NCBI GenBank assembly: GCA_913056385.1
Contig: CAJXND010000005.1
Span: forward strand, 1 to 58,510
Origin: an uncultured Ectothiorhodospiraceae bacterium
GTDB lineage: Bacteria; Pseudomonadota; Gammaproteobacteria; Nitrococcales; Nitrococcaceae
Length of the DNA: 58,510 nucleotides
Direction of reading: 5' to 3'
Part shown: positions 1 to 58,510 of the stretch, piece by piece
How positions within the stretch are numbered: position 1 is the first letter of the stretch
Layout: every line of letters starts with the position of its first letter
The notes under the pieces: model-generated
Database searches by the model: none
What the model saw: the letters and a program-made list of their open reading frames with translations, nothing else
What the model was told of the DNA's origin: nothing
Program-made: the position numbers and the translations under genes

Positions 1-430
1 CATGGATGCGCCCCAGGCGTTGGAGGTGGGCGTCATTGAAGCTTTGCACACCGATGGACAAACGGTTGACGCCGGCGTCAAGAAATCCCTCGAAGCGGCC
101 GGCCTCGAGCGTACCCGGGTTGGCCTCCAGGGTGATTTCGGCGTCTGCCGCGATGGACAGCCGCTCGCCGAGCCCCCGCAGCAGGCGGGTGATCGCCTCC
201 GCACTGAAGAGGCTGGGTGTGCCGCCGCCGATAAAGATCGTCTCCACCCTGCGCCCAGTCGTCCATCCCGTCTCCGTCTCGGCATCGCGCAGCAGCGCGC
301 CGATATAGTCCGACTCCGGCAGATCGCCCCGCAGGGCGTGGGAGTTGAAGTCGCAGTAGGGGCACTTCTGGATGCACCACGGCAGATGGACGTAGAGACC
401 CAGTGGGGGTGGCGTCAGGACGTTGTCCAT
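1..430 (-). CDS. hemW: HemW-like radical SAM heme chaperone (partial, C-terminus off the left edge)
   Basis: The first 143 residues are visible; the gene runs off the left edge. The N-terminus carries the radical SAM CxxxCxxC motif (Cys19, Cys23, Cys26) in the HemW context PWCIQKCPYCDFNSH, followed by GGGTPS near residues 68-73. HemW (formerly called an oxygen-independent coproporphyrinogen oxidase-like protein) binds heme and a 4Fe-4S cluster and is thought to insert heme into respiratory enzymes. The ATG at 430 overlaps the end of rdgB by 16 nt, and the order rph-rdgB-hemW is common in gammaproteobacteria. HemN is unlikely because it has a longer N-terminus and a different motif context. 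Confidence 0.9.
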   Translation of the reverse strand, partial: MDNVLTPPPLGLYVHLPWCIQKCPYCDFNSHALRGDLPESDYIGALLRDAETETGWTTGRRVETIFIGGGTPSLFSAEAITRLLRGLGERLSIAADAEITLEANPGTLEAGRFEGFLDAGVNRLSIGVQSFNDAHLQRLGRIH

Positions 431-1029
431 TCCGTCTCCAGGCGGCGTCGCATCGAGGCCAGTGCCTGACCGCGGTGGCTCAGCATGTTCTTGGTCTCGC
501 CGGGGAGTTGCGCAGCCGTGCCATTCGCCTCGGGCAGGAAGAAATGCGGGTCGTAGCCAAACCCCTGGTCTCCCGCCGGTTCGTCGACCAGCCGGCCGTG
601 CCAGACGCCCTCGGCGATGATCGGTACCGGATCCCCGGCGTGTCGCATGAAAACCAGCACACAGCGATAGGTGGCAGCCCGCTCGGCCTCGGCCAGGTCG
701 AGCAGTTCATCCCGCAGCCGGGCGTTGTTGGCCGCGTCGTCGGCATCCTCGCCCGCCCAGCGCGCGGATCGCACGCCGGGTGCCCCGTCGAGTGCCGGGA
801 TCTCAAGGCCGGAGTCATCGGCGATGGCCGGCAGGCCGGTGTGGGCCGCCGCATTCCGTGCCTTGATAATGGCGTTTTCAACAAAGGTGGTGCCGGTCTC
901 TTCGGCCTCGGGCACAGAGTAGTAGGACTGCGGCAGGACCTCGTCGACCAGGCCGGTCAGCAGCGATTCGAGTTCGGCCAGTTTGCCGCGATTGCCACTG
1001 GCCAGGACCAGGCGCGGGATGATGGCCAT
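415..1029 (-). CDS. rdgB: dITP/XTP pyrophosphatase RdgB
   Basis: The 204-residue product is the usual length for the HAM1/RdgB family. It hydrolyses dITP, XTP and similar purine triphosphates to monophosphates, keeping deaminated bases out of DNA and RNA. The N-terminal nucleotide-binding motif ASGNRGKL is at about residues 10-17, followed by family features such as ADDSGLEI. An open frame extends 48 codons further upstream, but that part antisenses or overlaps rph; the ATG at 1029 lies 1 nt after the rph stop and matches the family start. It is probably cotranscribed with rph and hemW. Confidence 0.93.
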   Translation of the reverse strand: MAIIPRLVLASGNRGKLAELESLLTGLVDEVLPQSYYSVPEAEETGTTFVENAIIKARNAAAHTGLPAIADDSGLEIPALDGAPGVRSARWAGEDADDAANNARLRDELLDLAEAERAATYRCVLVFMRHAGDPVPIIAEGVWHGRLVDEPAGDQGFGYDPHFFLPEANGTAAQLPGETKNMLSHRGQALASMRRRLETEWTTS

Positions 1030-1030
1030 C

Positions 1031-1747
1031 TCAACCCTCCAGGGCGGTCCGCTGTTCGGCAATGAGCCGGTCGATGCCATCGCTGGCCAGGTCGAGCATG
1101 CCGTCCAGTTCCGCCCGTCGGAAGGCATGACCTTCGGCGGTACCCTGAACCTCGATGAAATGGCCGGCGTCATTCATGACCACGTTCATGTCGGTTTCGG
1201 CTTCCGAATCCTCGGCATAGTCGAGGTCCAGCACCGGCGTTCCCTGGTGGATGCCCACCGATATGGCGGCGACCTGACCATGCAGCGGGTTGCGGCGGAC
1301 CTTGCCGGACTTCATCAGCGTGCCGACGGCATCGGCCAGGGCGACATAGCCGCCGGTGATCGAGGCCGTGCGCGTACCCCCGTCGGCCTGGAGCACATCG
1401 CAGTCAATGACCACCCGGCGCTCGCCGAGGGCCTCCAGATCGACCACCGCGCGCAGGGCGCGACCGATCAGGCGCTGGATCTCCACCGTGCGTCCCTGCT
1501 GGCGACCGCGGGCCGCCTCGCGATCGGTCCGGCTGCCGGTGGCACGCGGCAGCATGCCGTATTCCGCCGTGACCCAGCCGCGGTTGCTGTTGCGCAGCCA
1601 CGGCGGCACGCGCTCCTCCACCGAAGCCGTACACAGGACCCGCGTATCGCCGAACTCCACCAGAACCGAGCCCTCGGCATGTCGTGTGAAACCGCGGGTC
1701 AGACGGATGGAGCGAAGTTGATCGGCGGCTCGGCCACTGGGGCGCAT
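1031..1747 (-). CDS. rph: Ribonuclease PH
   Basis: The product has 238 residues, the normal length. RNase PH is a phosphate-dependent 3'-to-5' exoribonuclease that trims tRNA 3' ends; it forms a hexamer in the cytoplasm. Family signatures are visible from the N-terminus ([27 protein letters not shown]) through the phosphate-binding region with [14 protein letters not shown] clear Shine-Dalgarno (CAGGAG) precedes the ATG at 1747. It heads the leftward rph-rdgB-hemW run and diverges from gmk across a 62-nt spacer that must hold both promoters. Confidence 0.95.
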
Positions 1748-1809
1748 TGCGTTCTCCTGCTGTATTCACGAAAGTGCGGAAAAAGACCGCGCAGGGTACC
1801 ATCAACGGG

Positions 1810-2451
1810 ATGAATACGGGCATGAAAGGCACTCTCTACATCGTCTCGGCGGCCTCCGGCGCGGGCAAGACCTCGCTGCTGCGTGCGCTGATGGAACGTG
1901 ATCCGAAGCTGGTCATCTCAGTCTCTCACACGACCCGCTCGCCCCGGCCCGGTGAGCAGGCGGGACGGGACTACCACTTTGTCGATGAGACCGAATTCCT
2001 GCGCCTGATCGAGGCCGATGCCTTTCTGGAGCACGCACGGGTGTTCGATCGTCGCTATGGCACCACCTATGCGGCGGTAGAGGCGGATCTGGCCGCCGGC
2101 CGCGATGTGCTCGTGGAGATCGACTGGCAGGGTGCGAGACAGATTCGCGGGCGCCTCGCGCAGACGGTGTCGATTTTCATCCTGCCGCCCTCGCGCGACG
2201 CCCTCGAGCAGCGTCTGCGCAGCCGGGACCAGGACAGCGACGAGGTGATTGCCTCGCGCATGGCCGCCGCGGTGAGTGAGATGAGTCATTGTGGCGAATA
2301 TGACTATCTGGTCTGGAATGACGACTTCGACACGGCGCTGGCCGATCTCGACGCCATTGTCCGTGCCCGGCGCCTGGAGCTCGCCCATCAGGTCGGCGTC
2401 CACGCCGATGCGCTGGCGGCATTGACTGACGGGGCGGTCGGTGGCCGCTGA
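1810..2451 (+). CDS. gmk: Guanylate kinase
   Basis: The enzyme phosphorylates GMP and dGMP to the diphosphates with ATP. From the chosen ATG the protein has 213 residues, close to the E. coli 207. The P-loop SGAGKTS is at about residues 16-22; the GMP-binding segment [11 protein letters not shown] and the [11 protein letters not shown] block follow. The open frame starts at 1747, but the first 21 codons overlap the divergent rph start. A second ATG at 1822 (MKGTLYIVS) is also possible. It is transcribed divergently from rph. Confidence 0.93.
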
Positions 2452-2507
2452 TCGGGTATGACGGCCCGGCCGAGGTCGGGCCTGCCCCCCGCGGCGTCAA
2501 TAAAGCT

Positions 2508-2536
2508 TTGGCGGTTGTGGGCTTTCACGCTACACT
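2508..2536 (+). promoter_or_regulatory. Candidate sigma70 promoter for rpoZ-spoT
   Basis: In the 127-nt gap between gmk and rpoZ there is a TTGGCG hexamer (2508-2513), a 17-nt spacer and TACACT (2531-2536), about 43 nt before the rpoZ start. Upstream, near 2463-2482, a GC-rich hairpin (GGCCCG/CGGGCC) without a clear T-tract could act as a weak terminator for gmk. Assigned by eye only. Confidence 0.4.
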
Positions 2537-2578
2537 GACATCGATCAAAGAAGTCAGCGAAATCTGGAGGTTGCCGGC

Positions 2579-2923
2579 ATGGCGCGAGTGACGGTCGAGG
2601 ATTGCCTCGATACGATCGACAATCGATTCGAACTGGTGCTGGCTGCCACGCGCCGGGCCCGTCAGGTGGCGCATGGCAGCCAGCCATTCGTCGACTGGGA
2701 GAATGACAAGCCCACGGTCGTTGCGCTGCGCGAGATTGCCGATGGCTACGTCACGTCGGACATTCTCAATGTCGAGGCGGAGGCCGCCGAGGCGCTTGGT
2801 GCGCTTGACGCCGCCGCCGAGGCCGCGGCGGGCGAGGCTGTGGAGGACGCGGAAGCGGAGCAGGCCGGGTCCGGCGCCGCTGCCCCCGGGGTGACCCCCG
2901 ATGAGGAGAAGCCGGCCGACTGA
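2579..2923 (+). CDS. rpoZ: RNA polymerase omega subunit
   Basis: The omega subunit binds the beta' C-terminus, helps RNA polymerase assembly and contributes to the first ppGpp site. The N-terminal core ([20 protein letters not shown]...) is typical. The protein has 114 residues, longer than E. coli RpoZ (91), because of an Ala/Glu-rich acidic C-terminal tail from about residue 60. A strong Shine-Dalgarno (GGAGG) precedes the ATG. It lies directly upstream of spoT, the classical rpoZ-spoT arrangement. Confidence 0.95.
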
Positions 2924-2933
2924 TCCGGCATCC

Positions 2934-5102
2934 ATGGCAAGCAGCGAGGCGGCGGTGAAACGGGAGGCAGCGGGTTCCGATTCCGCAACCCGCGCGGCCG
3001 ACCTGTGTTCGCTGCTCGAGGACTATCTCGAGCCACGCCAGGTCCAGCAGGTCTATCGGGCCTATCAGTTTGGCGCGGCCGCCCATGACGGTCAGCGCCG
3101 TCTCTCCGGAGAACCGTATATCACCCATCCGCTTGCGGTGGCTCGCACTCTGGGTGAAATGGGTCTGGACGCGGAGAGCCTCTGCGCGGCCATTCTGCAT
3201 GATGTGATCGAGGATACGCCCACTGCCAAGGCGGAAATCGCCGAGGCCTTCGGGGCGGAGGTGGCGCAGCTCGTCGATGGCGTCTCCAAACTCACGCAGA
3301 TCAACTTCCGCAGCAAGGCTGAGGCGCAGGCGGAGAATTTCCGCAAGATGGTCATGGCGATGTCCCAGGACATCCGGGTCATCCTGATCAAGCTCGCCGA
3401 CCGTCTGCATAACATGCGGACCATCTTCGTGATGCCGCCCAGCAAGCGTGCGCGCATCGCCCGCGAAACCCTGGAAATCTACGCCCCCATTGCGCAACGC
3501 CTGGGCATCAACAGCGTGCGCGTCGAGCTTGAGGACCTTGGTTTCGCTGCGCTCTATCCCATGCGCTACCGGGTGCTCAAGGAGCGGGTGCGACAGCAGC
3601 GCGGATCGCGGCGTGAGCTGCTCGACAGCGTGCGCGACGAGCTGCGCGAGAGTCTGGCCGAGGGCGCTATCGAGGCCCGCGTCATTGCCCGACAGAAGCA
3701 TCTCTGGAGCATCTACCAGAAGATGCGCAACAAGCAGGCGGGATTCGACGATATCTTCGACGTCTATGGTTTCCGCGTGGTCGTGGCCGACGTGGATACG
3801 TGCTACCGGGTGCTCGGCCATTGCCACGGCCTGTACAAGCCATTGCCGGGTCGTATCAAGGACTATATCGCCATCCCCAAGGTGAACGGCTATCAGAGCC
3901 TTCATACCACCCTCGTGGGGCCCCGGCGGATCCAGCTCGAGGTGCAGATCCGTACCGCCGAGATGGACCGCGTGGCCGAGGCTGGCATTGCCGCGCACTG
4001 GCTCTACAAGGACGCTGGCGGGCCCACCAGCGTTGCCCAGACCCGTGCGCGGGAATGGGTGCATGGCCTGATGGAAATGCAGGAGAACGCCGGCAACTCG
4101 CTCGAGTTCATCGAGAACGTCAAGATCGACCTGCTGCCTGACGAGGTCTACGTCTTCACGCCGGGTGGCGACATCATGGAACTGCCCAAGGGTGCCACGG
4201 TGGTCGATTTCGCCTATGCCGTGCACTCGGAGATCGGCGATGCCTGCATCGCGGCCAATATCGATAACCGGCTCGCCCCGCTGCGTACGCCGCTGGAGAC
4301 GGGCCAGACGGTGGAGATCATCACCGCGCCGATCGCCCGGCCCAATCCGGCATGGCTGGACTTCGTGGTCACCGCGAAGGCCCGCGCGGCGATTCGCCAC
4401 AGCCTCAAGCGCCTGCAGGGCGTCGAGGCGGTGGATCTGGGCCGGCGGCTGGTGGAGCAGGCGCTGGATGCCATGGGGCTCAGTCTCGCCAATCTGCCGG
4501 GTGAGAAGGTGGGCAACGCCCTCGAATCCCTCGGCGCGAAAGGCCTCGATACGGTGTTCGAGGAAGTGGGGTTGGGCCGTCGGATGCCCTGGCTGGTGGC
4601 CCGCTACCTGGCCGGTACCGAGGAACAGGCGGACGAGTCCGGTCAGGCAGCGGTGAGCGGGGCGCTGACCATTCGTGGCAACGAGGGTGCCGTGGTGACC
4701 TTCGCCCGATGCTGCAGGCCGATTCCCGGCGACCCGATTGTCGGCTTTGCCAGCGCCGGTCGCGGTGTGGTCATCCATCACCAGGCGTGCAACAACATCC
4801 GCGAGTACCGCAACCACCCGGAGAAATGGGTGGATGTGCAGTGGGATGCGGTCGCCGAGGGCGACTACCCGGTGGCCATTGATCTGGAGGTCATGAACCG
4901 CCGGGGCGTCCTGGCCAGCGTGGCGGCGGTGATCTCCGACCTCGATTCGAATATCGACGCCGTTGAAATCGAGGAAAAGGAAGGCATGATTGCCACCATG
5001 AAGCTGGTGCTGGGTGTGCGCGGTCGTGTCCACCTGGCGCGAATCATGCGCCGTCTGCGCGGACTCTCCGCCGTGCTGCGCATCACCCGCCGGCGGGGCT
5101 GA
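2934..5102 (+). CDS. spoT: Bifunctional (p)ppGpp synthetase/hydrolase SpoT
   Basis: A 722-residue RelA/SpoT homologue that controls the stringent response. The HD hydrolase domain is intact (HPL near residue 65; the His-Asp pair of ILHDVIEDT at 89-90). It is followed by the synthetase domain with GYQSLHTTLVGP and a GRIKD motif typical of bifunctional enzymes, then a TGS domain (VYVFTPGGDIMELPKGATVVDFAYAVH region), a zinc-finger/CC region (ARCCRPIPGD) and a C-terminal ACT domain. The frame opens at 2901 inside rpoZ; the ATG at 2934, 10 nt after the rpoZ stop, is preferred. RelA is less likely because the HD residues are kept. Confidence 0.95.
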   Translation: MASSEAAVKREAAGSDSATRAADLCSLLEDYLEPRQVQQVYRAYQFGAAAHDGQRRLSGEPYITHPLAVARTLGEMGLDAESLCAAILHDVIEDTPTAKAEIAEAFGAEVAQLVDGVSKLTQINFRSKAEAQAENFRKMVMAMSQDIRVILIKLADRLHNMRTIFVMPPSKRARIARETLEIYAPIAQRLGINSVRVELEDLGFAALYPMRYRVLKERVRQQRGSRRELLDSVRDELRESLAEGAIEARVIARQKHLWSIYQKMRNKQAGFDDIFDVYGFRVVVADVDTCYRVLGHCHGLYKPLPGRIKDYIAIPKVNGYQSLHTTLVGPRRIQLEVQIRTAEMDRVAEAGIAAHWLYKDAGGPTSVAQTRAREWVHGLMEMQENAGNSLEFIENVKIDLLPDEVYVFTPGGDIMELPKGATVVDFAYAVHSEIGDACIAANIDNRLAPLRTPLETGQTVEIITAPIARPNPAWLDFVVTAKARAAIRHSLKRLQGVEAVDLGRRLVEQALDAMGLSLANLPGEKVGNALESLGAKGLDTVFEEVGLGRRMPWLVARYLAGTEEQADESGQAAVSGALTIRGNEGAVVTFARCCRPIPGDPIVGFASAGRGVVIHHQACNNIREYRNHPEKWVDVQWDAVAEGDYPVAIDLEVMNRRGVLASVAAVISDLDSNIDAVEIEEKEGMIATMKLVLGVRGRVHLARIMRRLRGLSAVLRITRRRG

Positions 5103-5132
5103 GCGCCTGGCCGCATCTTGCAAGGAGTCGTC

Positions 5133-5525
5133 ATGACCCGCCGAATCATTCAGACCGATCAGGCCCCTGCCGCCATCGGCCCCTACTCGCAGGCGGTCCG
5201 GGTGGGGGAGCTGGTCTTCATCTCCGGGCAGATCCCGCTGGACCCGGTCACCATGGATATGGCGGGCCCGGATATCGACACGCAGACCCGCCGGGTATTC
5301 GACAATCTGCATAACGTCTGCATGGCGGCCGGTGGAGACCTGGCATCGATCTGCAAGCTGTCGATCTTCCTGACCGATCTCGGTTATTTCGCGACCGTCA
5401 ACGGGATCATGGCGGAATACTTCGCCGAGCCCTATCCCGCCCGGGCAGCCATCGGCGTCTCCGAGCTTCCCAAGGGTGCCCTGGTCGAAGTCGAGGCCAT
5501 CCTGAGTCTGGCCGACGCCGGCTAG
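5133..5525 (+). CDS. ridA: Reactive intermediate deaminase RidA
   Basis: This 130-residue YjgF/RidA-family enzyme hydrolyses reactive enamine/imine intermediates, such as 2-aminoacrylate, released by PLP enzymes. The conserved Arg104 and Glu119 match the substrate-binding Arg105 and Glu120 of E. coli RidA, and PYSQAV near residue 17 is typical. The ATG at 5133 has a strong Shine-Dalgarno (AAGGAG at 5122-5127), so the five in-frame codons upstream are not used. It sits where many gammaproteobacteria have trmH or ridA between spoT and recG. Confidence 0.93.
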   Translation: MTRRIIQTDQAPAAIGPYSQAVRVGELVFISGQIPLDPVTMDMAGPDIDTQTRRVFDNLHNVCMAAGGDLASICKLSIFLTDLGYFATVNGIMAEYFAEPYPARAAIGVSELPKGALVEVEAILSLADAG

Positions 5526-5528
5526 TCC

Positions 5529-7607
5529 ATGGCCGAGGCCGCCGTTGCAGGGGGCACGCCCGTCACCCGGTTGCCGGGGGTCGGCCCCCGGCTTGCCGAA
5601 AAGCTGGCCCGGCTGGGGCTGGTCCGTCTCGAGGATCTGCCGTTCCACCTGCCATTGCGCTACGAGGACCGGACCCGGGTACTCAATCTCGGCGAACTCA
5701 GTCCCGGGACTTCGGCACTGGTCGAAGGCGAGGTAACGGCCAGCGAAGTCGTTGGCGGCCGCCGTCGCCGGCTGGTATGCCGCATGAGCGATGGCACCGG
5801 GAGCCTCGAACTGGTCTTCTTCCACTTCTACGGCAATCAGCAGCGTCAGCTGGCGCGGGGTGTCCGCCTGCGGGTCTTTGGCGAGGCCCGGCCCGGTCCC
5901 GTCACGCTGCAGATCGTGCACCCCGACTGGGAGCGTGTTGACGCCGATGCGCCGATGGCCGACGGCGAATTCAAGCCGGTCTATCCGGCCACGGACGGGC
6001 TGACCCAGCATGCCCTGCGTCGGGCCATCGCTGCGGCACTGGCCCATCCCGGCGCCGTGACCGAATGGCTGCCCGCTACATTGCGCGCGGCATTGGGACT
6101 GCCCGACCTGATCGACGCCCTTGCCACGGTGCATGCGCCGCCGCCGGATGCCGATACGCAGGCGCTGCTCGATGGCCGGCATCCCGCCGTGCGCCGACTG
6201 GCCTTCGAGGAACTGCTGGCCCATCGATTGAGTCTCCTGCGGCTGCGCGCCGAGCAAAAGCAGTCGGCGCCGGCGCCCGCCATCCGGGCGGATGCGGCAC
6301 TGGCGGGGCGCTTTCTGGGCCAATTGGGCTTTGCCCTGACTGCTGCCCAGACCCGGGTTCACGACGAGGTGGTGGCGGATCTCTCCATGGCGGCACCGAT
6401 GCTTCGCCTGGTGCAGGGCGATGTGGGTTCCGGCAAGACGGTCATCGCCGCGCTGGCCGGGCTGCATGCCGTCTCCGCCGGGTGGCAGATGGCCATCATG
6501 GCGCCCACTGAACTGCTCGCCGAGCAGCATGAACGCAGCTTCCGGAACTGGCTCGAGCCCCTGGGGATCAACGTTGGCTGGCTCAGCGGGCGCAGTACTG
6601 CGGCGCGACGGCGGGAGACGCTGGCCGGGCTGGCCTCCGGCGACATCCAGGTGGTCGTTGGAACCCACGCATTGTTCCAGGACGACGTGGTGTTCCGGGC
6701 GCTGGGGCTGGTGGTGATCGACGAACAGCATCGGTTCGGTGTCCATCAGCGTCTCGCCCTCCGCGACAAGGGTAATGGCGAGAGCCAGCCGCATCAGCTG
6801 GTGATGACCGCGACGCCCATTCCGCGCACGCTCGCCATGACGGCCTATGCCGATCTCGATACCTCCGTGATCGATGAATTGCCGCCGGGGCGCACGCCGG
6901 TGCAGACGGTGGCACTGCCGGATACCCGCCGGGAGGCGGTGATCGACCGCATCCGCGCCGCCTGCGCCGCGGGTCGTCAGGCCTACTGGGTCTGCACGCT
7001 GGTGGAGGATTCGGATGTGCTGGAGGCCGAGGCCGCCGAGGGAACCGCGGCGCGTCTGCAGGAGCAGCTGCCGGATATCGTCGTCGGCCTCGTCCATGGC
7101 CGAATGGCGGCGGCCGATAAAGAGGCCATCATGCGCCGCTTCGAGTCGGGCGATGTCGATCTCCTGGTTGCAACCACGGTGATCGAGGTCGGGGTGAACG
7201 TGCCCAATGCCTCGCTGATGATCATCGAGAATGCCGAGCGGCTGGGCCTTGCCCAGCTCCACCAGCTCCGTGGCCGGGTGGGGCGGGGCGAGACGCGGAG
7301 CAGCTGCGTGCTTCTGTATCATGGCCCGCTCGGCGAGACCGCCCGGTCGCGACTGGGCATCCTGCGTGAGAGTAATGATGGCTTTCGCATCGCCCGGCGC
7401 GACCTCGAGATCCGCGGCCCGGGCGAGGTGCTCGGCACGCGGCAGACCGGGGCGCTCTCCTATCGGATCGCGGATCTGCTGCGTGACGGCGATCTGCTTG
7501 ATTCGGTGCAGTCGGCCGCGCCGACGCTGTTGCGCGATGAGCCCGGGGCGGTCACCGAGCTCATCCGCCGCTGGGTCGGCGACGGCGAGCGATACGCCCA
7601 GGTGTGA
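5529..7607 (+). CDS. recG: ATP-dependent DNA helicase RecG
   Basis: RecG reverses stalled replication forks and branch-migrates Holliday junctions. The 692-residue protein has the N-terminal wedge/OB domain, Walker A GSGKT at about residues 300-304, the DEQH box at 398-401, and late helicase motifs including QLRGRVGRG. The C-terminal half keeps the TRIP-like segment. The start lies 3 nt after the ridA stop. The size matches E. coli RecG (693). No defect is seen. Confidence 0.96.
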   Translation: MAEAAVAGGTPVTRLPGVGPRLAEKLARLGLVRLEDLPFHLPLRYEDRTRVLNLGELSPGTSALVEGEVTASEVVGGRRRRLVCRMSDGTGSLELVFFHFYGNQQRQLARGVRLRVFGEARPGPVTLQIVHPDWERVDADAPMADGEFKPVYPATDGLTQHALRRAIAAALAHPGAVTEWLPATLRAALGLPDLIDALATVHAPPPDADTQALLDGRHPAVRRLAFEELLAHRLSLLRLRAEQKQSAPAPAIRADAALAGRFLGQLGFALTAAQTRVHDEVVADLSMAAPMLRLVQGDVGSGKTVIAALAGLHAVSAGWQMAIMAPTELLAEQHERSFRNWLEPLGINVGWLSGRSTAARRRETLAGLASGDIQVVVGTHALFQDDVVFRALGLVVIDEQHRFGVHQRLALRDKGNGESQPHQLVMTATPIPRTLAMTAYADLDTSVIDELPPGRTPVQTVALPDTRREAVIDRIRAACAAGRQAYWVCTLVEDSDVLEAEAAEGTAARLQEQLPDIVVGLVHGRMAAADKEAIMRRFESGDVDLLVATTVIEVGVNVPNASLMIIENAERLGLAQLHQLRGRVGRGETRSSCVLLYHGPLGETARSRLGILRESNDGFRIARRDLEIRGPGEVLGTRQTGALSYRIADLLRDGDLLDSVQSAAPTLLRDEPGAVTELIRRWVGDGERYAQV

Positions 7608-7620
7608 GGAAGAAGAACGC

Positions 7621-8181
7621 ATGAGTGACCCCGGCCTCCGCAACTGGCGACCGCGGGGCGTGCCGAGTGCACGGCCGGCGCGCGGACCGCTGCGCGACTG
7701 GCTGGACGAGCCCGGCTCGTTGACCCGCCGCCTGCGGGCGCTGGCCGGAGAGGCCTTTCGGGTCAGTGTGATTGACGAGCGCTGGGGGCGGGCCTGGCCG
7801 GACGAGCGCCGACGACTGGGGCGGCCCGTCAACGAGTGGTTCTGGCTGCGCGAGGTGCTTCTCTGCCGGGCGGACCGGCCGCTGGTCTATGCCCGCAGCG
7901 TGATTCCCGGTACCAGCCTTCGCGGTCCGCTCCGCCGGCTGCGTTCGCTGGGCCGCCAGCCCCTGGGTGCCCTGTTGTTCGGCCGCTATCCGGTGGTCCG
8001 CGGCGCCATCGAAGTGGCGCCACTCGATGCCGGCTCGCGACTGGGTGCCCGCGCGGCGGCCCATGGCGATGCGCCCCGATGGGCCCGTCGCTCGGTCTTC
8101 CGGATCGCCGGCCGGCCGCTGCTCGTCACCGAAGTGTTTCTGCAACCCCTGCTCGAGGAGCTCTCCCATGCCAGCGACTGA
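7621..8181 (+). CDS. ubiC: Chorismate pyruvate-lyase UbiC
   Basis: UbiC converts chorismate to 4-hydroxybenzoate and pyruvate, the first committed step of ubiquinone synthesis. The 186-residue protein shows the family pattern: LTRRL near the N-terminus, a central REVLLC strand, [10 protein letters not shown] and a C-terminal [10 protein letters not shown] segment. The ATG at 7621 follows a GAGGAAG Shine-Dalgarno 13 nt after recG; the longer open frame reaches back into recG and is not used. The 3' end overlaps ubiA by 14 nt, as expected for the ubiC-ubiA pair. Confidence 0.9.
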
Positions 8182-9043
8182 TCTGCGCCAGCGGCTTTTG
8201 CTCTACGCAAGGCTCGCCCGGCTGGATCGGCCCATCGGTAATTTCCTGCTGCTCTGGCCAATGCTCTGGGCGCTGTGGCTGGCCGCCGAGGGCTGGCCAA
8301 GGCCCGGCGTGCTGGTGGTGTTCGTGCTGGGGGTGCTGGTCATGCGCGCCGCGGGCTGCGTGATCAACGACTATGCGGACCGGGACTTCGATCGTCACGT
8401 CAAGCGCACGCGGGAACGCCCGCTGACCACCGGGGCCGTCACCGGGCGGGAAGCGCTGGTACTGTTCGTCGTGCTCTGCCTGGTGGCATTCGGGCTGGTC
8501 CTGCTCATGAACCGCCTGACTGTGCTGCTGTCGCTGGTGGGGGTGGCGCTGGCGGCCAGCTATCCTTTCATGAAGCGCCACACGTACCTGCCCCAGGTTC
8601 ACCTGGGGGCGGCCTTCGGCTGGGCCGCGCCGATGGCCTTCGCCGCCCAGGCCGGCGAGATTACATTGATGGCCTGGCTGGTATTCGTCGCCGCGGTGGT
8701 CTGGGCGACGATCTACGACACCCAATACGCCATGGTCGACCGGGATGACGATCTGAAGATCGGCATCAAATCCACCGCGATTCTCTTCGGCCGTCAGGAC
8801 CGGCTGATGATCGGGGTGCTGCAGGTGCTGATGACGCTGCTGCTGGCGCTGATTGGCTGGCGTGCGGGGCTGGGGGCGATCTACTTTCTCTGCCTTGCCC
8901 TCGCCACGGGCCTGTTTGCCCATCAGCAGTGGCTCATTCGCGATCGCAGTCGAGAGGGCAGCTTCCGGGCTTTCCTCAACAACAACATCTACGGCGGGAT
9001 TATCTTCGTCGGGATCGTGCTGTCCTATCCGTTCGCCGGCTAG
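8168..9043 (+). CDS. ubiA: 4-hydroxybenzoate polyprenyltransferase UbiA
   Basis: This membrane enzyme attaches the polyprenyl tail to 4-hydroxybenzoate in ubiquinone synthesis. The 291-residue protein has about eight or nine hydrophobic segments. The first Asp-rich motif is N67-D68-Y-A-D71-R-D73-F-D75, and the second lies around Y183-D184 ([13 protein letters not shown]). The ATG at 8168 lies inside the end of ubiC, so the two are probably translationally coupled. It is convergent with comF: the TAG stop shares the palindrome CTAG (9040-9043) with the comF stop. Confidence 0.95.
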
Positions 9044-9762
9044 ATGGCGCGGGCGAGGACGATGACCTCGATGCGCTCGGTCCCGGCGGCCCGCAGGCAG
9101 TTCGCCAGCGCCGCCAGACTGGCTCCGGTGGTGAGCACATCATCCACCAGCACCACGGATCGTGGGGGTGGGCATCGCAGGCGGAAGGCCCCCGCCAGAT
9201 TACGCCGCCGGGCGTCAGCGTCGAGGCCGCGCTGCGGTGGTGTGTTCCGTTGGCGTTGCACGAGTCGCTTGACGACCGGCGGCCCCAGCCAGCTCGCAAT
9301 CAGTGCCGACTGATTGAACCCCCGCTGTCGATAACGCGCCGGATGGAGCGGCATGGGCAGCAGCGGTGCGTAACAGGGAGTGTTCCGCTGTCGCATGGCG
9401 CTGGCCGCGAGGCTTGTGAGCAGCCGCCCGGCGGAGAAGTCCTCGCGCAGCTTGAAGGCACGGATCAACCGATCGACGCCGTCGGTGTAGGTCCACAGCG
9501 CGCGGGTGCGGTCGAAGGGAGGCGGATGACTCAGGCAGCCTGCGCACTCGTTCGCCCCGCTTGCCAGGGGCAGTCCACAGCGCCGGCAGGCCGCCGTGAT
9601 CCAGGGGAGATCCTCGCGACAGCCCGCACACAGGGGGTCCCATGGGCTGCGCGCGGCGCAGAAACGGCAGCGACCGTCCAGCAGGTGGTGCAGCCAGTGC
9701 TCGAGGCGGGTTGGTGAGCGCCATGTCGTGGAACGGGTGATGGGCGATGGAATGCGGGTCAC
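9040..9762 (-). CDS. comF: ComF family protein (amidophosphoribosyltransferase-like)
   Basis: ComF-family proteins help process or import single-stranded DNA in competent bacteria. The 240-residue protein has two N-terminal Cys pairs typical of a zinc ribbon (CRFC...CAGC and CRRCG...CAGC), then a phosphoribosyltransferase fold with [11 protein letters not shown] near the C-terminus. The chosen start is GTG at 9762; no closer ATG exists before the zinc ribbon. In many gammaproteobacteria comF is next to the biotin cluster; here only bioC remains beside it. Its stop overlaps that of ubiA by 4 nt. Confidence 0.88.
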
Positions 9763-9847
9763 GGGATCAGGCTGCCGCGCGCGGACCGATGGCGCCAGCC
9801 GCGGGCGGCATCTGCCGACCGGCGGTGGAATATGGCAGCATGAGCGG

Positions 9848-10744
9848 ATGAACGACGCTCAGGACGATCCCCTCCGGCTTGATCCACGCATCCTCCGCCG
9901 CCGGCTTGACCGTGCCGCGCCGCGATTCGACGAGGCGGCGGTGCTGCATCGCGAGGTCGGTCGGCGACTGGTGGAGCGGTTGGACTACATCCGACTGCAG
10001 CCCGAGGCCATGCTCGATCTGGGTTGCGCCACCGGCGTCAACACCGAGGCGCTCCGCAAGCGTTACCCCGGCGCCCGCTACGTGGCGATGGACCTGGCCG
10101 TGCCCGTGGTGGCCCAGGCCCGTCGCCGCGGCGGCCGCTGGCGGCGCGCGCCCGGTGTCTGTGGCGGGCTCGAGCAGCTGCCTTTTCGCAATGACAGTTT
10201 CGACCTGGTCTTCTCCAGTCTCGCGTTTCACCGCGTCCCTGATCTGGCGGCGACCGCCCGGGAACTGCAGCGTATCCTGCGGCCGGATGGCGTGCTGATG
10301 TTCGCCACCTTCGGGCCGGATACCCTCGACGAGCTCCGGCGTGCCTGGCAGGCCGTGGACACCGCCCCCCACGTGCATGGGTTTGTCGATATGCACGATA
10401 TCGGTGATGCCCTGGTCAATGCGCGACTGGCCGAGCCGGTCATGGACATGGAGCATTTCACGCTCACCTACAGCGATGTTCCGGCCCTGGTGGGGGATCT
10501 GGACGCCCTCGGGCTGCGCAATGCCCTGGCGGGGCGGCATCGCGGGCTGACTACGCCCCGCCGCTGGCGAGCCATGGAGGCCGCCTACGAAAGCCGGCGG
10601 GATGCCGATGGTCGGCTGCCGGCCACCTGGGAAGTGGCGTATGGCCATGCCTGGGGAACGGATGCGCAGACCCAGATGAAGGCGGACAGCGGCGAGGTGC
10701 GGGTGCCCCTGGATACCCTGTCGATGCCGCGCCGAAAGCGCTGA
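9848..10744 (+). CDS. bioC: Malonyl-[ACP] O-methyltransferase BioC-like
   Basis: BioC methylates malonyl-ACP to disguise it for fatty-acid synthesis of the pimeloyl chain of biotin. The 298-residue protein has SAM motif I (LDLGCATG, residues 56-63), an acidic motif II region, and an FSSLAFHRVPD block typical of BioC-type methyltransferases. The neighbour comF supports the call, since comF-bioBFHCD is a common locus. However, bioB, bioF, bioH and bioD are absent here, so a related methyltransferase function cannot be excluded. The ATG at 9848 is the start that gives the family N-terminus; the frame opens much further upstream, opposite comF. Confidence 0.75.
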   Translation: MNDAQDDPLRLDPRILRRRLDRAAPRFDEAAVLHREVGRRLVERLDYIRLQPEAMLDLGCATGVNTEALRKRYPGARYVAMDLAVPVVAQARRRGGRWRRAPGVCGGLEQLPFRNDSFDLVFSSLAFHRVPDLAATARELQRILRPDGVLMFATFGPDTLDELRRAWQAVDTAPHVHGFVDMHDIGDALVNARLAEPVMDMEHFTLTYSDVPALVGDLDALGLRNALAGRHRGLTTPRRWRAMEAAYESRRDADGRLPATWEVAYGHAWGTDAQTQMKADSGEVRVPLDTLSMPRRKR

Positions 10745-10755
10745 AAAGCGAGATG

Positions 10756-10775
10756 AGCAGGAATTCTGCTTTTCT
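10756..10775 (+). terminator. Weak candidate terminator after bioC
   Basis: A short hairpin (AGCAG 10756-10760 pairing with CTGCT 10766-10770) is followed at once by TTTTCT. A longer GAAAAGC/GCTTTTC pairing (10743-10749 with 10768-10774) is an alternative. The stem is short, so the call is tentative. Confidence 0.3.
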
Positions 10776-10837
10776 CCGGGCGCCGAGTTATCTAAACTTG
10801 ATGATCGTCAATTCGATGCGCGACGGCGAGCGTTGAC

Positions 10838-11419
10838 ATGAGCACCCGGAGCACAAGCGAGGGATCCAGCGGGCGTCGGTTTGTTCTGGCCCCCAACATT
10901 GCCCCGGACTGGGGCCAGACGATGCGGATTTTCGCGGGTCTGAGCGTGGTCTGTCTGGGGATCGCCCTGGTATGCACCTGGATGGGTTTCTGGCCGGTGT
11001 TGCCCTTTGCGGGCCTTGAGCTGACCGCCCTGGGGATCGCGCTCTATACCTCGGCACGTCGGTCGCTGGATCGCGAGATCATTCACGTGGCCGGTAGCGC
11101 GGTCCGCGTGGAGAAGGGACGGGGCCGCGTAGAGCGGGCCTGGGATATGGATCGGGCGTGGACCGAAGTCGTACTGCGTCGAGTACCGCGGCGCTGGGAA
11201 GAGACTCAGCTTCTGCTGCGCTCGCGGGGGCAGGAGCTGGTGATCGGCGGTTTTCTCGAGCCCGAGGAACGGCGCAGCCTGGCCCGGGAACTCGGCCGTT
11301 GTATCGGGCCGATGGCGCGCTGTGGCGATGATGGCGCCCTGCCGGCCACCGCGGGCGACGAAGCGCAGGCTGCGCTCTCCGTCGCCCCCTCGCATAGTCT
11401 GGGAGACAGAACGGGATGA
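10838..11419 (+). CDS. DUF2244 family membrane protein
   Basis: A 193-residue protein with the DUF2244 pattern: FVLAPN near residue 15, then two adjacent membrane helices (about residues 30-50 and 52-70) with the conserved LPFAGLE between them, then a soluble basic domain. Its function is unknown. It often sits just upstream of coxB in proteobacteria, and here its stop overlaps the coxB start (ATGA at 11416-11419). A role in oxidase biogenesis or regulation is inference from position. The C-terminal 40 residues are low-complexity and probably not conserved. Confidence 0.8.
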   Translation: MSTRSTSEGSSGRRFVLAPNIAPDWGQTMRIFAGLSVVCLGIALVCTWMGFWPVLPFAGLELTALGIALYTSARRSLDREIIHVAGSAVRVEKGRGRVERAWDMDRAWTEVVLRRVPRRWEETQLLLRSRGQELVIGGFLEPEERRSLARELGRCIGPMARCGDDGALPATAGDEAQAALSVAPSHSLGDRTG

Positions 11420-12291
11420 CAAACATGATCGCCAGGAGGAGATTCGGGCACCTCGGCTTGCTGGCAGGCCTCATGCTGCTTGCGACACCGGCACTCGCGG
11501 ATTTCAGTCTGATCAACATGACCCGCGGCGTTACCGAATCGAGTCAGGAGATCTATGACCTGCACATGACGATCTTCACCATCACCGTGGTGATCGGTCT
11601 CGGCGTGTTTGGTGCGATGTTCTACTCGATCTTCCGGCATCGGAAGTCGCGGGGCGTGAAGCCGGCGAAGTTCCACCACAGTACCGCCGTCGAGATCGTC
11701 TGGACGGTGCTTCCGCTTGTTATCCTGGTGGGCATGGCGGTCCCCGCCACCCGCGTGCTGATCGATCTCGACGACACCAGCGAGTCGGAGATGGCGGTGA
11801 AGATCACCGGCTATCAGTGGTTCTGGGGTTACGAGTACATGGGCGAGGACGTGCAGTTCCTCAGCCGTCTGGCCACGGACAGTGATGTGGCCCGACAGCT
11901 CGACTCCGGCATCAACCCGGCGTCCGTACCCAACTACCTGCAGAACGTCGACCGGCGACTGGTGCTGCCGGTGGACACGCGCATCAAATTCCAGATCACG
12001 GCGGCGGACGTGATCCACTCCTGGTGGATGCCGGACCTGGGCTGGAAGAAGGACGCGATTCCGGGCTTCGTCAATGAAACCTGGACGGTTATCGAGGAAC
12101 CGGGTGTCTACCGCGGCCGCTGCGCAGAACTCTGCGGCCGTGATCACGGGTTCATGCCCATCGTCGTCGAGGCGGTGGAGAGGGACGAATACGAGGCCTG
12201 GCTTGCCGAGCAGCAGGCCGGTGGCGAGCCCGGTACGACGGCTGACGGTACGGATGCAGCCGAGGCCGGAGAAGAACTGGCCGCACGGTAA
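11416..12291 (+). CDS. coxB: Cytochrome c oxidase subunit II
   Basis: CoxB carries the CuA centre that accepts electrons from cytochrome c. The 291-residue protein has a likely cleaved signal peptide (ALA-D, after residue 28), two membrane helices, and a periplasmic cupredoxin domain. CuA ligands are visible: His201 and the C236-x-E238-x-C240-x3-H244-x2-M247 block. No heme c motif (CxxCH) follows, so it is an aa3-type, not a caa3-type, subunit. An in-frame ATG at 11425 is an alternative start. It begins the coxBAC structural gene set. Confidence 0.96.
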
Positions 12292-12320
12292 GCGGGAATC
12301 ATTCAGGGGAGACGGTTGAA

Positions 12321-13895
12321 ATGACGGCAACAACCCAGGATCACGCACATCACGCTGAGGAGCCCACCGGGTTCAAGCGCTGGCTGGTGACTACCAACCA
12401 CAAGGACATCGGATCAATGTATCTGCTGTTCTCGCTGGCCATGTTCCTGGTCGGTGGCGCCATGGCGCTGGTCATTCGCGCGGAGCTCTTCCAGCCGGGC
12501 CTGCAGGTGGTGGATCCCTACTTCTTCAACCAGATGACCACCATGCATGCGCTGGTGATGATCTTCGGTGCCGTCATGCCGGCATTCACCGGTCTGGCCA
12601 ACTGGATGATCCCGCTCATGGTGGGCGCGCCGGACATGGCGCTGCCCCGCATGAACAACTGGAGCTTCTGGCTGTTGCCATTCGGCTTCGCCATTCTCCT
12701 GTCAACGCTTTTCATGCCCGGTGGCGGGCCGGCCGGTGGCTGGACCATGTATCCGCCGCTCATGCTTCAGACCGGGACGGCGTTCCCGTTCGTGATTTTC
12801 GCGATCCATGTGCTGGGCATCAGTTCCATCATGGGATCGATCAACGTGATCGCCACCATCCTGAATATGCGGGCACCCGGCATGACGCTGATGAAGATGC
12901 CGCTGTTCGTCTGGACCTGGCTGATCACCGCCTATCTCATGATTGCCGTGATGCCGGTGCTGGCCGGTGCCATCACCATGCTGCTCACCGACCAGTACTT
13001 CGGCACGTCGTTCTTCAGCGCGGCCGGTGGTGGTGATCCGGTGCTCTACCAGCACATCTTCTGGTTCTTCGGGCATCCCGAGGTCTACATCCTGATTCTG
13101 CCGGCGTTCGGCATCATCTCGACGATCATTCCGGCCTTCGCACGCAAGCCGCTCTTCGGCTACAGCTCGATGGTCTATGCCACGGCCTCCATCGCGTTCC
13201 TGTCGTTCATCGTCTGGGCGCACCACATGTTCACGGTGGGCATGCCGTTGGCCGGTCAGCTGTTCTTCATGTATGCGACGATGCTCATCGCCGTGCCCAC
13301 CGGTGTGAAGGTGTTCAACTGGGTGGCGACGATGTGGCGGGGTGCGATGACCTTCGAGACGCCCATGCTGTTTGCGCTGGCGTTCGTGTTCCTGTTCACC
13401 ATCGGCGGCTTCTCGGGGCTGATGCTGGCCATCGCGCCGGCGGACTTCCAGTACCACGACACCTATTTCGTGGTGGCGCATTTCCACTACGTACTGGTGA
13501 CCGGCGCCGTCTTCGCGATTCTGGCGGCGGCCTACTACTGGATGCCCAAGTGGACCGGGCATATGTACAACGAACGGCTCGGACAGTGGCACTTCTGGCT
13601 GTCGACGATCTTTGTCAATGTGCTGTTCTTCCCGCAGCACTTCCTGGGTCTGGCCGGCATGCCGCGGCGTATCCCGGACTACTCCGTGCAGTTCGCCGAC
13701 TGGAACATGGTGTCCAGCATCGGCGGTTTCGGGTTCGGTTTTGCCCAGCTCATCTTCGTCTGGCTGCTCTACAAGTGCATCCGCGGTGGTCAGAAGGCCG
13801 AGGCGCGTGCCTGGGAAGGGGCCGAGGGGCTCGAGTGGGAGGTGCCGTCGCCGGCGCCGCATCACACCTTCGATACGCCTCCGGTGATCCGCTGA
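12321..13895 (+). CDS. coxA: Cytochrome c oxidase subunit I
   Basis: The catalytic subunit binds heme a, heme a3 and CuB and pumps protons. Of 524 residues, the ligands are all present: His76 and His389 (heme a), His387 (heme a3), His252 and the His301-His302 pair (CuB). His252 and Tyr256 in HPEVY form the cross-link pair, and Glu254 is the proton-gating Glu of A1-family oxidases. A Shine-Dalgarno (AGGGGAG) precedes the ATG. It is followed by a 37-codon gene instead of the usual cox11. Confidence 0.98.
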
Positions 13896-13898
13896 TTC

Positions 13899-14012
13899 AT
13901 GATCAACCGTGAGGTGGGCCGACGCACACGCAGGAATATCCGCTGGACGGTGTTCCTGCTGGTGCTGGTCGTGATGGGCATTTACCTGGGTGTTTTCCTC
14001 GACCGTCTCTAG
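13899..14012 (+). CDS. 37-residue single-helix membrane protein between coxA and coxC
   Basis: A small gene starting 3 nt after the coxA stop and ending 31 nt before coxC. The product begins MINREVGRRTRRNIRW, a basic segment, followed by one hydrophobic helix (about residues 17-34, VFLLVLVVMGIYLGVFL). Short, basic, single-TM peptides occur in oxidase loci of other proteobacteria as putative small subunits or assembly factors. This position normally holds cox11 (ctaG), whose product also begins with a single TM helix, so it could be a remnant of a cox11 N-terminus or an independent small protein. Confidence 0.6.
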   Translation: MINREVGRRTRRNIRWTVFLLVLVVMGIYLGVFLDRL

Positions 14013-14043
14013 CGGTCGAGGGTAGGGAGAGAGAGGACAGCGC

Positions 14044-14904
14044 ATGGCGCAGGCAGAAGGCGGATACTACGTACCGCACCAAAGCAGTTGGCCGATCATC
14101 GGCAGCGTGGGCGTCACCGCCCTGGTCGTGGGGATCGCGCTCTATCTCGAGGGTATCGGTGCCGGTCCCTGGGTGCTTGGCGCCGGCCTGCTGATCACGC
14201 TCTGGATGGTGGTCGGCTGGTTTGGTGACGTGGTGCGCGAGGGCCTGACGGGGCTCTACAGCGATCAGGTCGACCGGTCGCTGCGCTGGGGCATGATCTT
14301 CTTCATCTTCTCGGAGGTCATGCTGTTCGCCGCCTTCTTTGGTGCGCTGTTCTACGCCCGTGTCCTTTCCGTGCCATGGCTCTCCGGTGCGGATCCGGCC
14401 ACCAGTCGTCTGATCTGGGACTCCGTCGCCCTGACCTGGCCGACCGCCGGCCCGGCGAACGCGGCAATGGAATGGCGGCCGATGGGGCCGTGGCCACTGC
14501 CGACCATCAACACGCTGATCCTGTTGACCTCGGGTGTCACGCTAACGGCAGCGCATCATGCCCTGAAGGACGGGAACCGCGGCAAGCTGGTCGGTTACAT
14601 GTGGGCGACCATTGCGCTGGGCCTCGTGTTCATCGGCCTGCAGGCCTATGAGTACTATCACGCCTACGAGCATCTGAATCTGCGCCTCGAGACCGGTATC
14701 TACGGTTCGACGTTCTTTATGCTCACCGGCTTCCACGGAATGCACGTGCTGATTGGCACGCTCATGCTGGGTGTCATCGCCGTGCGATGCATGAAAGGGC
14801 ATTTCCGCCCGGAGGCGCATTTCGGGTTCGAGGCGACCGCCTGGTACTGGCACTTCGTGGATGTGGTCTGGCTCGGGCTCTATATCTTCGTGTACATACT
14901 CTGA
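14044..14904 (+). CDS. coxC: Cytochrome c oxidase subunit III
   Basis: The 286-residue protein has seven hydrophobic segments and typical subunit III motifs: VVGWFGDVVREG, FFIFSEVMLFAAFF, a GFHGMHVLIG helix and a C-terminal WYWHFVDVVWLGL block. Subunit III stabilises the oxidase and prevents turnover inactivation. The start is preceded by a purine-rich GGGAGAGAGAGGA stretch. It ends 40 nt before the convergent small twin-TM gene. Confidence 0.97.
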   Translation: MAQAEGGYYVPHQSSWPIIGSVGVTALVVGIALYLEGIGAGPWVLGAGLLITLWMVVGWFGDVVREGLTGLYSDQVDRSLRWGMIFFIFSEVMLFAAFFGALFYARVLSVPWLSGADPATSRLIWDSVALTWPTAGPANAAMEWRPMGPWPLPTINTLILLTSGVTLTAAHHALKDGNRGKLVGYMWATIALGLVFIGLQAYEYYHAYEHLNLRLETGIYGSTFFMLTGFHGMHVLIGTLMLGVIAVRCMKGHFRPEAHFGFEATAWYWHFVDVVWLGLYIFVYIL

Positions 14905-14944
14905 TCGATCAGCGCTGTTGGCGGACAAGCCAGATGGCCGAGGG

Positions 14945-15157
14945 TCAGGGCGTCTGGTTCGGTGTAATCACGCCGGTGAAATAGCCAAGCAGGATCAGCA
15001 GGAAGAGGATGACCGACAGCGTGATGCGCAGCGTCAACGCATTCAACGTGCGCCTTGACTCCCCGCGATCCCGGATCAGGTAGAAAAGCCCGGAGCCGAG
15101 ACTCGCCACAATGACGAAGAGCGTGACCAGGATGGTAATACGAATTGCGAGATCCAT
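14945..15157 (-). CDS. DUF2909 family twin transmembrane small protein
   Basis: A 70-residue protein with two hydrophobic helices (about residues 5-26 and 43-64) joined by a charged RDRGESRRT loop. This matches the small twin-TM DUF2909 proteins found in proteobacterial oxidase loci between coxC and SURF1. Function is unknown. It is the only gene in the cox locus on the minus strand. The ATG at 15157 follows AAAAGGA; the longer open frame upstream runs antisense to the SURF1 gene and is not real. Confidence 0.75.
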   Translation of the reverse strand: MDLAIRITILVTLFVIVASLGSGLFYLIRDRGESRRTLNALTLRITLSVILFLLILLGYFTGVITPNQTP

Positions 15158-15214
15158 TGGACAGTCCTTTTCGCTGTGGGGCGAGTATAAAGCAAGACCC
15201 GGGCGCTGACCGAG

Positions 15215-15979
15215 TTGGCGTCTGCGTCCAGGGGCGTCTATTTCGCCGGTTATGTCTTCGCACCCAGGTTCCTGCCGACCTTCGCCTATCTGGTGTTGCT
15301 GGCACTGCTGTTGAGCCTGGGAAGCTGGCAACTTGACCGGGCCGACCAGAAGCGGGCGGCGCTGGCCGAGCGCGCCGCGGCGACGCGCGCACCCGTGGTG
15401 GATCTGAACCAGGTGGCCGCCACGCTGGAGACGCATGAATACCGCCGGGTATCGGCGAAAGGGACCTTCGATGAGGCGCACCAGTTCCTGCTCGACAACC
15501 GCATTCAGGACGGACAGGTTGGATATCGGGTGCTGACGCCGCTGCGCCTCGACCGCCGCGATGGTGCGGTCCTTGTCGACCGGGGCTTTGTGCCCATCGT
15601 CGGCGATCGGGAGACGCTGCCGGAACTCCCGCCCGCCAGGGCCGAGGGTCGGGTGACCGGCCGGGTCAGCCGGGGGCCTTCGGTCGGTCTGCGGCTGGGC
15701 GATCCCTCGGATCGGCCGGCGCAATGGCCGAGGCGTGTTCAATACATGGATTTCGAGTACATGCAGTCGACGCTGGACTATCCGCTCGACGACTATCTGC
15801 TGGTGGAAGGGCCGCTGACCAATGAGGTGGTTGCACAGCGCACCGGACGGGATGCCTGGCGGTTCGGCCCGGAGCGGCACCAGGGCTATGCCGTGCAGTG
15901 GTTCTCGCTGGCCGGCGCGCTCACGCTGATCTGGCTGATCGTGAACACGCGACGCGAAAAACGAGGAGGCGCCGCCTGA
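15215..15979 (+). CDS. SURF1 family oxidase assembly protein
   Basis: SURF1 (Shy1) helps insert heme A into subunit I. The 254-residue protein has the two-TM topology of the family: an N-terminal helix ending in LGSWQLDRA (about residues 35-43) and a C-terminal helix preceded by PERHQGYAVQWF. The start is uncertain. TTG at 15215 is the only reasonable start before the first helix, and no ATG is available there. It diverges from the DUF2909 gene over 57 nt containing an AGTATAAAG element usable as a -10 on either strand. Its stop overlaps the next ATG by 1 nt (TGATG). Confidence 0.88.
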   Translation: MASASRGVYFAGYVFAPRFLPTFAYLVLLALLLSLGSWQLDRADQKRAALAERAAATRAPVVDLNQVAATLETHEYRRVSAKGTFDEAHQFLLDNRIQDGQVGYRVLTPLRLDRRDGAVLVDRGFVPIVGDRETLPELPPARAEGRVTGRVSRGPSVGLRLGDPSDRPAQWPRRVQYMDFEYMQSTLDYPLDDYLLVEGPLTNEVVAQRTGRDAWRFGPERHQGYAVQWFSLAGALTLIWLIVNTRREKRGGAA

Positions 15980-16569
15980 TGGGATGGGTCAAGGGCCGCT
16001 GGCAGCTCATTGCGCTGCTGGCCATTTTCATTCTGCCGACGCTGGCCGCCATGGTGATGGTGTTCAGCGACTGGCGGCCGGGGACGTTCACCAACAACGG
16101 TGACCTGGTTCAGCCGCCGGTGCAGCTGGAGCCGGGTCAATGGCAGGCGGTGGACGGCACGGCGCCCGTTCTGGCGGGCGATTGGCTTGTCGTGATGCCA
16201 CAGATGCAGGCCTGTGGTGAGGCCTGCCTGGAACGCCTGGACGCACTGAACCGTGTGCAGATCGCCCTTGATCGTGATATCGAACGGGTCCGGTTGGTGG
16301 TCCTGCAGCCGGAGGATCGGACCGAGCCGGTCGTGGAGCCGGCGGCCGGCATACTCAATCTTGCCGCGCCGATGGCCTCCGTGGAGCGGCTTGCCTCGCA
16401 CGAGGGGGAACCGATCGCCGCGCAGATTGTCGATTACCGCGGTTATCAGGTGATGCGCTATCCGGTGCCCCTTGATGCCTCGGGACTGCTGGATGATCTC
16501 GAGAAACTCCTGCGCCTGGCCAAGGAAGAGGCGGAGCGACGTGCCCTTGAGGAGGCGACAACCCAATGA
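15979..16569 (+). CDS. Membrane-anchored Sco-like CxxxC protein
   Basis: A 196-residue protein with one N-terminal membrane helix (about residues 8-30) and a periplasmic domain containing Cys79 and Cys83 in MQACGEACLERL. The CxxxC spacing is that of Sco copper chaperones, but the Pro after the second Cys is missing and I see no obvious Sco-type His. It is a conserved hypothetical found between SURF1 and ctaA in related oxidase loci. A thioredoxin-like redox or copper role in CuA/CuB assembly is inference. It overlaps SURF1 by 1 nt and ctaA by 4 nt, so it is surely cotranslated with heme A genes. Confidence 0.65.
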   Translation: MGWVKGRWQLIALLAIFILPTLAAMVMVFSDWRPGTFTNNGDLVQPPVQLEPGQWQAVDGTAPVLAGDWLVVMPQMQACGEACLERLDALNRVQIALDRDIERVRLVVLQPEDRTEPVVEPAAGILNLAAPMASVERLASHEGEPIAAQIVDYRGYQVMRYPVPLDASGLLDDLEKLLRLAKEEAERRALEEATTQ

Positions 16570-17576
16570 GAGCCCATCCCTGGTTTTTCCGCCTGAGTCT
16601 CCTGACCACGGCCGTCACGCTCTGCGTGGTCGTGCTGGGCGCCTGGGTCCGGCTGACGGATGCCGGCCTTGGATGCCCCGACTGGCCGGGCTGTTACGGG
16701 CAATGGGATGTTCCCAACTCGCCGGCGGCGATCGCGGCGGCCAATGAGGCCTTCCCGGATACCCCGGTGCATATCGGCAAGGGCTGGCGCGAGATGGTGC
16801 ATCGCTACCTGGCGGGGATCCTCGGACTGATGATCCTCGCGATGGGCATCTTCGGCTGGCGTCAGCGTCATCGTCCGGGACAGCCCTGGAAGGTGCCGTT
16901 GTTGCTGGTGGGTATCGTCACGTTTCAGGCCATTCTGGGGGCCTGGACGGTGACCTGGCAGCTCAAGCCGGCAGTCGTGACGGCCCACTTGCTGGGCGGC
17001 CTGACCACGCTGTCGCTGCTCTGGTGGGTCACCCTGCGCTGCAACTACCTGGGAGGAACCGGCCGTCTGGCCGGCAATGCGGGACTGGGCGGTCTCATTG
17101 CGGTCGCCATGCTGTTCACGGTGGGGCAGATCACGCTGGGTGGCTGGACGAGCACGAACTATGCGGCGCTGGCCTGTAACGAGTTTCCCGCCTGCAGTCT
17201 GGGTGAGTACTGGCCGGAGCGCGCGGATTTTTCCGAGGGGTTCGTGCTCTGGCGCGGGCTCGGGGTGAATTACGAGTTCGGGGTGCTGGATCATCCGGCC
17301 CGTATGGCGATCCACCTGGTGCATCGGGCCGGCGCGATTGTCGTGACGCTGGTGCTCGGGTTCCTCGCCTGGCGACTCTGGCGCGCCGGCGGGATCGGCC
17401 ATGCCCTGGGTATCGCCGTCGGGCTGGCACTGACCCTTCAGCTGGCCATCGGCATTGGTAACGTGATCTACAGCTTGCCCCTGGCACTGGCGGTCGCGCA
17501 CAATGCGGGAGCCGCCATACTCCTGCTCGTACTGGTAACTGTCATTCACGTGAATCGACCGCTGGCAGAATCATGA
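16566..17576 (+). CDS. ctaA: Heme A synthase (COX15/CtaA)
   Basis: The enzyme oxidises the C8 methyl of heme O to the formyl group of heme A. The 336-residue protein has about eight membrane helices, conserved His residues (His79 in VHRYLAG), and two loop Cys pairs (C37/C43 and C204/C210) of the kind found in cysteine-containing CtaA. It starts on an ATGA overlap with the Sco-like gene and ends on an ATGA overlap with ctaB. Confidence 0.94.
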   Translation: MRAHPWFFRLSLLTTAVTLCVVVLGAWVRLTDAGLGCPDWPGCYGQWDVPNSPAAIAAANEAFPDTPVHIGKGWREMVHRYLAGILGLMILAMGIFGWRQRHRPGQPWKVPLLLVGIVTFQAILGAWTVTWQLKPAVVTAHLLGGLTTLSLLWWVTLRCNYLGGTGRLAGNAGLGGLIAVAMLFTVGQITLGGWTSTNYAALACNEFPACSLGEYWPERADFSEGFVLWRGLGVNYEFGVLDHPARMAIHLVHRAGAIVVTLVLGFLAWRLWRAGGIGHALGIAVGLALTLQLAIGIGNVIYSLPLALAVAHNAGAAILLLVLVTVIHVNRPLAES

Positions 17577-18526
17577 GTCGCACCCTGGAAGCGAGTACAA
17601 CTCGGGCCGCCGACGATGCACCACCGCTGCAGCATCTGCTGCATCACTGGCGCGATTACTACGAGCTGACCAAGCCCGGCGTCGTGGCGCTGATGGTATT
17701 CACCGCGGTGGTGGGTAACCTGCTGGCGAGCCCCGGCAGTCTGCCGTGGAATGCGCTCATCGTCGGCAATATCGGCATTGCGCTGGCGGCGGGTTCCGCG
17801 GCGGCCATCAATCATCTCGTCGATCGCCGCGTGGATGCCCGGATGAAGCGGACCCAGGGGCGGCCATTGCCGACCGGTCACCTGCGCACCGCCCATGCCA
17901 GCATCTTCGCCGGCACTCTCGGCATCAGCGGACTTGCGCTGCTCTACTTTGCCGTCAATCCGCTCACGGCCTGGCTGACCGCCGGGTCGCTGATGGGCTA
18001 TGCCTTTGTCTACACGCTCTTTCTCAAGCGCGCGACACCGCAGAATATTGTCATCGGCGGGGCAGCGGGCGCCGCGCCGCCCGTGCTCGGCTGGGTGGCC
18101 GTCACGGGCAGTATCGATCCGCACGCGCTGTTGCTGTTCCTGATCATCTTCACCTGGACGCCCCCGCACTTCTGGGCCCTGGCCATCCACCGGCGCGAGG
18201 AATACGCGAGCGTCGAGATTCCGATGCTCCCGGTGACCCATGGTGATCGCTATACCCGCTGGCAGATCCTGTTCTACACGGTATTGCTGGTGGGCGTGAC
18301 CATGCTGCCGTTCGCCACGGGCATGAGCGGGCCGATCTATCTGGCCGGCGCGCTGGCGCTTGGCGCACGCTACCTGTGGTTCGGGTATGCCCTGCTGGCC
18401 CGACCCGATGACCGCTCCCTGCCCATGCGCTCGTTCGGCTACAGCATCGTCTATCTGATGGCGCTGTTCGCGGTCCTGCTGGTGGATGCCTACCTGCCGG
18501 TGGTGCTGGCGCCGTTCATCGGTTGA
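17573..18526 (+). CDS. ctaB: Protoheme IX farnesyltransferase (heme O synthase)
   Basis: CtaB (CyoE) farnesylates protoheme to heme O, the step before CtaA. The 317-residue UbiA-superfamily protein has the Asp-rich motif N80-x3-D84-x3-D88 and the TPPHFWALA block near residue 200. It completes the DUF2244-to-ctaB oxidase locus. Its stop TGA abuts the TCA (reverse-strand stop) of the usp gene, giving the palindrome TGATCA and leaving no room for a terminator. Confidence 0.95.
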   Translation: MSRTLEASTTRAADDAPPLQHLLHHWRDYYELTKPGVVALMVFTAVVGNLLASPGSLPWNALIVGNIGIALAAGSAAAINHLVDRRVDARMKRTQGRPLPTGHLRTAHASIFAGTLGISGLALLYFAVNPLTAWLTAGSLMGYAFVYTLFLKRATPQNIVIGGAAGAAPPVLGWVAVTGSIDPHALLLFLIIFTWTPPHFWALAIHRREEYASVEIPMLPVTHGDRYTRWQILFYTVLLVGVTMLPFATGMSGPIYLAGALALGARYLWFGYALLARPDDRSLPMRSFGYSIVYLMALFAVLLVDAYLPVVLAPFIG

Positions 18527-19372
18527 TCAGAAAAGCAGCAAATCCACCGGCGATGAATTCAGCAGCCGGGTCGTAATGCTGTAGCGAAGGAATCCCTCGA
18601 CGCCGGTCGCCTTTCCCGGGTGCAGGGCGATCAGGTCGATCCCTGCTCGCGATGCAAAATCGATGAGTGCCGTGGCTGCCGGACGGGGGTCAGCCACAAC
18701 CCTCTGTGAGACCGGCCCGATATCCGCACGCTCGACAAATCGCTCGAGTCGTTGCGCGGCCCTCGCTTTTTCATCGGCCAGCAGGGCTTCACGACCGCGA
18801 TCGGTCATCTGGTTCTGCGCGACGGGCGACTGCTCTTCGGTGCCGACCAGGTGCAGAACCGTGATGGAAACCCCCGCCGTGACCGGATGAGTGGCGAGCT
18901 TTCCGGCCATCTCGAGGGATTCGTCCGACAGATCCGTTGCGAAAAGCAGCTTGCGGTAACGCTCCACCGGTGCTGCCCTCACGACCAGGACCGGCGTCTG
19001 CGTGTGGGCGATGATCCGCTCCGAGGTGCCACCGAGGAACAGATCCCGGATCTGGCGCCTGCGGTGACGGCCGAGCACGATCACCGTCGTCTCGTCATCC
19101 ACGGCGGCCTGTATCGCCGTATCGACGCCGCTGCCGGTCATCACTCTGGCCGAGCAGGCCACCCGATCCGCTTTCTCGATCGTGGCCACCAGGCGCTGTA
19201 ACATGGACTGCGCCTGCGTACGCTGAGCCTCGATCATCGCCGATGGCTGGTCGGCGTCGATGGCGTAGACAAGCCTGATGTCGGATCCGGTCTCGCGGGC
19301 GATGAGCAGTGCCATTCGCTGGGCGCGCTCAGCGCGATCGCTCAGATCGGTGGCCAGGAGGATATGGCTCAC
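18527..19372 (-). CDS. Tandem-domain universal stress protein
   Basis: The 281-residue protein has two UspA domains: about residues 1-133 (starting SHILLATDLSD) and 138-281 (starting YRKLLFATDLSDES). The first keeps an ATP-binding G-x2-G-type stretch near VIVLGRHRRRQIRD...GGTSE; the second is degenerate there. Such proteins protect against nutrient, oxidative or ionic stress by unclear means. The start is GTG at 19372, with GGGAGGT as Shine-Dalgarno. It is divergent from the Kef-type antiporter, which hints at a shared stress/ion response. Confidence 0.88.
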   Translation of the reverse strand: MSHILLATDLSDRAERAQRMALLIARETGSDIRLVYAIDADQPSAMIEAQRTQAQSMLQRLVATIEKADRVACSARVMTGSGVDTAIQAAVDDETTVIVLGRHRRRQIRDLFLGGTSERIIAHTQTPVLVVRAAPVERYRKLLFATDLSDESLEMAGKLATHPVTAGVSITVLHLVGTEEQSPVAQNQMTDRGREALLADEKARAAQRLERFVERADIGPVSQRVVADPRPAATALIDFASRAGIDLIALHPGKATGVEGFLRYSITTRLLNSSPVDLLLF

Positions 19373-19429
19373 AACGATGACCTCCCGGGTGGAATGGGAG
19401 GTGTCGGTTCAGGCGGGAGGATCGGACTC

Positions 19430-21157
19430 TTGGATTTGATGCTGCATTCCGCCTTTGCGGAGGTCGCTACCCTGCTCATGCTCGCGGCCATCGTGGGGTT
19501 TGCCGGTATTCTCCTGCGCCAGCCGCTGATCGTGAGTTTCATCGCGGTGGGTATCATGGCGGGGCCCTCCGTGCTGGACGTGGTCCACGCCGAGGCCCAG
19601 ATCGAACTGCTCTCGGAGCTGGGCATCGCCGTGTTGCTCTTCCTGGTCGGCATCAAGCTGGACATCAAGCTCATTCGCTCCCTGGGCGCAGTCGCCCTCG
19701 TCACCGGCCTCGGTCAGGTGGCCTTCACCGCTGGCATCGGGTTTCTGATCGGCCTGGCCATGGGGATGGATGCGGTCACATCCCTTTATGTGGCCGTTGC
19801 GCTTACCTTCTCCAGCACAATCATCATCGTCAAGCTGCTCTCGGACAAGCGCGAGATTGATTCGCTCCATGGCCAGATCGCGCTGGGCTTTCTGATCGTC
19901 CAGGACCTGGTGGTGGTCCTGGCCATGATTGCTCTGTCAACGCTGGGCATCGGCGCCGCGTCGGATGGTGGCGGTGCCGGCGAGATCGCGATGGTGCTGC
20001 TCGCCGGCGTCGCCCTGGTCGGCCTGGTGATTCTTTTCGTGCGCTACGTCGCCAACCCCCTGAGTGCCCGACTTGCTCATGCGCCGGAGCTCCTGGTGAT
20101 CTTCGCCATTGCCCAGGCGACCGTGTTCGCGACCGTGGCCGACGTCATCGGTCTTGGCAAGGAGCTTGGGGGGCTGCTGGCGGGGATTTCACTGGCGTCC
20201 ACGCCCTACCGTGAGACCATTTCAGCGCGGCTGGCGCCGTTGCGCGATTTCCTGCTTCTGTTCTTTTTCATTTCGCTGGGCTCCACGCTCGATCTCGGTC
20301 TGCTGGGAGAGAACCTGGGGGAGGCGCTGATCTTCTCTGCCTTCGTTCTGATCGGCAATCCACTGATCGTGCTGGCCATTATGGGGGCCATGGGTTATCG
20401 ACGGCGGACCGGTTTTCTGGCCGGGCTGACCGTCGCCCAGATTTCCGAATTTTCTCTGATTTTCATCACCATGGGGCTCGCCCTCGGCCATATCGGCGAG
20501 CAAGCCCTCGGGCTGGTTACGCTGGTGGGGCTGGTGACGATCGCGGTTTCGGTCTACATGATCACCTACTCGCACTGGCTGTATGAACACTTCGGGCGAT
20601 ATCTCTCGATGTTCGAGCGCGCCGAGACGCCGCGTGAGCCCGGGGGGCATGCCGACGAGAGACGGGGTGGCACCGATATCCTCATCTTCGGGATGGGGCG
20701 TTTCGGCACCGCCATGGGGCTGCGGTTGCAGAAGCGTGGTTTTGCCGTCATGGGCGTTGATTTCAACCCGAGCGCCGTCCGACGCGCGAAGCAGCTTGGG
20801 CTGCGGGCCGAATACGGAGATGCCACCGACCCCGAATTCGTCAGCTCATTGCCCCTCGAGCATGCCCGATGGGTGGTCAGCACCGTGCCCCGGCACCCCA
20901 CCGGGCTGAGTCACGAGGACAGCCGCCACACGTTGATGCAGATTATCGAGGCGGAGCCGTTCCGCGGGAAGATCGCCGTGGCTTCGCACAACGCCCTGGA
21001 GACCGAGGAGCTCCAGCGTCGTGGCGCCGATACCGTGCTCGAGCCGTTCCAGGATGCCGCTGATCGGGCCGTGGACCTGATCTGCGGTGCGCGGGAGACG
21101 CAGCGCACCCCCATCCCGCATATCGCCCCGGAGGAGCGCTCCGAGGGTCGCTACTAG
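19430..21157 (+). CDS. Kef-type monovalent cation:proton antiporter with RCK domain
   Basis: A CPA2-family antiporter of about 575 residues. It has a membrane domain of about 12 helices (EVATLLMLAAIVGFAG through the GLTVAQISEFSL helix), followed by a cytoplasmic RCK/TrkA-N domain starting DILIFGMGRFGTAMG with a Rossmann G-x-G-x2-G. It probably exports K+ or Na+ in exchange for protons. No KefC-type ancillary quinone reductase gene is adjacent. The TTG at 19430 lies 9 nt after GGGAGG; alternatives are ATG 19439 and ATG 19364, the last of which overlaps usp and has poorly spaced SD. Confidence 0.88.
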   Translation: MDLMLHSAFAEVATLLMLAAIVGFAGILLRQPLIVSFIAVGIMAGPSVLDVVHAEAQIELLSELGIAVLLFLVGIKLDIKLIRSLGAVALVTGLGQVAFTAGIGFLIGLAMGMDAVTSLYVAVALTFSSTIIIVKLLSDKREIDSLHGQIALGFLIVQDLVVVLAMIALSTLGIGAASDGGGAGEIAMVLLAGVALVGLVILFVRYVANPLSARLAHAPELLVIFAIAQATVFATVADVIGLGKELGGLLAGISLASTPYRETISARLAPLRDFLLLFFFISLGSTLDLGLLGENLGEALIFSAFVLIGNPLIVLAIMGAMGYRRRTGFLAGLTVAQISEFSLIFITMGLALGHIGEQALGLVTLVGLVTIAVSVYMITYSHWLYEHFGRYLSMFERAETPREPGGHADERRGGTDILIFGMGRFGTAMGLRLQKRGFAVMGVDFNPSAVRRAKQLGLRAEYGDATDPEFVSSLPLEHARWVVSTVPRHPTGLSHEDSRHTLMQIIEAEPFRGKIAVASHNALETEELQRRGADTVLEPFQDAADRAVDLICGARETQRTPIPHIAPEERSEGRY

Positions 21158-21163
21158 GCGGCG

Positions 21164-22171
21164 TCAGCCTTCACCGGCCGCCCGGTCCAGACCCACGTTG
21201 TTCTTCTCGAGCACGCGGTCGGCGCGGTAACTGGAGCGCACCAGGGGGCCCGAGACCACCTCGAGGAAGCCCTTGCCCAGACCGATCTCGCGAAAGCGGT
21301 CGAACTGCTCGGGCGTGACATAACGGTCCACCGGCAGGTGATTGACGGTCGGGCGCAGGTACTGGCCGAAAGTAACGATATCGACACCGATGGTGCGGAG
21401 ATCGTCCATGGTCTCGATGATTTCCTCATCGGTCTCGCCGAGGCCCAGCATCAGGCTGGTCTTGGTGAGGACATCCGGCCGCCGCCGCTTGGCATGGGCC
21501 AGGACATCCAGCGTCTGCTGGTAGCCGGCGCGGGGGTCGCGGACGGGATGGGTGAGGCGTTTGACCGTCTCGACGTTCTGGGCAAATACCTCGAGGCCGG
21601 TATCGACCACGGTGTCGATCGCCTCGTGCCGGCCGTTGAAGTCCGGTGTCAGCGCCTCGACCGCCGTTCCGGGATTGCGACGCTTGATCTCGCGGATGCA
21701 GGCCGCATAGTGCCCGGCCCCGCCGTCATCCAGATCATCGCGGTCCACCGAGGTGAGCACCACGTACTTCAGCCCCATGAGCTCGACCGTTTCGGCGGCG
21801 CCGGCCGGTTCGTTCTCGTCCAGCCACCCTCGCGGGTTGCCGGTATCCACGGCGCAGAACCGGCAGGCACGGGTGCAGACATCGCCCATGAGCATGATGG
21901 TGGCCGTGCCGGCACTCCAGCACTCGCCCATATTCGGGCACATGGACTCCTCGCAGACCGTGGCGAGCTTGTGCTCCCGGACGGTCTGACGGACCTTCTG
22001 GTAGGTCTCGCCGGTCGGGATCTTGACCCGCAACCAGTCGGGCTTGTCGCCGCGGCCGACAGGGTCGGTGTCGCGCCGGGTCTTGATGCCGTTCTTGATG
22101 GCTCGCACGCCATTGGGCTTGCTGACCTTCTGGCCGCTGACAACGACGGGGATCCCCTTCAATTCGGACAT
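21164..22171 (-). CDS. lipA: Lipoyl synthase LipA
   Basis: LipA inserts two sulfurs into octanoyl groups on lipoyl domains. The 335-residue protein has both iron-sulfur motifs: the auxiliary-cluster C73-x4-C78-x5-C84 and the radical SAM C99-x3-C103-x2-C106. The C-terminal VRSSYRAD with a conserved Ser is present. An AAGGAG precedes the ATG. lipB is not adjacent; the upstream co-oriented neighbour is a 65-residue acidic protein. Confidence 0.96.
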
Positions 22172-22189
22172 CTCGGGCTCCTTGCTGAC

Positions 22190-22387
22190 TCAGTCCTTGC
22201 CGTAAGGGTTGTTCATCACCGAGAACCAGTTCGCGTGGGCCTCATCGGCGCGCTTGCGATAGCCCTCGACCTCCTCGCGGCTTACCTCTTCCCGAAGGCG
22301 GGCATCGCTCACCGGCCGCGGATCGTGCCCCTGCTCGGGCTGGTGTTCGTCGCGGCGGGTCTCTTCCGCCTGGCGCTCATCACTCAT
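22190..22387 (-). CDS. Small acidic hydrophilic protein upstream of lipA
   Basis: A 65-residue, highly charged protein with no hydrophobic segment; it is Glu/Arg/Asp-rich and ends in NWFSVMNNPYGKD. I do not recognise a family. It lies 18 nt upstream of lipA on the same strand, so cotranscription is likely. It diverges from tusA over a 68-nt spacer with a perfect 9-bp inverted repeat. Coding is supported by the non-overlapping position and good spacing to lipA, not by homology. Confidence 0.55.
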   Translation of the reverse strand: MSDERQAEETRRDEHQPEQGHDPRPVSDARLREEVSREEVEGYRKRADEAHANWFSVMNNPYGKD

Positions 22388-22411
22388 GACGGCGTCTCCC
22401 GGTGTTGTTCA

Positions 22412-22434
22412 CGTATACTGTGCGCCAGTATACG
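22412..22434. promoter_or_regulatory. Perfect 9-bp inverted repeat in the divergent tusA promoter region
   Basis: CGTATACTG (22412-22420), a 5-nt spacer, and CAGTATACG (22426-22434) form a perfect palindrome. Each arm contains a -10-like TATACT or its reverse. On the plus strand TTGTTC (22405-22410) and TATACG (22429-22434) are 18 nt apart, a plausible promoter for tusA. A repressor bound here would block both tusA and the lipA-side gene. The regulator is unknown. Confidence 0.5.
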
Positions 22435-22455
22435 CGCCGTAACGGGACCGTCTCC

Positions 22456-22704
22456 ATGGCCTCAGTTTCACAGGTTGATGCCCATCGCGATCTGGATCTG
22501 CGTGGGCTCGACTGTCCGCTTCCCATTCTCCGCACGAAACAGGCGCTGCGCGGGATGGCACCGGGCGAGCGCCTTCGCGTCCGCGCCACCGATCCGCATT
22601 CGGTCATCGACTTCCGCGGCTTTTGCGACACCACCGACAACACCCTGCTTCATCACGAGGAGGCCGGGGGCGTCTTTACATTCTGGCTCGAGAAAGGCCG
22701 CTGA
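22456..22704 (+). CDS. tusA: TusA/SirA family sulfurtransferase
   Basis: An 82-residue sulfur-carrier protein. The signature DLRGLDCPLPILRTKQAL places the active Cys20 in the CPxP motif. TusA relays persulfide sulfur to tRNA thiolation, molybdopterin synthesis or, in sulfur oxidisers, dissimilatory pathways. The ATG at 22456 gives the family start; the frame opens 18 codons earlier inside the promoter. The nearby lipA, another sulfur-handling enzyme, is only suggestive. Its 3' end overlaps that of sohB by 29 nt on the opposite strand. Confidence 0.88.
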   Translation: MASVSQVDAHRDLDLRGLDCPLPILRTKQALRGMAPGERLRVRATDPHSVIDFRGFCDTTDNTLLHHEEAGGVFTFWLEKGR

Positions 22705-23683
22705 GCCGCGCGGCCAGCGACTCCACCACCACCGACAGCCGGCGGCGGAAAGAGGGCGTCGGATGCCAGGTCAGGCCGATGAGTTCCATGCGCTCACGGC
22801 GCTCCAGCAGCAGGTCATCACTGGTACCGAGATCATCCACCAGGCCGAGCTCCAGGGCGCGTTCGCCCAGCCAGTGCTCGCCGGTCGCCACATTGTCGAG
22901 GGCAAGCCGGGGCCGGTAGCGGCTGATATGGTGCTTGAACAGATCGTGCACCTCCTGGAGTGATTCCCGGAACTTTGCCCGCCCCTCGTCGGTGTTCTCG
23001 CCGAAAACGGTGAGGTCGCGCTTGTGTTCGCCGGCGGTATGCAGCTCGAATTCGATGTCGTGGCGCTTGAGCAGGCCGTGGAAATTGGGTAGCTGGCCGA
23101 CCACGCCGATCGAGCCGATCACGGCAAAGGGCGCAGCGACGATGCGATCGGCCACGCAGGCCATGAGGTAGCCGCCACTGGCCGCCACGCGATCCACGGC
23201 GATGGTCAGCCGGATGTTGGCCTCGCGCAGGCGGGCCAGCTGACTGGCGGCCAGACCGTAGCCCGGCACCATGCCGCCGGGGCTCTCCAGACGCAGCAAT
23301 ACCTCGTCGTCGCGCTTTGCCGTGGCAATAATGGCGCTGACCTCCTCGCGCAGGGCGTCCACGGCGGTGGCGCGGATATCGCCATCGAAATCGAGCACGA
23401 AAAGCCGTGGCAGGCGCCCCTCGCCACCCTGGCTGCGCCTTTTCTCCAGACGCCGCTCGCGCAAACGCTGCAACAGCCGCGGACGGGCGGTCCGGATGCC
23501 CTGCTCGATGCGCCGGCTCATCGCCTCGTAGCGACGATTGAGCGGTTCCACTTCGAGCTGCTCGCGCTGGCGTCCCCGACGCTTGCCGGCCATGCCGCCG
23601 AGCATCCCCAGGATGATCGCGAAGGCAAGCAGCAGGGTGAGCACGCGGGCGAGGAACAGGGCATAATCCTGGATGAACTCCAT
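22676..23683 (-). CDS. sohB: SohB-type inner membrane peptidase (family S49)
   Basis: The 335-residue protein has one N-terminal membrane helix (about residues 8-30), a basic linker, then an S49/Clp-fold protease domain. The catalytic dyad fits Ser169 (VAASGGYLM) and Lys221 (GEHKRDLT); the 52-residue spacing agrees with E. coli SohB. It probably cleaves membrane or periplasmic peptides. ATG 23683 with AAGGAG is the start; the frame upstream is open for 70 codons but antisense to the next gene. It overlaps tusA tail to tail. Confidence 0.92.
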   Translation of the reverse strand: MEFIQDYALFLARVLTLLLAFAIILGMLGGMAGKRRGRQREQLEVEPLNRRYEAMSRRIEQGIRTARPRLLQRLRERRLEKRRSQGGEGRLPRLFVLDFDGDIRATAVDALREEVSAIIATAKRDDEVLLRLESPGGMVPGYGLAASQLARLREANIRLTIAVDRVAASGGYLMACVADRIVAAPFAVIGSIGVVGQLPNFHGLLKRHDIEFELHTAGEHKRDLTVFGENTDEGRAKFRESLQEVHDLFKHHISRYRPRLALDNVATGEHWLGERALELGLVDDLGTSDDLLLERRERMELIGLTWHPTPSFRRRLSVVVESLAARLSGLSRARM

Positions 23684-23724
23684 TGCATTCTCCTTGATCG
23701 AATGCGCGTCATTGCAAACCGCAG

Positions 23725-23752
23725 AGTCTACGCGAGCGAATGTTCGAGGTAA
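23725..23752 (-). promoter_or_regulatory. Candidate promoter for sohB
   Basis: On the minus strand TTACCT (23752-23747), a 16-nt spacer and TAGACT (23730-23725) lie about 42 nt upstream of the sohB ATG, in the 88-nt gap between the divergent sohB and the ORF6N-like gene. Recognised by eye only. Confidence 0.3.
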
Positions 23753-23771
23753 GCCTCCGGAGGGCGTCCGG

Positions 23772-24086
23772 ATGACCCGGGAAAACAGCGAAACGCCATT
23801 CGAGTACCGGGGGCAGACGGTGCTTGGTCTGCGCCAGATCGACCGCATGAACGGTGTGGCCAAGGGCACGGCATTCCGGGCATTCAAGCGCATACGCGAT
23901 GATCTTCAGGAAGGTCGGGAGTTCTTTGTGCTGAATATCGACAAACCGGGTGATACCGCCGCAACGGCGCTCCTGCGCCGCATGCAGGCCGCCGGGGCGC
24001 TGTACCCGGCCAGTCGGGTGGCGGTGCTGATCACCGCCGGAGCCTATGCCCGGATGCAGGGCGTTGCTACGCTGAAGGATCAATGA
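23772..24086 (+). CDS. Small ORF6N-like putative DNA-binding protein
   Basis: A 104-residue soluble protein. Residues 18-56 (LGLRQIDRMNGVAKGTAF... then RIRDDLQEGREFFVLNI) resemble the ORF6N/KilA-N type N-terminal domain of phage antirepressors, in which a helix-turn-helix-like segment is followed by an EGxxF strand. The second half (ALYPASRVAVLITAGAYARM) resembles their closing helix-strand unit. The similarity is by eye and modest. The gene overlaps the following ctaG by ATGA, so it is cotranslated with copper-oxidase assembly genes rather than in a prophage. GGAGGG precedes the ATG at 23772. Confidence 0.6.
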   Translation: MTRENSETPFEYRGQTVLGLRQIDRMNGVAKGTAFRAFKRIRDDLQEGREFFVLNIDKPGDTAATALLRRMQAAGALYPASRVAVLITAGAYARMQGVATLKDQ

Positions 24087-24901
24087 ACACACTGGTTGAG
24101 TGGTTGCGGCCGTGGGAGCCATCGGCGCCGGTCTTCATCGCCTGCGCCCTGGCGGTGGGGCTCTATGCCGCCGGCATGATGCGGGGCGCGCGGCCGGGGT
24201 TCTGGGCAGCGCTGTCTTACTTCACCGGCGTGGGGCTCATCTACGCCGTCACCCAGACGCATTACGATTACTACTCGCAGTTTCTGTTTGCCGCACACCG
24301 GCTGCAGCACCTCATCCTCCACCATCTGGGCCCGTTCCTGATTGCGCTTTCCATGCCAAGCGCGGTGCTTGCCGCCGGGCTGCCCGCCACGGTCAGACAA
24401 TGGCCCCGGGGCCGATTGAAGCCATTGTTCCGGGGCCTGCGGGTGATCTACCGCATCCTGCAGCAGCCCTTCATCGCGGGTTTCCTTTTCGTGGGGTTGA
24501 TCTATTTCTGGCTCACGCCGGAGATCCACTTCGACGCCATGCTCAGCCTCGATCTGTACTGGTTCATGAACTGGACCATGGTGGTGGACGGACTGCTTTT
24601 CTGGTGGCTGATCTTTGAGCGCGGTGATGGCGGCATTACGCCGCGGTTGAGTCCGGGGCGGCGCATCCTGGTGCTGGCCCTGATCATGCCGCCACAGATT
24701 GCCCTGGGAGCGTATATCACTTTCAGTGGTCAGAACCTGTTCGAGATCTACGATGTCTGCGGGCGAGCGTTCCCCATCGATCCGATGCTTGATCAGCAGA
24801 TCGGCGGGCTGATTACCTGGATCCCGGCGGCGATGATGAGTGTCGCCGCGGCAATCATCGTGCTGGCTTTCCGCCTGGAGAGGGATGATGAAAAAGCTTG
24901 A
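24083..24901 (+). CDS. ctaG: caa3-type cytochrome c oxidase assembly protein CtaG
   Basis: A 272-residue polytopic membrane protein of the caa3_CtaG family (Bacillus CtaG type), not the Cox11 type. It has about seven helices and a His-rich segment, HRLQHLILHHLGP, near residues 72-84, that could bind copper or heme. The family is linked to copper insertion into the oxidase active site. It is sandwiched between the ORF6N-like gene (4-nt overlap) and the Sco lipoprotein (14-nt overlap), some 5.5 kb from the end of the cox locus. As no Cox11 is seen in this window, it may supply CuB in its place. Confidence 0.85.
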   Translation: MNTLVEWLRPWEPSAPVFIACALAVGLYAAGMMRGARPGFWAALSYFTGVGLIYAVTQTHYDYYSQFLFAAHRLQHLILHHLGPFLIALSMPSAVLAAGLPATVRQWPRGRLKPLFRGLRVIYRILQQPFIAGFLFVGLIYFWLTPEIHFDAMLSLDLYWFMNWTMVVDGLLFWWLIFERGDGGITPRLSPGRRILVLALIMPPQIALGAYITFSGQNLFEIYDVCGRAFPIDPMLDQQIGGLITWIPAAMMSVAAAIIVLAFRLERDDEKA

Positions 24902-25484
24902 TCGGCGACTTCTGCAAAGGCTCTTCGTGCTCGCCCTCGGCGTGCTGGTCGTGGCCTGTGGTGGTCGCGACTATCAGACCAAGGGGATCGAGCGGCTTTT
25001 ACCGGATCTGTCCTTCCGGCTGATCGGCGAGAGCGGGCAGATGATGACCGAGGAGGATCTCAGGGGCGGACCGACCGTCGTATTCTTTGGTTTCACCCAT
25101 TGTCCCGATGTCTGTCCGACGGCCATGGCCCGTATTGCGGCGGCCACGGAGGCCGCCGGACAGGGGCTCGATAGCGACCTTCAGGTGTTGTTCGTGTCGG
25201 TGGATCCCGGCCGCGATGATCCGCAGAAACTGGCGCGCTACACCGATTTCTTCAGCGACCGGGTCGTCGGCGCGACGGCGGATGTTGAGACGCTGCGTGA
25301 GCTCACCAAGCGGTACCGGGCCACCTTCGGCTATGACGAGCCGAACGAATTCGGCGATTACAACGTCTCGCACTCCAGCGCGATGTACGTATTCGACGCG
25401 GATGGCGACGCCCGGGCGCTGTTCCGCCCGAGCGACAGTGTTGCCGCCATGGCCGCGGACCTGCGGCGGATTGCCGGGGGCTAG
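24888..25484 (+). CDS. Sco1/SenC family copper chaperone lipoprotein
   Basis: Sco proteins deliver copper to CuA of CoxB or act as thiol reductases. The 198-residue protein has an N-terminal hydrophobic segment ending in a lipobox (VVAC, Cys24), the copper motif C72-x3-C76-P77, and the distal His162 in NVSHSS; all three copper ligands are thus present. The start may be ATG 24888 or the overlapping ATG 24885. It overlaps ctaG by 14 nt. Its TAG stop shares CTAG (25481-25484) with ilvD on the other strand. Confidence 0.93.
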
Positions 25485-27172
25485 TCCTCGAACAGGTCCT
25501 TGTCGGTAACGGCGCCGTAGGAGGCCGAACTCACCAGCCTGGCGAACTTGCCCAGCACGCCGCGGCGGTAATTGGGCGGGCGCGGCTGCCAGCGCTTGCG
25601 GCGCTCGGCGAGGGTTTCATCGCCCAGTTTGACCTCGAGCAGGTTGTGGTCGGCATCGATGACCACGGTGTCACCCTCCTCGACCAGGGCGATGTTGCCG
25701 CCGACCGCGGCCTCCGGCGCGACATGGCCGACGACCATACCGTAGGTGCCACCGGAGAAACGCCCGTCGGTGATCAGGCCGACCGCATCACCCAGGCCGC
25801 GGCCGATGATCGCCGACGTCGGCGCCAGCATTTCGCGCATGCCCGGACCACCCTTCGGTCCCTCGTAGCGGATGATGATGACATCACCGGCCTGAATCCT
25901 GTCGTTGAGGATCGCCTCCATGGCGATCTCCTCGGAGTCGAATACGCGGGCGGGACCCTCGATACGGCGTTTCTTGATACCGCTGACCTTGGCGACCGCG
26001 CCTTCCTCGGCCAGATTGCCGCGCAGGATGGCGAGATGTCCTTCGGTGTACATCGGGTTGTCAAAATCGCGGATGATGTCCTGATCCGCGGGCGGCGTCG
26101 CCGGCACGTCGGCCAGGAGTTCCTCGATGGTCTGCCCGGTAATGGTCATGCAGTCGCCGTGCATCAGCCCTTTCGCCAGCAGCATCTTCATGACCTGTGG
26201 CGTGCCGCCGACCTCGTGGAATTCGCTGGTGACATAGCGTCCGGAGGGCTTGAGGTCGCAGAGGACCGGGACACGCTGGCGGATCCGCTCGATGTCATCG
26301 ATGGAGAAATCCACCTCGCAGGCGCTGGCAATGGCCATGAAGTGCAAAACGGCATTCGTCGAGCCGCCAACGGCCATCAAGACACTGGCGGCATTCTCGA
26401 AGGCCTTGCGTGTCATGATGTCGCGGGGCAGGCGCTGATGACGGATCGCGTCGACCAGCACCTCGGCGGCGCGGGCGGCCACGGTATGCGCCTCCTCGTC
26501 AACGGCGGACACGGTGCTCGACCCCATGATGCTCATGCCCATGGCCTCGAAGGCGCTGGACATGGTGTTGGCGGTGTACATGCCCCCGCAGGATCCCGCG
26601 CCCGGGCAGGCATTTTTCTCGACGCCCTTGAGATCCTCTTCGGAGAGGTTGCCCGCGGCCGCCTGGCCAACCGCCTCGAAGGCACTGACGATGGTGAGGT
26701 CCTCGCCCTTGTAATGGCCCGGCTTGATGGTGCCGCCATAGACGAAGATCGACGGGATGTTCAGGCGGGCGATACCGATCATGGCGCCGGGCATGTTCTT
26801 GTCGCAGCCGCCGGTGGCCAGCACGCCGTCGAGGCTCTGGCCGTTGCAGACGGTTTCGATGGAATCGGCGATGACCTCCCGGGAGACCAGCGAGTACTTC
26901 ATCCCCTCCGTGCCCATGGAGATGCCGTCGGAGATGGTGATCGTACCGAAGCTCACCGGCATGGCACCGGCCTCGCGCAGTGCCTCACTGGCCCGCTCTG
27001 CCTGGGCACCGATGCCCATGTTGCAGGGCGTGATGGTGCTATGGGCATTACCGACACCGACGATGGGCTTGTCGAAATCCTCGTCCCGAAAGCCGGCCGC
27101 CCGCATCATCGCGCGGTTGGGGGTGCGGGCGAGTCCCTGAGTCACGACGCGGCTGCGGCGGTTGTCGGCCAT
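25481..27172 (-). CDS. ilvD: Dihydroxy-acid dehydratase
   Basis: IlvD dehydrates dihydroxy-isovalerate and -methylvalerate in branched-chain amino acid synthesis. The 563-residue protein belongs to the shorter class of the family (E. coli has 616). Iron-sulfur ligands Cys50, Cys123 (GGCDKNMPG) and Cys195 (CPGAGSCGG) are present. ATG 27172 gives the family N-terminus ([13 protein letters not shown]); the frame is open 31 codons further upstream. It overlaps the sco gene by the shared CTAG. Confidence 0.96.
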
Positions 27173-27305
27173 TTTCAATCCTCGGGTGTCAGTTGTATGG
27201 ATCAGACGGGCAAAATACGAAACTCCCGCCCTGCTGGCAATCGTCACCGGATTGCAACATGGCATACTCTCCCCCTCGAACCGGGCGACATGACGAGCAG
27301 TTGCG

Positions 27306-28406
27306 GTGACGACGCCAAATGAGCGCTACCAGGCCGACCTGGATAGCGGTGACTTCCTCGATGATGCCGAACAAAGGATTGCAGTGGAGGCGCTGGATGG
27401 CCTCTACCATGTCCTGCTCGAGGCGCCGGAGCCGCCCGGCGGTCTGCGGGGCTGGTGGGCGCGGCGCCGCGGTGAGGCGGGCGTCGGGCCGACCGGTCTT
27501 TACCTGTGGGGCGGAGTAGGCCGCGGCAAGACCTACCTCATGGACACCTTTTTCGAGTGCCTGCCAGCGACGGTGGGCAAGCGCCGGGCGCATTTCCACC
27601 GTTTCATGCAATCCGCCCATGAGCGGTTGCGCGTACTCCGGGATCAGCCCGATCCGCTCCGGCGGCTGGCTTCTGAATGGGCTGCCGATACCCGGGTGAT
27701 CTGCTTTGACGAATTCTTCGTCAGCGATATCGCCGATGCCATGATCCTCTCGGGCCTGCTGCACGGATTGACCGAAGAGGGGGTGGCACTGGTGGCCACC
27801 TCCAACGTGCCGCCCGAGGGGCTCTATGAGGGTGGCCTGCAGCGGGAGCGCTTCCTGCCTGCCATTGCCCTGCTCCAGCGGCATACGCGGGTCATGAACG
27901 TGGATGGCGGGACGGATTACCGGCTGCGACTGCTCAGCCGGGCGCCGATCTACCATGTGCCCCCGGACGCCGGCGCCGAGGCCGCGCTGGCCGCCGCCTT
28001 CGAGCAGCTCTGCCCGGAGCGGGAGCACGCCGAACCGGTCCTCAGGGTCAACCACCGCGAGATCCCGGCCCGCGGCGTCGGCGATGGAGTGCTCTGGTGC
28101 GGCTTTGATGCCTTGTGCGAGGGGCCGCGAAGCCAGGAGGACTACATCGAGATCGCCAGGCAGTTTCATACCGTGCTCATCTCTGGCGTGCCCATCCTCG
28201 ATCGCGAACGCGAGGATGCTGCCCGCCGATTCATCGCCCTGGTGGACGAATTCTACGACCGCGGTGTCAAACTGCTCATCTCCGCCATGGTCGACATCGA
28301 CTGGTTGTATCGGGGGATGCGGCTGCGTTTCGAGTTCCGGCGCACGGTCTCGCGTCTGCAGGAAATGCAGTCCCACGAGTACCTCGCGACGCCCCATCGT
28401 CCCTGA
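27306..28406 (+). CDS. zapE: Cell division protein ZapE (AFG1-like ATPase)
   Basis: ZapE is a P-loop ATPase that acts on the Z-ring under oxygen-limited or heat stress in E. coli. The 366-residue protein has Walker A GGVGRGKT (Lys75) and Walker B ICFDEF (Asp135-Glu136), plus the SDIADAMIL block typical of AFG1-like ATPases. The start is GTG at 27306, giving [12 protein letters not shown], which matches family N-termini. The 133-nt gap to ilvD carries both divergent promoters and a GCAATC/GATTGC inverted repeat (27237-27255). It is followed by the unusual AT-rich spacer. Confidence 0.93.
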
Positions 28407-28422
28407 ACTTGTCCCCATAACC

Positions 28423-28431
28423 TGTGGATAA
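28423..28431 (-). promoter_or_regulatory. Perfect DnaA box match (TTATCCACA)
   Basis: The plus strand reads TGTGGATAA, the exact complement of the strong E. coli DnaA box TTATCCACA. It lies 17 nt after the zapE stop. Binding is not demonstrated. Confidence 0.5.
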
Positions 28432-28528
28432 GTCTGTGGAGGGGTTGGGGGATCAGCGACACGGGGGCCATGACACGGCGGTTACGTCTGGATCGGTGAA
28501 TCCTTGATCAGGATTTAATTCCCAATAT

Positions 28529-28541
28529 AATCAACAGCTTA
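28529..28541 (+). promoter_or_regulatory. Consensus IHF-site match
   Basis: AATCAACAGCTTA fits the IHF consensus WATCAANNNNTTR at every defined position and is flanked by A/T-rich sequence on the left, as real IHF sites usually are. It lies midway between the two DnaA box matches. Confidence 0.45.
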
Positions 28542-28602
28542 CGAATTATTCCCTGCAATCAGGCATTTACAGGACGTATCGCAGGCGCTTTAGCGGATGC
28601 CA

Positions 28603-28611
28603 TGTGCATAA
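28603..28611 (-). promoter_or_regulatory. DnaA box match (TTATGCACA)
   Basis: The plus strand reads TGTGCATAA, the complement of TTATGCACA, which fits the consensus TTATNCACA. It has the same orientation as the box at 28423 and lies 16 nt from the end of the HDAC gene. Confidence 0.4.
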
Positions 28612-28627
28612 CCGCATCTGTCAAGCC

Positions 28628-29551
28628 TCATCGCATCAGTCCGGCCACATGCCGCGCCACGCCACGTGACAACGCGCCGAGGTCGTAGCCTCCCTCGAGG
28701 ACCGAGCAGATATGCCCGCCGCAGCAGTAATTGGCAACGGCCACCAGCTCATCGGTCATCCAGCTGAAATCGTCTGCGGTCAATTCCAGACCCGCGAGCG
28801 GATCTTCGGCGGCCGCGTCGAATCCCGCCGAGATGATCAGCAATTCGGGGTCGAAGTCGATCAGCGCCGAGATGGCCTCGCCGTGGAATTGCTGCCGGTA
28901 GGCGGCGGAGCCGGTGCCCTCCGGCAGGGGGAGATTGAGGATATTGCCGGGGATGTTCTCCTTGCGGGTGCCGGTGCCCGGAAACAGCGGATGCTGATGA
29001 AGCGAGAGATAGAACAGCCCCTCGCGCCCGCTGAAGATGCGCTGGGTCCCGTTGCCGTGATGGACATCGAAATCGACCACCGCGACGCGCTGGACGCCGT
29101 GGACCGCCTGGGCATGCAGGGCGGCGATGGCCGCGTTGCTGAACAGACAGAAACCCATGGATTCATCGGGTTCGGCATGATGTCCCGGCGGCCGGGTGGC
29201 GCAGAACACGCGTCGGGCCTGACCGCCCTGAATGGCGTCCACACCCTGCAGTGCCGCCCCGACGGCGCGGAGGGCCGCCTCGCCCGAACCCGGCGAGACC
29301 ACCGTGTCGGCGTTGAAATGGGTTCGCCCCGATGTCGGGATGGCATTGAGGACGTCATCGATATAGTGCGCGTCGTGCGCCCGTTCCAGGGCGGCCCGCG
29401 GCGCGGACTGGGCTTCGTGACGCTCCAGGGCATTGAACTCCGGCGCCTCCAGTGCCGCCAGAATGGCCTGCAGGCGCTCAATGCGCTCCGGGTGGTCACT
29501 GCCCGTATCGTGAGCGAGGCAGTCGGGATGGGTGATCAGCCATGTCGACAC
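28628..29551 (-). CDS. Histone deacetylase family protein (acetoin utilization/polyamine deacetylase type)
   Basis: A 307-residue zinc hydrolase of the class II HDAC-like family. Active-site residues are complete: His124-His125 (RPPGHHA), zinc ligands Asp162 and His164 (DFDVHHGNG), Asp245 (SAGFDAAAEDP), and the transition-state Tyr290 (EGGYD). Bacterial members remove acyl groups from polyamines, small molecules or protein lysines; the substrate here is not predictable. Start is GTG at 29551, 5 nt after DUF4426. It is last in the long leftward gene run. Confidence 0.9.
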   Translation of the reverse strand: MSTWLITHPDCLAHDTGSDHPERIERLQAILAALEAPEFNALERHEAQSAPRAALERAHDAHYIDDVLNAIPTSGRTHFNADTVVSPGSGEAALRAVGAALQGVDAIQGGQARRVFCATRPPGHHAEPDESMGFCLFSNAAIAALHAQAVHGVQRVAVVDFDVHHGNGTQRIFSGREGLFYLSLHQHPLFPGTGTRKENIPGNILNLPLPEGTGSAAYRQQFHGEAISALIDFDPELLIISAGFDAAAEDPLAGLELTADDFSWMTDELVAVANYCCGGHICSVLEGGYDLGALSRGVARHVAGLMR

Positions 29552-29556
29552 GATGC

Positions 29557-29997
29557 CTACTCCCCGGTGAAGAAGGTCTGGCGGAAGGCCACCTTGAACG
29601 GGCCACCACCCTGATGGGGGTTGACCTCGATCTCGAAGGTCAGCGCTTCGCCATCCTCCACCGGGAAAGTGCCGATGTAGGAAATCCAGCCGTCGTCGCG
29701 CACGCGACGCGCGCCGATCTCGGACAGATCATCGTTGTTGTCGCGGGCAACGATATCCACCCGCGCCTCCACGGGCTGGCCCTCGCGCAGAATCGTGAGC
29801 ATGACCATGCCGCGGGTGCGGCTGCGCATGATGCCGTACTCATCGGCCACCGTCGCGTTGAGCATGCCGGTGGGCATCGCGCTGTAGTGGATTTCGTAGT
29901 CACCGAAGCGGTCCACCTGCTGGGCGCCGGCGACCATGGGCAGCAACATCAGGAGTCCGGCGATCCATCCGACAATCCGGCGTGGGCAGTGCGGCAT
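29557..29997 (-). CDS. DUF4426 secreted protein
   Basis: A 146-residue protein with an N-terminal signal peptide (hydrophobic residues 8-23, AGA-QQ cleavage after 25) and a beta-rich mature part (FGDYEIHYSAMPTGML...). The sequence fits DUF4426, which is often beside metW/metX in gammaproteobacteria (also in Pseudomonas). Function is unknown; the product should be periplasmic. It lies 11 nt after metW and 5 nt before the HDAC gene. Confidence 0.8.
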   Translation of the reverse strand: MPHCPRRIVGWIAGLLMLLPMVAGAQQVDRFGDYEIHYSAMPTGMLNATVADEYGIMRSRTRGMVMLTILREGQPVEARVDIVARDNNDDLSEIGARRVRDDGWISYIGTFPVEDGEALTFEIEVNPHQGGGPFKVAFRQTFFTGE

Positions 29998-30008
29998 GAT
30001 GCTCTCCT

Positions 30009-30611
30009 TCAGGCTCGACAGATGCGGTAAAGCGCCACTTCTCCGAAGAGGTTGGGGATCAGGCTCGCCAACAGTGGCCGCTTGAAGTCATGAGATAACA
30101 CGCGGCGCTCCAGGATGTGAATACCCAGCTCCTCGCAAAGCGCCTCGAAATCATGAATGGTGCAGAAATGGATATTGGGTGTCTCGTACCAGGCGTAGGA
30201 CAGCGCCTCGCTCATCGGCATGCGGCCCCGGACCGCCAGGTGATAGCGCAGGCGGTAGTAGGCGAAATTGGGGAACGTCACGATCCCGGTATGGCCGACA
30301 CGCAGCATTTCCCGCAGCAGCTGGTCCGGGCGCTGGACCGCCTGCAGCGTCTGGGTGAGGATGACCTGGTCGAAGGCATCGTCCTCGAAGTCGGACAGCC
30401 CCTCGTCCAGGTCGCTCTCAATGACGTTGATGCCGTTGGCAATACTCCGGGTGATCCCCGCCGGGTCGATCTCCAGTCCATAGCCCGTTGCCTGGCGGCT
30501 GTCGAACAGATGGCGCAGCAAGCGGCCGTCACCGCAACCGAGGTCGAGCACCCGGTCGCCGGTACCCACCCAGTCGGCGACGATCTCCAGGTCGGCGCGC
30601 AGCGGACTCAT
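30009..30611 (-). CDS. metW: Methionine biosynthesis protein MetW
   Basis: A 200-residue SAM-methyltransferase-fold protein with motif [13 protein letters not shown] (residues 21-32). MetW is required with MetX for homoserine acylation in several proteobacteria, probably as a partner of MetX rather than as a methyltransferase. The ATG overlaps the metX stop by 4 nt, so the two are translationally coupled. Confidence 0.93.
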
Positions 30612-31762
30612 ACGCCCACCTCCGCGGCAACCCGCTGCATGTAGGTGGTAAAGACCTCGCGATACCGGGGGACCGGCATCAGGAAGGCATCATGGCCGTG
30701 GTCGGCCCGGATCTCGGTGTAACTCACCCGTTTGTTGGAATCGAGGAGCGCGCGCACGATCTCGCGGCTGGCGGCCGGCGGGAAGCGCCAGTCACTGGTG
30801 AACGAGGCAACGAAGCAGGGTGCGGTGACGCCCCGCAGCGCCTGGGCCAGATCGCCCGCATGGGCCGCCGCCGGATCGAAGTAGTCCAGCGCCCGGGTCA
30901 TGAGCAGATAGGTGTTGGCATCGAAGCGGTCCACGAATGACTGCCCCTGATAGCGCAGATAGCGCTCGACCTCGAATTCCACGTCGTAGTTGAAACCGTA
31001 GTCGTCAGGCTTGCCCCGCCGGTCCCGGCCGAATTTCTCGCCCATGGCGGCCTCCGACAGGTAGGTGATGTGGCCGAGCATTCGCGCGAGCATCAGACCG
31101 GTCCGCGGTCGATCACCGGTGGCGGCATAGCGACCCTCGCGGAAATCCGGATCGGAGCGGATCGCCTGGCGGGCCACTTCGTTGAATGCGATGTTCTGTG
31201 CCGATAGTCGCGGGGCCGCGGCGATCACGATGGCGTGCGCCAGGCGGTCCGGCAGATCGATGGCCCACTGCAGCGCCTGCATCCCGCCCAGGCTGCCGCC
31301 GGCCACGGCGGCCCAGCGGGTGATGCCCAGATAATCCGCCAGACGTGCCTGGCTGCGAACCCAGTCACGGACGGTGACCAGGGGGAAGTCGGCGCCGTAG
31401 GGTTCGCCGGTTTCCGGATTGCTCGTGGTGGGGCCGGTTGAGCCGTGGCAGCCGCCGAGGTTGTTGCTGCAGACGATGAAAAAGCGGTTGGTGTCCAGGG
31501 GCTTGCCCGGACCGATGCAGGCTTCCCACCAGCCGGGCTTTCTCTCGTCCGGCGCGCTGTAGCCGGCGGCATGATGATTACCCGACAGCGCATGGCAGAC
31601 CAGTACCGCGTTGCTGGCATCGGCGTTCAGTTCACCGTAGGTCTCGTAGGCGAGGGTATAGCCCGGCAGCACCCGCCCCGAATCCAGGGAGAGGGGTTCG
31701 TCGAAATGCACGGTCCGGGGCGTCACGAGCCCCACCGAATCCTCGGGAAATGCGCCGGTCAT
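30608..31762 (-). CDS. metX: Homoserine O-acyltransferase MetX
   Basis: An alpha/beta hydrolase of 384 residues that acylates homoserine at the start of methionine synthesis. The nucleophile is Ser157 (AGGSLGGMQ); catalytic His357 is in DHGHDAFL. Gammaproteobacterial MetX proteins that pair with MetW often use succinyl-CoA, but acyl-CoA preference cannot be set from this sequence by eye. It lies 2 nt from yggT and overlaps metW. Confidence 0.93.
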
Positions 31763-31764
31763 GG

Positions 31765-32343
31765 TTACATCATCAATGCCGGCGCGATGCGGTCAAGCGG
31801 CGGCATGATCAGCATCTTCAGGATCTGGATGGCGATAATGGCGGCCAGCGGGGAGAGGTCCACCCCGCCGATCGGCGGGATGATCGCCCGGAAGGGCCGG
31901 ATCACGGGTTCCGTCAGCCCCAGCAGGACCGTCGTGGCCGGGTTGTAGTCGCTCGGATTGATCCAGGAGAGGATGGCGCGGACCACGATGGCGATCAGGT
32001 AGACGTTGAGCAGCAGGCTGATGAGCTCGGCCGGTGTGCGCAGCAGCAGATAGTCGATCCGAGGCGTGACCCCGGCAATCATCATCAACAGCGCCAGGGC
32101 AATGGCCTGCAGGAACACCATCAGCACGATCGCCGGGAAGTCGATGCCGCCCCAGCCGGGAATGATCCGGCGCAGGGGCTGTAACAGCGGCTGGGTGACC
32201 CGCACGAGGAACTGCGAGAGCGGGTTGTAGAAGTCCGCCCGCGACCACTGCAGCAGGAAGCGCAGCATGACCGCCATGATGTAGAGGCTGAACAGGGTGT
32301 CCACCAGGAAGGCCAGTGGACTGCTGAGATAACCCGGCCCCAT
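31765..32343 (-). CDS. YggT family membrane protein
   Basis: A 192-residue integral membrane protein built from two YggT repeats; each has two helices followed by a P-L-x-x-L-R/P-F-R segment ([13 protein letters not shown] and [13 protein letters not shown]). Function is unclear; roles in osmotic shock tolerance or cell envelope/division have been suggested for relatives. It sits between proC and metX (2-nt gaps), the common yggS-proC-yggT order. Confidence 0.92.
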
Positions 32344-32345
32344 GC

Positions 32346-33169
<824 letters not shown>

Positions 33170-33173
<4 letters not shown>

Positions 33174-33880
33174 GGCTGTTTCTCCGGTCGGGGTCCGAAA
33201 ACCGCGGTGCCCAGGCGGACCAGCGTCGCGCCCTCGGCCACCGCCGCTTCCAGATCGTTGGACATGCCCATGGACAGCGTATCGAGCGCCAGCCCGTCGG
33301 CCACGAGTCGTGCCTGCAGCTCGCGCAACGGCCGAAAGGCGGCCCGCTGGCATTCGAAGTCGGTCACCGCCTCGGGCAGTGTCATCAGGCCACGCAGCTG
33401 CAGATTCGGCAGTTCGGCGATCTGCCGGGCGAGCGCCGGCGCCTGCGCGGGCTCGACCCCCGATTTGCTCGCCTCGCCGCTGACGTTCACCTGCAGGCAG
33501 CATTGCAGGGGTGCGGCCCCTGACGGCCGCTGTTCGGACAGACGCCGGGCGATCTTCAGCCGGTCAATGGTATGCACCCAGTCAAAGCCCTCCGCCACCG
33601 AGCGGGTCTTGTTCGACTGCAGGGCGCCAATGAAATGCCACTCGATGTCCTCGCCCGCGAGCGCCGCGCGTTTTTCCGCACCCTCCTGCAGGTAATTCTC
33701 GCCAAAGGCGTGCTGGCCCTCGGCGAGCGCCGCCCGGATCGCCTCAACGGGCTGACGCTTGCTCACCGCCAGCAGCTGCACGCTGTCCGGCTCACGGCCA
33801 TGGGCCGTCTCCGCATCGCGGATCCGCTGGCGAACCGCGGCGAGGCGCTGAGCGATCTCGGCTGTCTGCTCGGTGGTCAT
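33170..33880 (-). CDS. yggS: PLP homeostasis protein YggS/PROSC
   Basis: A PLP-binding protein with no known catalytic activity that keeps cellular PLP and amino acid pools balanced. From ATG 33880 it has 236 residues (E. coli 234); PLP-binding Lys41 is in LLAVSKRQP, and GENYLQE and HFIGALQSNK follow. An upstream in-frame ATG at 33916 has a better Shine-Dalgarno (GGGAG) and could add 12 residues. It is coupled to proC. Confidence 0.92.
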
Positions 33881-33971
33881 CGCTGGGATGATACGGCGGG
33901 AGGGCTGGTGTGTCATGGCTTGTCGCTCCCGTCTCCTTGTCCCGGGCGACCTCGGGGCGCGGATCCGCCGA

Positions 33972-34670
33972 CTATCCGCGGTCCTGAATAGCCGGTAACT
34001 CGACGAGGTCCACGGCCCCGACGCTGGCGGCCAGTCCCTGGCGGCAGTGATGGAGCTCGCCCCAGGCGCCGAAGGCGATCAGTCGCAGCGATTGGCGCTC
34101 GGACGGTGGGGTGTCGCTGAGGTAGCGGCCGAGCAGGTCCATGACGCTCCCCTCGAAGACGCCGGGTCGGTCTTCGTCAAGGGCGATGCGGGCCGGAACA
34201 CCGGCTTGTTCCAGGCTGGAGACGCCGGCGATGGCGCTATCGGCGAGGGCGCGGATGAAGAACCGCGACGGCACCAGGCGGGCGGGCAGGCCGTAGTGGC
34301 CGCCGAGCAGTAACAGCCGGACCCGGGTGGCCGTGCGCTCGGCCAGGGCCATGGCCGGGCCGATGCCGAGATCCTCTCCAAGCACCAGTAGGCGGTCATG
34401 TTCACCGGGCACGATGGGCTCGCCCTGGAGATCAGAGATTGTGGCGGGTGTGCCGGGGCCGATCTGGGCGGGCAGGCATCCCTGCGGCAGAACGCCGGCG
34501 ATCCAGCCCTCGTCCTCGTCCGCATCGCGGATCGGCAGGCAGCAGCGTCGGCCGGCAAGCTCCAGCCAAAGCCACTGACCCGGCGCGGGTGCCGCTTCAT
34601 CCCAGCCAAGACGCAGCAGCCACCAGTCGTCCATGACCGGTGTTGCATCGATCAGACGGCCGGTTTTCAT
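33972..34670 (-). CDS. PyrK/ferredoxin-reductase-like protein lacking the iron-sulfur motif
   Basis: A 232-residue protein with the fold pattern of dihydroorotate dehydrogenase electron-transfer subunits (PyrK): an N-terminal beta-barrel (PGQWLWLEL) and a nucleotide-binding half (LVLGEDLGIGPAMALAE). The C-terminal Cys cluster that holds [2Fe-2S] in PyrK is missing; its place is taken by a segment with no Cys pattern, and I see no clear FAD RxYS motif. It overlaps pyrC' by 4 nt. No PyrDB is nearby. The role is unknown; a regulatory or degenerate flavoprotein is possible. Confidence 0.65.
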   Translation of the reverse strand: MKTGRLIDATPVMDDWWLLRLGWDEAAPAPGQWLWLELAGRRCCLPIRDADEDEGWIAGVLPQGCLPAQIGPGTPATISDLQGEPIVPGEHDRLLVLGEDLGIGPAMALAERTATRVRLLLLGGHYGLPARLVPSRFFIRALADSAIAGVSSLEQAGVPARIALDEDRPGVFEGSVMDLLGRYLSDTPPSERQSLRLIAFGAWGELHHCRQGLAASVGAVDLVELPAIQDRG

Positions 34671-35950
34671 GGACCGTCGGGCTGATGGACCAGGCGTCCG
34701 GCCACGAGGGTGTGAGTCGCCCGGGCGCTGAATTCCCAGCCGAGGAACGGGGAGTTGCGGCCACGGCTTCGCAGGCTTTCCCCGGTGCAGAACCAGGGTG
34801 CAACCGGATCCACCACGACCAGGTCGGCGGCGGCGCCCTCGTCGAGACGGCCGCCTTCCAGCCCCAGCAGTCGCGCCGGCTCCAGGGTGACCGTGGCCAG
34901 TGCCCGGTGCAGTGGCAGCACCTCTTCCTCGACGAGGCGCAGCACCAGCGCCAGGAGCGTATCAAGGCCACTGGCACCGGAGGCCGTGCTGGCGAAGGGG
35001 CCGTCCTTCGCGTCCTGGTCGTGGGGCTGATGGTCGGAGCAGATGATGCGGATGACCCGGTCGGCCACGGCCTGTCGGAGGGCCTCCCGGTCGATGATGT
35101 CCCGCAGCGGCGGATCGAGATGGAACCGGGCGTCGTACTCCATCGCGTCCTGGTCGGTCAGGAAGAGCTGATGGATCGCCACATCCGCGGTCAGCTTGCG
35201 GTTCTCGCCCAGGGCGGTGGTGAGCAGGCGTGCCCCGTCGGCACTGGACAGGCGTCCAAAGTGCACGCGGGCCTGACAGGCACCGGCCACGGCGAGCTGG
35301 CGGCCGAGCCCGGCGGTTTCGGCGGCGGCGGGAATGCCCGGCAACCCCAGCCGGGTGGCCGTCGGTCCCTCGTTGAGGCAGCCCTGCGCGAGGCACGGAT
35401 CGACCGGGGTCAGCAGGCAGGGGAGTGAGAAGGTGCTGGCATATTCCAGGGCCCGTCTCAGGACCAGCGAATCGGTGATCGGCCGGCCACCGTCGGACAG
35501 CGCCGGACAGCCGGCGGCGGCGAGGCCGGCCATGCCGGAGAGCTGCTCGCCGGCCAGTTCCCGGGTGAGCGCACCCAGCGGAACCACCCGGGCGGCGCCG
35601 GTGATGTCGGCGCGATGGGTGACCAGCTCGACGACCGAGGGCGTATCCATCACCGGCGTGGTATCCGGGGGCATCACCAGGGTCGTGATGCCCGCCGCGG
35701 CGGCGGCACGGCTCTCGCTGGTGATATCCGCCTTGCGGGTGGCGCCCGGTTCGCGCAGGCGGGCGCTGAGGTCGATCAGCCCCGGGATGACCCACTGGCC
35801 GCTGGCGTCGATGCGCCGGTCCGGCGTGAAGTCCTCGATCCGCCCCCCGAGCCGGACGATGCGTCCGTCGGCGACGGCGACATCCCCGGTTTCATCGAGG
35901 CCACTGGCCGGGTCGATCAGACGGCCATTGCCGATCAGGATGCGGCTCAT
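34667..35950 (-). CDS. pyrX: Inactive dihydroorotase-like subunit PyrC' (PyrX)
   Basis: A 427-residue protein of the amidohydrolase dihydroorotase family. The zinc motif that should read HxH before LREPG is replaced: here it is Ser62-Ala-Arg64 ([10 protein letters not shown]). The second His pair is altered as well (IHQLFLTD), though SDHQPHD is kept. In Pseudomonas the matching PyrC' is catalytically dead and is required as a structural subunit of aspartate transcarbamoylase with PyrB. The pyrB-pyrC' 4-nt overlap here supports the same role. A catalytic dihydroorotase must be elsewhere. Confidence 0.88.
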
Positions 35951-36915
35951 GACACCTCCCGTGCCGTTTCCGGCTGAACACCAAGCACCATGGTCATGAC
36001 CGCCATGCGCACGGCGATGCCGTTGGTCACCTGATCGAGGATAACCGAACGCGGACCGTCGGCCAGGGCGGAGTCGATCTCCACGCCGCGGTTGATGGGC
36101 CCGGGGTGCATCACGATCGCCTCGGGATGCGCGCCGGCCAGGCGGGATTCGGTGAGCCCGTAGTGCCGGAAGTACTCCGACTCGCCGGGCAGCAGGGCAC
36201 CCTGCATGCGTTCGCGTTGCAGGCGCAGGGCGATGACCACGTCCACGTCCCGCAGCCCCGCGCCGAGGTCGTTGTAGACCTGCACACCAAGGGTGTCGAC
36301 ATCCGAGGGCAGCAGGGTGTTGGGTGCAATGACGCGCACCTCGCCGGCACCGAGGCCGTTGAAGGCATGGATCTGCGAGCGGGCCACCCGGGAGTGACGG
36401 ATGTCGCCGACGATGGCGATGCGCAGTTGCTCGAACGGGCCCTTGTGGCGGCGGATGGTGAAGGCATCCAGCATGGCCTGGGTTGGATGGGCATGCCAGC
36501 CATCGCCGGCGTTCAGTACCGCCACGCCCGGGTCGACATGGCGGGCGAAATACTCGGCCGCCCCGCTCTGATTGTGACGGACCACGAACATGTCGGCCTG
36601 CATCGCCTGCAGGTTGCGGAGCATGTCCAGCAGGCTTTCGCCCTTGGTGGTGGTCGTGTCCACTGCGACGTTCAGCACGTCCGCCGACAGGCGCTTGGCC
36701 GCCAGCTCGAAGGTGGTCCGCGTGCGGGTGCTCGACTCGAAGAACAGGTTGATCACGGTGCGGCCGCGCAGCAGGGGGACGTTCTTCACCGATTTGCCGA
36801 TCACCCCGGAGAAGGATTCGGCGGTATCCAGGATGCGCGTCAACAGCCGTGGATCGAGGCCCTCGGTGGTGAGGAAGTGCCGCAGTTGACCCTGATCGTC
36901 AAGCTGGACGCTCAT
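35947..36915 (-). CDS. pyrB: Aspartate carbamoyltransferase catalytic subunit
   Basis: PyrB condenses carbamoyl phosphate with aspartate, the first committed pyrimidine step. The 322-residue protein has the carbamoyl-phosphate motif STRTRTTFE (about residues 62-70) and [12 protein letters not shown] near the C-terminus. No pyrI follows; the neighbour pyrC' suggests the PyrB-PyrC' dodecameric class. It overlaps pyrR and pyrC' by 4 nt each. Confidence 0.96.
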
Positions 36916-37424
36916 GAGCGGGCCTCCTCGATGACCAGGTGGAGCGGGTCCGGGCCACGCAGCTTGACCCGCTGCCGCGCGGGCAGATCGATGTAATGGG
37001 CGGCGATGTCCGCCTGGATCGGCAGCTCGCGTCCCGGTCGATCCAGGAGCACGGCGAGGCGCACGGCGGCGGGGCGCCCGTAGTCGAAGATCTCGTTCAG
37101 CGCCGCCCGAATGGTCCGGCCGGTGTAGAGGATGTCGTCCACCAGCACGATGACACGATCCTCGATGTCGATGGGCATGCGGGTCGGCCGGACCTCGGCC
37201 TGGAGCCCGCCGCGGGCCAGGTCATCGCGGTAGAAGGCGATGTCCACCGCACCGGGGTCGCCGGGCAGCTCGAGGCGTTCCTGAAGATGGCTTGCCAGCC
37301 ATGCGCCGCCCTGGTGGATGCCCACCAGCGCGCAACGCTCGCGGCCTTCGGCGGATATCAGTGTGGCGACCTGTTCGGTCAGCTTGGCCAGCAACGGTTC
37401 AATATCAGGTAATTCGGTTGTCAC
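36912..37424 (-). CDS. pyrR: PyrR bifunctional protein (uracil phosphoribosyltransferase-like)
   Basis: A 170-residue PRTase-fold protein with the PRPP motif [15 protein letters not shown]. In Bacillus, PyrR binds pyr mRNA and controls attenuation; in gammaproteobacteria such as Pseudomonas it precedes pyrB and is thought to regulate it. I chose GTG 37424, which overlaps the ruvX stop as GTGA; an ATG at 37445 would add 7 residues. No PyrR-type attenuator is visible, because the gene junctions here are overlaps. Confidence 0.92.
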
Positions 37425-37834
37425 GGGGCCTGCTCGCTCATCCATGTTTCGAGGATGATACGCGCCGCCTCGGCATCGATCACGCCCGCCCTGGCGCCGC
37501 GTTCCCGCAATGCGGTCTCCGCGGCATGACTCGAGAGGTGCTCGTCGATGCGATGGACGCTGATACCGGTCCGCCGGGACAGCTCGCCGGCGAAGCGCTC
37601 GGCAACGCGGGTGCTCCCGGAGGCGCTGCCATCGGCATGTCGCGGGATGCCGACGATCAGGGCCGCGGGTTGCCAGTCGTCAACCAGCGCCTGGACGGCC
37701 GACCAGTCCGGGCGACCCGCGCGGCAGGCCAGGACCTCAAGCGCCCGCGCCAGTCCGGTAATCGACTGCCCGACGGCAACGCCCAGCCGCTTCTCTCCAG
37801 CATCGAAGCCCAGATAGGTGGCGGGGTGATTCAC
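37421..37834 (-). CDS. ruvX: Holliday junction resolvase-like RuvX/YqgF
   Basis: A 137-residue RNase H-fold protein implicated in 16S rRNA 5' maturation. The N-terminal LGFDAGEKRLGVA carries the catalytic Asp; the DEHLSSHAAE block and the final IDAEAARIILE Asp are present. The common neighbour yqgE is absent: ruvX is directly downstream of tonB with a 4-nt overlap. Confidence 0.93.
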   Translation of the reverse strand: MNHPATYLGFDAGEKRLGVAVGQSITGLARALEVLACRAGRPDWSAVQALVDDWQPAALIVGIPRHADGSASGSTRVAERFAGELSRRTGISVHRIDEHLSSHAAETALRERGARAGVIDAEAARIILETWMSEQAP

Positions 37835-38415
37835 GGCGCCGCCTCCCCGAACGACCAGGTACGGGTGATGACGAGTTCATCGCGCCCCTGCAGCACCGCC
37901 GGCGGCACCGCCGGGAATGGAGCGGCGGCCTCGACCAGGCGCCTTGCCGCTCGCGCAAGGGCAGGTGGTGCCTCGTGACCCAGTATTCGCGTGGTAATGA
38001 TCCCGCCACTGGCGTTGAGCGTGACCGCCATGACAACGCGCCCGGTGATGTCTGCCTCGATCAATGCCCGTGGATAGGCCCGGTTGCCCACGGCCTCGGC
38101 CTTCAGGATCCAGTCGCGCAGATACCGGGCGGCCGGTTCGTCGCGGGTGGTCCCGTCAATATGCCGCTGGTGCTCGCGCGGCTGTTCGTCGACCGCCTGC
38201 CCGGCGTCGGGGGCGGCCCCGGCGACCAGGCGCATGGGTTGGCTGCGTTGGGGGATGGCGCGCTGCAGTTCAAGGGTGAGGGGCATCTCGGGGGTGATCC
38301 GGGGGGTCGATGCAATGCCCGGGCCGAAGGGCCCGAACAGCAACAGGATATGCACCACCACCGACAGCAGGACCGCCATGAGCAGACGGTCGCGGGCGAG
38401 GGTGGCACCGTCCAT
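37831..38415 (-). CDS. tonB: TonB-like energy transduction protein
   Basis: The 194-residue protein has one N-terminal membrane helix (about residues 11-29, MAVLLSVVVHILLLFG), a short linker not rich in Pro, and a C-terminal TonB domain (YPRALIEADITGRVVMAVTLNASGG...). It lacks exbB and exbD neighbours. In the gshB-tonB-ruvX-pyr locus of related bacteria this TonB-like protein has unclear substrates (in Pseudomonas the TonB3 homologue supports twitching motility). An outer-membrane transport role is therefore not assured. Confidence 0.8.
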   Translation of the reverse strand: MDGATLARDRLLMAVLLSVVVHILLLFGPFGPGIASTPRITPEMPLTLELQRAIPQRSQPMRLVAGAAPDAGQAVDEQPREHQRHIDGTTRDEPAARYLRDWILKAEAVGNRAYPRALIEADITGRVVMAVTLNASGGIITTRILGHEAPPALARAARRLVEAAAPFPAVPPAVLQGRDELVITRTWSFGEAAP

Positions 38416-38421
38416 GCCGGA

Positions 38422-39378
38422 TCAGGGGCGTCCCATGAGTCGGTGTTCGATGACGGTGAAGAGCTCGCCGGCGATGTTCGTCCCCTGCTGGGCATCGATT
38501 TCCCGCACACAGGTGGGGCTGGTGACGTTGATCTCCGTGAGATAGCCGCCGATCACGTCGAGGCCGGCGAACAGGATGCCGTGCTCGGCCAGCAGGGGGC
38601 TGACCGCCCCGACGATCCAGCGCTCGCGATCGGTCAGGGGGCGGGCGACGCCGCGCCCGCCGGCGGCCAGATTGCCCCGGCTCTCGCCGGCGGCCGGCAG
38701 CCGCGCCAGGGCGAAATCCACCGGCTGCCCGTCGATCACCAGAATGCGTCGGTCGCCGTCGCTGATCTCGGGCAGATAACGCTGCGCCATGACGTACCGG
38801 GTACCGCGCTCGGAGAGCTGTTCAATGATGACGCTGGTATTGGGGTCGCCGGCATGCACGACGAAGATCGCCTCGCCGCCCATCCCGTGCAGCGGCTTGA
38901 GCACCGCGCGCTCCTGGGCATTGATGAAGGCCTTCAGCGGCCCGGCCTTCATTTCCACCACGGTGGGCGTGCAGCACTGCGGGAAGTGGGCGATGGACAG
39001 CTTCTCCTGCACATCGCGCAGGCCCCGTGGCCGGTTGACCACCAGTACACCCGCCCGCTCGGCCACCTCGAGGATGTGGGTGGCATAGACATAGGCGCTG
39101 TCCACCGGCGGGTCCTTGCGCATGAGGATCGCATCGAGGTTCTCGAGCGGCTCCTCGTCGCGTTCGCCGAGACGGAACCAGTCGTGGTTGTCATCGCGAA
39201 CCTCGAGCAACGCGCCATCGCCATAGGCGGTTCCGTCCCGCAGCGAGAGATCCGCCAGCGTCAGGTAGCGGATTTCCCAGCCCCGCCGCTGGGCCTCCAG
39301 TAGCATGGCCAGCGTGGTGTCCTTGTACGGGGTGATGCCCTCGATGGGGTCCATGACAACCCCGAGGCGATAGGCCAT
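38422..39378 (-). CDS. gshB: Glutathione synthetase
   Basis: GshB ligates glycine to gamma-glutamylcysteine with ATP. The 318-residue protein has the ATP-grasp fold with MRKDPPVD near residues 92-99, LKPLHGMGGEAIF for nucleotide binding, and GGYLTEINVTSPTC near the C-terminus. A strong GAGGAG Shine-Dalgarno precedes the ATG. A TAGACT -10-like element lies in the 41-nt gap after clcA. It is first in the long 39378-to-28628 run. Confidence 0.96.
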   Translation of the reverse strand: MAYRLGVVMDPIEGITPYKDTTLAMLLEAQRRGWEIRYLTLADLSLRDGTAYGDGALLEVRDDNHDWFRLGERDEEPLENLDAILMRKDPPVDSAYVYATHILEVAERAGVLVVNRPRGLRDVQEKLSIAHFPQCCTPTVVEMKAGPLKAFINAQERAVLKPLHGMGGEAIFVVHAGDPNTSVIIEQLSERGTRYVMAQRYLPEISDGDRRILVIDGQPVDFALARLPAAGESRGNLAAGGRGVARPLTDRERWIVGAVSPLLAEHGILFAGLDVIGGYLTEINVTSPTCVREIDAQQGTNIAGELFTVIEHRLMGRP

Positions 39379-39419
39379 GGAAAGCTCCTCGTTACAGCGC
39401 GTCGTCGGCGGGTAGTCTA

Positions 39420-40703
39420 TCAGCCTGCGTTGGCGTTCAGCGCGCGGAGTTCGCTGTAGATCGGCCGGCCGCCCATGGCCTGCGCCGTGAACGTGGCGGT
39501 GAGACAGGCCACGATGATGGGCAGCGCGAGGGCGACATCGCCGGTGAGTTCGATGACCAGCACGATCCCCGTGAGCGGGGCGCGGACGGTGGCGGCGAAA
39601 AGCGCGCCCATGGCGGCCACGGCAAAGAAGGTCGGCGCCAGGTCGAGGGCCGGGGCGACGATGCCGACCAGACCCGCAAAAGCCGCCCCGATCAGCGTGC
39701 CCAGGGCGAGCATGGGCGCGAAGATGCCGCCGGGCAGCCCGAGACTGTAGCTGGTGACCGTGGTCATCAGCCGCAGGGCCAGCAGTCCGACCAGAATCAG
39801 CAGGCCCGTCTGGTCCCGGAGCAGTGTCGCCACCAGCCGGTCTCCCTCGCCAACCGCCGAGGGCAGGTAGGACAACAGCAGCCCGAGCGCCAGTCCGACC
39901 GCCCCGACCAGCAGGTAATGACGACTCGTGGGCAGGGCGCGGACGGACCGCACGCCGGAGAGGAGCAGGCGATTGAACAGCACCCCGATCAGGCCCACGA
40001 TCACGCCGAGGATCAGGAACAATGGCAACGCCTCCACGGCCACCGGGCCGTCATCGACGACGGGAATCGGCAACTGGGGTCCCTGACCCATCAGTGCGCC
40101 GCTGACGATGACCGCCAGGCAACTGGCCAGGGTGACGGCCTGCAGGGTGGTGAACCGGTAGTCGAACTCCTCGCGCAATTCCTCGGTGACAAAAATGATG
40201 GCCGCCAGCGGGGCATTGAAAGCGGCGGCCAGCCCCGCGCCGGCCCCGGCGGCGATCAGGGCACGGGCCTCCGCCCGGTCGCGCCCCAGCCAGTCGCTGA
40301 TCATCTGGCCGAATGCGGCGCCGGCATGAATGGTCGGGCCTTCGCGGCCCAGGGCCAGACCGGAGCCGACGGCCAGGAGACCGCCGGTGAACTTGACCGG
40401 CAGAACGCGGTGCCAGCGCAGGCGACGGTGTGTCCCGAGAATGGCCTCGACTTCCTGGATACCGCTGCCGGCGGTTTCCGGGGCGAAACGCAGAACCAGC
40501 CAGAGTGCGCCCATGAGCATGAGCGCACACAGCAGCATGAGTGACAGCCACGAGGGGATCGGGAGGGTTTCAAGCCATTGGTGGAGGGCCGGCCGCTCGT
40601 CAAGCGCCAGATCGAGGAGGGCATGGAATGCCGCCCCGACGAGGCCCGCCAGCGCGCCCACCAGGGCGGCGGCCAGATAGAATCGCCAGGATCGGGGATT
40701 CAT
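39420..40703 (-). CDS. clcA: ClC-type chloride/proton antiporter
   Basis: A 427-residue ClC protein with GSGIQE (central Ser, residues 79-84), GREGPT with gating Glu121, and Glu175 (TEEL) at the internal proton site, so it is probably a 2Cl-/H+ exchanger, not a channel. GGIFAPM is also present. The ATG overlaps the cydB stop by 4 nt, an unusual pairing: the exchanger appears to be made with the bd oxidase. It could balance charge or chloride in acid or salt stress. Confidence 0.92.
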   Translation of the reverse strand: MNPRSWRFYLAAALVGALAGLVGAAFHALLDLALDERPALHQWLETLPIPSWLSLMLLCALMLMGALWLVLRFAPETAGSGIQEVEAILGTHRRLRWHRVLPVKFTGGLLAVGSGLALGREGPTIHAGAAFGQMISDWLGRDRAEARALIAAGAGAGLAAAFNAPLAAIIFVTEELREEFDYRFTTLQAVTLASCLAVIVSGALMGQGPQLPIPVVDDGPVAVEALPLFLILGVIVGLIGVLFNRLLLSGVRSVRALPTSRHYLLVGAVGLALGLLLSYLPSAVGEGDRLVATLLRDQTGLLILVGLLALRLMTTVTSYSLGLPGGIFAPMLALGTLIGAAFAGLVGIVAPALDLAPTFFAVAAMGALFAATVRAPLTGIVLVIELTGDVALALPIIVACLTATFTAQAMGGRPIYSELRALNANAG

Positions 40704-41707
40704 TCACTCAGTGGTCGCGATTTGCCTCTGAAGATCCAGTATACCCCGACGGTGTAGAGCACCACGATGGGCAGGACAATGATGCCGGCGCCGTAGAACA
40801 TGAACTCGAGCGAGGCGGGTGGCGCGGCGGCCTGGTCAAATCGCAGGTCACCCGGCAGGATCCAGGGCCAGAAACTCAGCAGAAAGGCGGTGAATGCGGC
40901 AAGGAAGATGAGTGCCGTCATCGGATAGGCGAGTCGATCCGCGCGCACCCGCCAGCTCCAGACCGTGCCGGCGATGCCGATCAGGAACAACCCCGCCGGC
41001 ACCAGGACGAGCATCGGTTGGCCGGACCAGCGCGCGGTGATGTCGAGGCCCGCGAGCAGGGTCCAGGCAAAGCTGATGGCGATGAATATCGCGCTGGTCA
41101 CGAGCAGTCGGAGCAGCCAGCGATAACTCCACTCGCGCAGATGATCCTGCGTCTTCGCCACCAGCCAGGCGGCGCCGAGCAGGGCATATCCGGCCACCAG
41201 GCCCAGTCCGCAGACAACGGCGAATGGCGAGAGCCAGTCCCACGGGCCGCCCACGTACTGACCGTTGTCGATATCGATCCCCTTGACCAGCGCACCCACG
41301 GCGGCGCCCTGCACGAAAGCCGCGGCAAAGGATCCACCGCTGAAGCCGAGGTTCCAGAGCCAGCGCCGCTGGGTGCTCCGGCCGCGGAATTCCATGGAGA
41401 CACCGCGCAGGATCAACGCCCCGAGCAGCAGGGCGACCGGCAGGTAGAAGGCCGACAGGAAAATGGCATAGACCACCGGAAAGGCACCGAAAAGCACCGT
41501 GCCGATCACCACCAGCCAGGTCTCGTTGCCATCCCACACCGGTGCGATGGTGCTCAGCATCCGGTCGCGCATGCCGGCGTCCCCACTGATGCCGAAGAGC
41601 ATCCCCACGCCCAGATCGAAACCATCGAGCAGCACGTACATCAGGATCGAGAACGCCAGGGCCGCCGCCCAGAAATGCACCAGATCAAATTGCCAGATCG
41701 TTTCCAA
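40700..41707 (-). CDS. cydB: Cytochrome bd-type quinol oxidase subunit II
   Basis: The 335-residue polytopic protein matches CydB/CioB: the N-terminal helix ends YVLLDGFDLGVGML, and WDGNETWLV follows. It forms the oxidase with CydA. The start is TTG at 41707 with a GAGGAA Shine-Dalgarno; no ATG suits. There is a 38-nt gap after cydA. No CydX-type small peptide follows, as the stop is inside the clcA start. Confidence 0.94.
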   Translation of the reverse strand: METIWQFDLVHFWAAALAFSILMYVLLDGFDLGVGMLFGISGDAGMRDRMLSTIAPVWDGNETWLVVIGTVLFGAFPVVYAIFLSAFYLPVALLLGALILRGVSMEFRGRSTQRRWLWNLGFSGGSFAAAFVQGAAVGALVKGIDIDNGQYVGGPWDWLSPFAVVCGLGLVAGYALLGAAWLVAKTQDHLREWSYRWLLRLLVTSAIFIAISFAWTLLAGLDITARWSGQPMLVLVPAGLFLIGIAGTVWSWRVRADRLAYPMTALIFLAAFTAFLLSFWPWILPGDLRFDQAAAPPASLEFMFYGAGIIVLPIVVLYTVGVYWIFRGKSRPLSE

Positions 41708-41745
41708 ACCCGGGTTCCTCTTTTTTCAGGCAGATCGCCCGGGCC

Positions 41746-43137
41746 TTACTGCCCGAACGGAAGGGCCCGCCGATGGATCTTCACCTCGGTGGATTCGTCG
41801 GCCTCGGTCTCGTTGCCCGGTCCACGCTTGATGGTGCGGTGGATGTAGTAGGTGCCCGCCGGGAAGATGATCGAGTAGAGCCCGATGTAGATCAGCAGCG
41901 ACGTGAGGGCCGTGGCCGTCCCCAGCGAGGGCGTCACCGCATCGGCGGTTCGCAGCGCACCGAACACCACCCACGGCTGCCGCCCCACCTCGGCGGTGAA
42001 CCAGCCAGCGACCACGGCGATGAATCCGCTCGGGAAGCTGAGTGCGGTCGCCCAGAGAAACCATTTGGGTGGCAGCTTGCCGGCATCCATGCGCCGGCGT
42101 CTGACCAGCACCGATCCGACCCAGGAGATGAACAGCATGACCAGCCCCATGCCCACCATGGCCCGGAATCCGTAGAACGGGATCAGGAAGGGCGGGCGTT
42201 CCTCCGCGGGGACGGTCCGGATGCCCGGCTCCCTGGAATCGAAGGTCAGGCTGTCGAAGAAACTGCCGAGCACCGGGACGCCGATCTCGAAGCTGTTCCG
42301 CTCGGCGGCCTCATCAGGCCAGGCGAGCAGCAGCAGCCGCGCCGGTTGTTCCGTCTCCCAACGTCCTTCGATGGCGGTGAACTTGCTCGGCTGGTGCTTC
42401 TCGACGTACTCGCCGTTGAGATGTCCGATGACCAGCTGAAAGGGGATCAGCAGCGCGGCCAGCCCCAGTCCCATGCGCAGCATGACCCGGCTGTCCTCGG
42501 CATGAACGCGTCGCAGCGCGTACCAGGCCCCCACCGCCGCCACGCAGAAGGCGGTGGTGAGATAGGCGGCGAGCAGCATATGGGGGAAGCGCACCCAGAG
42601 GACGTCGTTGGTGAGAATGGCACTCCAGCTGGTGGGCACGAACTGCTGGCCTTCCAGCGCATATCCCACCGGCACCTGCATCCAGCTGTTATTGGCCAGA
42701 ATCCAGAAGGTTGATAGCGAGGTGCCGAAGGCGACCATGAAACAGGACAGGAAATAGAACCAGCGCGGCACCCGGCTCCGGCCGAACAGCAGCACGCCAA
42801 AAAATGTCGCCTCGAGCAGGAACGCGGTAAACGACTCGTAGGCCAGCAGCGGGCCCTGGATCGGCCCGGTGCGCGCGGCCAACTCGCTCCAGTTGGTGCC
42901 GAACTGGAAGGCCATGACGATGCCCGAGACAACGCCCATGACGAAGGCGACCACGAAAATCTTCAGCCAGAAATCGAAAAGCCGCCGGTACACCGGGCGG
43001 CCGGTTGCCAGCGACAGGCCCTCAAGGGTGGTGAGCCACGCCGCCAACCCGATCGTGAACGACGGGAATATGACGTGGAAGGTGATCGTAAAGGCAAACT
43101 GAATCCGGGAAAGAATGACGGGATCGAATTCCAGCAT
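41746..43137 (-). CDS. cydA: Cytochrome bd-type quinol oxidase subunit I (short Q-loop, CIO-like)
   Basis: A 463-residue subunit I with heme ligand His21 (TFHVIFPSF). The region after GHLNGEYVEKHQPSKF is short before the next helix, the short Q-loop of cyanide-insensitive (CioA) type oxidases; E. coli CydA is longer (522). It reduces oxygen with quinol and has high oxygen affinity. The ATG at 43137 with GGAGG lies inside the loop of a long inverted repeat. It follows dsbB by 43 nt. Confidence 0.94.
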   Translation of the reverse strand: MLEFDPVILSRIQFAFTITFHVIFPSFTIGLAAWLTTLEGLSLATGRPVYRRLFDFWLKIFVVAFVMGVVSGIVMAFQFGTNWSELAARTGPIQGPLLAYESFTAFLLEATFFGVLLFGRSRVPRWFYFLSCFMVAFGTSLSTFWILANNSWMQVPVGYALEGQQFVPTSWSAILTNDVLWVRFPHMLLAAYLTTAFCVAAVGAWYALRRVHAEDSRVMLRMGLGLAALLIPFQLVIGHLNGEYVEKHQPSKFTAIEGRWETEQPARLLLLAWPDEAAERNSFEIGVPVLGSFFDSLTFDSREPGIRTVPAEERPPFLIPFYGFRAMVGMGLVMLFISWVGSVLVRRRRMDAGKLPPKWFLWATALSFPSGFIAVVAGWFTAEVGRQPWVVFGALRTADAVTPSLGTATALTSLLIYIGLYSIIFPAGTYYIHRTIKRGPGNETEADESTEVKIHRRALPFGQ

Positions 43138-43171
43138 GGCTCAAGCCTCCAGCATTCTTCCCGGATTCAGT
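43098..43171 (-). promoter_or_regulatory. Long inverted repeat enclosing the cydA ribosome binding site and start
   Basis: On the plus strand the arm at 43098-43117 and the arm at 43153-43171 are reverse complements of 19 paired bases with one bulged A. In cydA mRNA the 5' arm lies in the leader; the 3' arm is made of codons 7-14. The 35-nt loop contains the GGAGG and the AUG. Such a stem could control cydA translation or mRNA stability, or uncouple cydA from dsbB. The structure itself is directly seen; function is inferred. Confidence 0.6.
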
Positions 43172-43180
43172 ACGACCGGG

Positions 43181-43753
43181 CTATGAGTTTTCGAGCATCT
43201 CGTAGGCGGTCGGGTTATCAGCGCAGAGCCCCAGCTCGCACTCGAGCAGCGTGGAGCCGGCATTGGCGATGACCAGCAGGCTGAAGGCGCCGAACGCGAA
43301 CAGGGCGAGGCCGGTCGGCCGAACGGTGTTGCGGGCCCGATCCGTGCCGTCGGCCTTGTAGCCGTTGTCAAAGATCATCATCAGCGCCGAGCCGATGATA
43401 ATGATGCCGAACAGCAGCGCCGCCCAGGTGTAGAAGTGCAGCCCCATGAACGTATCGCCATAGCCTGACCCGTACGGCGAGCTCGGTGCGATATGCAGAA
43501 AGATCTGCCGTACCGACACCATGAAGCCGGTCGCTGCACCCAGGATGACAAGGGCGAAATGCCGCGCGCGCTGCCCCTGGAAGATATTCAGTGCCAGACC
43601 GAAGCCGGCGAGCGCAAAGCCGGCGCGCTGCAGCAGGCAGAGCGGGCAGGGCAGGTCGTCCTTGGCAAGCTGGTCGGCAAACGCAAAGGTCAGCACGAGC
43701 GTAATGGCCAGCAGGCCGAGGGCATTGAGCGTTTTCGCGAGTGAATCCGTCAT
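43181..43753 (-). CDS. dsbB: DsbB-like disulfide bond formation protein
   Basis: A 190-residue four-helix membrane protein with the quinone-side CxxC (Cys36, Cys39 in DLPCPLCLLQR). DsbB reoxidises DsbA and passes electrons to quinone. Its second Cys pair is not in the usual central periplasmic loop; instead Cys172 and Cys177 lie near the C-terminus. It may be a DsbB-like paralogue acting on another partner. It is cotranscribed with the quinol oxidase genes, which would take up the electrons it puts into the quinone pool. Confidence 0.85.
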   Translation of the reverse strand: MTDSLAKTLNALGLLAITLVLTFAFADQLAKDDLPCPLCLLQRAGFALAGFGLALNIFQGQRARHFALVILGAATGFMVSVRQIFLHIAPSSPYGSGYGDTFMGLHFYTWAALLFGIIIIGSALMMIFDNGYKADGTDRARNTVRPTGLALFAFGAFSLLVIANAGSTLLECELGLCADNPTAYEMLENS

Positions 43754-43762
43754 CTCTGCCCC

Positions 43763-43918
43763 CTAGAAGTTGAGATTGAGTTTGTCGGTGGCATGCACGT
43801 TCAGCAGCCAGAGGGTCCAGAGCACACCGCCGCCCCAGACGACATAACCCGCACCGGGTTTTTCAAAAAACACCAGCCCGAGCGCGATCGCGACGAGCAG
43901 GAAGGGTAGCACCATCAT
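43763..43918 (-). CDS. DUF5993-like small membrane protein
   Basis: A 51-residue protein with two hydrophobic helices and the ending LNVHATDKLNLNF, which matches my recollection of DUF5993 proteins linked to dsbB-like genes. Function is unknown. ATG 43918 has a GGGAG 9 nt upstream; the open frame begins earlier with a TTG at 43945. It lies 9 nt before dsbB and heads the dsbB-cydAB-clcA run. Confidence 0.65.
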   Translation of the reverse strand: MMVLPFLLVAIALGLVFFEKPGAGYVVWGGGVLWTLWLLNVHATDKLNLNF

Positions 43919-43971
43919 GAGTCCATTCTCCCAAAAAAGTTCCAAGTCGAACGCCGAGTCGTTGTACCGAT

Positions 43972-43985
43972 TTGATTCGGTTAAA
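43972..43985 (-). promoter_or_regulatory. FNR/Anr-like site upstream of the dsbB-cydAB operon
   Basis: The plus strand reads TTGAT-TCGG-TTAAA, matching 8 of 10 defined positions of the FNR/Anr consensus TTGAT-N4-ATCAA. It overlaps a perfect 5-bp inverted repeat, ACCGA-N6-TCGGT (43966-43981). It lies in the 104-nt AT-richer gap between the MFS and DUF5993 genes, about 54-67 nt before the first start. No convincing -10 was placed. Confidence 0.3.
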
Positions 43986-44022
43986 TCCAGCGAAGTCTTT
44001 CAGAATTATCCGACAAATTCTT

Positions 44023-45201
44023 TCATTTCGCCGGCGAAAAACGACGCATCGCCCAGAGCCCCAATAACGGACCCGGCAATAGCCAGATCACGACCCAGGG
44101 ACCCTGGATCGCCCAGAAATGGCTGGTCAGCCAGATGGCCGGAATGCTAAGGCCGAATCCGATGGCATTCATGATGGCGAGCGAGGCGCCGACGCGGTGT
44201 GACGGCGCACTCGCCGAGGCCATTGCCGAGAACTGGGGCGAGTCGGCGATCACGGTGAGACCCCAGAGGAAGAGCAGGCCGAGGAGCATCAGCGGTGGCG
44301 CGCCGATGGCGGCAAGCAGCGGATAGACCAGACAGAGCGTGCCGGAGACCGCAAGCGCTCGGGCCGCCACCCAGTCGCTGCCCTGATCGCGGCTGAGGCG
44401 CCCGCCGATGACGCAGCCGACCAGTCCGATGCCGATGATCAGCCAGGAGAGCAGTGGCGCCAGCCCCTGGCCGGCATCCAGGCGGGTCAATTCACGAGCA
44501 ACGAGGAGCGGCACCAGCATCCAGATCGCATAGAGTTCCCACATATGCCCGAAATAGCCACCGGCCGCCGCGCGAAATCCGGGGATGCGCAGGGCCTCAA
44601 GGCCCCCGCGCAGGGCAATGGGGCCGGCGGTGGGCGGCAGGTGGGGGCCATCACCCAGGCGCCAGACCAGCGCGCCGCCGGTCATCGCCAGGGCCGATGC
44701 CCCCAGCAATGCCCACTCCCACGGAAGCGCCAGCGTGAGGCCCCGCAACAGATGCGGCGTGGCCGTACCCAGGGTGAGCATGCCCACCAGCCAGGCCAGG
44801 GCGGCGCCGGCATGACTGGGTGTCCAGGCAATCACCATCTTCATGCCGAGTGGATAGATGCCGGCCAGGCAAAGGCCGGTCAGAAAGCGCAGGCCGACTG
44901 CCGATACGGGATCGGCGGCCGCCGGGATGAAACCGGCGTTCACCAGGGCACCCAGTACGCTGGCCACGGCAAAGAGACGACTGGCCGGGAAGCGGTCGGC
45001 GAGCCCTGTGGTCGCCAGGATCAGGGTTCCGAGGATAAAGCCCGCCTGCACGCTCAAGGTGAGTCGCCCGAGGTCACCCTCGGTGAGGCCGAGCTCGGCG
45101 ACGAGGGAGAACCACACGCCGTTGATGCTGAACCACAGCGAGGTGCCAAACAGCTGCGCGACCACAATGATGGCAAGCGGCCGGCGTTTTAGCAGCGACA
45201 T
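44023..45201 (-). CDS. MFS family transporter
   Basis: A 392-residue protein with about 12 hydrophobic segments and a motif-A-like GLADRFPASRLF between helices 2 and 3, which marks the major facilitator superfamily. The substrate is not predictable from sequence alone; the loose resemblance is to the CynX/NarK-like group. It starts 10 nt after rsmE, so it may be cotranscribed with ahcY-rsmE. The gene ends 104 nt before DUF5993. Confidence 0.82.
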   Translation of the reverse strand: MSLLKRRPLAIIVVAQLFGTSLWFSINGVWFSLVAELGLTEGDLGRLTLSVQAGFILGTLILATTGLADRFPASRLFAVASVLGALVNAGFIPAAADPVSAVGLRFLTGLCLAGIYPLGMKMVIAWTPSHAGAALAWLVGMLTLGTATPHLLRGLTLALPWEWALLGASALAMTGGALVWRLGDGPHLPPTAGPIALRGGLEALRIPGFRAAAGGYFGHMWELYAIWMLVPLLVARELTRLDAGQGLAPLLSWLIIGIGLVGCVIGGRLSRDQGSDWVAARALAVSGTLCLVYPLLAAIGAPPLMLLGLLFLWGLTVIADSPQFSAMASASAPSHRVGASLAIMNAIGFGLSIPAIWLTSHFWAIQGPWVVIWLLPGPLLGLWAMRRFSPAK

Positions 45202-45211
45202 GGGAGGGTCT

Positions 45212-45970
45212 CTACCCGAGATCGCCGATCACCGTCTGAATGACGGCGAGGGCCGCGACGGGCGCGGTGTCGCTGCGCAGGATGCGCGGGCCCAGACGGA
45301 TGCCTTGCCAGCCCAGGTCGGCCACGGACTGAATCTCGTCGGGGGCAAGCCCGCCCTCGGGGCCGATCAGGGTGGCCAGTTCGGCGGTCGGCTTGATGTC
45401 GTGGGCGGCCTGGTCCCCTTCGGTGTCAAAGATCACGCCGGGCAGGCCATCCGCCTGTGTCAGCGCCTCATCCAGCGAGCAGGGCGCGGTCACCGGCGGG
45501 ATGCGGTTACGACCGCACTGCTCGCAGGCGGCGACGGCCACGGCTTGCCAGTGGCGCTGCTTTTTTGCCCAGCGTTCGGCGTCGAGTCGGACCACGCAGC
45601 GCTCGCTGATCACCGGAATGATCCGGGCAACGCCCAGCTCGGTGGCCTTCTGCACCGAGTAGTCCATGCGTTCGCCCTTGCTGATGCCCTGCAGGAGGGT
45701 CACCGCCACCGGCGGCTCGGCCTCGCGGGGTGAGAAGGACTCGATACGGGCCCGGGCCCGGCGCTTCTCGAGGGTCTCGAGCCGGGCCGTGTACTCGCCG
45801 CCCGTGCCGTCAAAAAGCACAAGCCCGTCGCTGCGGCGCAGACGACGGGCCTGGATATGCCGGACCGCCGTATCGGGCAGGTCGATGACCTCCCCGACGG
45901 GCGGAATGCCTGCCACATGCAGGCGGGTGGTCGGCTCAGTAGCGATAGTGCTCGGGCTTGTACGGGCCAT
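45212..45970 (-). CDS. rsmE: 16S rRNA m3U1498 methyltransferase RsmE
   Basis: RsmE methylates U1498 of 16S rRNA. The SPOUT-fold protein has the PUA-like N-terminal part ([19 protein letters not shown]), [17 protein letters not shown], and the SAM knot signature LIGPEGGLA. The start is uncertain: ATG 45970 lies inside ahcY (35-nt overlap) and keeps the expected N-terminus; GTG 45916 would avoid the overlap but lacks a clear Shine-Dalgarno. From 45970 it has 252 residues. Confidence 0.88.
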
Positions 45971-47348
45971 CGACCGAGACACCGATGTACTTCGCCTGCT
46001 CCTCACGCAGGGTCGTCAGATGGGCACCGATCTTCTCGAGATGCAGCCGGGCGACCTCCTCGTCGAGGTGCTTCGGCAACACATAGACCTCGTTGCCGTA
46101 ACTGCCATCGTTGTTGAACAGCGCCATCTGTGCGAGCACCTGGTTGGTGAAGCTCGCCGACATCACGAAGCTGGGATGACCGGTAGCGCAACCCAGATTC
46201 ACCAGCCGGCCCTCGGCCAGCAGGATGATCTTCTTGCCGTCGGGGAAGGTAATGTGATCCACCTGCGGCTTGATGTTCTCCCACTGGTACTGACGCAGGC
46301 CGGCGACATCGATTTCGTTGTCGAAATGCCCGATGTTGCAGACGATGGCCTCGTCCTTCATGACCGCCATGTGATCGTGGTTGATCACATTATAATTGCC
46401 GGTGGCGCTGCAGAAGATGTCGGCCTTGTCCGCCGCCTCTTCCATGGTGACCACGCGGTAGCCCTCCATGGCGGCCTGCAGGGCGCAGATCGGATCGACC
46501 TCGGTGACCCAGACGCTGGCGCCGAGGGCCTTGAGGCTCTGAGCGCAACCCTTGCCGACGTCGCCGTAGCCGACCACCACGGCGATCTTGCCGGCGATCA
46601 TCACGTCAGTGGCGCGCTTGAGGCCGTCCACCAGTGACTCGCGACAGCCGTAGAGGTTGTCGAACTTGGACTTGGTGACCGAGTCGTTGACGTTAATGGC
46701 CGGGAAGGGAAGTTCACCGGTCTGCTGCATCTCGTAGAGACGCTTGACGCCGGTGGTGGTCTCCTCGGTCACGCCCTGGATGGCGGCCTGGGTGCGCGCG
46801 TAAAAGCCCGGGTTTTCCTTGAGGCGCCGGCGAATCGCGGCGAACAGCGCCCGCTCTTCATCACTGCCCGGGTCGTCGAGCACCGAGGGGTCCTGCTCGG
46901 CCTTCGCGCCCAGCGTGACCGCCATGGTGGCATCGCCGCCATCATCCAGGATCATGTTGGGCGTGCCGTTGGGCCACTCGAGAATGCGATGGGTGAACTC
47001 CCAGTACTCCTCCAGCGACTCGCCCTTGTACGCGAATACCGGGGTGCCCGCCTCGGCGATGGCCGCCGCCGCGTGATCCTGGGTGGAGTAGATGTTGCAG
47101 CTTGCCCAGCGGCACTCGGCGCCCAGGGCTTCGAGGGTCTCGATGAGCACCGCGGTCTGGATGGTCATGTGCAGCGACCCGGCGATGCGGGCGCCCTTCA
47201 GCGGTTTCTCGCCGGCATACTTCTCGCGCAGTGCGATCAGGCCGGGCATTTCGGTCTCGGCGATCTCGATCTCCCGACGGCCCCAGGGGGCGAGGCCGGC
47301 ATCGGCGATAATCGATCCGGAGAGCTTGGTTTCAACGACAGCGTTCAT
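45936..47348 (-). CDS. ahcY: S-adenosylhomocysteine hydrolase
   Basis: AhcY splits SAH to adenosine and homocysteine, removing the product inhibitor of methyltransferases. The 470-residue protein has the conserved DDGGDAT, a [14 protein letters not shown]-binding fold, and the C-terminal [10 protein letters not shown] with the Lys and Tyr that contact NAD of the neighbouring subunit. It lies directly downstream of an SAH riboswitch, so high SAH should turn it on, and of metK, placing SAM synthesis and SAH recycling together. Confidence 0.97.
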
Positions 47349-47370
47349 GGTTCAACTCCATGTGTTCCGT

Positions 47371-47447
47371 CGAGCGCCGTTGTCCGTTGAGTCCGCGTGC
47401 CGAGCCTCCCCCGCCTTCCGGCGAAGTGCAGCGCTCCTCGACACGCG
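47371..47447 (-). ncRNA. SAH riboswitch upstream of ahcY
   Basis: The minus strand has the hallmark GAGGAGCGCTGC followed by GAGGCTCGG and, further on, GGCGCTC. P1 can form 11 pairs (47437-47447 with 47394-47404, one G-U). The pseudoknot pairs GAGCGC (47431-47436) with GCGCTC (47372-47377). Core motif, order and location 5' of ahcY match the SAH riboswitch known from proteobacteria, which activates ahcY when SAH accumulates. The aptamer ends about 23 nt before the ahcY ATG. Confidence 0.92.
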
Positions 47448-47464
47448 AACGGTTACTGCGGCGG

Positions 47465-48625
47465 TTACAGGCCCGCGGCGCTGCGCAGGGCCTCCGCCCG
47501 GTCGGTCCGCTCCCAGGGGAAGCCGTCCTCCTCGCGGCCGAAGTGGCCGTAACTGGCCGTCGGGCGATAGATGGGGCGGACCAGGTCCAGCATCTTCAGG
47601 ATGCCATAGGGGCGTAGATCGAAGTGCTCGCGCACCAGTTCCACGAGCCGGGCCTCGGAGACACGGCCCGTGCCGAAGGTATCGACGAAGACCGACATTG
47701 GCTCCGCCACGCCGATGGCGTAGGCGAGCTGGATTTCGCACTTCTCGGCGAGACCGGCCGCGACGATGTTCTTGGCCACATAGCGGCAGGCATAGGCCGC
47801 GGAGCGGTCCACCTTGGACGGGTCCTTGCCCGAAAAGGCCCCGCCGCCATGGCGCGACATGCCGCCATAGGTGTCGACGATGATCTTGCGGCCGGTCAGG
47901 CCGCAGTCGCCCACCGGTCCGCCGATCACGAACTTGCCGGTGGGGTTGATGAAGAACCGCGTCCGGTCACTGATCCAGTGCTCGGGGATCACCGGCCGGA
48001 TGACCTCCTCCATGAGCGCTTCCTTGATATCGCTCTGGGAGACGGTGTCGTCATGCTGGCTGGACAGGACGATGGTATCGACCGCCACCGGCTCGCCGTC
48101 CTCGTAGACGAAACTGACCTGGGACTTGGCGTCCGGGCGCAGCCACGGCAGCACGCCACGGCGGCGGATATCGCTGTGGCGCTTGACCAGACGATGCGCG
48201 TAGGTGATGGGCGCCGGCATCAGCACGTCCGTCTCCCGGCAGGCGTAGCCGAACATCATGCCCTGGTCACCGGCACCCTGTTCCTCCGGGTCCTCCCGGT
48301 CAACGCCCTGATTGATGTCGGGGCTCTGCTTGCCGATGGCGTTAAGCACCGCGCAGGTGGCGCCGTCAAAGCCCACCTCGGCACTGTTGTAGCCGATATC
48401 CAGAATCGTCCCGCGGACCAGGTCCTCCAGATCGATCCAGGCCGAGGTCGTGATCTCGCCGGCCACGATGACCATGCCCGTCTTGACCAGGGTCTCGCAG
48501 GCCACCCTCGCTGCCTGGTCATCCGCGAGAATGGCATCGAGAACCGCGTCGGAGATCTGGTCCGCGACCTTGTCCGGATGCCCCTCGGATACCGATTCGG
48601 AGGTGAACAGATACTGGTTCCCCAT
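47465..48625 (-). CDS. metK: S-adenosylmethionine synthetase
   Basis: MetK makes SAM from methionine and ATP. The 386-residue protein has the N-terminal [13 protein letters not shown] (His16 region), [12 protein letters not shown] and [18 protein letters not shown] motifs. It is divergent from tkt, sharing a 129-nt spacer with opposing candidate promoters (for metK TTCCCG-N18-TACACT on the minus strand, -10 at 48674-48669). The open frame upstream is antisense to tkt and not used. No riboswitch is seen before metK itself. Confidence 0.97.
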
Positions 48626-48681
48626 TGCTGGCAGTGCGCTCCCTGTCGCCGGCACAAAAACTCGGCCAAGTGTACAGTCGG

Positions 48682-48710
48682 TTGCCTGCATGCGGGAAGT
48701 TCTGGAGAAT
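48682..48710 (+). promoter_or_regulatory. Candidate sigma70 promoter for tkt-gap-pgk-pyk
   Basis: TTGCCT (48682-48687), a 17-nt spacer and GAGAAT (48705-48710) lie about 45 nt before the tkt start in the metK-tkt gap. The match is fair, not strong. Confidence 0.35.
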
Positions 48711-48754
48711 TGCCGGCCTGTCACCGCTTGGATTTGCCCCGGAGAAACCGCCCC

Positions 48755-50755
48755 ATGCCCAGCCGCCGTCAACTCGCCAACGCGATCCGCGCCCTTTCCA
48801 TGGATGCCGTCCAGCAGGCCCAATCGGGACATCCCGGCGCACCGATGGGCATGGCCGATATCGCCGAAGTCCTGTGGAATGATTTCCTCCGCCACAACCC
48901 GGCCAATCCGCACTGGCCCGACCGGGATCGCTTCGTGCTCTCGAACGGCCATGGCTCCATGCTCATCTACTCGCTACTGCACCTGAGCGGCTACGACGTG
49001 CCGATGGACGCGCTGCGCAACTTCCGTCAGCTCGAGTCGGGCACGCCGGGTCATCCGGAGGTGGGCGACACGCCGGGTGTCGAGACCACCACCGGGCCAC
49101 TGGGGCAGGGGCTGGCCAATGCGGTGGGCATGGCGCTCGCCGAGCGCATCCTCGCCGGGCAGTTCAACCGGCCCGGCCACACGCTGGTGGATCACCATAC
49201 CTACTGCTTTCTCGGCGACGGCTGTCTGATGGAGGGGATTTCCCACGAGGTCTGCTCGCTGGCGGGCACCCTCGGCCTTGGCAAGCTCATCGGCATCTAC
49301 GACGACAACGGCATCTCCATCGACGGCAAGGTGCGGGACTGGTTCACCGATGATACCCCCGCCCGGTTCCGCGCCTACGGCTGGCATGTGGTGGAGGAAG
49401 TCGACGGCCATGATGCCGAGGCCGTGCGCGCCGCCATCGAACAGGCCCGGACCGTGACCGACCGCCCCTCGCTGATTTGTGCGAAGACCACCATCGGGTT
49501 CGGGGCGCCCAACGTCTGCGGGACCCATGGCGTGCATGGTGCGCCGCTCGGCGATGACGAGATTCAGGCAAGCCGGGAGTTCCTGGGCTGGGAGCATGGC
49601 CCCTTCCAGATTCCCGATGAACTCTACGAGGGCTGGGATGCCCGCGCCCGCGGCGCCGCGGCGGAGGTCGAATGGCGGGAGACGCTGGCGGCCTACCGCG
49701 AGGCGCATCCGGAGCTGGCCGCTGATTTCGAGCGGCGCATGGCCGGCGAACTCCCCGAGCACTTTGCCGAGCATGCGCGGGCATTCATCGAGAAGGCCCA
49801 GGCGGAAGGCAGGGACGATGCCAGCCGCAAGCACTCACAGGCCGTGTTGAACGGTTTTGGCCCCCATCTGCCGGAGCTGGTGGGCGGATCGGCGGATCTC
49901 ACCGGGTCCAACAACACCTGGTGGGCGGACTGCACCGCCGTCTCCGCCGAGGATGCCGATGGCAACTACCTCTTCTACGGGGTCCGTGAATTCGGCATGA
50001 CCGCCATCATGAACGGCCTGGCGCTGCACGGCGGGATCATCCCCTACGGCGGGACATTCCTGGTGTTCTCCGACTACGCCCGCAACGCGGTGCGCATGGC
50101 GGCGCTCATGGGTGTCCGCAGCATTCTCGTCTACACCCATGACTCCATCGGTCTGGGCGAGGACGGGCCCACGCATCAGCCCATCGAGCAGTTGCCCAGC
50201 CTGCGCCTGATCCCCAATCTGGATGTCTGGCGGCCGTGCGATCTCACCGAGACGGCAGTGGCCTGGCAGGCCTCGCTGGAGCGTACCGACGGCCCCAGCG
50301 CGCTGGCGCTGTCCCGTCAGAAACTGCCCCATCAGCCGCGCCAGAACGACGAGTTCGACGCGATCCGCCGCGGCGGCTATGTCCTGCGCGAGCCCGGCGC
50401 CCGGCCGGAGGCGATCGTCATGGCCAGCGGCTCGGAGGTGGGCATGGCGGTGGCGGCGGCGGACGCGCTGGAGGAGCGCGGGCATGCGGTCCGCGTCGTC
50501 TCGGTCCCGTGCCTGGATCGCTTCCTGGCCCAGCCGGCGGACTACCGCGAGGCCGTGCTCCCGGCCTCCGTTCAGGCGCGGGTCGCCGTGGAGGCGGCGG
50601 CGCCGGACAGCTGGCGAGCCCTGGTGGGGAGCGGGTCGGGCCTCGTCGGGCTCGGCCACTTCGGCGCCTCGGCCCCCGGCGACACGGTCTACGAGCATAT
50701 GGGGCTGACCACCGAGGCAGTGGTGGCGGCCCTGGAGCAACAGCTGGCGAACTGA
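48755..50755 (+). CDS. tkt: Transketolase
   Basis: Transketolase moves two-carbon units between sugar phosphates using thiamine diphosphate. The 666-residue protein has [13 protein letters not shown], the TPP-binding GDGCLMEG...DDNGISIDG block, and the catalytic-domain signature [10 protein letters not shown]. The ATG at 48755 with GGAG fits the family start ([17 protein letters not shown]); the open frame extends far upstream opposite metK and is an artefact of base composition. It heads the tkt-gap-pgk-pyk cluster. Confidence 0.97.
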
Positions 50756-50818
50756 AACCGCCGGCGTTCATCACGACACGATCAGCGAAGATCAGAGCAA
50801 TAATCAGGAGTCGACAAC

Positions 50819-51829
50819 ATGGCGATCAAGGTTGGAATCAACGGCTATGGCCGCATCGGCCGTAATGTGCTGCGCGCGATTTACGAGGCGGGCCGCAGCG
50901 ACGAAATCCGGGTCGTGGCCATCAACGACCTCGGTGATGCCGACACCAACGCCCACCTGACCCGCGTTGATACCGCCCACGGCCGCTTCCCCGGGACGGT
51001 CGAGGTGCGCGACGGCAACCTGGTTGTCAACGGCGACGAGATCAAGGTGCTCGCCGAGCGGGATCCGGCCAGTCTCCCCTGGGGCGAACTGGGCGTCGAC
51101 GTGGTGATGGAGTGCACCGGGCTGTTCGCCAGCAAGGAGAAGGCATCCGCCCATCTCCAGGGTGGCGCGAAGAAGGTGCTGATCTCCGCGCCCGCCGGCA
51201 AGGACGTGGACGCCTCGGTGGTCTACGGCGTCAATCATGACGTGCTGCGCGCCGATCACACCATCGTCTCCAACGCCTCCTGCACCACGAACTGCCTGGC
51301 GCCGCTGGTCAAACCGCTCAATGATGCCATCGGCCTCGAGCAGGGTCTGATGACCACCATTCATGCCTACACCAACGACCAGGTGCTCACCGACGTCTAC
51401 CACAAGGACCTGCGCCGCGCCCGCAGCGCCACCATGTCTCAGATCCCCACCAAGACCGGTGCGGCCGCAATGGTCGGCCTGGTGCTCCCGGAGCTTGATG
51501 GGCGCCTGGATGGTTATGCGATGCGCATTCCCACCATCAACGTCTCCAGTGTCGACCTGTCCTTCATCGCCTCGCGGGATACCTCGGTGGAAGAGGTCAA
51601 CCAGGTGGTCAAGGCCGCCGCCGAGGGCCCGCTCAAGGGGGTGCTCGCCTACAGTGACGGCCCCTATGTCTCGGTGGACTTCAACCACGATCCGCATTCC
51701 TCCACCTTCGACGCGACCCTCACCAAGGTCAGTGGCCGGCTGGTGAAGGCCTGTGCCTGGTATGACAACGAGTGGGGCTTCTCCAACCGCATGCTCGATA
51801 CGGCCCTGGCCATGATGAAGGCCAAGTAA
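50819..51829 (+). CDS. gap: Glyceraldehyde-3-phosphate dehydrogenase
   Basis: The 336-residue enzyme has the Rossmann [13 protein letters not shown], catalytic Cys155 ([12 protein letters not shown]) and His182 ([10 protein letters not shown]). Asp37 in INDLGD suggests NAD preference. A CAGGAG Shine-Dalgarno precedes the ATG. The TAA stop shares its last A with the pgk ATG (TAATG). Confidence 0.97.
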
Positions 51830-52998
51830 TGGCGGTCAGGACCCTGGATGATGTCGCCCTTGCGGATCAACGGGTGCTGGTCCGCGAGGATCTCAATGTC
51901 CCCCTCAAGGATGGCGGGGTTGGCGACGAAGCGCGGCTGAGGGCCGCGCTGCCCACCCTTCAGCGTCTGCTCGATGCCGGCGCCCGGGTCATGGTGATGA
52001 GCCATCTCGGTCGTCCGAAGGCGGGATCCTTCGACCCGGCGGCCTCGATGGCCCCGGTTGCCCGTCGGCTGGGCGAACTGCTGGGCCGGGACGTGCCCGT
52101 GGTCCGCGACTGGCTGGACACCGATCCGGCCCCGGCCAGCGGGCAGCTCGTGCTCTGCGAGAATGTCCGCTTCAACGCCGGCGAGACGGATAACGACGAG
52201 GATCTCTCCCGGCGGATGGCCGCGCTCTGCGACCTGTTCGTGATGGATGCCTTCGGCACCGCGCATCGCGCCCAGGCGTCCACGCACGGGGTCGCGCGCT
52301 TTGCGCCGGACGCCGTGGCCGGGCCATTGCTGGCCGCCGAGCTGGCGGCTCTGGGCAAGGCGCTGGAGGCGCCCGCCCGGCCGCTGGTGGCGATCATCGG
52401 CGGCTCCAAGGTCTCCACCAAGCTGACCGTGCTCGAGCAGCTCACCGACCGCGTGGATCAGTTGATCGTGGGTGGCGGTATCGCCAACACCTTCATCGCG
52501 GCCGCCGGTTATCCGGTGGGTCGGTCGCTGATCGAGGCCGACCTCGTGGATACCGCCCGGGCGCTCATGGACAAGGCCCGCGCCGCCGGGGGCGAGATTC
52601 CGATCCCCGAGGATGTGGTGGTCGCCGACGAGCTGAGTGAGACCGCCGAGGCCCGGGTGCGCGACGTCGACGCGGTCGGCGACGACGAGATGATCCTCGA
52701 CGTCGGCCCGAAGACCGCGGCGGCCTATGCCGAGCGTCTGCGCCAGGCCGGTACCATCGTCTGGAACGGCCCGGTCGGCGTGTTCGAGATCGACGCCTTC
52801 GGTGGCGGCACGCGGGCAATGGCCGAGGCGATTGCCGACTCCCCTGCCTTCTCCATTGCCGGCGGGGGCGACACCCTCGCGGCCGTGGCCAAGTATGGCG
52901 TGAGCGATCGTATCTCTTATATTTCCACGGGGGGCGGTGCCTTCCTCGAGTTTCTCGAGGGGCGCGAGCTGCCGGCCGTGGCGGTGCTGGATCGTTAA
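51829..52998 (+). CDS. pgk: Phosphoglycerate kinase
   Basis: Pgk transfers phosphate from 1,3-bisphosphoglycerate to ADP. The 389-residue protein has [10 protein letters not shown] near the N-terminus, the SHLGRPKAG basic patch, GGSKVSTK and the C-terminal GGGDTLAAV nucleotide loop. The ATG overlaps the gap stop by 1 nt, implying translational coupling; an upstream extension within gap is not used. Confidence 0.97.
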
Positions 52999-53010
52999 GG
53001 AGGATCGGTA

Positions 53011-54450
53011 ATGAGCCGTCAGACAAAGATAGTGGCAACGCTCGGTCCGGCCACGACCCGTCCCGAATCGCTGCGTGCCATTGTCGACGCGGGCGTCGAC
53101 GTGGTGCGCATGAACCTCTCCCACGGTGATCATGACGAGCACCGCGGGCGTGCCGAGGCCCTGCATCAGGCGGCCCAGGACGCCGGCCGGGTGGTGGGCA
53201 TGCTCTGTGATCTGCAGGGCCCGAAGATCCGTGTCGAGCGCTTCGCCGAGGGGCCGACGGAGCTGGAAGAGGGCGCGGCCTTCTTCCTCGACCCGTCGCT
53301 TGGCAGCGATGTCGGCAGTGTCGAGGGTGTCGGCGTTGCCTACGCCGGGCTGCCCGACGATGTGGCCCCGGGCGACATCCTGTTGCTCGCCGATGGGATG
53401 ATCCGTCTCCGGGTGGAGCGTATCCAGGGGACGCGCATCCACACCACGGTTGTGGTGGGCGGTGTGCTGTCGGATCGCAAGGGCATCAATCGCCTGGGCG
53501 GCGGGCTCTCCGTGCGGGCGCTGACCGACAAGGATCGGGTCGATATCAAGCTCGCCGCGGAACTCGAGGCCGACTATGTCGCGGTGTCATTCCCCCGGGA
53601 CGGTGCGGACATCGACGAGGCCCGTTCGCTGCTGCGGGACGCCGGCGGTCATGGTGGCATCGTCGCCAAGATCGAGCGCCACGAGGCGGTGGATGCGCTG
53701 GCGGAGATCATGGAAGCCGCGGATGCGGTGATGATCGCCCGAGGCGACCTGGCCGTGGAGATCGGCGATGCCGAGTTGCCCGGCGTGCAGAAGCGCATCA
53801 TGCGCATGGCCCGTGAACGCGACTGCGTGGTCATTACCGCCACACAGATGATGCAGTCCATGGTCGACAACCCCATGCCCACGCGCGCCGAGGTGCTGGA
53901 TGTGGCCAATGCCGTGCTGGACGGCACGGATGCGGTCATGCTCTCCGAGGAGACGGCCATGGGCCAGTTTCCGGCGGAGACGGTGGCCGCCATGGCACGG
54001 GTCTGTGTCGGGGCCGAGACCTATGCCGACGAGACACGCCCGACCGCCGGCCTGGCGCCCGGGGTGCATTTCGATCGCATCGACGAGGCCATCGCCAAGA
54101 CCGCGATCACCACCGCCAACAGCCTCGGGGCCAAGGCGATCGCGGCGATGACCGAGTCGGGTGCTACCGCCATGTGGATGTCGCGCATCGGTACCGATAT
54201 TCCCATCTATGCGCTCTCCGAGCAGCCGCGCACGCGGCGCAAGGTAACGCTTTACCGCGGCGTGAACCCGATCAGCTTCGATCCCATGCAGCGGGAGCAT
54301 GACGCGGTCAACCGCGAGGCCGTCGCCGAGCTGAAAAGCCGGGATGTGGTCAGTGGTGATGACCTCGTGGTCATCACCAAGGGCGATCTGGCCGGCGTTC
54401 GCGGTGGCACCAACGCCCTCAAGGTGGTTCGGGTCAACGAGATCCTCTAG
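53011..54450 (+). CDS. pyk: Pyruvate kinase
   Basis: The 479-residue enzyme converts phosphoenolpyruvate and ADP to pyruvate. Signatures include [18 protein letters not shown] at the start, [13 protein letters not shown], the [12 protein letters not shown] active-site strand with the catalytic Lys in [10 protein letters not shown], and the C-terminal regulatory domain. AAGGAGG lies before the ATG. No fba follows, unlike many related clusters; the convergent purC shares the stop CTAG (54447-54450). Confidence 0.97.
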
Positions 54451-55334
54451 CGGCGCAGCCGCTGTTCCGCCTCTCGGTACTTGTCCGCCGTCTGCTCGAT
54501 GATCCCATCGGGCAGACGGGGGGCGGGCGGTGTCTTGTCCCAATCCAGGGTCTCGAGGTAGTCCCGAACGAACTGCTTGTCGAAGCTGGGCGGTGAGCGG
54601 CCCGGCCGGTAGGCATCGGCGGGCCAGAAGCGGCTCGAGTCCGGTGTCAGTGCCTCGTCGATCCAGACCAGGTCGCCGGCGGGATCGAGGCCGAACTCGA
54701 ACTTGGTATCCGCGATGATGATGCCGCGATCCCGCGCATGGCCCGCCGCCTCGGTGTAGAGCCTGAGCGTGATGTCGCGCAGCTCCTCGGCCATGTCACG
54801 GCCCAGTTCCCCGATGACGGCGTCGAAGGCGACGTTCTCGTCATGGCCACCGACCTCGGCCTTGGTGGAGGGCGTGAACAGGGGCGCCGGCAGGCGATCC
54901 GCCTGGCGCAGGCCCGCGGGCAGCGGGATGCCGCACAGGTGGCCGTCTGCCTGGTAGTCCTTCCAGCCCGAACCGATCAGATAGCCCCGGGCGATGGCCT
55001 CGAAGGGCAGCGGCGCCAGGCGACGGACCACCACCGCTCGGCCGGCCACCTGCCCGCGTTCCTCGGGGTCACTCAGCACCGCCTCCAGTGGCAGATCGAG
55101 GCACTGGTTCGGGATGGCGCCGGCCAGCCGGTCGAACCAGAAGTTCGACAGCCGGGTCAGCACGGCGCCCTTGCCGGGGATGGGATCGGGCAGGATGACA
55201 TCAAAGGCGGACAGCCGGTCGGTGGTCACCACCAGCAGGGTCTCGCGATCCACGGCATAGACATCACGGACCTTGCCACGCTGGAGCAGCGGCAGACTGG
55301 TGATCTCGCTCTGGTAAAGGCGCTCGGGGGACAA
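54447..55334 (-). CDS. purC: Phosphoribosylaminoimidazole-succinocarboxamide synthase
   Basis: PurC joins aspartate to CAIR in purine synthesis. The 295-residue protein is of the longer (yeast Ade1-like) class; E. coli PurC has 237. GKVRDVYAV, the ATP-binding [19 protein letters not shown] block, and [12 protein letters not shown] are visible. The start is TTG at 55334, with AGGAG 6 nt upstream. It stands alone between pyk and the photolyase. Confidence 0.95.
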
Positions 55335-55391
55335 GACGGGCTCCTGGTGGCCGGTTGATCGAAGCCGGATGATATCAGTCCCGGCGCCGGT

Positions 55392-56879
55392 TCAACCCGG
55401 CTTCTTGATCTGTTCGAAGGCGGCCAGCGCCGCCTGGCGGCTCTCCTTGAGATCGACCAGGGGGTGCGGGTAATCCACGCCCGGGGTCAGGTCGGCGTCG
55501 GCGAGCACACCGGCCGGCGCCTGCCAGGGGGCATGGCGGTGTTTGGCCGGGAGCCGGGCCAGTTCAGGGATCCAGCGGGCAACGTAGTCGCCGCCGGCGT
55601 CGAAGCGCTCGCCCTGGCGGACCGGATTGAAGACCCGGAAATACGGCGCGGCGTCGGCACCGCTGCCCGCCACCCACTGCCAGCCGAGGCTGTTGCTCGC
55701 CAGATCGGCATCCACCAGCGTATCCCAGAACCAGGCCTCGCCGTCCTGCCAGGGCAGTCGCAGGTTCTTGACCAGGAAAGAGCCCACCACCATGCGCACC
55801 CGGTTGTGCATCCATCCGGTGGCATAGAGCTCGCGCATGCCGGCATCGACCAGGGGGATGCCGGTCTCGCCGCGTTGCCAGGCGCCCAGTAACCGCTCGC
55901 CAGGATCCGCCTGCCAGGGGAAATCGGCGAATCTCGGGTTGAGGGGTTCGTCGGGGAAGTCGGGATGGTGGTAGAGCACATGATGGGCGAACTCCCGCCA
56001 GCCGATCTCGGCGAGGAACGATTCCGCCCCGTGCAGCAGCCCGCCCTCGGCCCCGTGCCGGGCCAGCGTGGTCTGAACCGCCTGCCAGACCTGTCGCGGC
56101 CCGATCTCGCCGAAATGCAGATGCGCGGACAGGCGCGATGTGCCGGCGATGGCCGGCAGGTCGCGGCCCTCGTCGTAGGCGGCCAATGCCGCCGCCAGGA
56201 AATCCTCGAGGCGCCGGACCGCGCCGCGCTCGCCGGGCTGCCAGCGCGCCTGCAGGCCGCCGGCCCAGTCGACCTGCGGCAGCAGTTGCAGTGCGGTGAG
56301 GGGATCGTCACCGCCGTGCGCCGGCAGGCGCACCCCGTCGAGCCGCTCAACCCCCGCCGGGGCCTGCAGGTCTCCGGGGACCGCCAGCGGGGCGGCGGGA
56401 TCCGCCTGCCGGCGGCAGGCCCGCCAGAACGGCGTGAATGCCTTGTAGTCGCCACCGGTACCGGTCTGCACCGTCCAGGGTTCATGCAGCAGGGCCGCAT
56501 TGTGGCTGTGGACCTCGAGCCCGCGGCTCCGCAGCTGCTGCTTGATGCCCTTGTCACGGCGGATCAGCGCCGGTTCGTAGAGACGGTTCCAGTGCACCGC
56601 CCCGGCGCCGGTCGCCGCGATGACCGACTCCAGTGCCGCGAGGCTGTCTCCGTGCCGGATCACCAGCGGCAGGCCATGAGCCGCCAGGTCACTGGCGAGC
56701 GCTTGCAGGCTGTGATGCAGCCACCAGTGGCTGGCGGCTCCCGGTGCCCAGGCGCCGGCCTCGTCCGGGGCGTGGATATAGACCGGGATCACTGGCCGGC
56801 CACCCTGCGCGGCGGCGGTGAGGGCGGGGTTGTCGGCGAGGCGCAGGTCGCGCCGTATCCAGTAAAGGGCCGGGGCCAT
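55392..56879 (-). CDS. phrB: Deoxyribodipyrimidine photolyase (CPD class I)
   Basis: A 495-residue cryptochrome/photolyase protein that repairs UV dimers with blue light. The N-terminal domain starts MAPALYWIRRDLRLADNPAL; the FAD domain has WRQGETGIPLVDAGMREL, the WMHNRVRMVVGSFLVK and the NSLGWQWVAGSG regions. ATG 56879 gives the family start; an 87-codon upstream extension is not supported. It is divergent from an SDR gene, and the shared 100-nt spacer contains TTGGCG-N19-TAAGAT (56913-56943) on the plus strand. Confidence 0.95.
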   Translation of the reverse strand: MAPALYWIRRDLRLADNPALTAAAQGGRPVIPVYIHAPDEAGAWAPGAASHWWLHHSLQALASDLAAHGLPLVIRHGDSLAALESVIAATGAGAVHWNRLYEPALIRRDKGIKQQLRSRGLEVHSHNAALLHEPWTVQTGTGGDYKAFTPFWRACRRQADPAAPLAVPGDLQAPAGVERLDGVRLPAHGGDDPLTALQLLPQVDWAGGLQARWQPGERGAVRRLEDFLAAALAAYDEGRDLPAIAGTSRLSAHLHFGEIGPRQVWQAVQTTLARHGAEGGLLHGAESFLAEIGWREFAHHVLYHHPDFPDEPLNPRFADFPWQADPGERLLGAWQRGETGIPLVDAGMRELYATGWMHNRVRMVVGSFLVKNLRLPWQDGEAWFWDTLVDADLASNSLGWQWVAGSGADAAPYFRVFNPVRQGERFDAGGDYVARWIPELARLPAKHRHAPWQAPAGVLADADLTPGVDYPHPLVDLKESRQAALAAFEQIKKPG

Positions 56880-56979
56880 GTCGGGCACTCCTCGTGGCGG
56901 GTCGCGGAGTCGTTGGCGGATAACCGTGGTCAGACCGTAAGATTGTACGCACAGCTCACTCAACGGCACAGGATGGCCC

Positions 56980-57756
56980 ATGGCGGCAGAGACGACAGAC
57001 GGCGGACGGGTGGTACTGATCACGGGTGCAAGTGCCGGCATTGGCCGTGCACTGGCCATCAAACTGGCCCGGGATGGCTGGCGGGTGGTGGTATCCGCGC
57101 GCCGCGAGGCGGCATTGCGGGCGATCGGCGAGGAATACACCGACCTCGCCGACCGGCTTCATCCCTATCCCCTGGACGTCACCGATCCGCAAGCCTGCCA
57201 GCAGGTCTTTAATGCGGTGGAGGCGGAGATCGGCGAGATCGATACGATCATCCTCAACGCCGGCGACTACGATCCGATGACGCTGGACGCGTTCGACCCC
57301 GCCCTGTTCCGACGCCTGGCCGAGGTCAACTATCTGGGCGCGGTCAACGGCGTCGGGGCGGCGCTGGGTCCCATGCGGGCCCGCGGCCGCGGTCAGATCC
57401 TGGTCACGGCCAGCCTCTCCGCCTATCGCGGCCTGCCCCAGGCCGCGCCCTACGGCGCCAGCAAGGCGGCCGTGCTCAACATGGCCGAATCCCTGCGGCC
57501 GGCCCTGGCGGGGACCGGGGTGAGCCTGCGGGTGATCAACCCCGGGTTCGTGAAGACGCGCCTGACCGAGAAAAACCGCTTTCACATGCCCCAGCTGATC
57601 ACCCCGGAGCAGGCCGCCGATTACATCCATCGCGAGATCGATGATGCCGGCTTCGAGATCATCTTCCCCAAGCGCTTCGCCTGGACGCTGAAGCTGCTGC
57701 GGCTGCTGCCCTATCGACTCTACTTCGCGCTGACCCGCCGCATGGTGCAGGAATGA
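56980..57756 (+). CDS. SDR family oxidoreductase
   Basis: A 258-residue short-chain dehydrogenase. The cofactor motif TGASAGIG (residues 15-22) and the catalytic Tyr158-x3-Lys162 (YGASK) are intact. The substrate is unknown. SDRs of this type occur next to photolyase and NTF2-like genes in light-stress clusters of gammaproteobacteria. The stop overlaps the next ATG by 4 nt. Confidence 0.85.
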   Translation: MAAETTDGGRVVLITGASAGIGRALAIKLARDGWRVVVSARREAALRAIGEEYTDLADRLHPYPLDVTDPQACQQVFNAVEAEIGEIDTIILNAGDYDPMTLDAFDPALFRRLAEVNYLGAVNGVGAALGPMRARGRGQILVTASLSAYRGLPQAAPYGASKAAVLNMAESLRPALAGTGVSLRVINPGFVKTRLTEKNRFHMPQLITPEQAADYIHREIDDAGFEIIFPKRFAWTLKLLRLLPYRLYFALTRRMVQE

Positions 57757-58187
57757 CGGCCCTGCAGCGCTACGGGGAATTCTTCGCGGCCATGCAGCCG
57801 GAGGATCTCGAGCGCCTTGATGCCGTTTTCGTGGAGAACGCGCGCTTCCGGGATCCGTTCAATGAAGTGAACGGCATCGGCGGTATCCGGGCCGTGTTCG
57901 AGCATATGTATGCCAACTGCGCCGAGGCGCGCTTCGAGGTGCTCGAGTCGGTGGGCGACGAGCGGGTGGGTTACCTGCGCTGGCGTCTGCACTTCAGGCT
58001 CAAGCGCGACAAGGCGCCGCGCCGTCCCCTGGAGGGCGTCTCCCGGGTGGTCTTCGCCGAGGACGGTCGGGTGCGGGAGCATATCGACTACTGGGATGCC
58101 GCCGGCGAGCTCTACGAGCAGTTCCCCGTCATCGGCGGACTGATGCGCTGGTTGCGTTCACGCCTCGCGGTGGATCCGGGTCGCTAG
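57753..58187 (+). CDS. Nuclear transport factor 2 (SnoaL-like) family protein
   Basis: A 144-residue protein with the cone-shaped NTF2-fold pattern: FFAAMQPEDLERLDAVF, then FRDPFNEVNGIGGIRAVFEHMY, and a DYWDAAGELYEQFP C-terminus. Relatives include ketosteroid isomerase and SnoaL-like enzymes, or non-enzymatic partners. It is translationally coupled to the SDR, which suggests a shared substrate. The TAG stop shares CTAG (58184-58187) with the convergent transporter gene. Confidence 0.8.
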   Translation: MTALQRYGEFFAAMQPEDLERLDAVFVENARFRDPFNEVNGIGGIRAVFEHMYANCAEARFEVLESVGDERVGYLRWRLHFRLKRDKAPRRPLEGVSRVVFAEDGRVREHIDYWDAAGELYEQFPVIGGLMRWLRSRLAVDPGR

Positions 58188-58510
58188 GGCGCCGACGCGT
58201 CGCCGGGCGCACCCTCCACGTCATGTACCCGGGCCCGCGTCGCCAACTGCGCCCGACGGTCATGGGGAAAGCGCCACATCAGCGCCGTAGCGGCGAGTTT
58301 GAAGGCGATGGGCACCGCGCCGTAGAAAAGCGCCAGCGCCAGCGTGCCATCGCGGTCATCGACCTGCGTGGCATCAAAGCCGAACCACTGGAGCAGGGGG
58401 AAGGCGATGCCCACGGCCAGCGCCAGGGCCAGTTTGGTGGCCATGTTCCAGATCCCGAAGTAGAGCCCGGTGCGCCGGCCGCCGCCCCCGGCGGTGTCGA
58501 GGTCGACCAG
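58184..58510 (-). CDS. GPH-type MFS transporter (partial, N-terminus off the right edge)
   Basis: Only the C-terminal 108 residues are in the window. They show GLYFGIWNMATKLALALAVG and a final helix pair followed by a soluble tail, which fits the glycoside-pentoside-hexuronide (melibiose carrier-like) transporter family. A member of this family is common in photolyase/SDR/NTF2-like clusters. The frame is open to the window edge; the internal ATG at 58444 is not the start. Confidence 0.7.
   Translation of the reverse strand: MVDLDTAGGGGRRTGLYFGIWNMATKLALALAVGIAFPLLQWFGFDATQVDDRDGTLALALFYGAVPIAFKLAATALMWRFPHDRRAQLATRARVHDVEGAPGDASAP

Follow-up and report, generated by a model that had tools for sequence, protein, structure and literature searches.

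A long hairpin enclosing the cydA start in a few related halophilic bacteria: most likely the result of a copying error, with a possible damping effect on cydA

The start of cydA on the minus strand of the window (the whole stretch of DNA that was analysed, 58,510 nucleotides) is enclosed by a long hairpin, one arm of which lies in the gap upstream of the gene and the other in its first codons. The hairpin is real, non-random and lineage-specific. It was present in two genomes, that of the window and that of a relative designated G009, and absent from two close relatives, G012 and G013. With moderate confidence, we interpret it as the product of a template switch in this lineage that may passively damp cydA on read-through mRNA and that is not a switch responding to a signal. 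If the hairpin is a control element, a single copying error would have created a bacterial start-codon hairpin and altered how two adjacent genes are coupled; should it be no more than a scar, it would caution against taking every long perfect hairpin at a start codon for a selected switch.

The hairpin and its gene neighbourhood

The cydA gene (41746..43137, minus strand) encodes a cytochrome bd-type quinol oxidase subunit I (Pfam PF01654, 493 bits), and subunit II is encoded by cydB (40700..41707, minus; Pfam PF02322, with NCBIfam TIGR00203 above its cut-off). Directly upstream of cydA is a dsbB-like gene (43181..43753, minus; Pfam PF02600, 42 bits against a cut-off of 22), which is preceded by a gene for a small DUF5993 protein (43763..43945, minus; Pfam PF19455, 37 bits against a cut-off of 27). 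The DUF5993 - dsbB - cydA - cydB cluster (40700-43945, minus) places a DsbB-like quinone reductase beside a quinol oxidase. DsbB is a disulfide-forming quinone reductase, and a quinol oxidase could re-oxidise the quinone. Strong matches to the dsbB of the cluster (at least 284 bits, the next being 35) were found in four of the 59 genomes searched, and in all four dsbB was directly upstream of cydA. A literature search found no paper linking Spiribacter with cytochrome bd and, when DsbB, cydA and DUF5993 were searched jointly, DUF5993 was mentioned nowhere among the matches listed.

The 5' arm of the hairpin, ACTGAATCCGGGAAGAATG (43171-43153, minus), could be read directly in the dsbB-cydA gap, and the 3' arm, CATTCTTTCCCGGATTCAGT (43117-43098, minus), is cydA coding sequence with one bulged T (U in the RNA). 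The two arms pair over 19 bp with one bulge, 19 of 20 nt being matched, and a repeat finder returned the outermost 14 bp of the stem as a perfect inverted repeat. The initial annotation had described a 19-bp, one-bulge inverted repeat around the cydA Shine-Dalgarno sequence and AUG, with its 5' arm in the dsbB-cydA gap, and both statements were confirmed. It had equated the 3' arm with codons 7-14, which is the correct location, although the exact ends are the last base of codon 7 and the first base of codon 14. The loop of 35 nt (43152-43118, minus) holds both the Shine-Dalgarno sequence GGAGG (43150-43146) and the ATG (43137-43135). The start codon had been called caged, an apt description in that it lies with the Shine-Dalgarno sequence inside the loop, but neither one is part of the long helix.

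The minus-strand RNA had been proposed for folding and, for the segment 43190-43080, gave a minimum free energy of -43.3 kcal/mol, a stability equalled by none of 200 dinucleotide shuffles (z -4.43). The isolated arms, without flanks, formed a duplex of -29.0 kcal/mol. Thus the leader and the start of cydA form a long helix on either side of the Shine-Dalgarno sequence and AUG, as expected of the class of hairpins that sequester a ribosome binding site on read-through mRNA.

Distribution among relatives and origin of the 37-nt block

The genome of the window and G013 were assigned to a single genus. A CydA of some kind was found in all 14 genomes of the genus, but this copy occurred only in the window's genome and in G009, G012 and G013, where the protein was 96%, 82% and 81% identical, respectively, to that of the window; the remaining matches in the genus had 46-48% identity. 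Among the 13 other genomes of the genus, G009 was the sole carrier of the whole hairpin. With up to two mismatches allowed, the 19-nt 5' arm had a single occurrence in the window's genome and a single one in G009, with none in the other genomes of the genus (2 of 14 genomes), and it is therefore not a dispersed repeat. An exact match to the 19-mer also occurred in two IMG/VR contigs, L141 (2535-2553, minus) and L142 (1505-1523, plus), which from a reading of their ORFs we take to be RNA-phage-like. BLAST found no further similarity between these contigs and the hairpin locus, and the match is probably due to chance.

The dsbB-cydA gap is 43 nt in the window and in G009 and 11-12 nt in G012 and G013, where the gene order is identical, the 5' arm is missing and cydA is without the second codon, Leu. 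A four-way alignment showed that the difference in gap length is essentially one 37-nt block missing from G012 and G013 (43134..43170, minus, the exact ends being alignment-dependent), with an additional 1-nt gap in G012 just past the end of dsbB. All but one of the 19 nt of the 5' arm fall within the block, as do the Shine-Dalgarno sequence, the ATG and the initial base of the additional codon 2. Between the window and G009 there were no differences in the 5' arm, one in the 3' arm and three in the loop, and the sole arm change, C to T at 43117 in G009, converts a G-C pair to G-U. The initial annotation had suggested that the spacer be aligned in relatives and inspected for compensatory changes; the alignment showed that the 5' arm is kept in G009 and absent from G012 and G013, but comparison of the two carrier genomes revealed no two-sided pair change, the G-C to G-U change being one-sided.

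The composition of the block suggests how it arose. Its first half is an inverted copy of cydA codons 7-14. A local alignment indicated that ATGCTGGAGGCTTGAGCC (43155-43138, minus) is probably a direct copy of cydA codons 1-6 that has since diverged. The alignment score was 23 against the cydA start of G009, a value that 3 of 5000 shuffles of the spacer attained, and 17 against the window's own cydA start, which 204 of 5000 attained. The direct copy is therefore likely from the G009 comparison and weak against the window's own start. Since one half is an inverted copy and the other is likely a direct copy, nearly the entire block would be derivable from the adjoining gene start. A reverse-complement copy of adjacent sequence that is absent from close relatives, as found here, is the signature of a template-switch scar, and a local template-switch rearrangement appears to be the best explanation for the origin of the block. 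This is in accord with one of the readings offered in the initial annotation, that the start of cydA underwent a small inverted duplication of which the repeat is the scar, which is the best fit given that the block missing from the relatives holds 18 of the 19 arm nucleotides. The change was probably an insertion in the lineage of the window and G009, although G012 and G013 may instead have undergone a deletion; no outgroup with the dsbB-cydA arrangement was found among the 59 genomes or the further loci searched, some of which had little upstream sequence.

According to the favoured explanation, a local replication rearrangement would have occurred at the cydA start in the common ancestor of the window's genome and G009. 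A template switch would have placed an inverted copy of cydA codons 7-14 in the then short space between dsbB and cydA, and the same event would have added the direct copy of codons 1-6 that now presumably supplies the new Shine-Dalgarno sequence. On the dsbB-cydA read-through mRNA, the inverted copy and the original would then form the 19-bp helix, clamping the ribosome binding site in the 35-nt loop.

Inverted repeats were also noted at two other loci in G009. In L126 (18884-18986), a 16-bp stretch in the T-arm region of a tRNA-Ser gene recurs in inverted orientation after 71 nt, downstream of the gene and past a hairpin that by eye resembles a terminator, and this copy is perhaps another template-switch scar. 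In L138, two adjoining perfect inverted repeats, one of 20 bp with a 74-nt loop (11296-11409) and one of 21 bp with a 60-nt loop (11445-11546), lie between genes for an NtrB-like sensor kinase and a glutamine synthetase-like protein, the names being taken from a reading of the translations. A search of Rfam gave no match to the L138 repeats.

Leader pairing was analysed with 67 cydA genes, comprising the 66 loci less L081 and L091, whose matches fall short of the gene start, plus the window, G009 and G012. Each leader was paired in silico with every start region. When the window and G009 were excluded, the leaders of the 65 others showed no tendency to pair with this coding stretch (mean ranks of 0.53 and 0.52 for native leaders vs a null value of 0.5), and the notion of a cage conserved across the family was rejected. 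By leader/coding pairing energy the window was fourth of 67, after L066, L047 and L036, which had lower energies. In G012 (L004), which lacks the hairpin, the tail of dsbB (-71..-58) can form 14 GU-rich pairs with cydA +31..+44 (codons 11-15). This pairing was dropped as a meaningful candidate (leader z -0.78, with 59 of 300 shuffles as good).

Accessibility of the start site and alternative readings

The predicted cost of opening the core initiation region (-20..+15) with 130-nt flanks was 17.9 kcal/mol in the window, 15.9 in G009, 15.1 in G012 and 16.5 in G013, the last value rising to 17.9 kcal/mol with 80-nt flanks. The window was at the 64th percentile of 353 starts, defined as the first ATG of ORFs of at least 150 aa after shadowed ORFs were dropped, so that some are wrong, and sampled not from whole genomes but from the window together with 400 kb of G009, taken as twenty 20-kb stretches. 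When the 5' arm was held single-stranded, the contribution of the hairpin to the cost of -20..+15 was found to be 4.0 kcal/mol in the window and 0.6 kcal/mol in G009; for the footprints -15..+12 and -12..+6 it added nothing notable. The wide footprint (-30..+20) required 36.6 kcal/mol in the window (98th percentile) and 36.1 in G009 (97th), vs 23.0 in G012 and 26.6 in G013, and the value for the window fell to 14.1 kcal/mol with the 5' arm held single-stranded. Taking the window and G009 together, the core footprints ranged from the 37th to the 65th percentile and the wide footprints from the 96th to the 98th. The wide region is costly to open while the core is ordinary, and therefore the helix sits just outside the core ribosome site. 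In this model, hindrance of initiation would depend on whether the 30S subunit uses the loop as it stands or needs to open the clamp. At present, the hairpin would most likely lower cydA initiation passively on read-through mRNA and weaken the coupling of cydA to dsbB translation, with no response to a signal. The translational switch put forward in the initial annotation lacks support, in that the only arm change is one G-C to G-U and the core initiation region is not unusually closed.

The alternative that survives best, a possibility that we nevertheless consider unlikely, is that the hairpin is a selected block on read-through expression, such that transcripts from upstream, which contain both arms, are poorly translated for cydA and those from a promoter in or just after the 5' arm, which do not contain that arm, are translated. 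Its geometry resembles that of the T4 gene e and Bacillus subtilis sigG hairpins. Both arms have been kept in G009, although identity between the two sequences is 86.2% across an alignment of 8,500 bases and 94 of the 263 fourfold sites of cydA differ, and the only change in the arms preserves pairing. The dsbB-cydA spacer differs at 1 of 43 positions, compared with 37 of 156 in three other spacers (22/77, 8/38 and 7/41; Fisher p 0.0007), and this low divergence could mean that the spacer has been selected and is not a passive scar. However, a consensus scan restricted to sigma-70-like promoters found none in 43060-43420, and changes were not significantly fewer in the arms than in the loop (1/39 vs 3/35, p 0.34). 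Moreover, the longest run of identity between the window and G009 in the 8.5-kb alignment, 113 nt (43285-43173), is almost wholly dsbB tail, covering the final 34-35 dsbB codons, and lies outside the hairpin. The final 38 codons of dsbB have 2 silent changes between the window and G009, vs 16 in the sister pair G012 and G013. The identical run is possibly a recombination tract or the trace of a hidden constraint. Because the identity continues into dsbB, and silent changes there number 2 vs 16, recombination accounts for the low divergence no less well than selection; because the longest identical run lies outside the hairpin, the spacer's low divergence was not counted as evidence for selection on the hairpin, to which it is not specific.

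A related and tentative reading, which we regard as rather improbable, is that the hairpin is a young regulatory RNA: one replication error at a tight dsbB-cydA junction would have provided cydA with a Shine-Dalgarno sequence of its own and gated the gene by a hairpin built from its codons, and selection would have kept both arms while the genome diverged by about 14%.

It is doubtful that the hairpin serves as a processing or stability element, a duplex of at least about 19 bp that is cut by RNase III or that protects the cydAB message. A length of 19 bp is roughly sufficient for cleavage by RNase III, and the helix was stable at every modelled temperature. On the other hand, Rfam returned nothing above the gathering score, the two chance-level matches being both outside the hairpin, and the cydA leaders have no family-wide tendency of this kind.

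The arms do flank the Shine-Dalgarno sequence and AUG, which would suit an RNA thermometer or a switch that opens when ribosomes complete dsbB, but either device is very unlikely. In the model, 99% of the 5' arm was paired at 37 C in both the window and G009, and 97% and 93%, respectively, at 65 C, so the predicted hairpin does not melt near growth temperature as a thermometer would, and the temperature switch proposed at the outset found no backing. The suggested control by ribosomes reading through from dsbB fared no better. The dsbB stop codon (43183-43181) is about 10 nt ahead of the helix and, consequently, terminating ribosomes would reach at most its first few pairs; in addition, the relatives that lack the hairpin possess the tighter dsbB-cydA junction.

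As the initial annotation had asserted, a match of this length is very unlikely to arise by chance. When the 43-nt spacer was compared with the first 100 coding nucleotides, the longest perfect arm was 14, and in 2000 shuffles of the spacer it never exceeded 11. By the length of the perfect arm spanning the start, cydA ranked first of the 353 gene starts, the next arms being 11 and 10. By total leader-start duplex energy it was only 51st of 354, a modest rank that we attribute to GC-rich stretches, which give high energies with many gaps; it is contiguous arm length, and not total duplex energy, that singles out cydA. Long repeats occur in any genome, and there were six perfect inverted repeats of at least 14 bp with loops of up to 90 nt in the 458,510 bases of the window and G009 sample, but the cydA hairpin alone among the six overlies the start of an ATG ORF of at least 100 aa. 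Chance complementarity is thus an extremely improbable explanation, given the shuffles, the rank and the fact that nearly all of the 5' arm (18 of its 19 nt) lies in a block that the relatives lack.

Comparison with known hairpins

The proposed origin has a precedent, since template switching can make perfect hairpin stems in a single event, according to PMC8794818. Like those stems, the cydA stem could have been made at once, when neighbouring sequence was copied as its reverse complement. The stems described there were in microRNA and rRNA genes, whereas the cydA stem spans a bacterial start codon and has one coding arm. A literature search for template switching together with translation initiation found nothing related.

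For the proposed effect, the closest parallels are hairpins that act on read-through transcripts. The long early transcripts of T4 gene e fold into an inhibitory structure where the gene begins, and the late ones are without its 5' part; the review (PMC3014915) gives soc, 49 and I-TevI as similar cases. The cydA hairpin shares with gene e a structure at the gene start on transcripts initiated upstream, the 5' strand of which lies upstream of the gene. The Shine-Dalgarno sequence and/or AUG of gene e are in the helix, whereas both are in the 35-nt loop of the cydA hairpin; the 5' strand is removed in T4 by the use of late promoters, while cydA has no sigma-70-like promoter in 43060-43420. Inhibition was measured for gene e, and the cydA hairpin is known from its sequence and predicted folding.

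In B. subtilis, a hairpin of more than 20 bp has been proposed to block translation of sigG on mRNA reading through from the upstream operon, as stated in PMC5942855. The cydA hairpin is likewise long, with a proposed block on read-through mRNA. By the same account, sigG has its own promoter, whose transcripts cannot form the large hairpin. Unlike what is described there for sigG, the 5' arm at cydA repeats codons of cydA itself in inverted orientation, and 2 of the 14 genomes of the genus carry it. By analogy with these accounts, the cydA hairpin, if active, should work like the read-through hairpins of T4 gene e or sigG.
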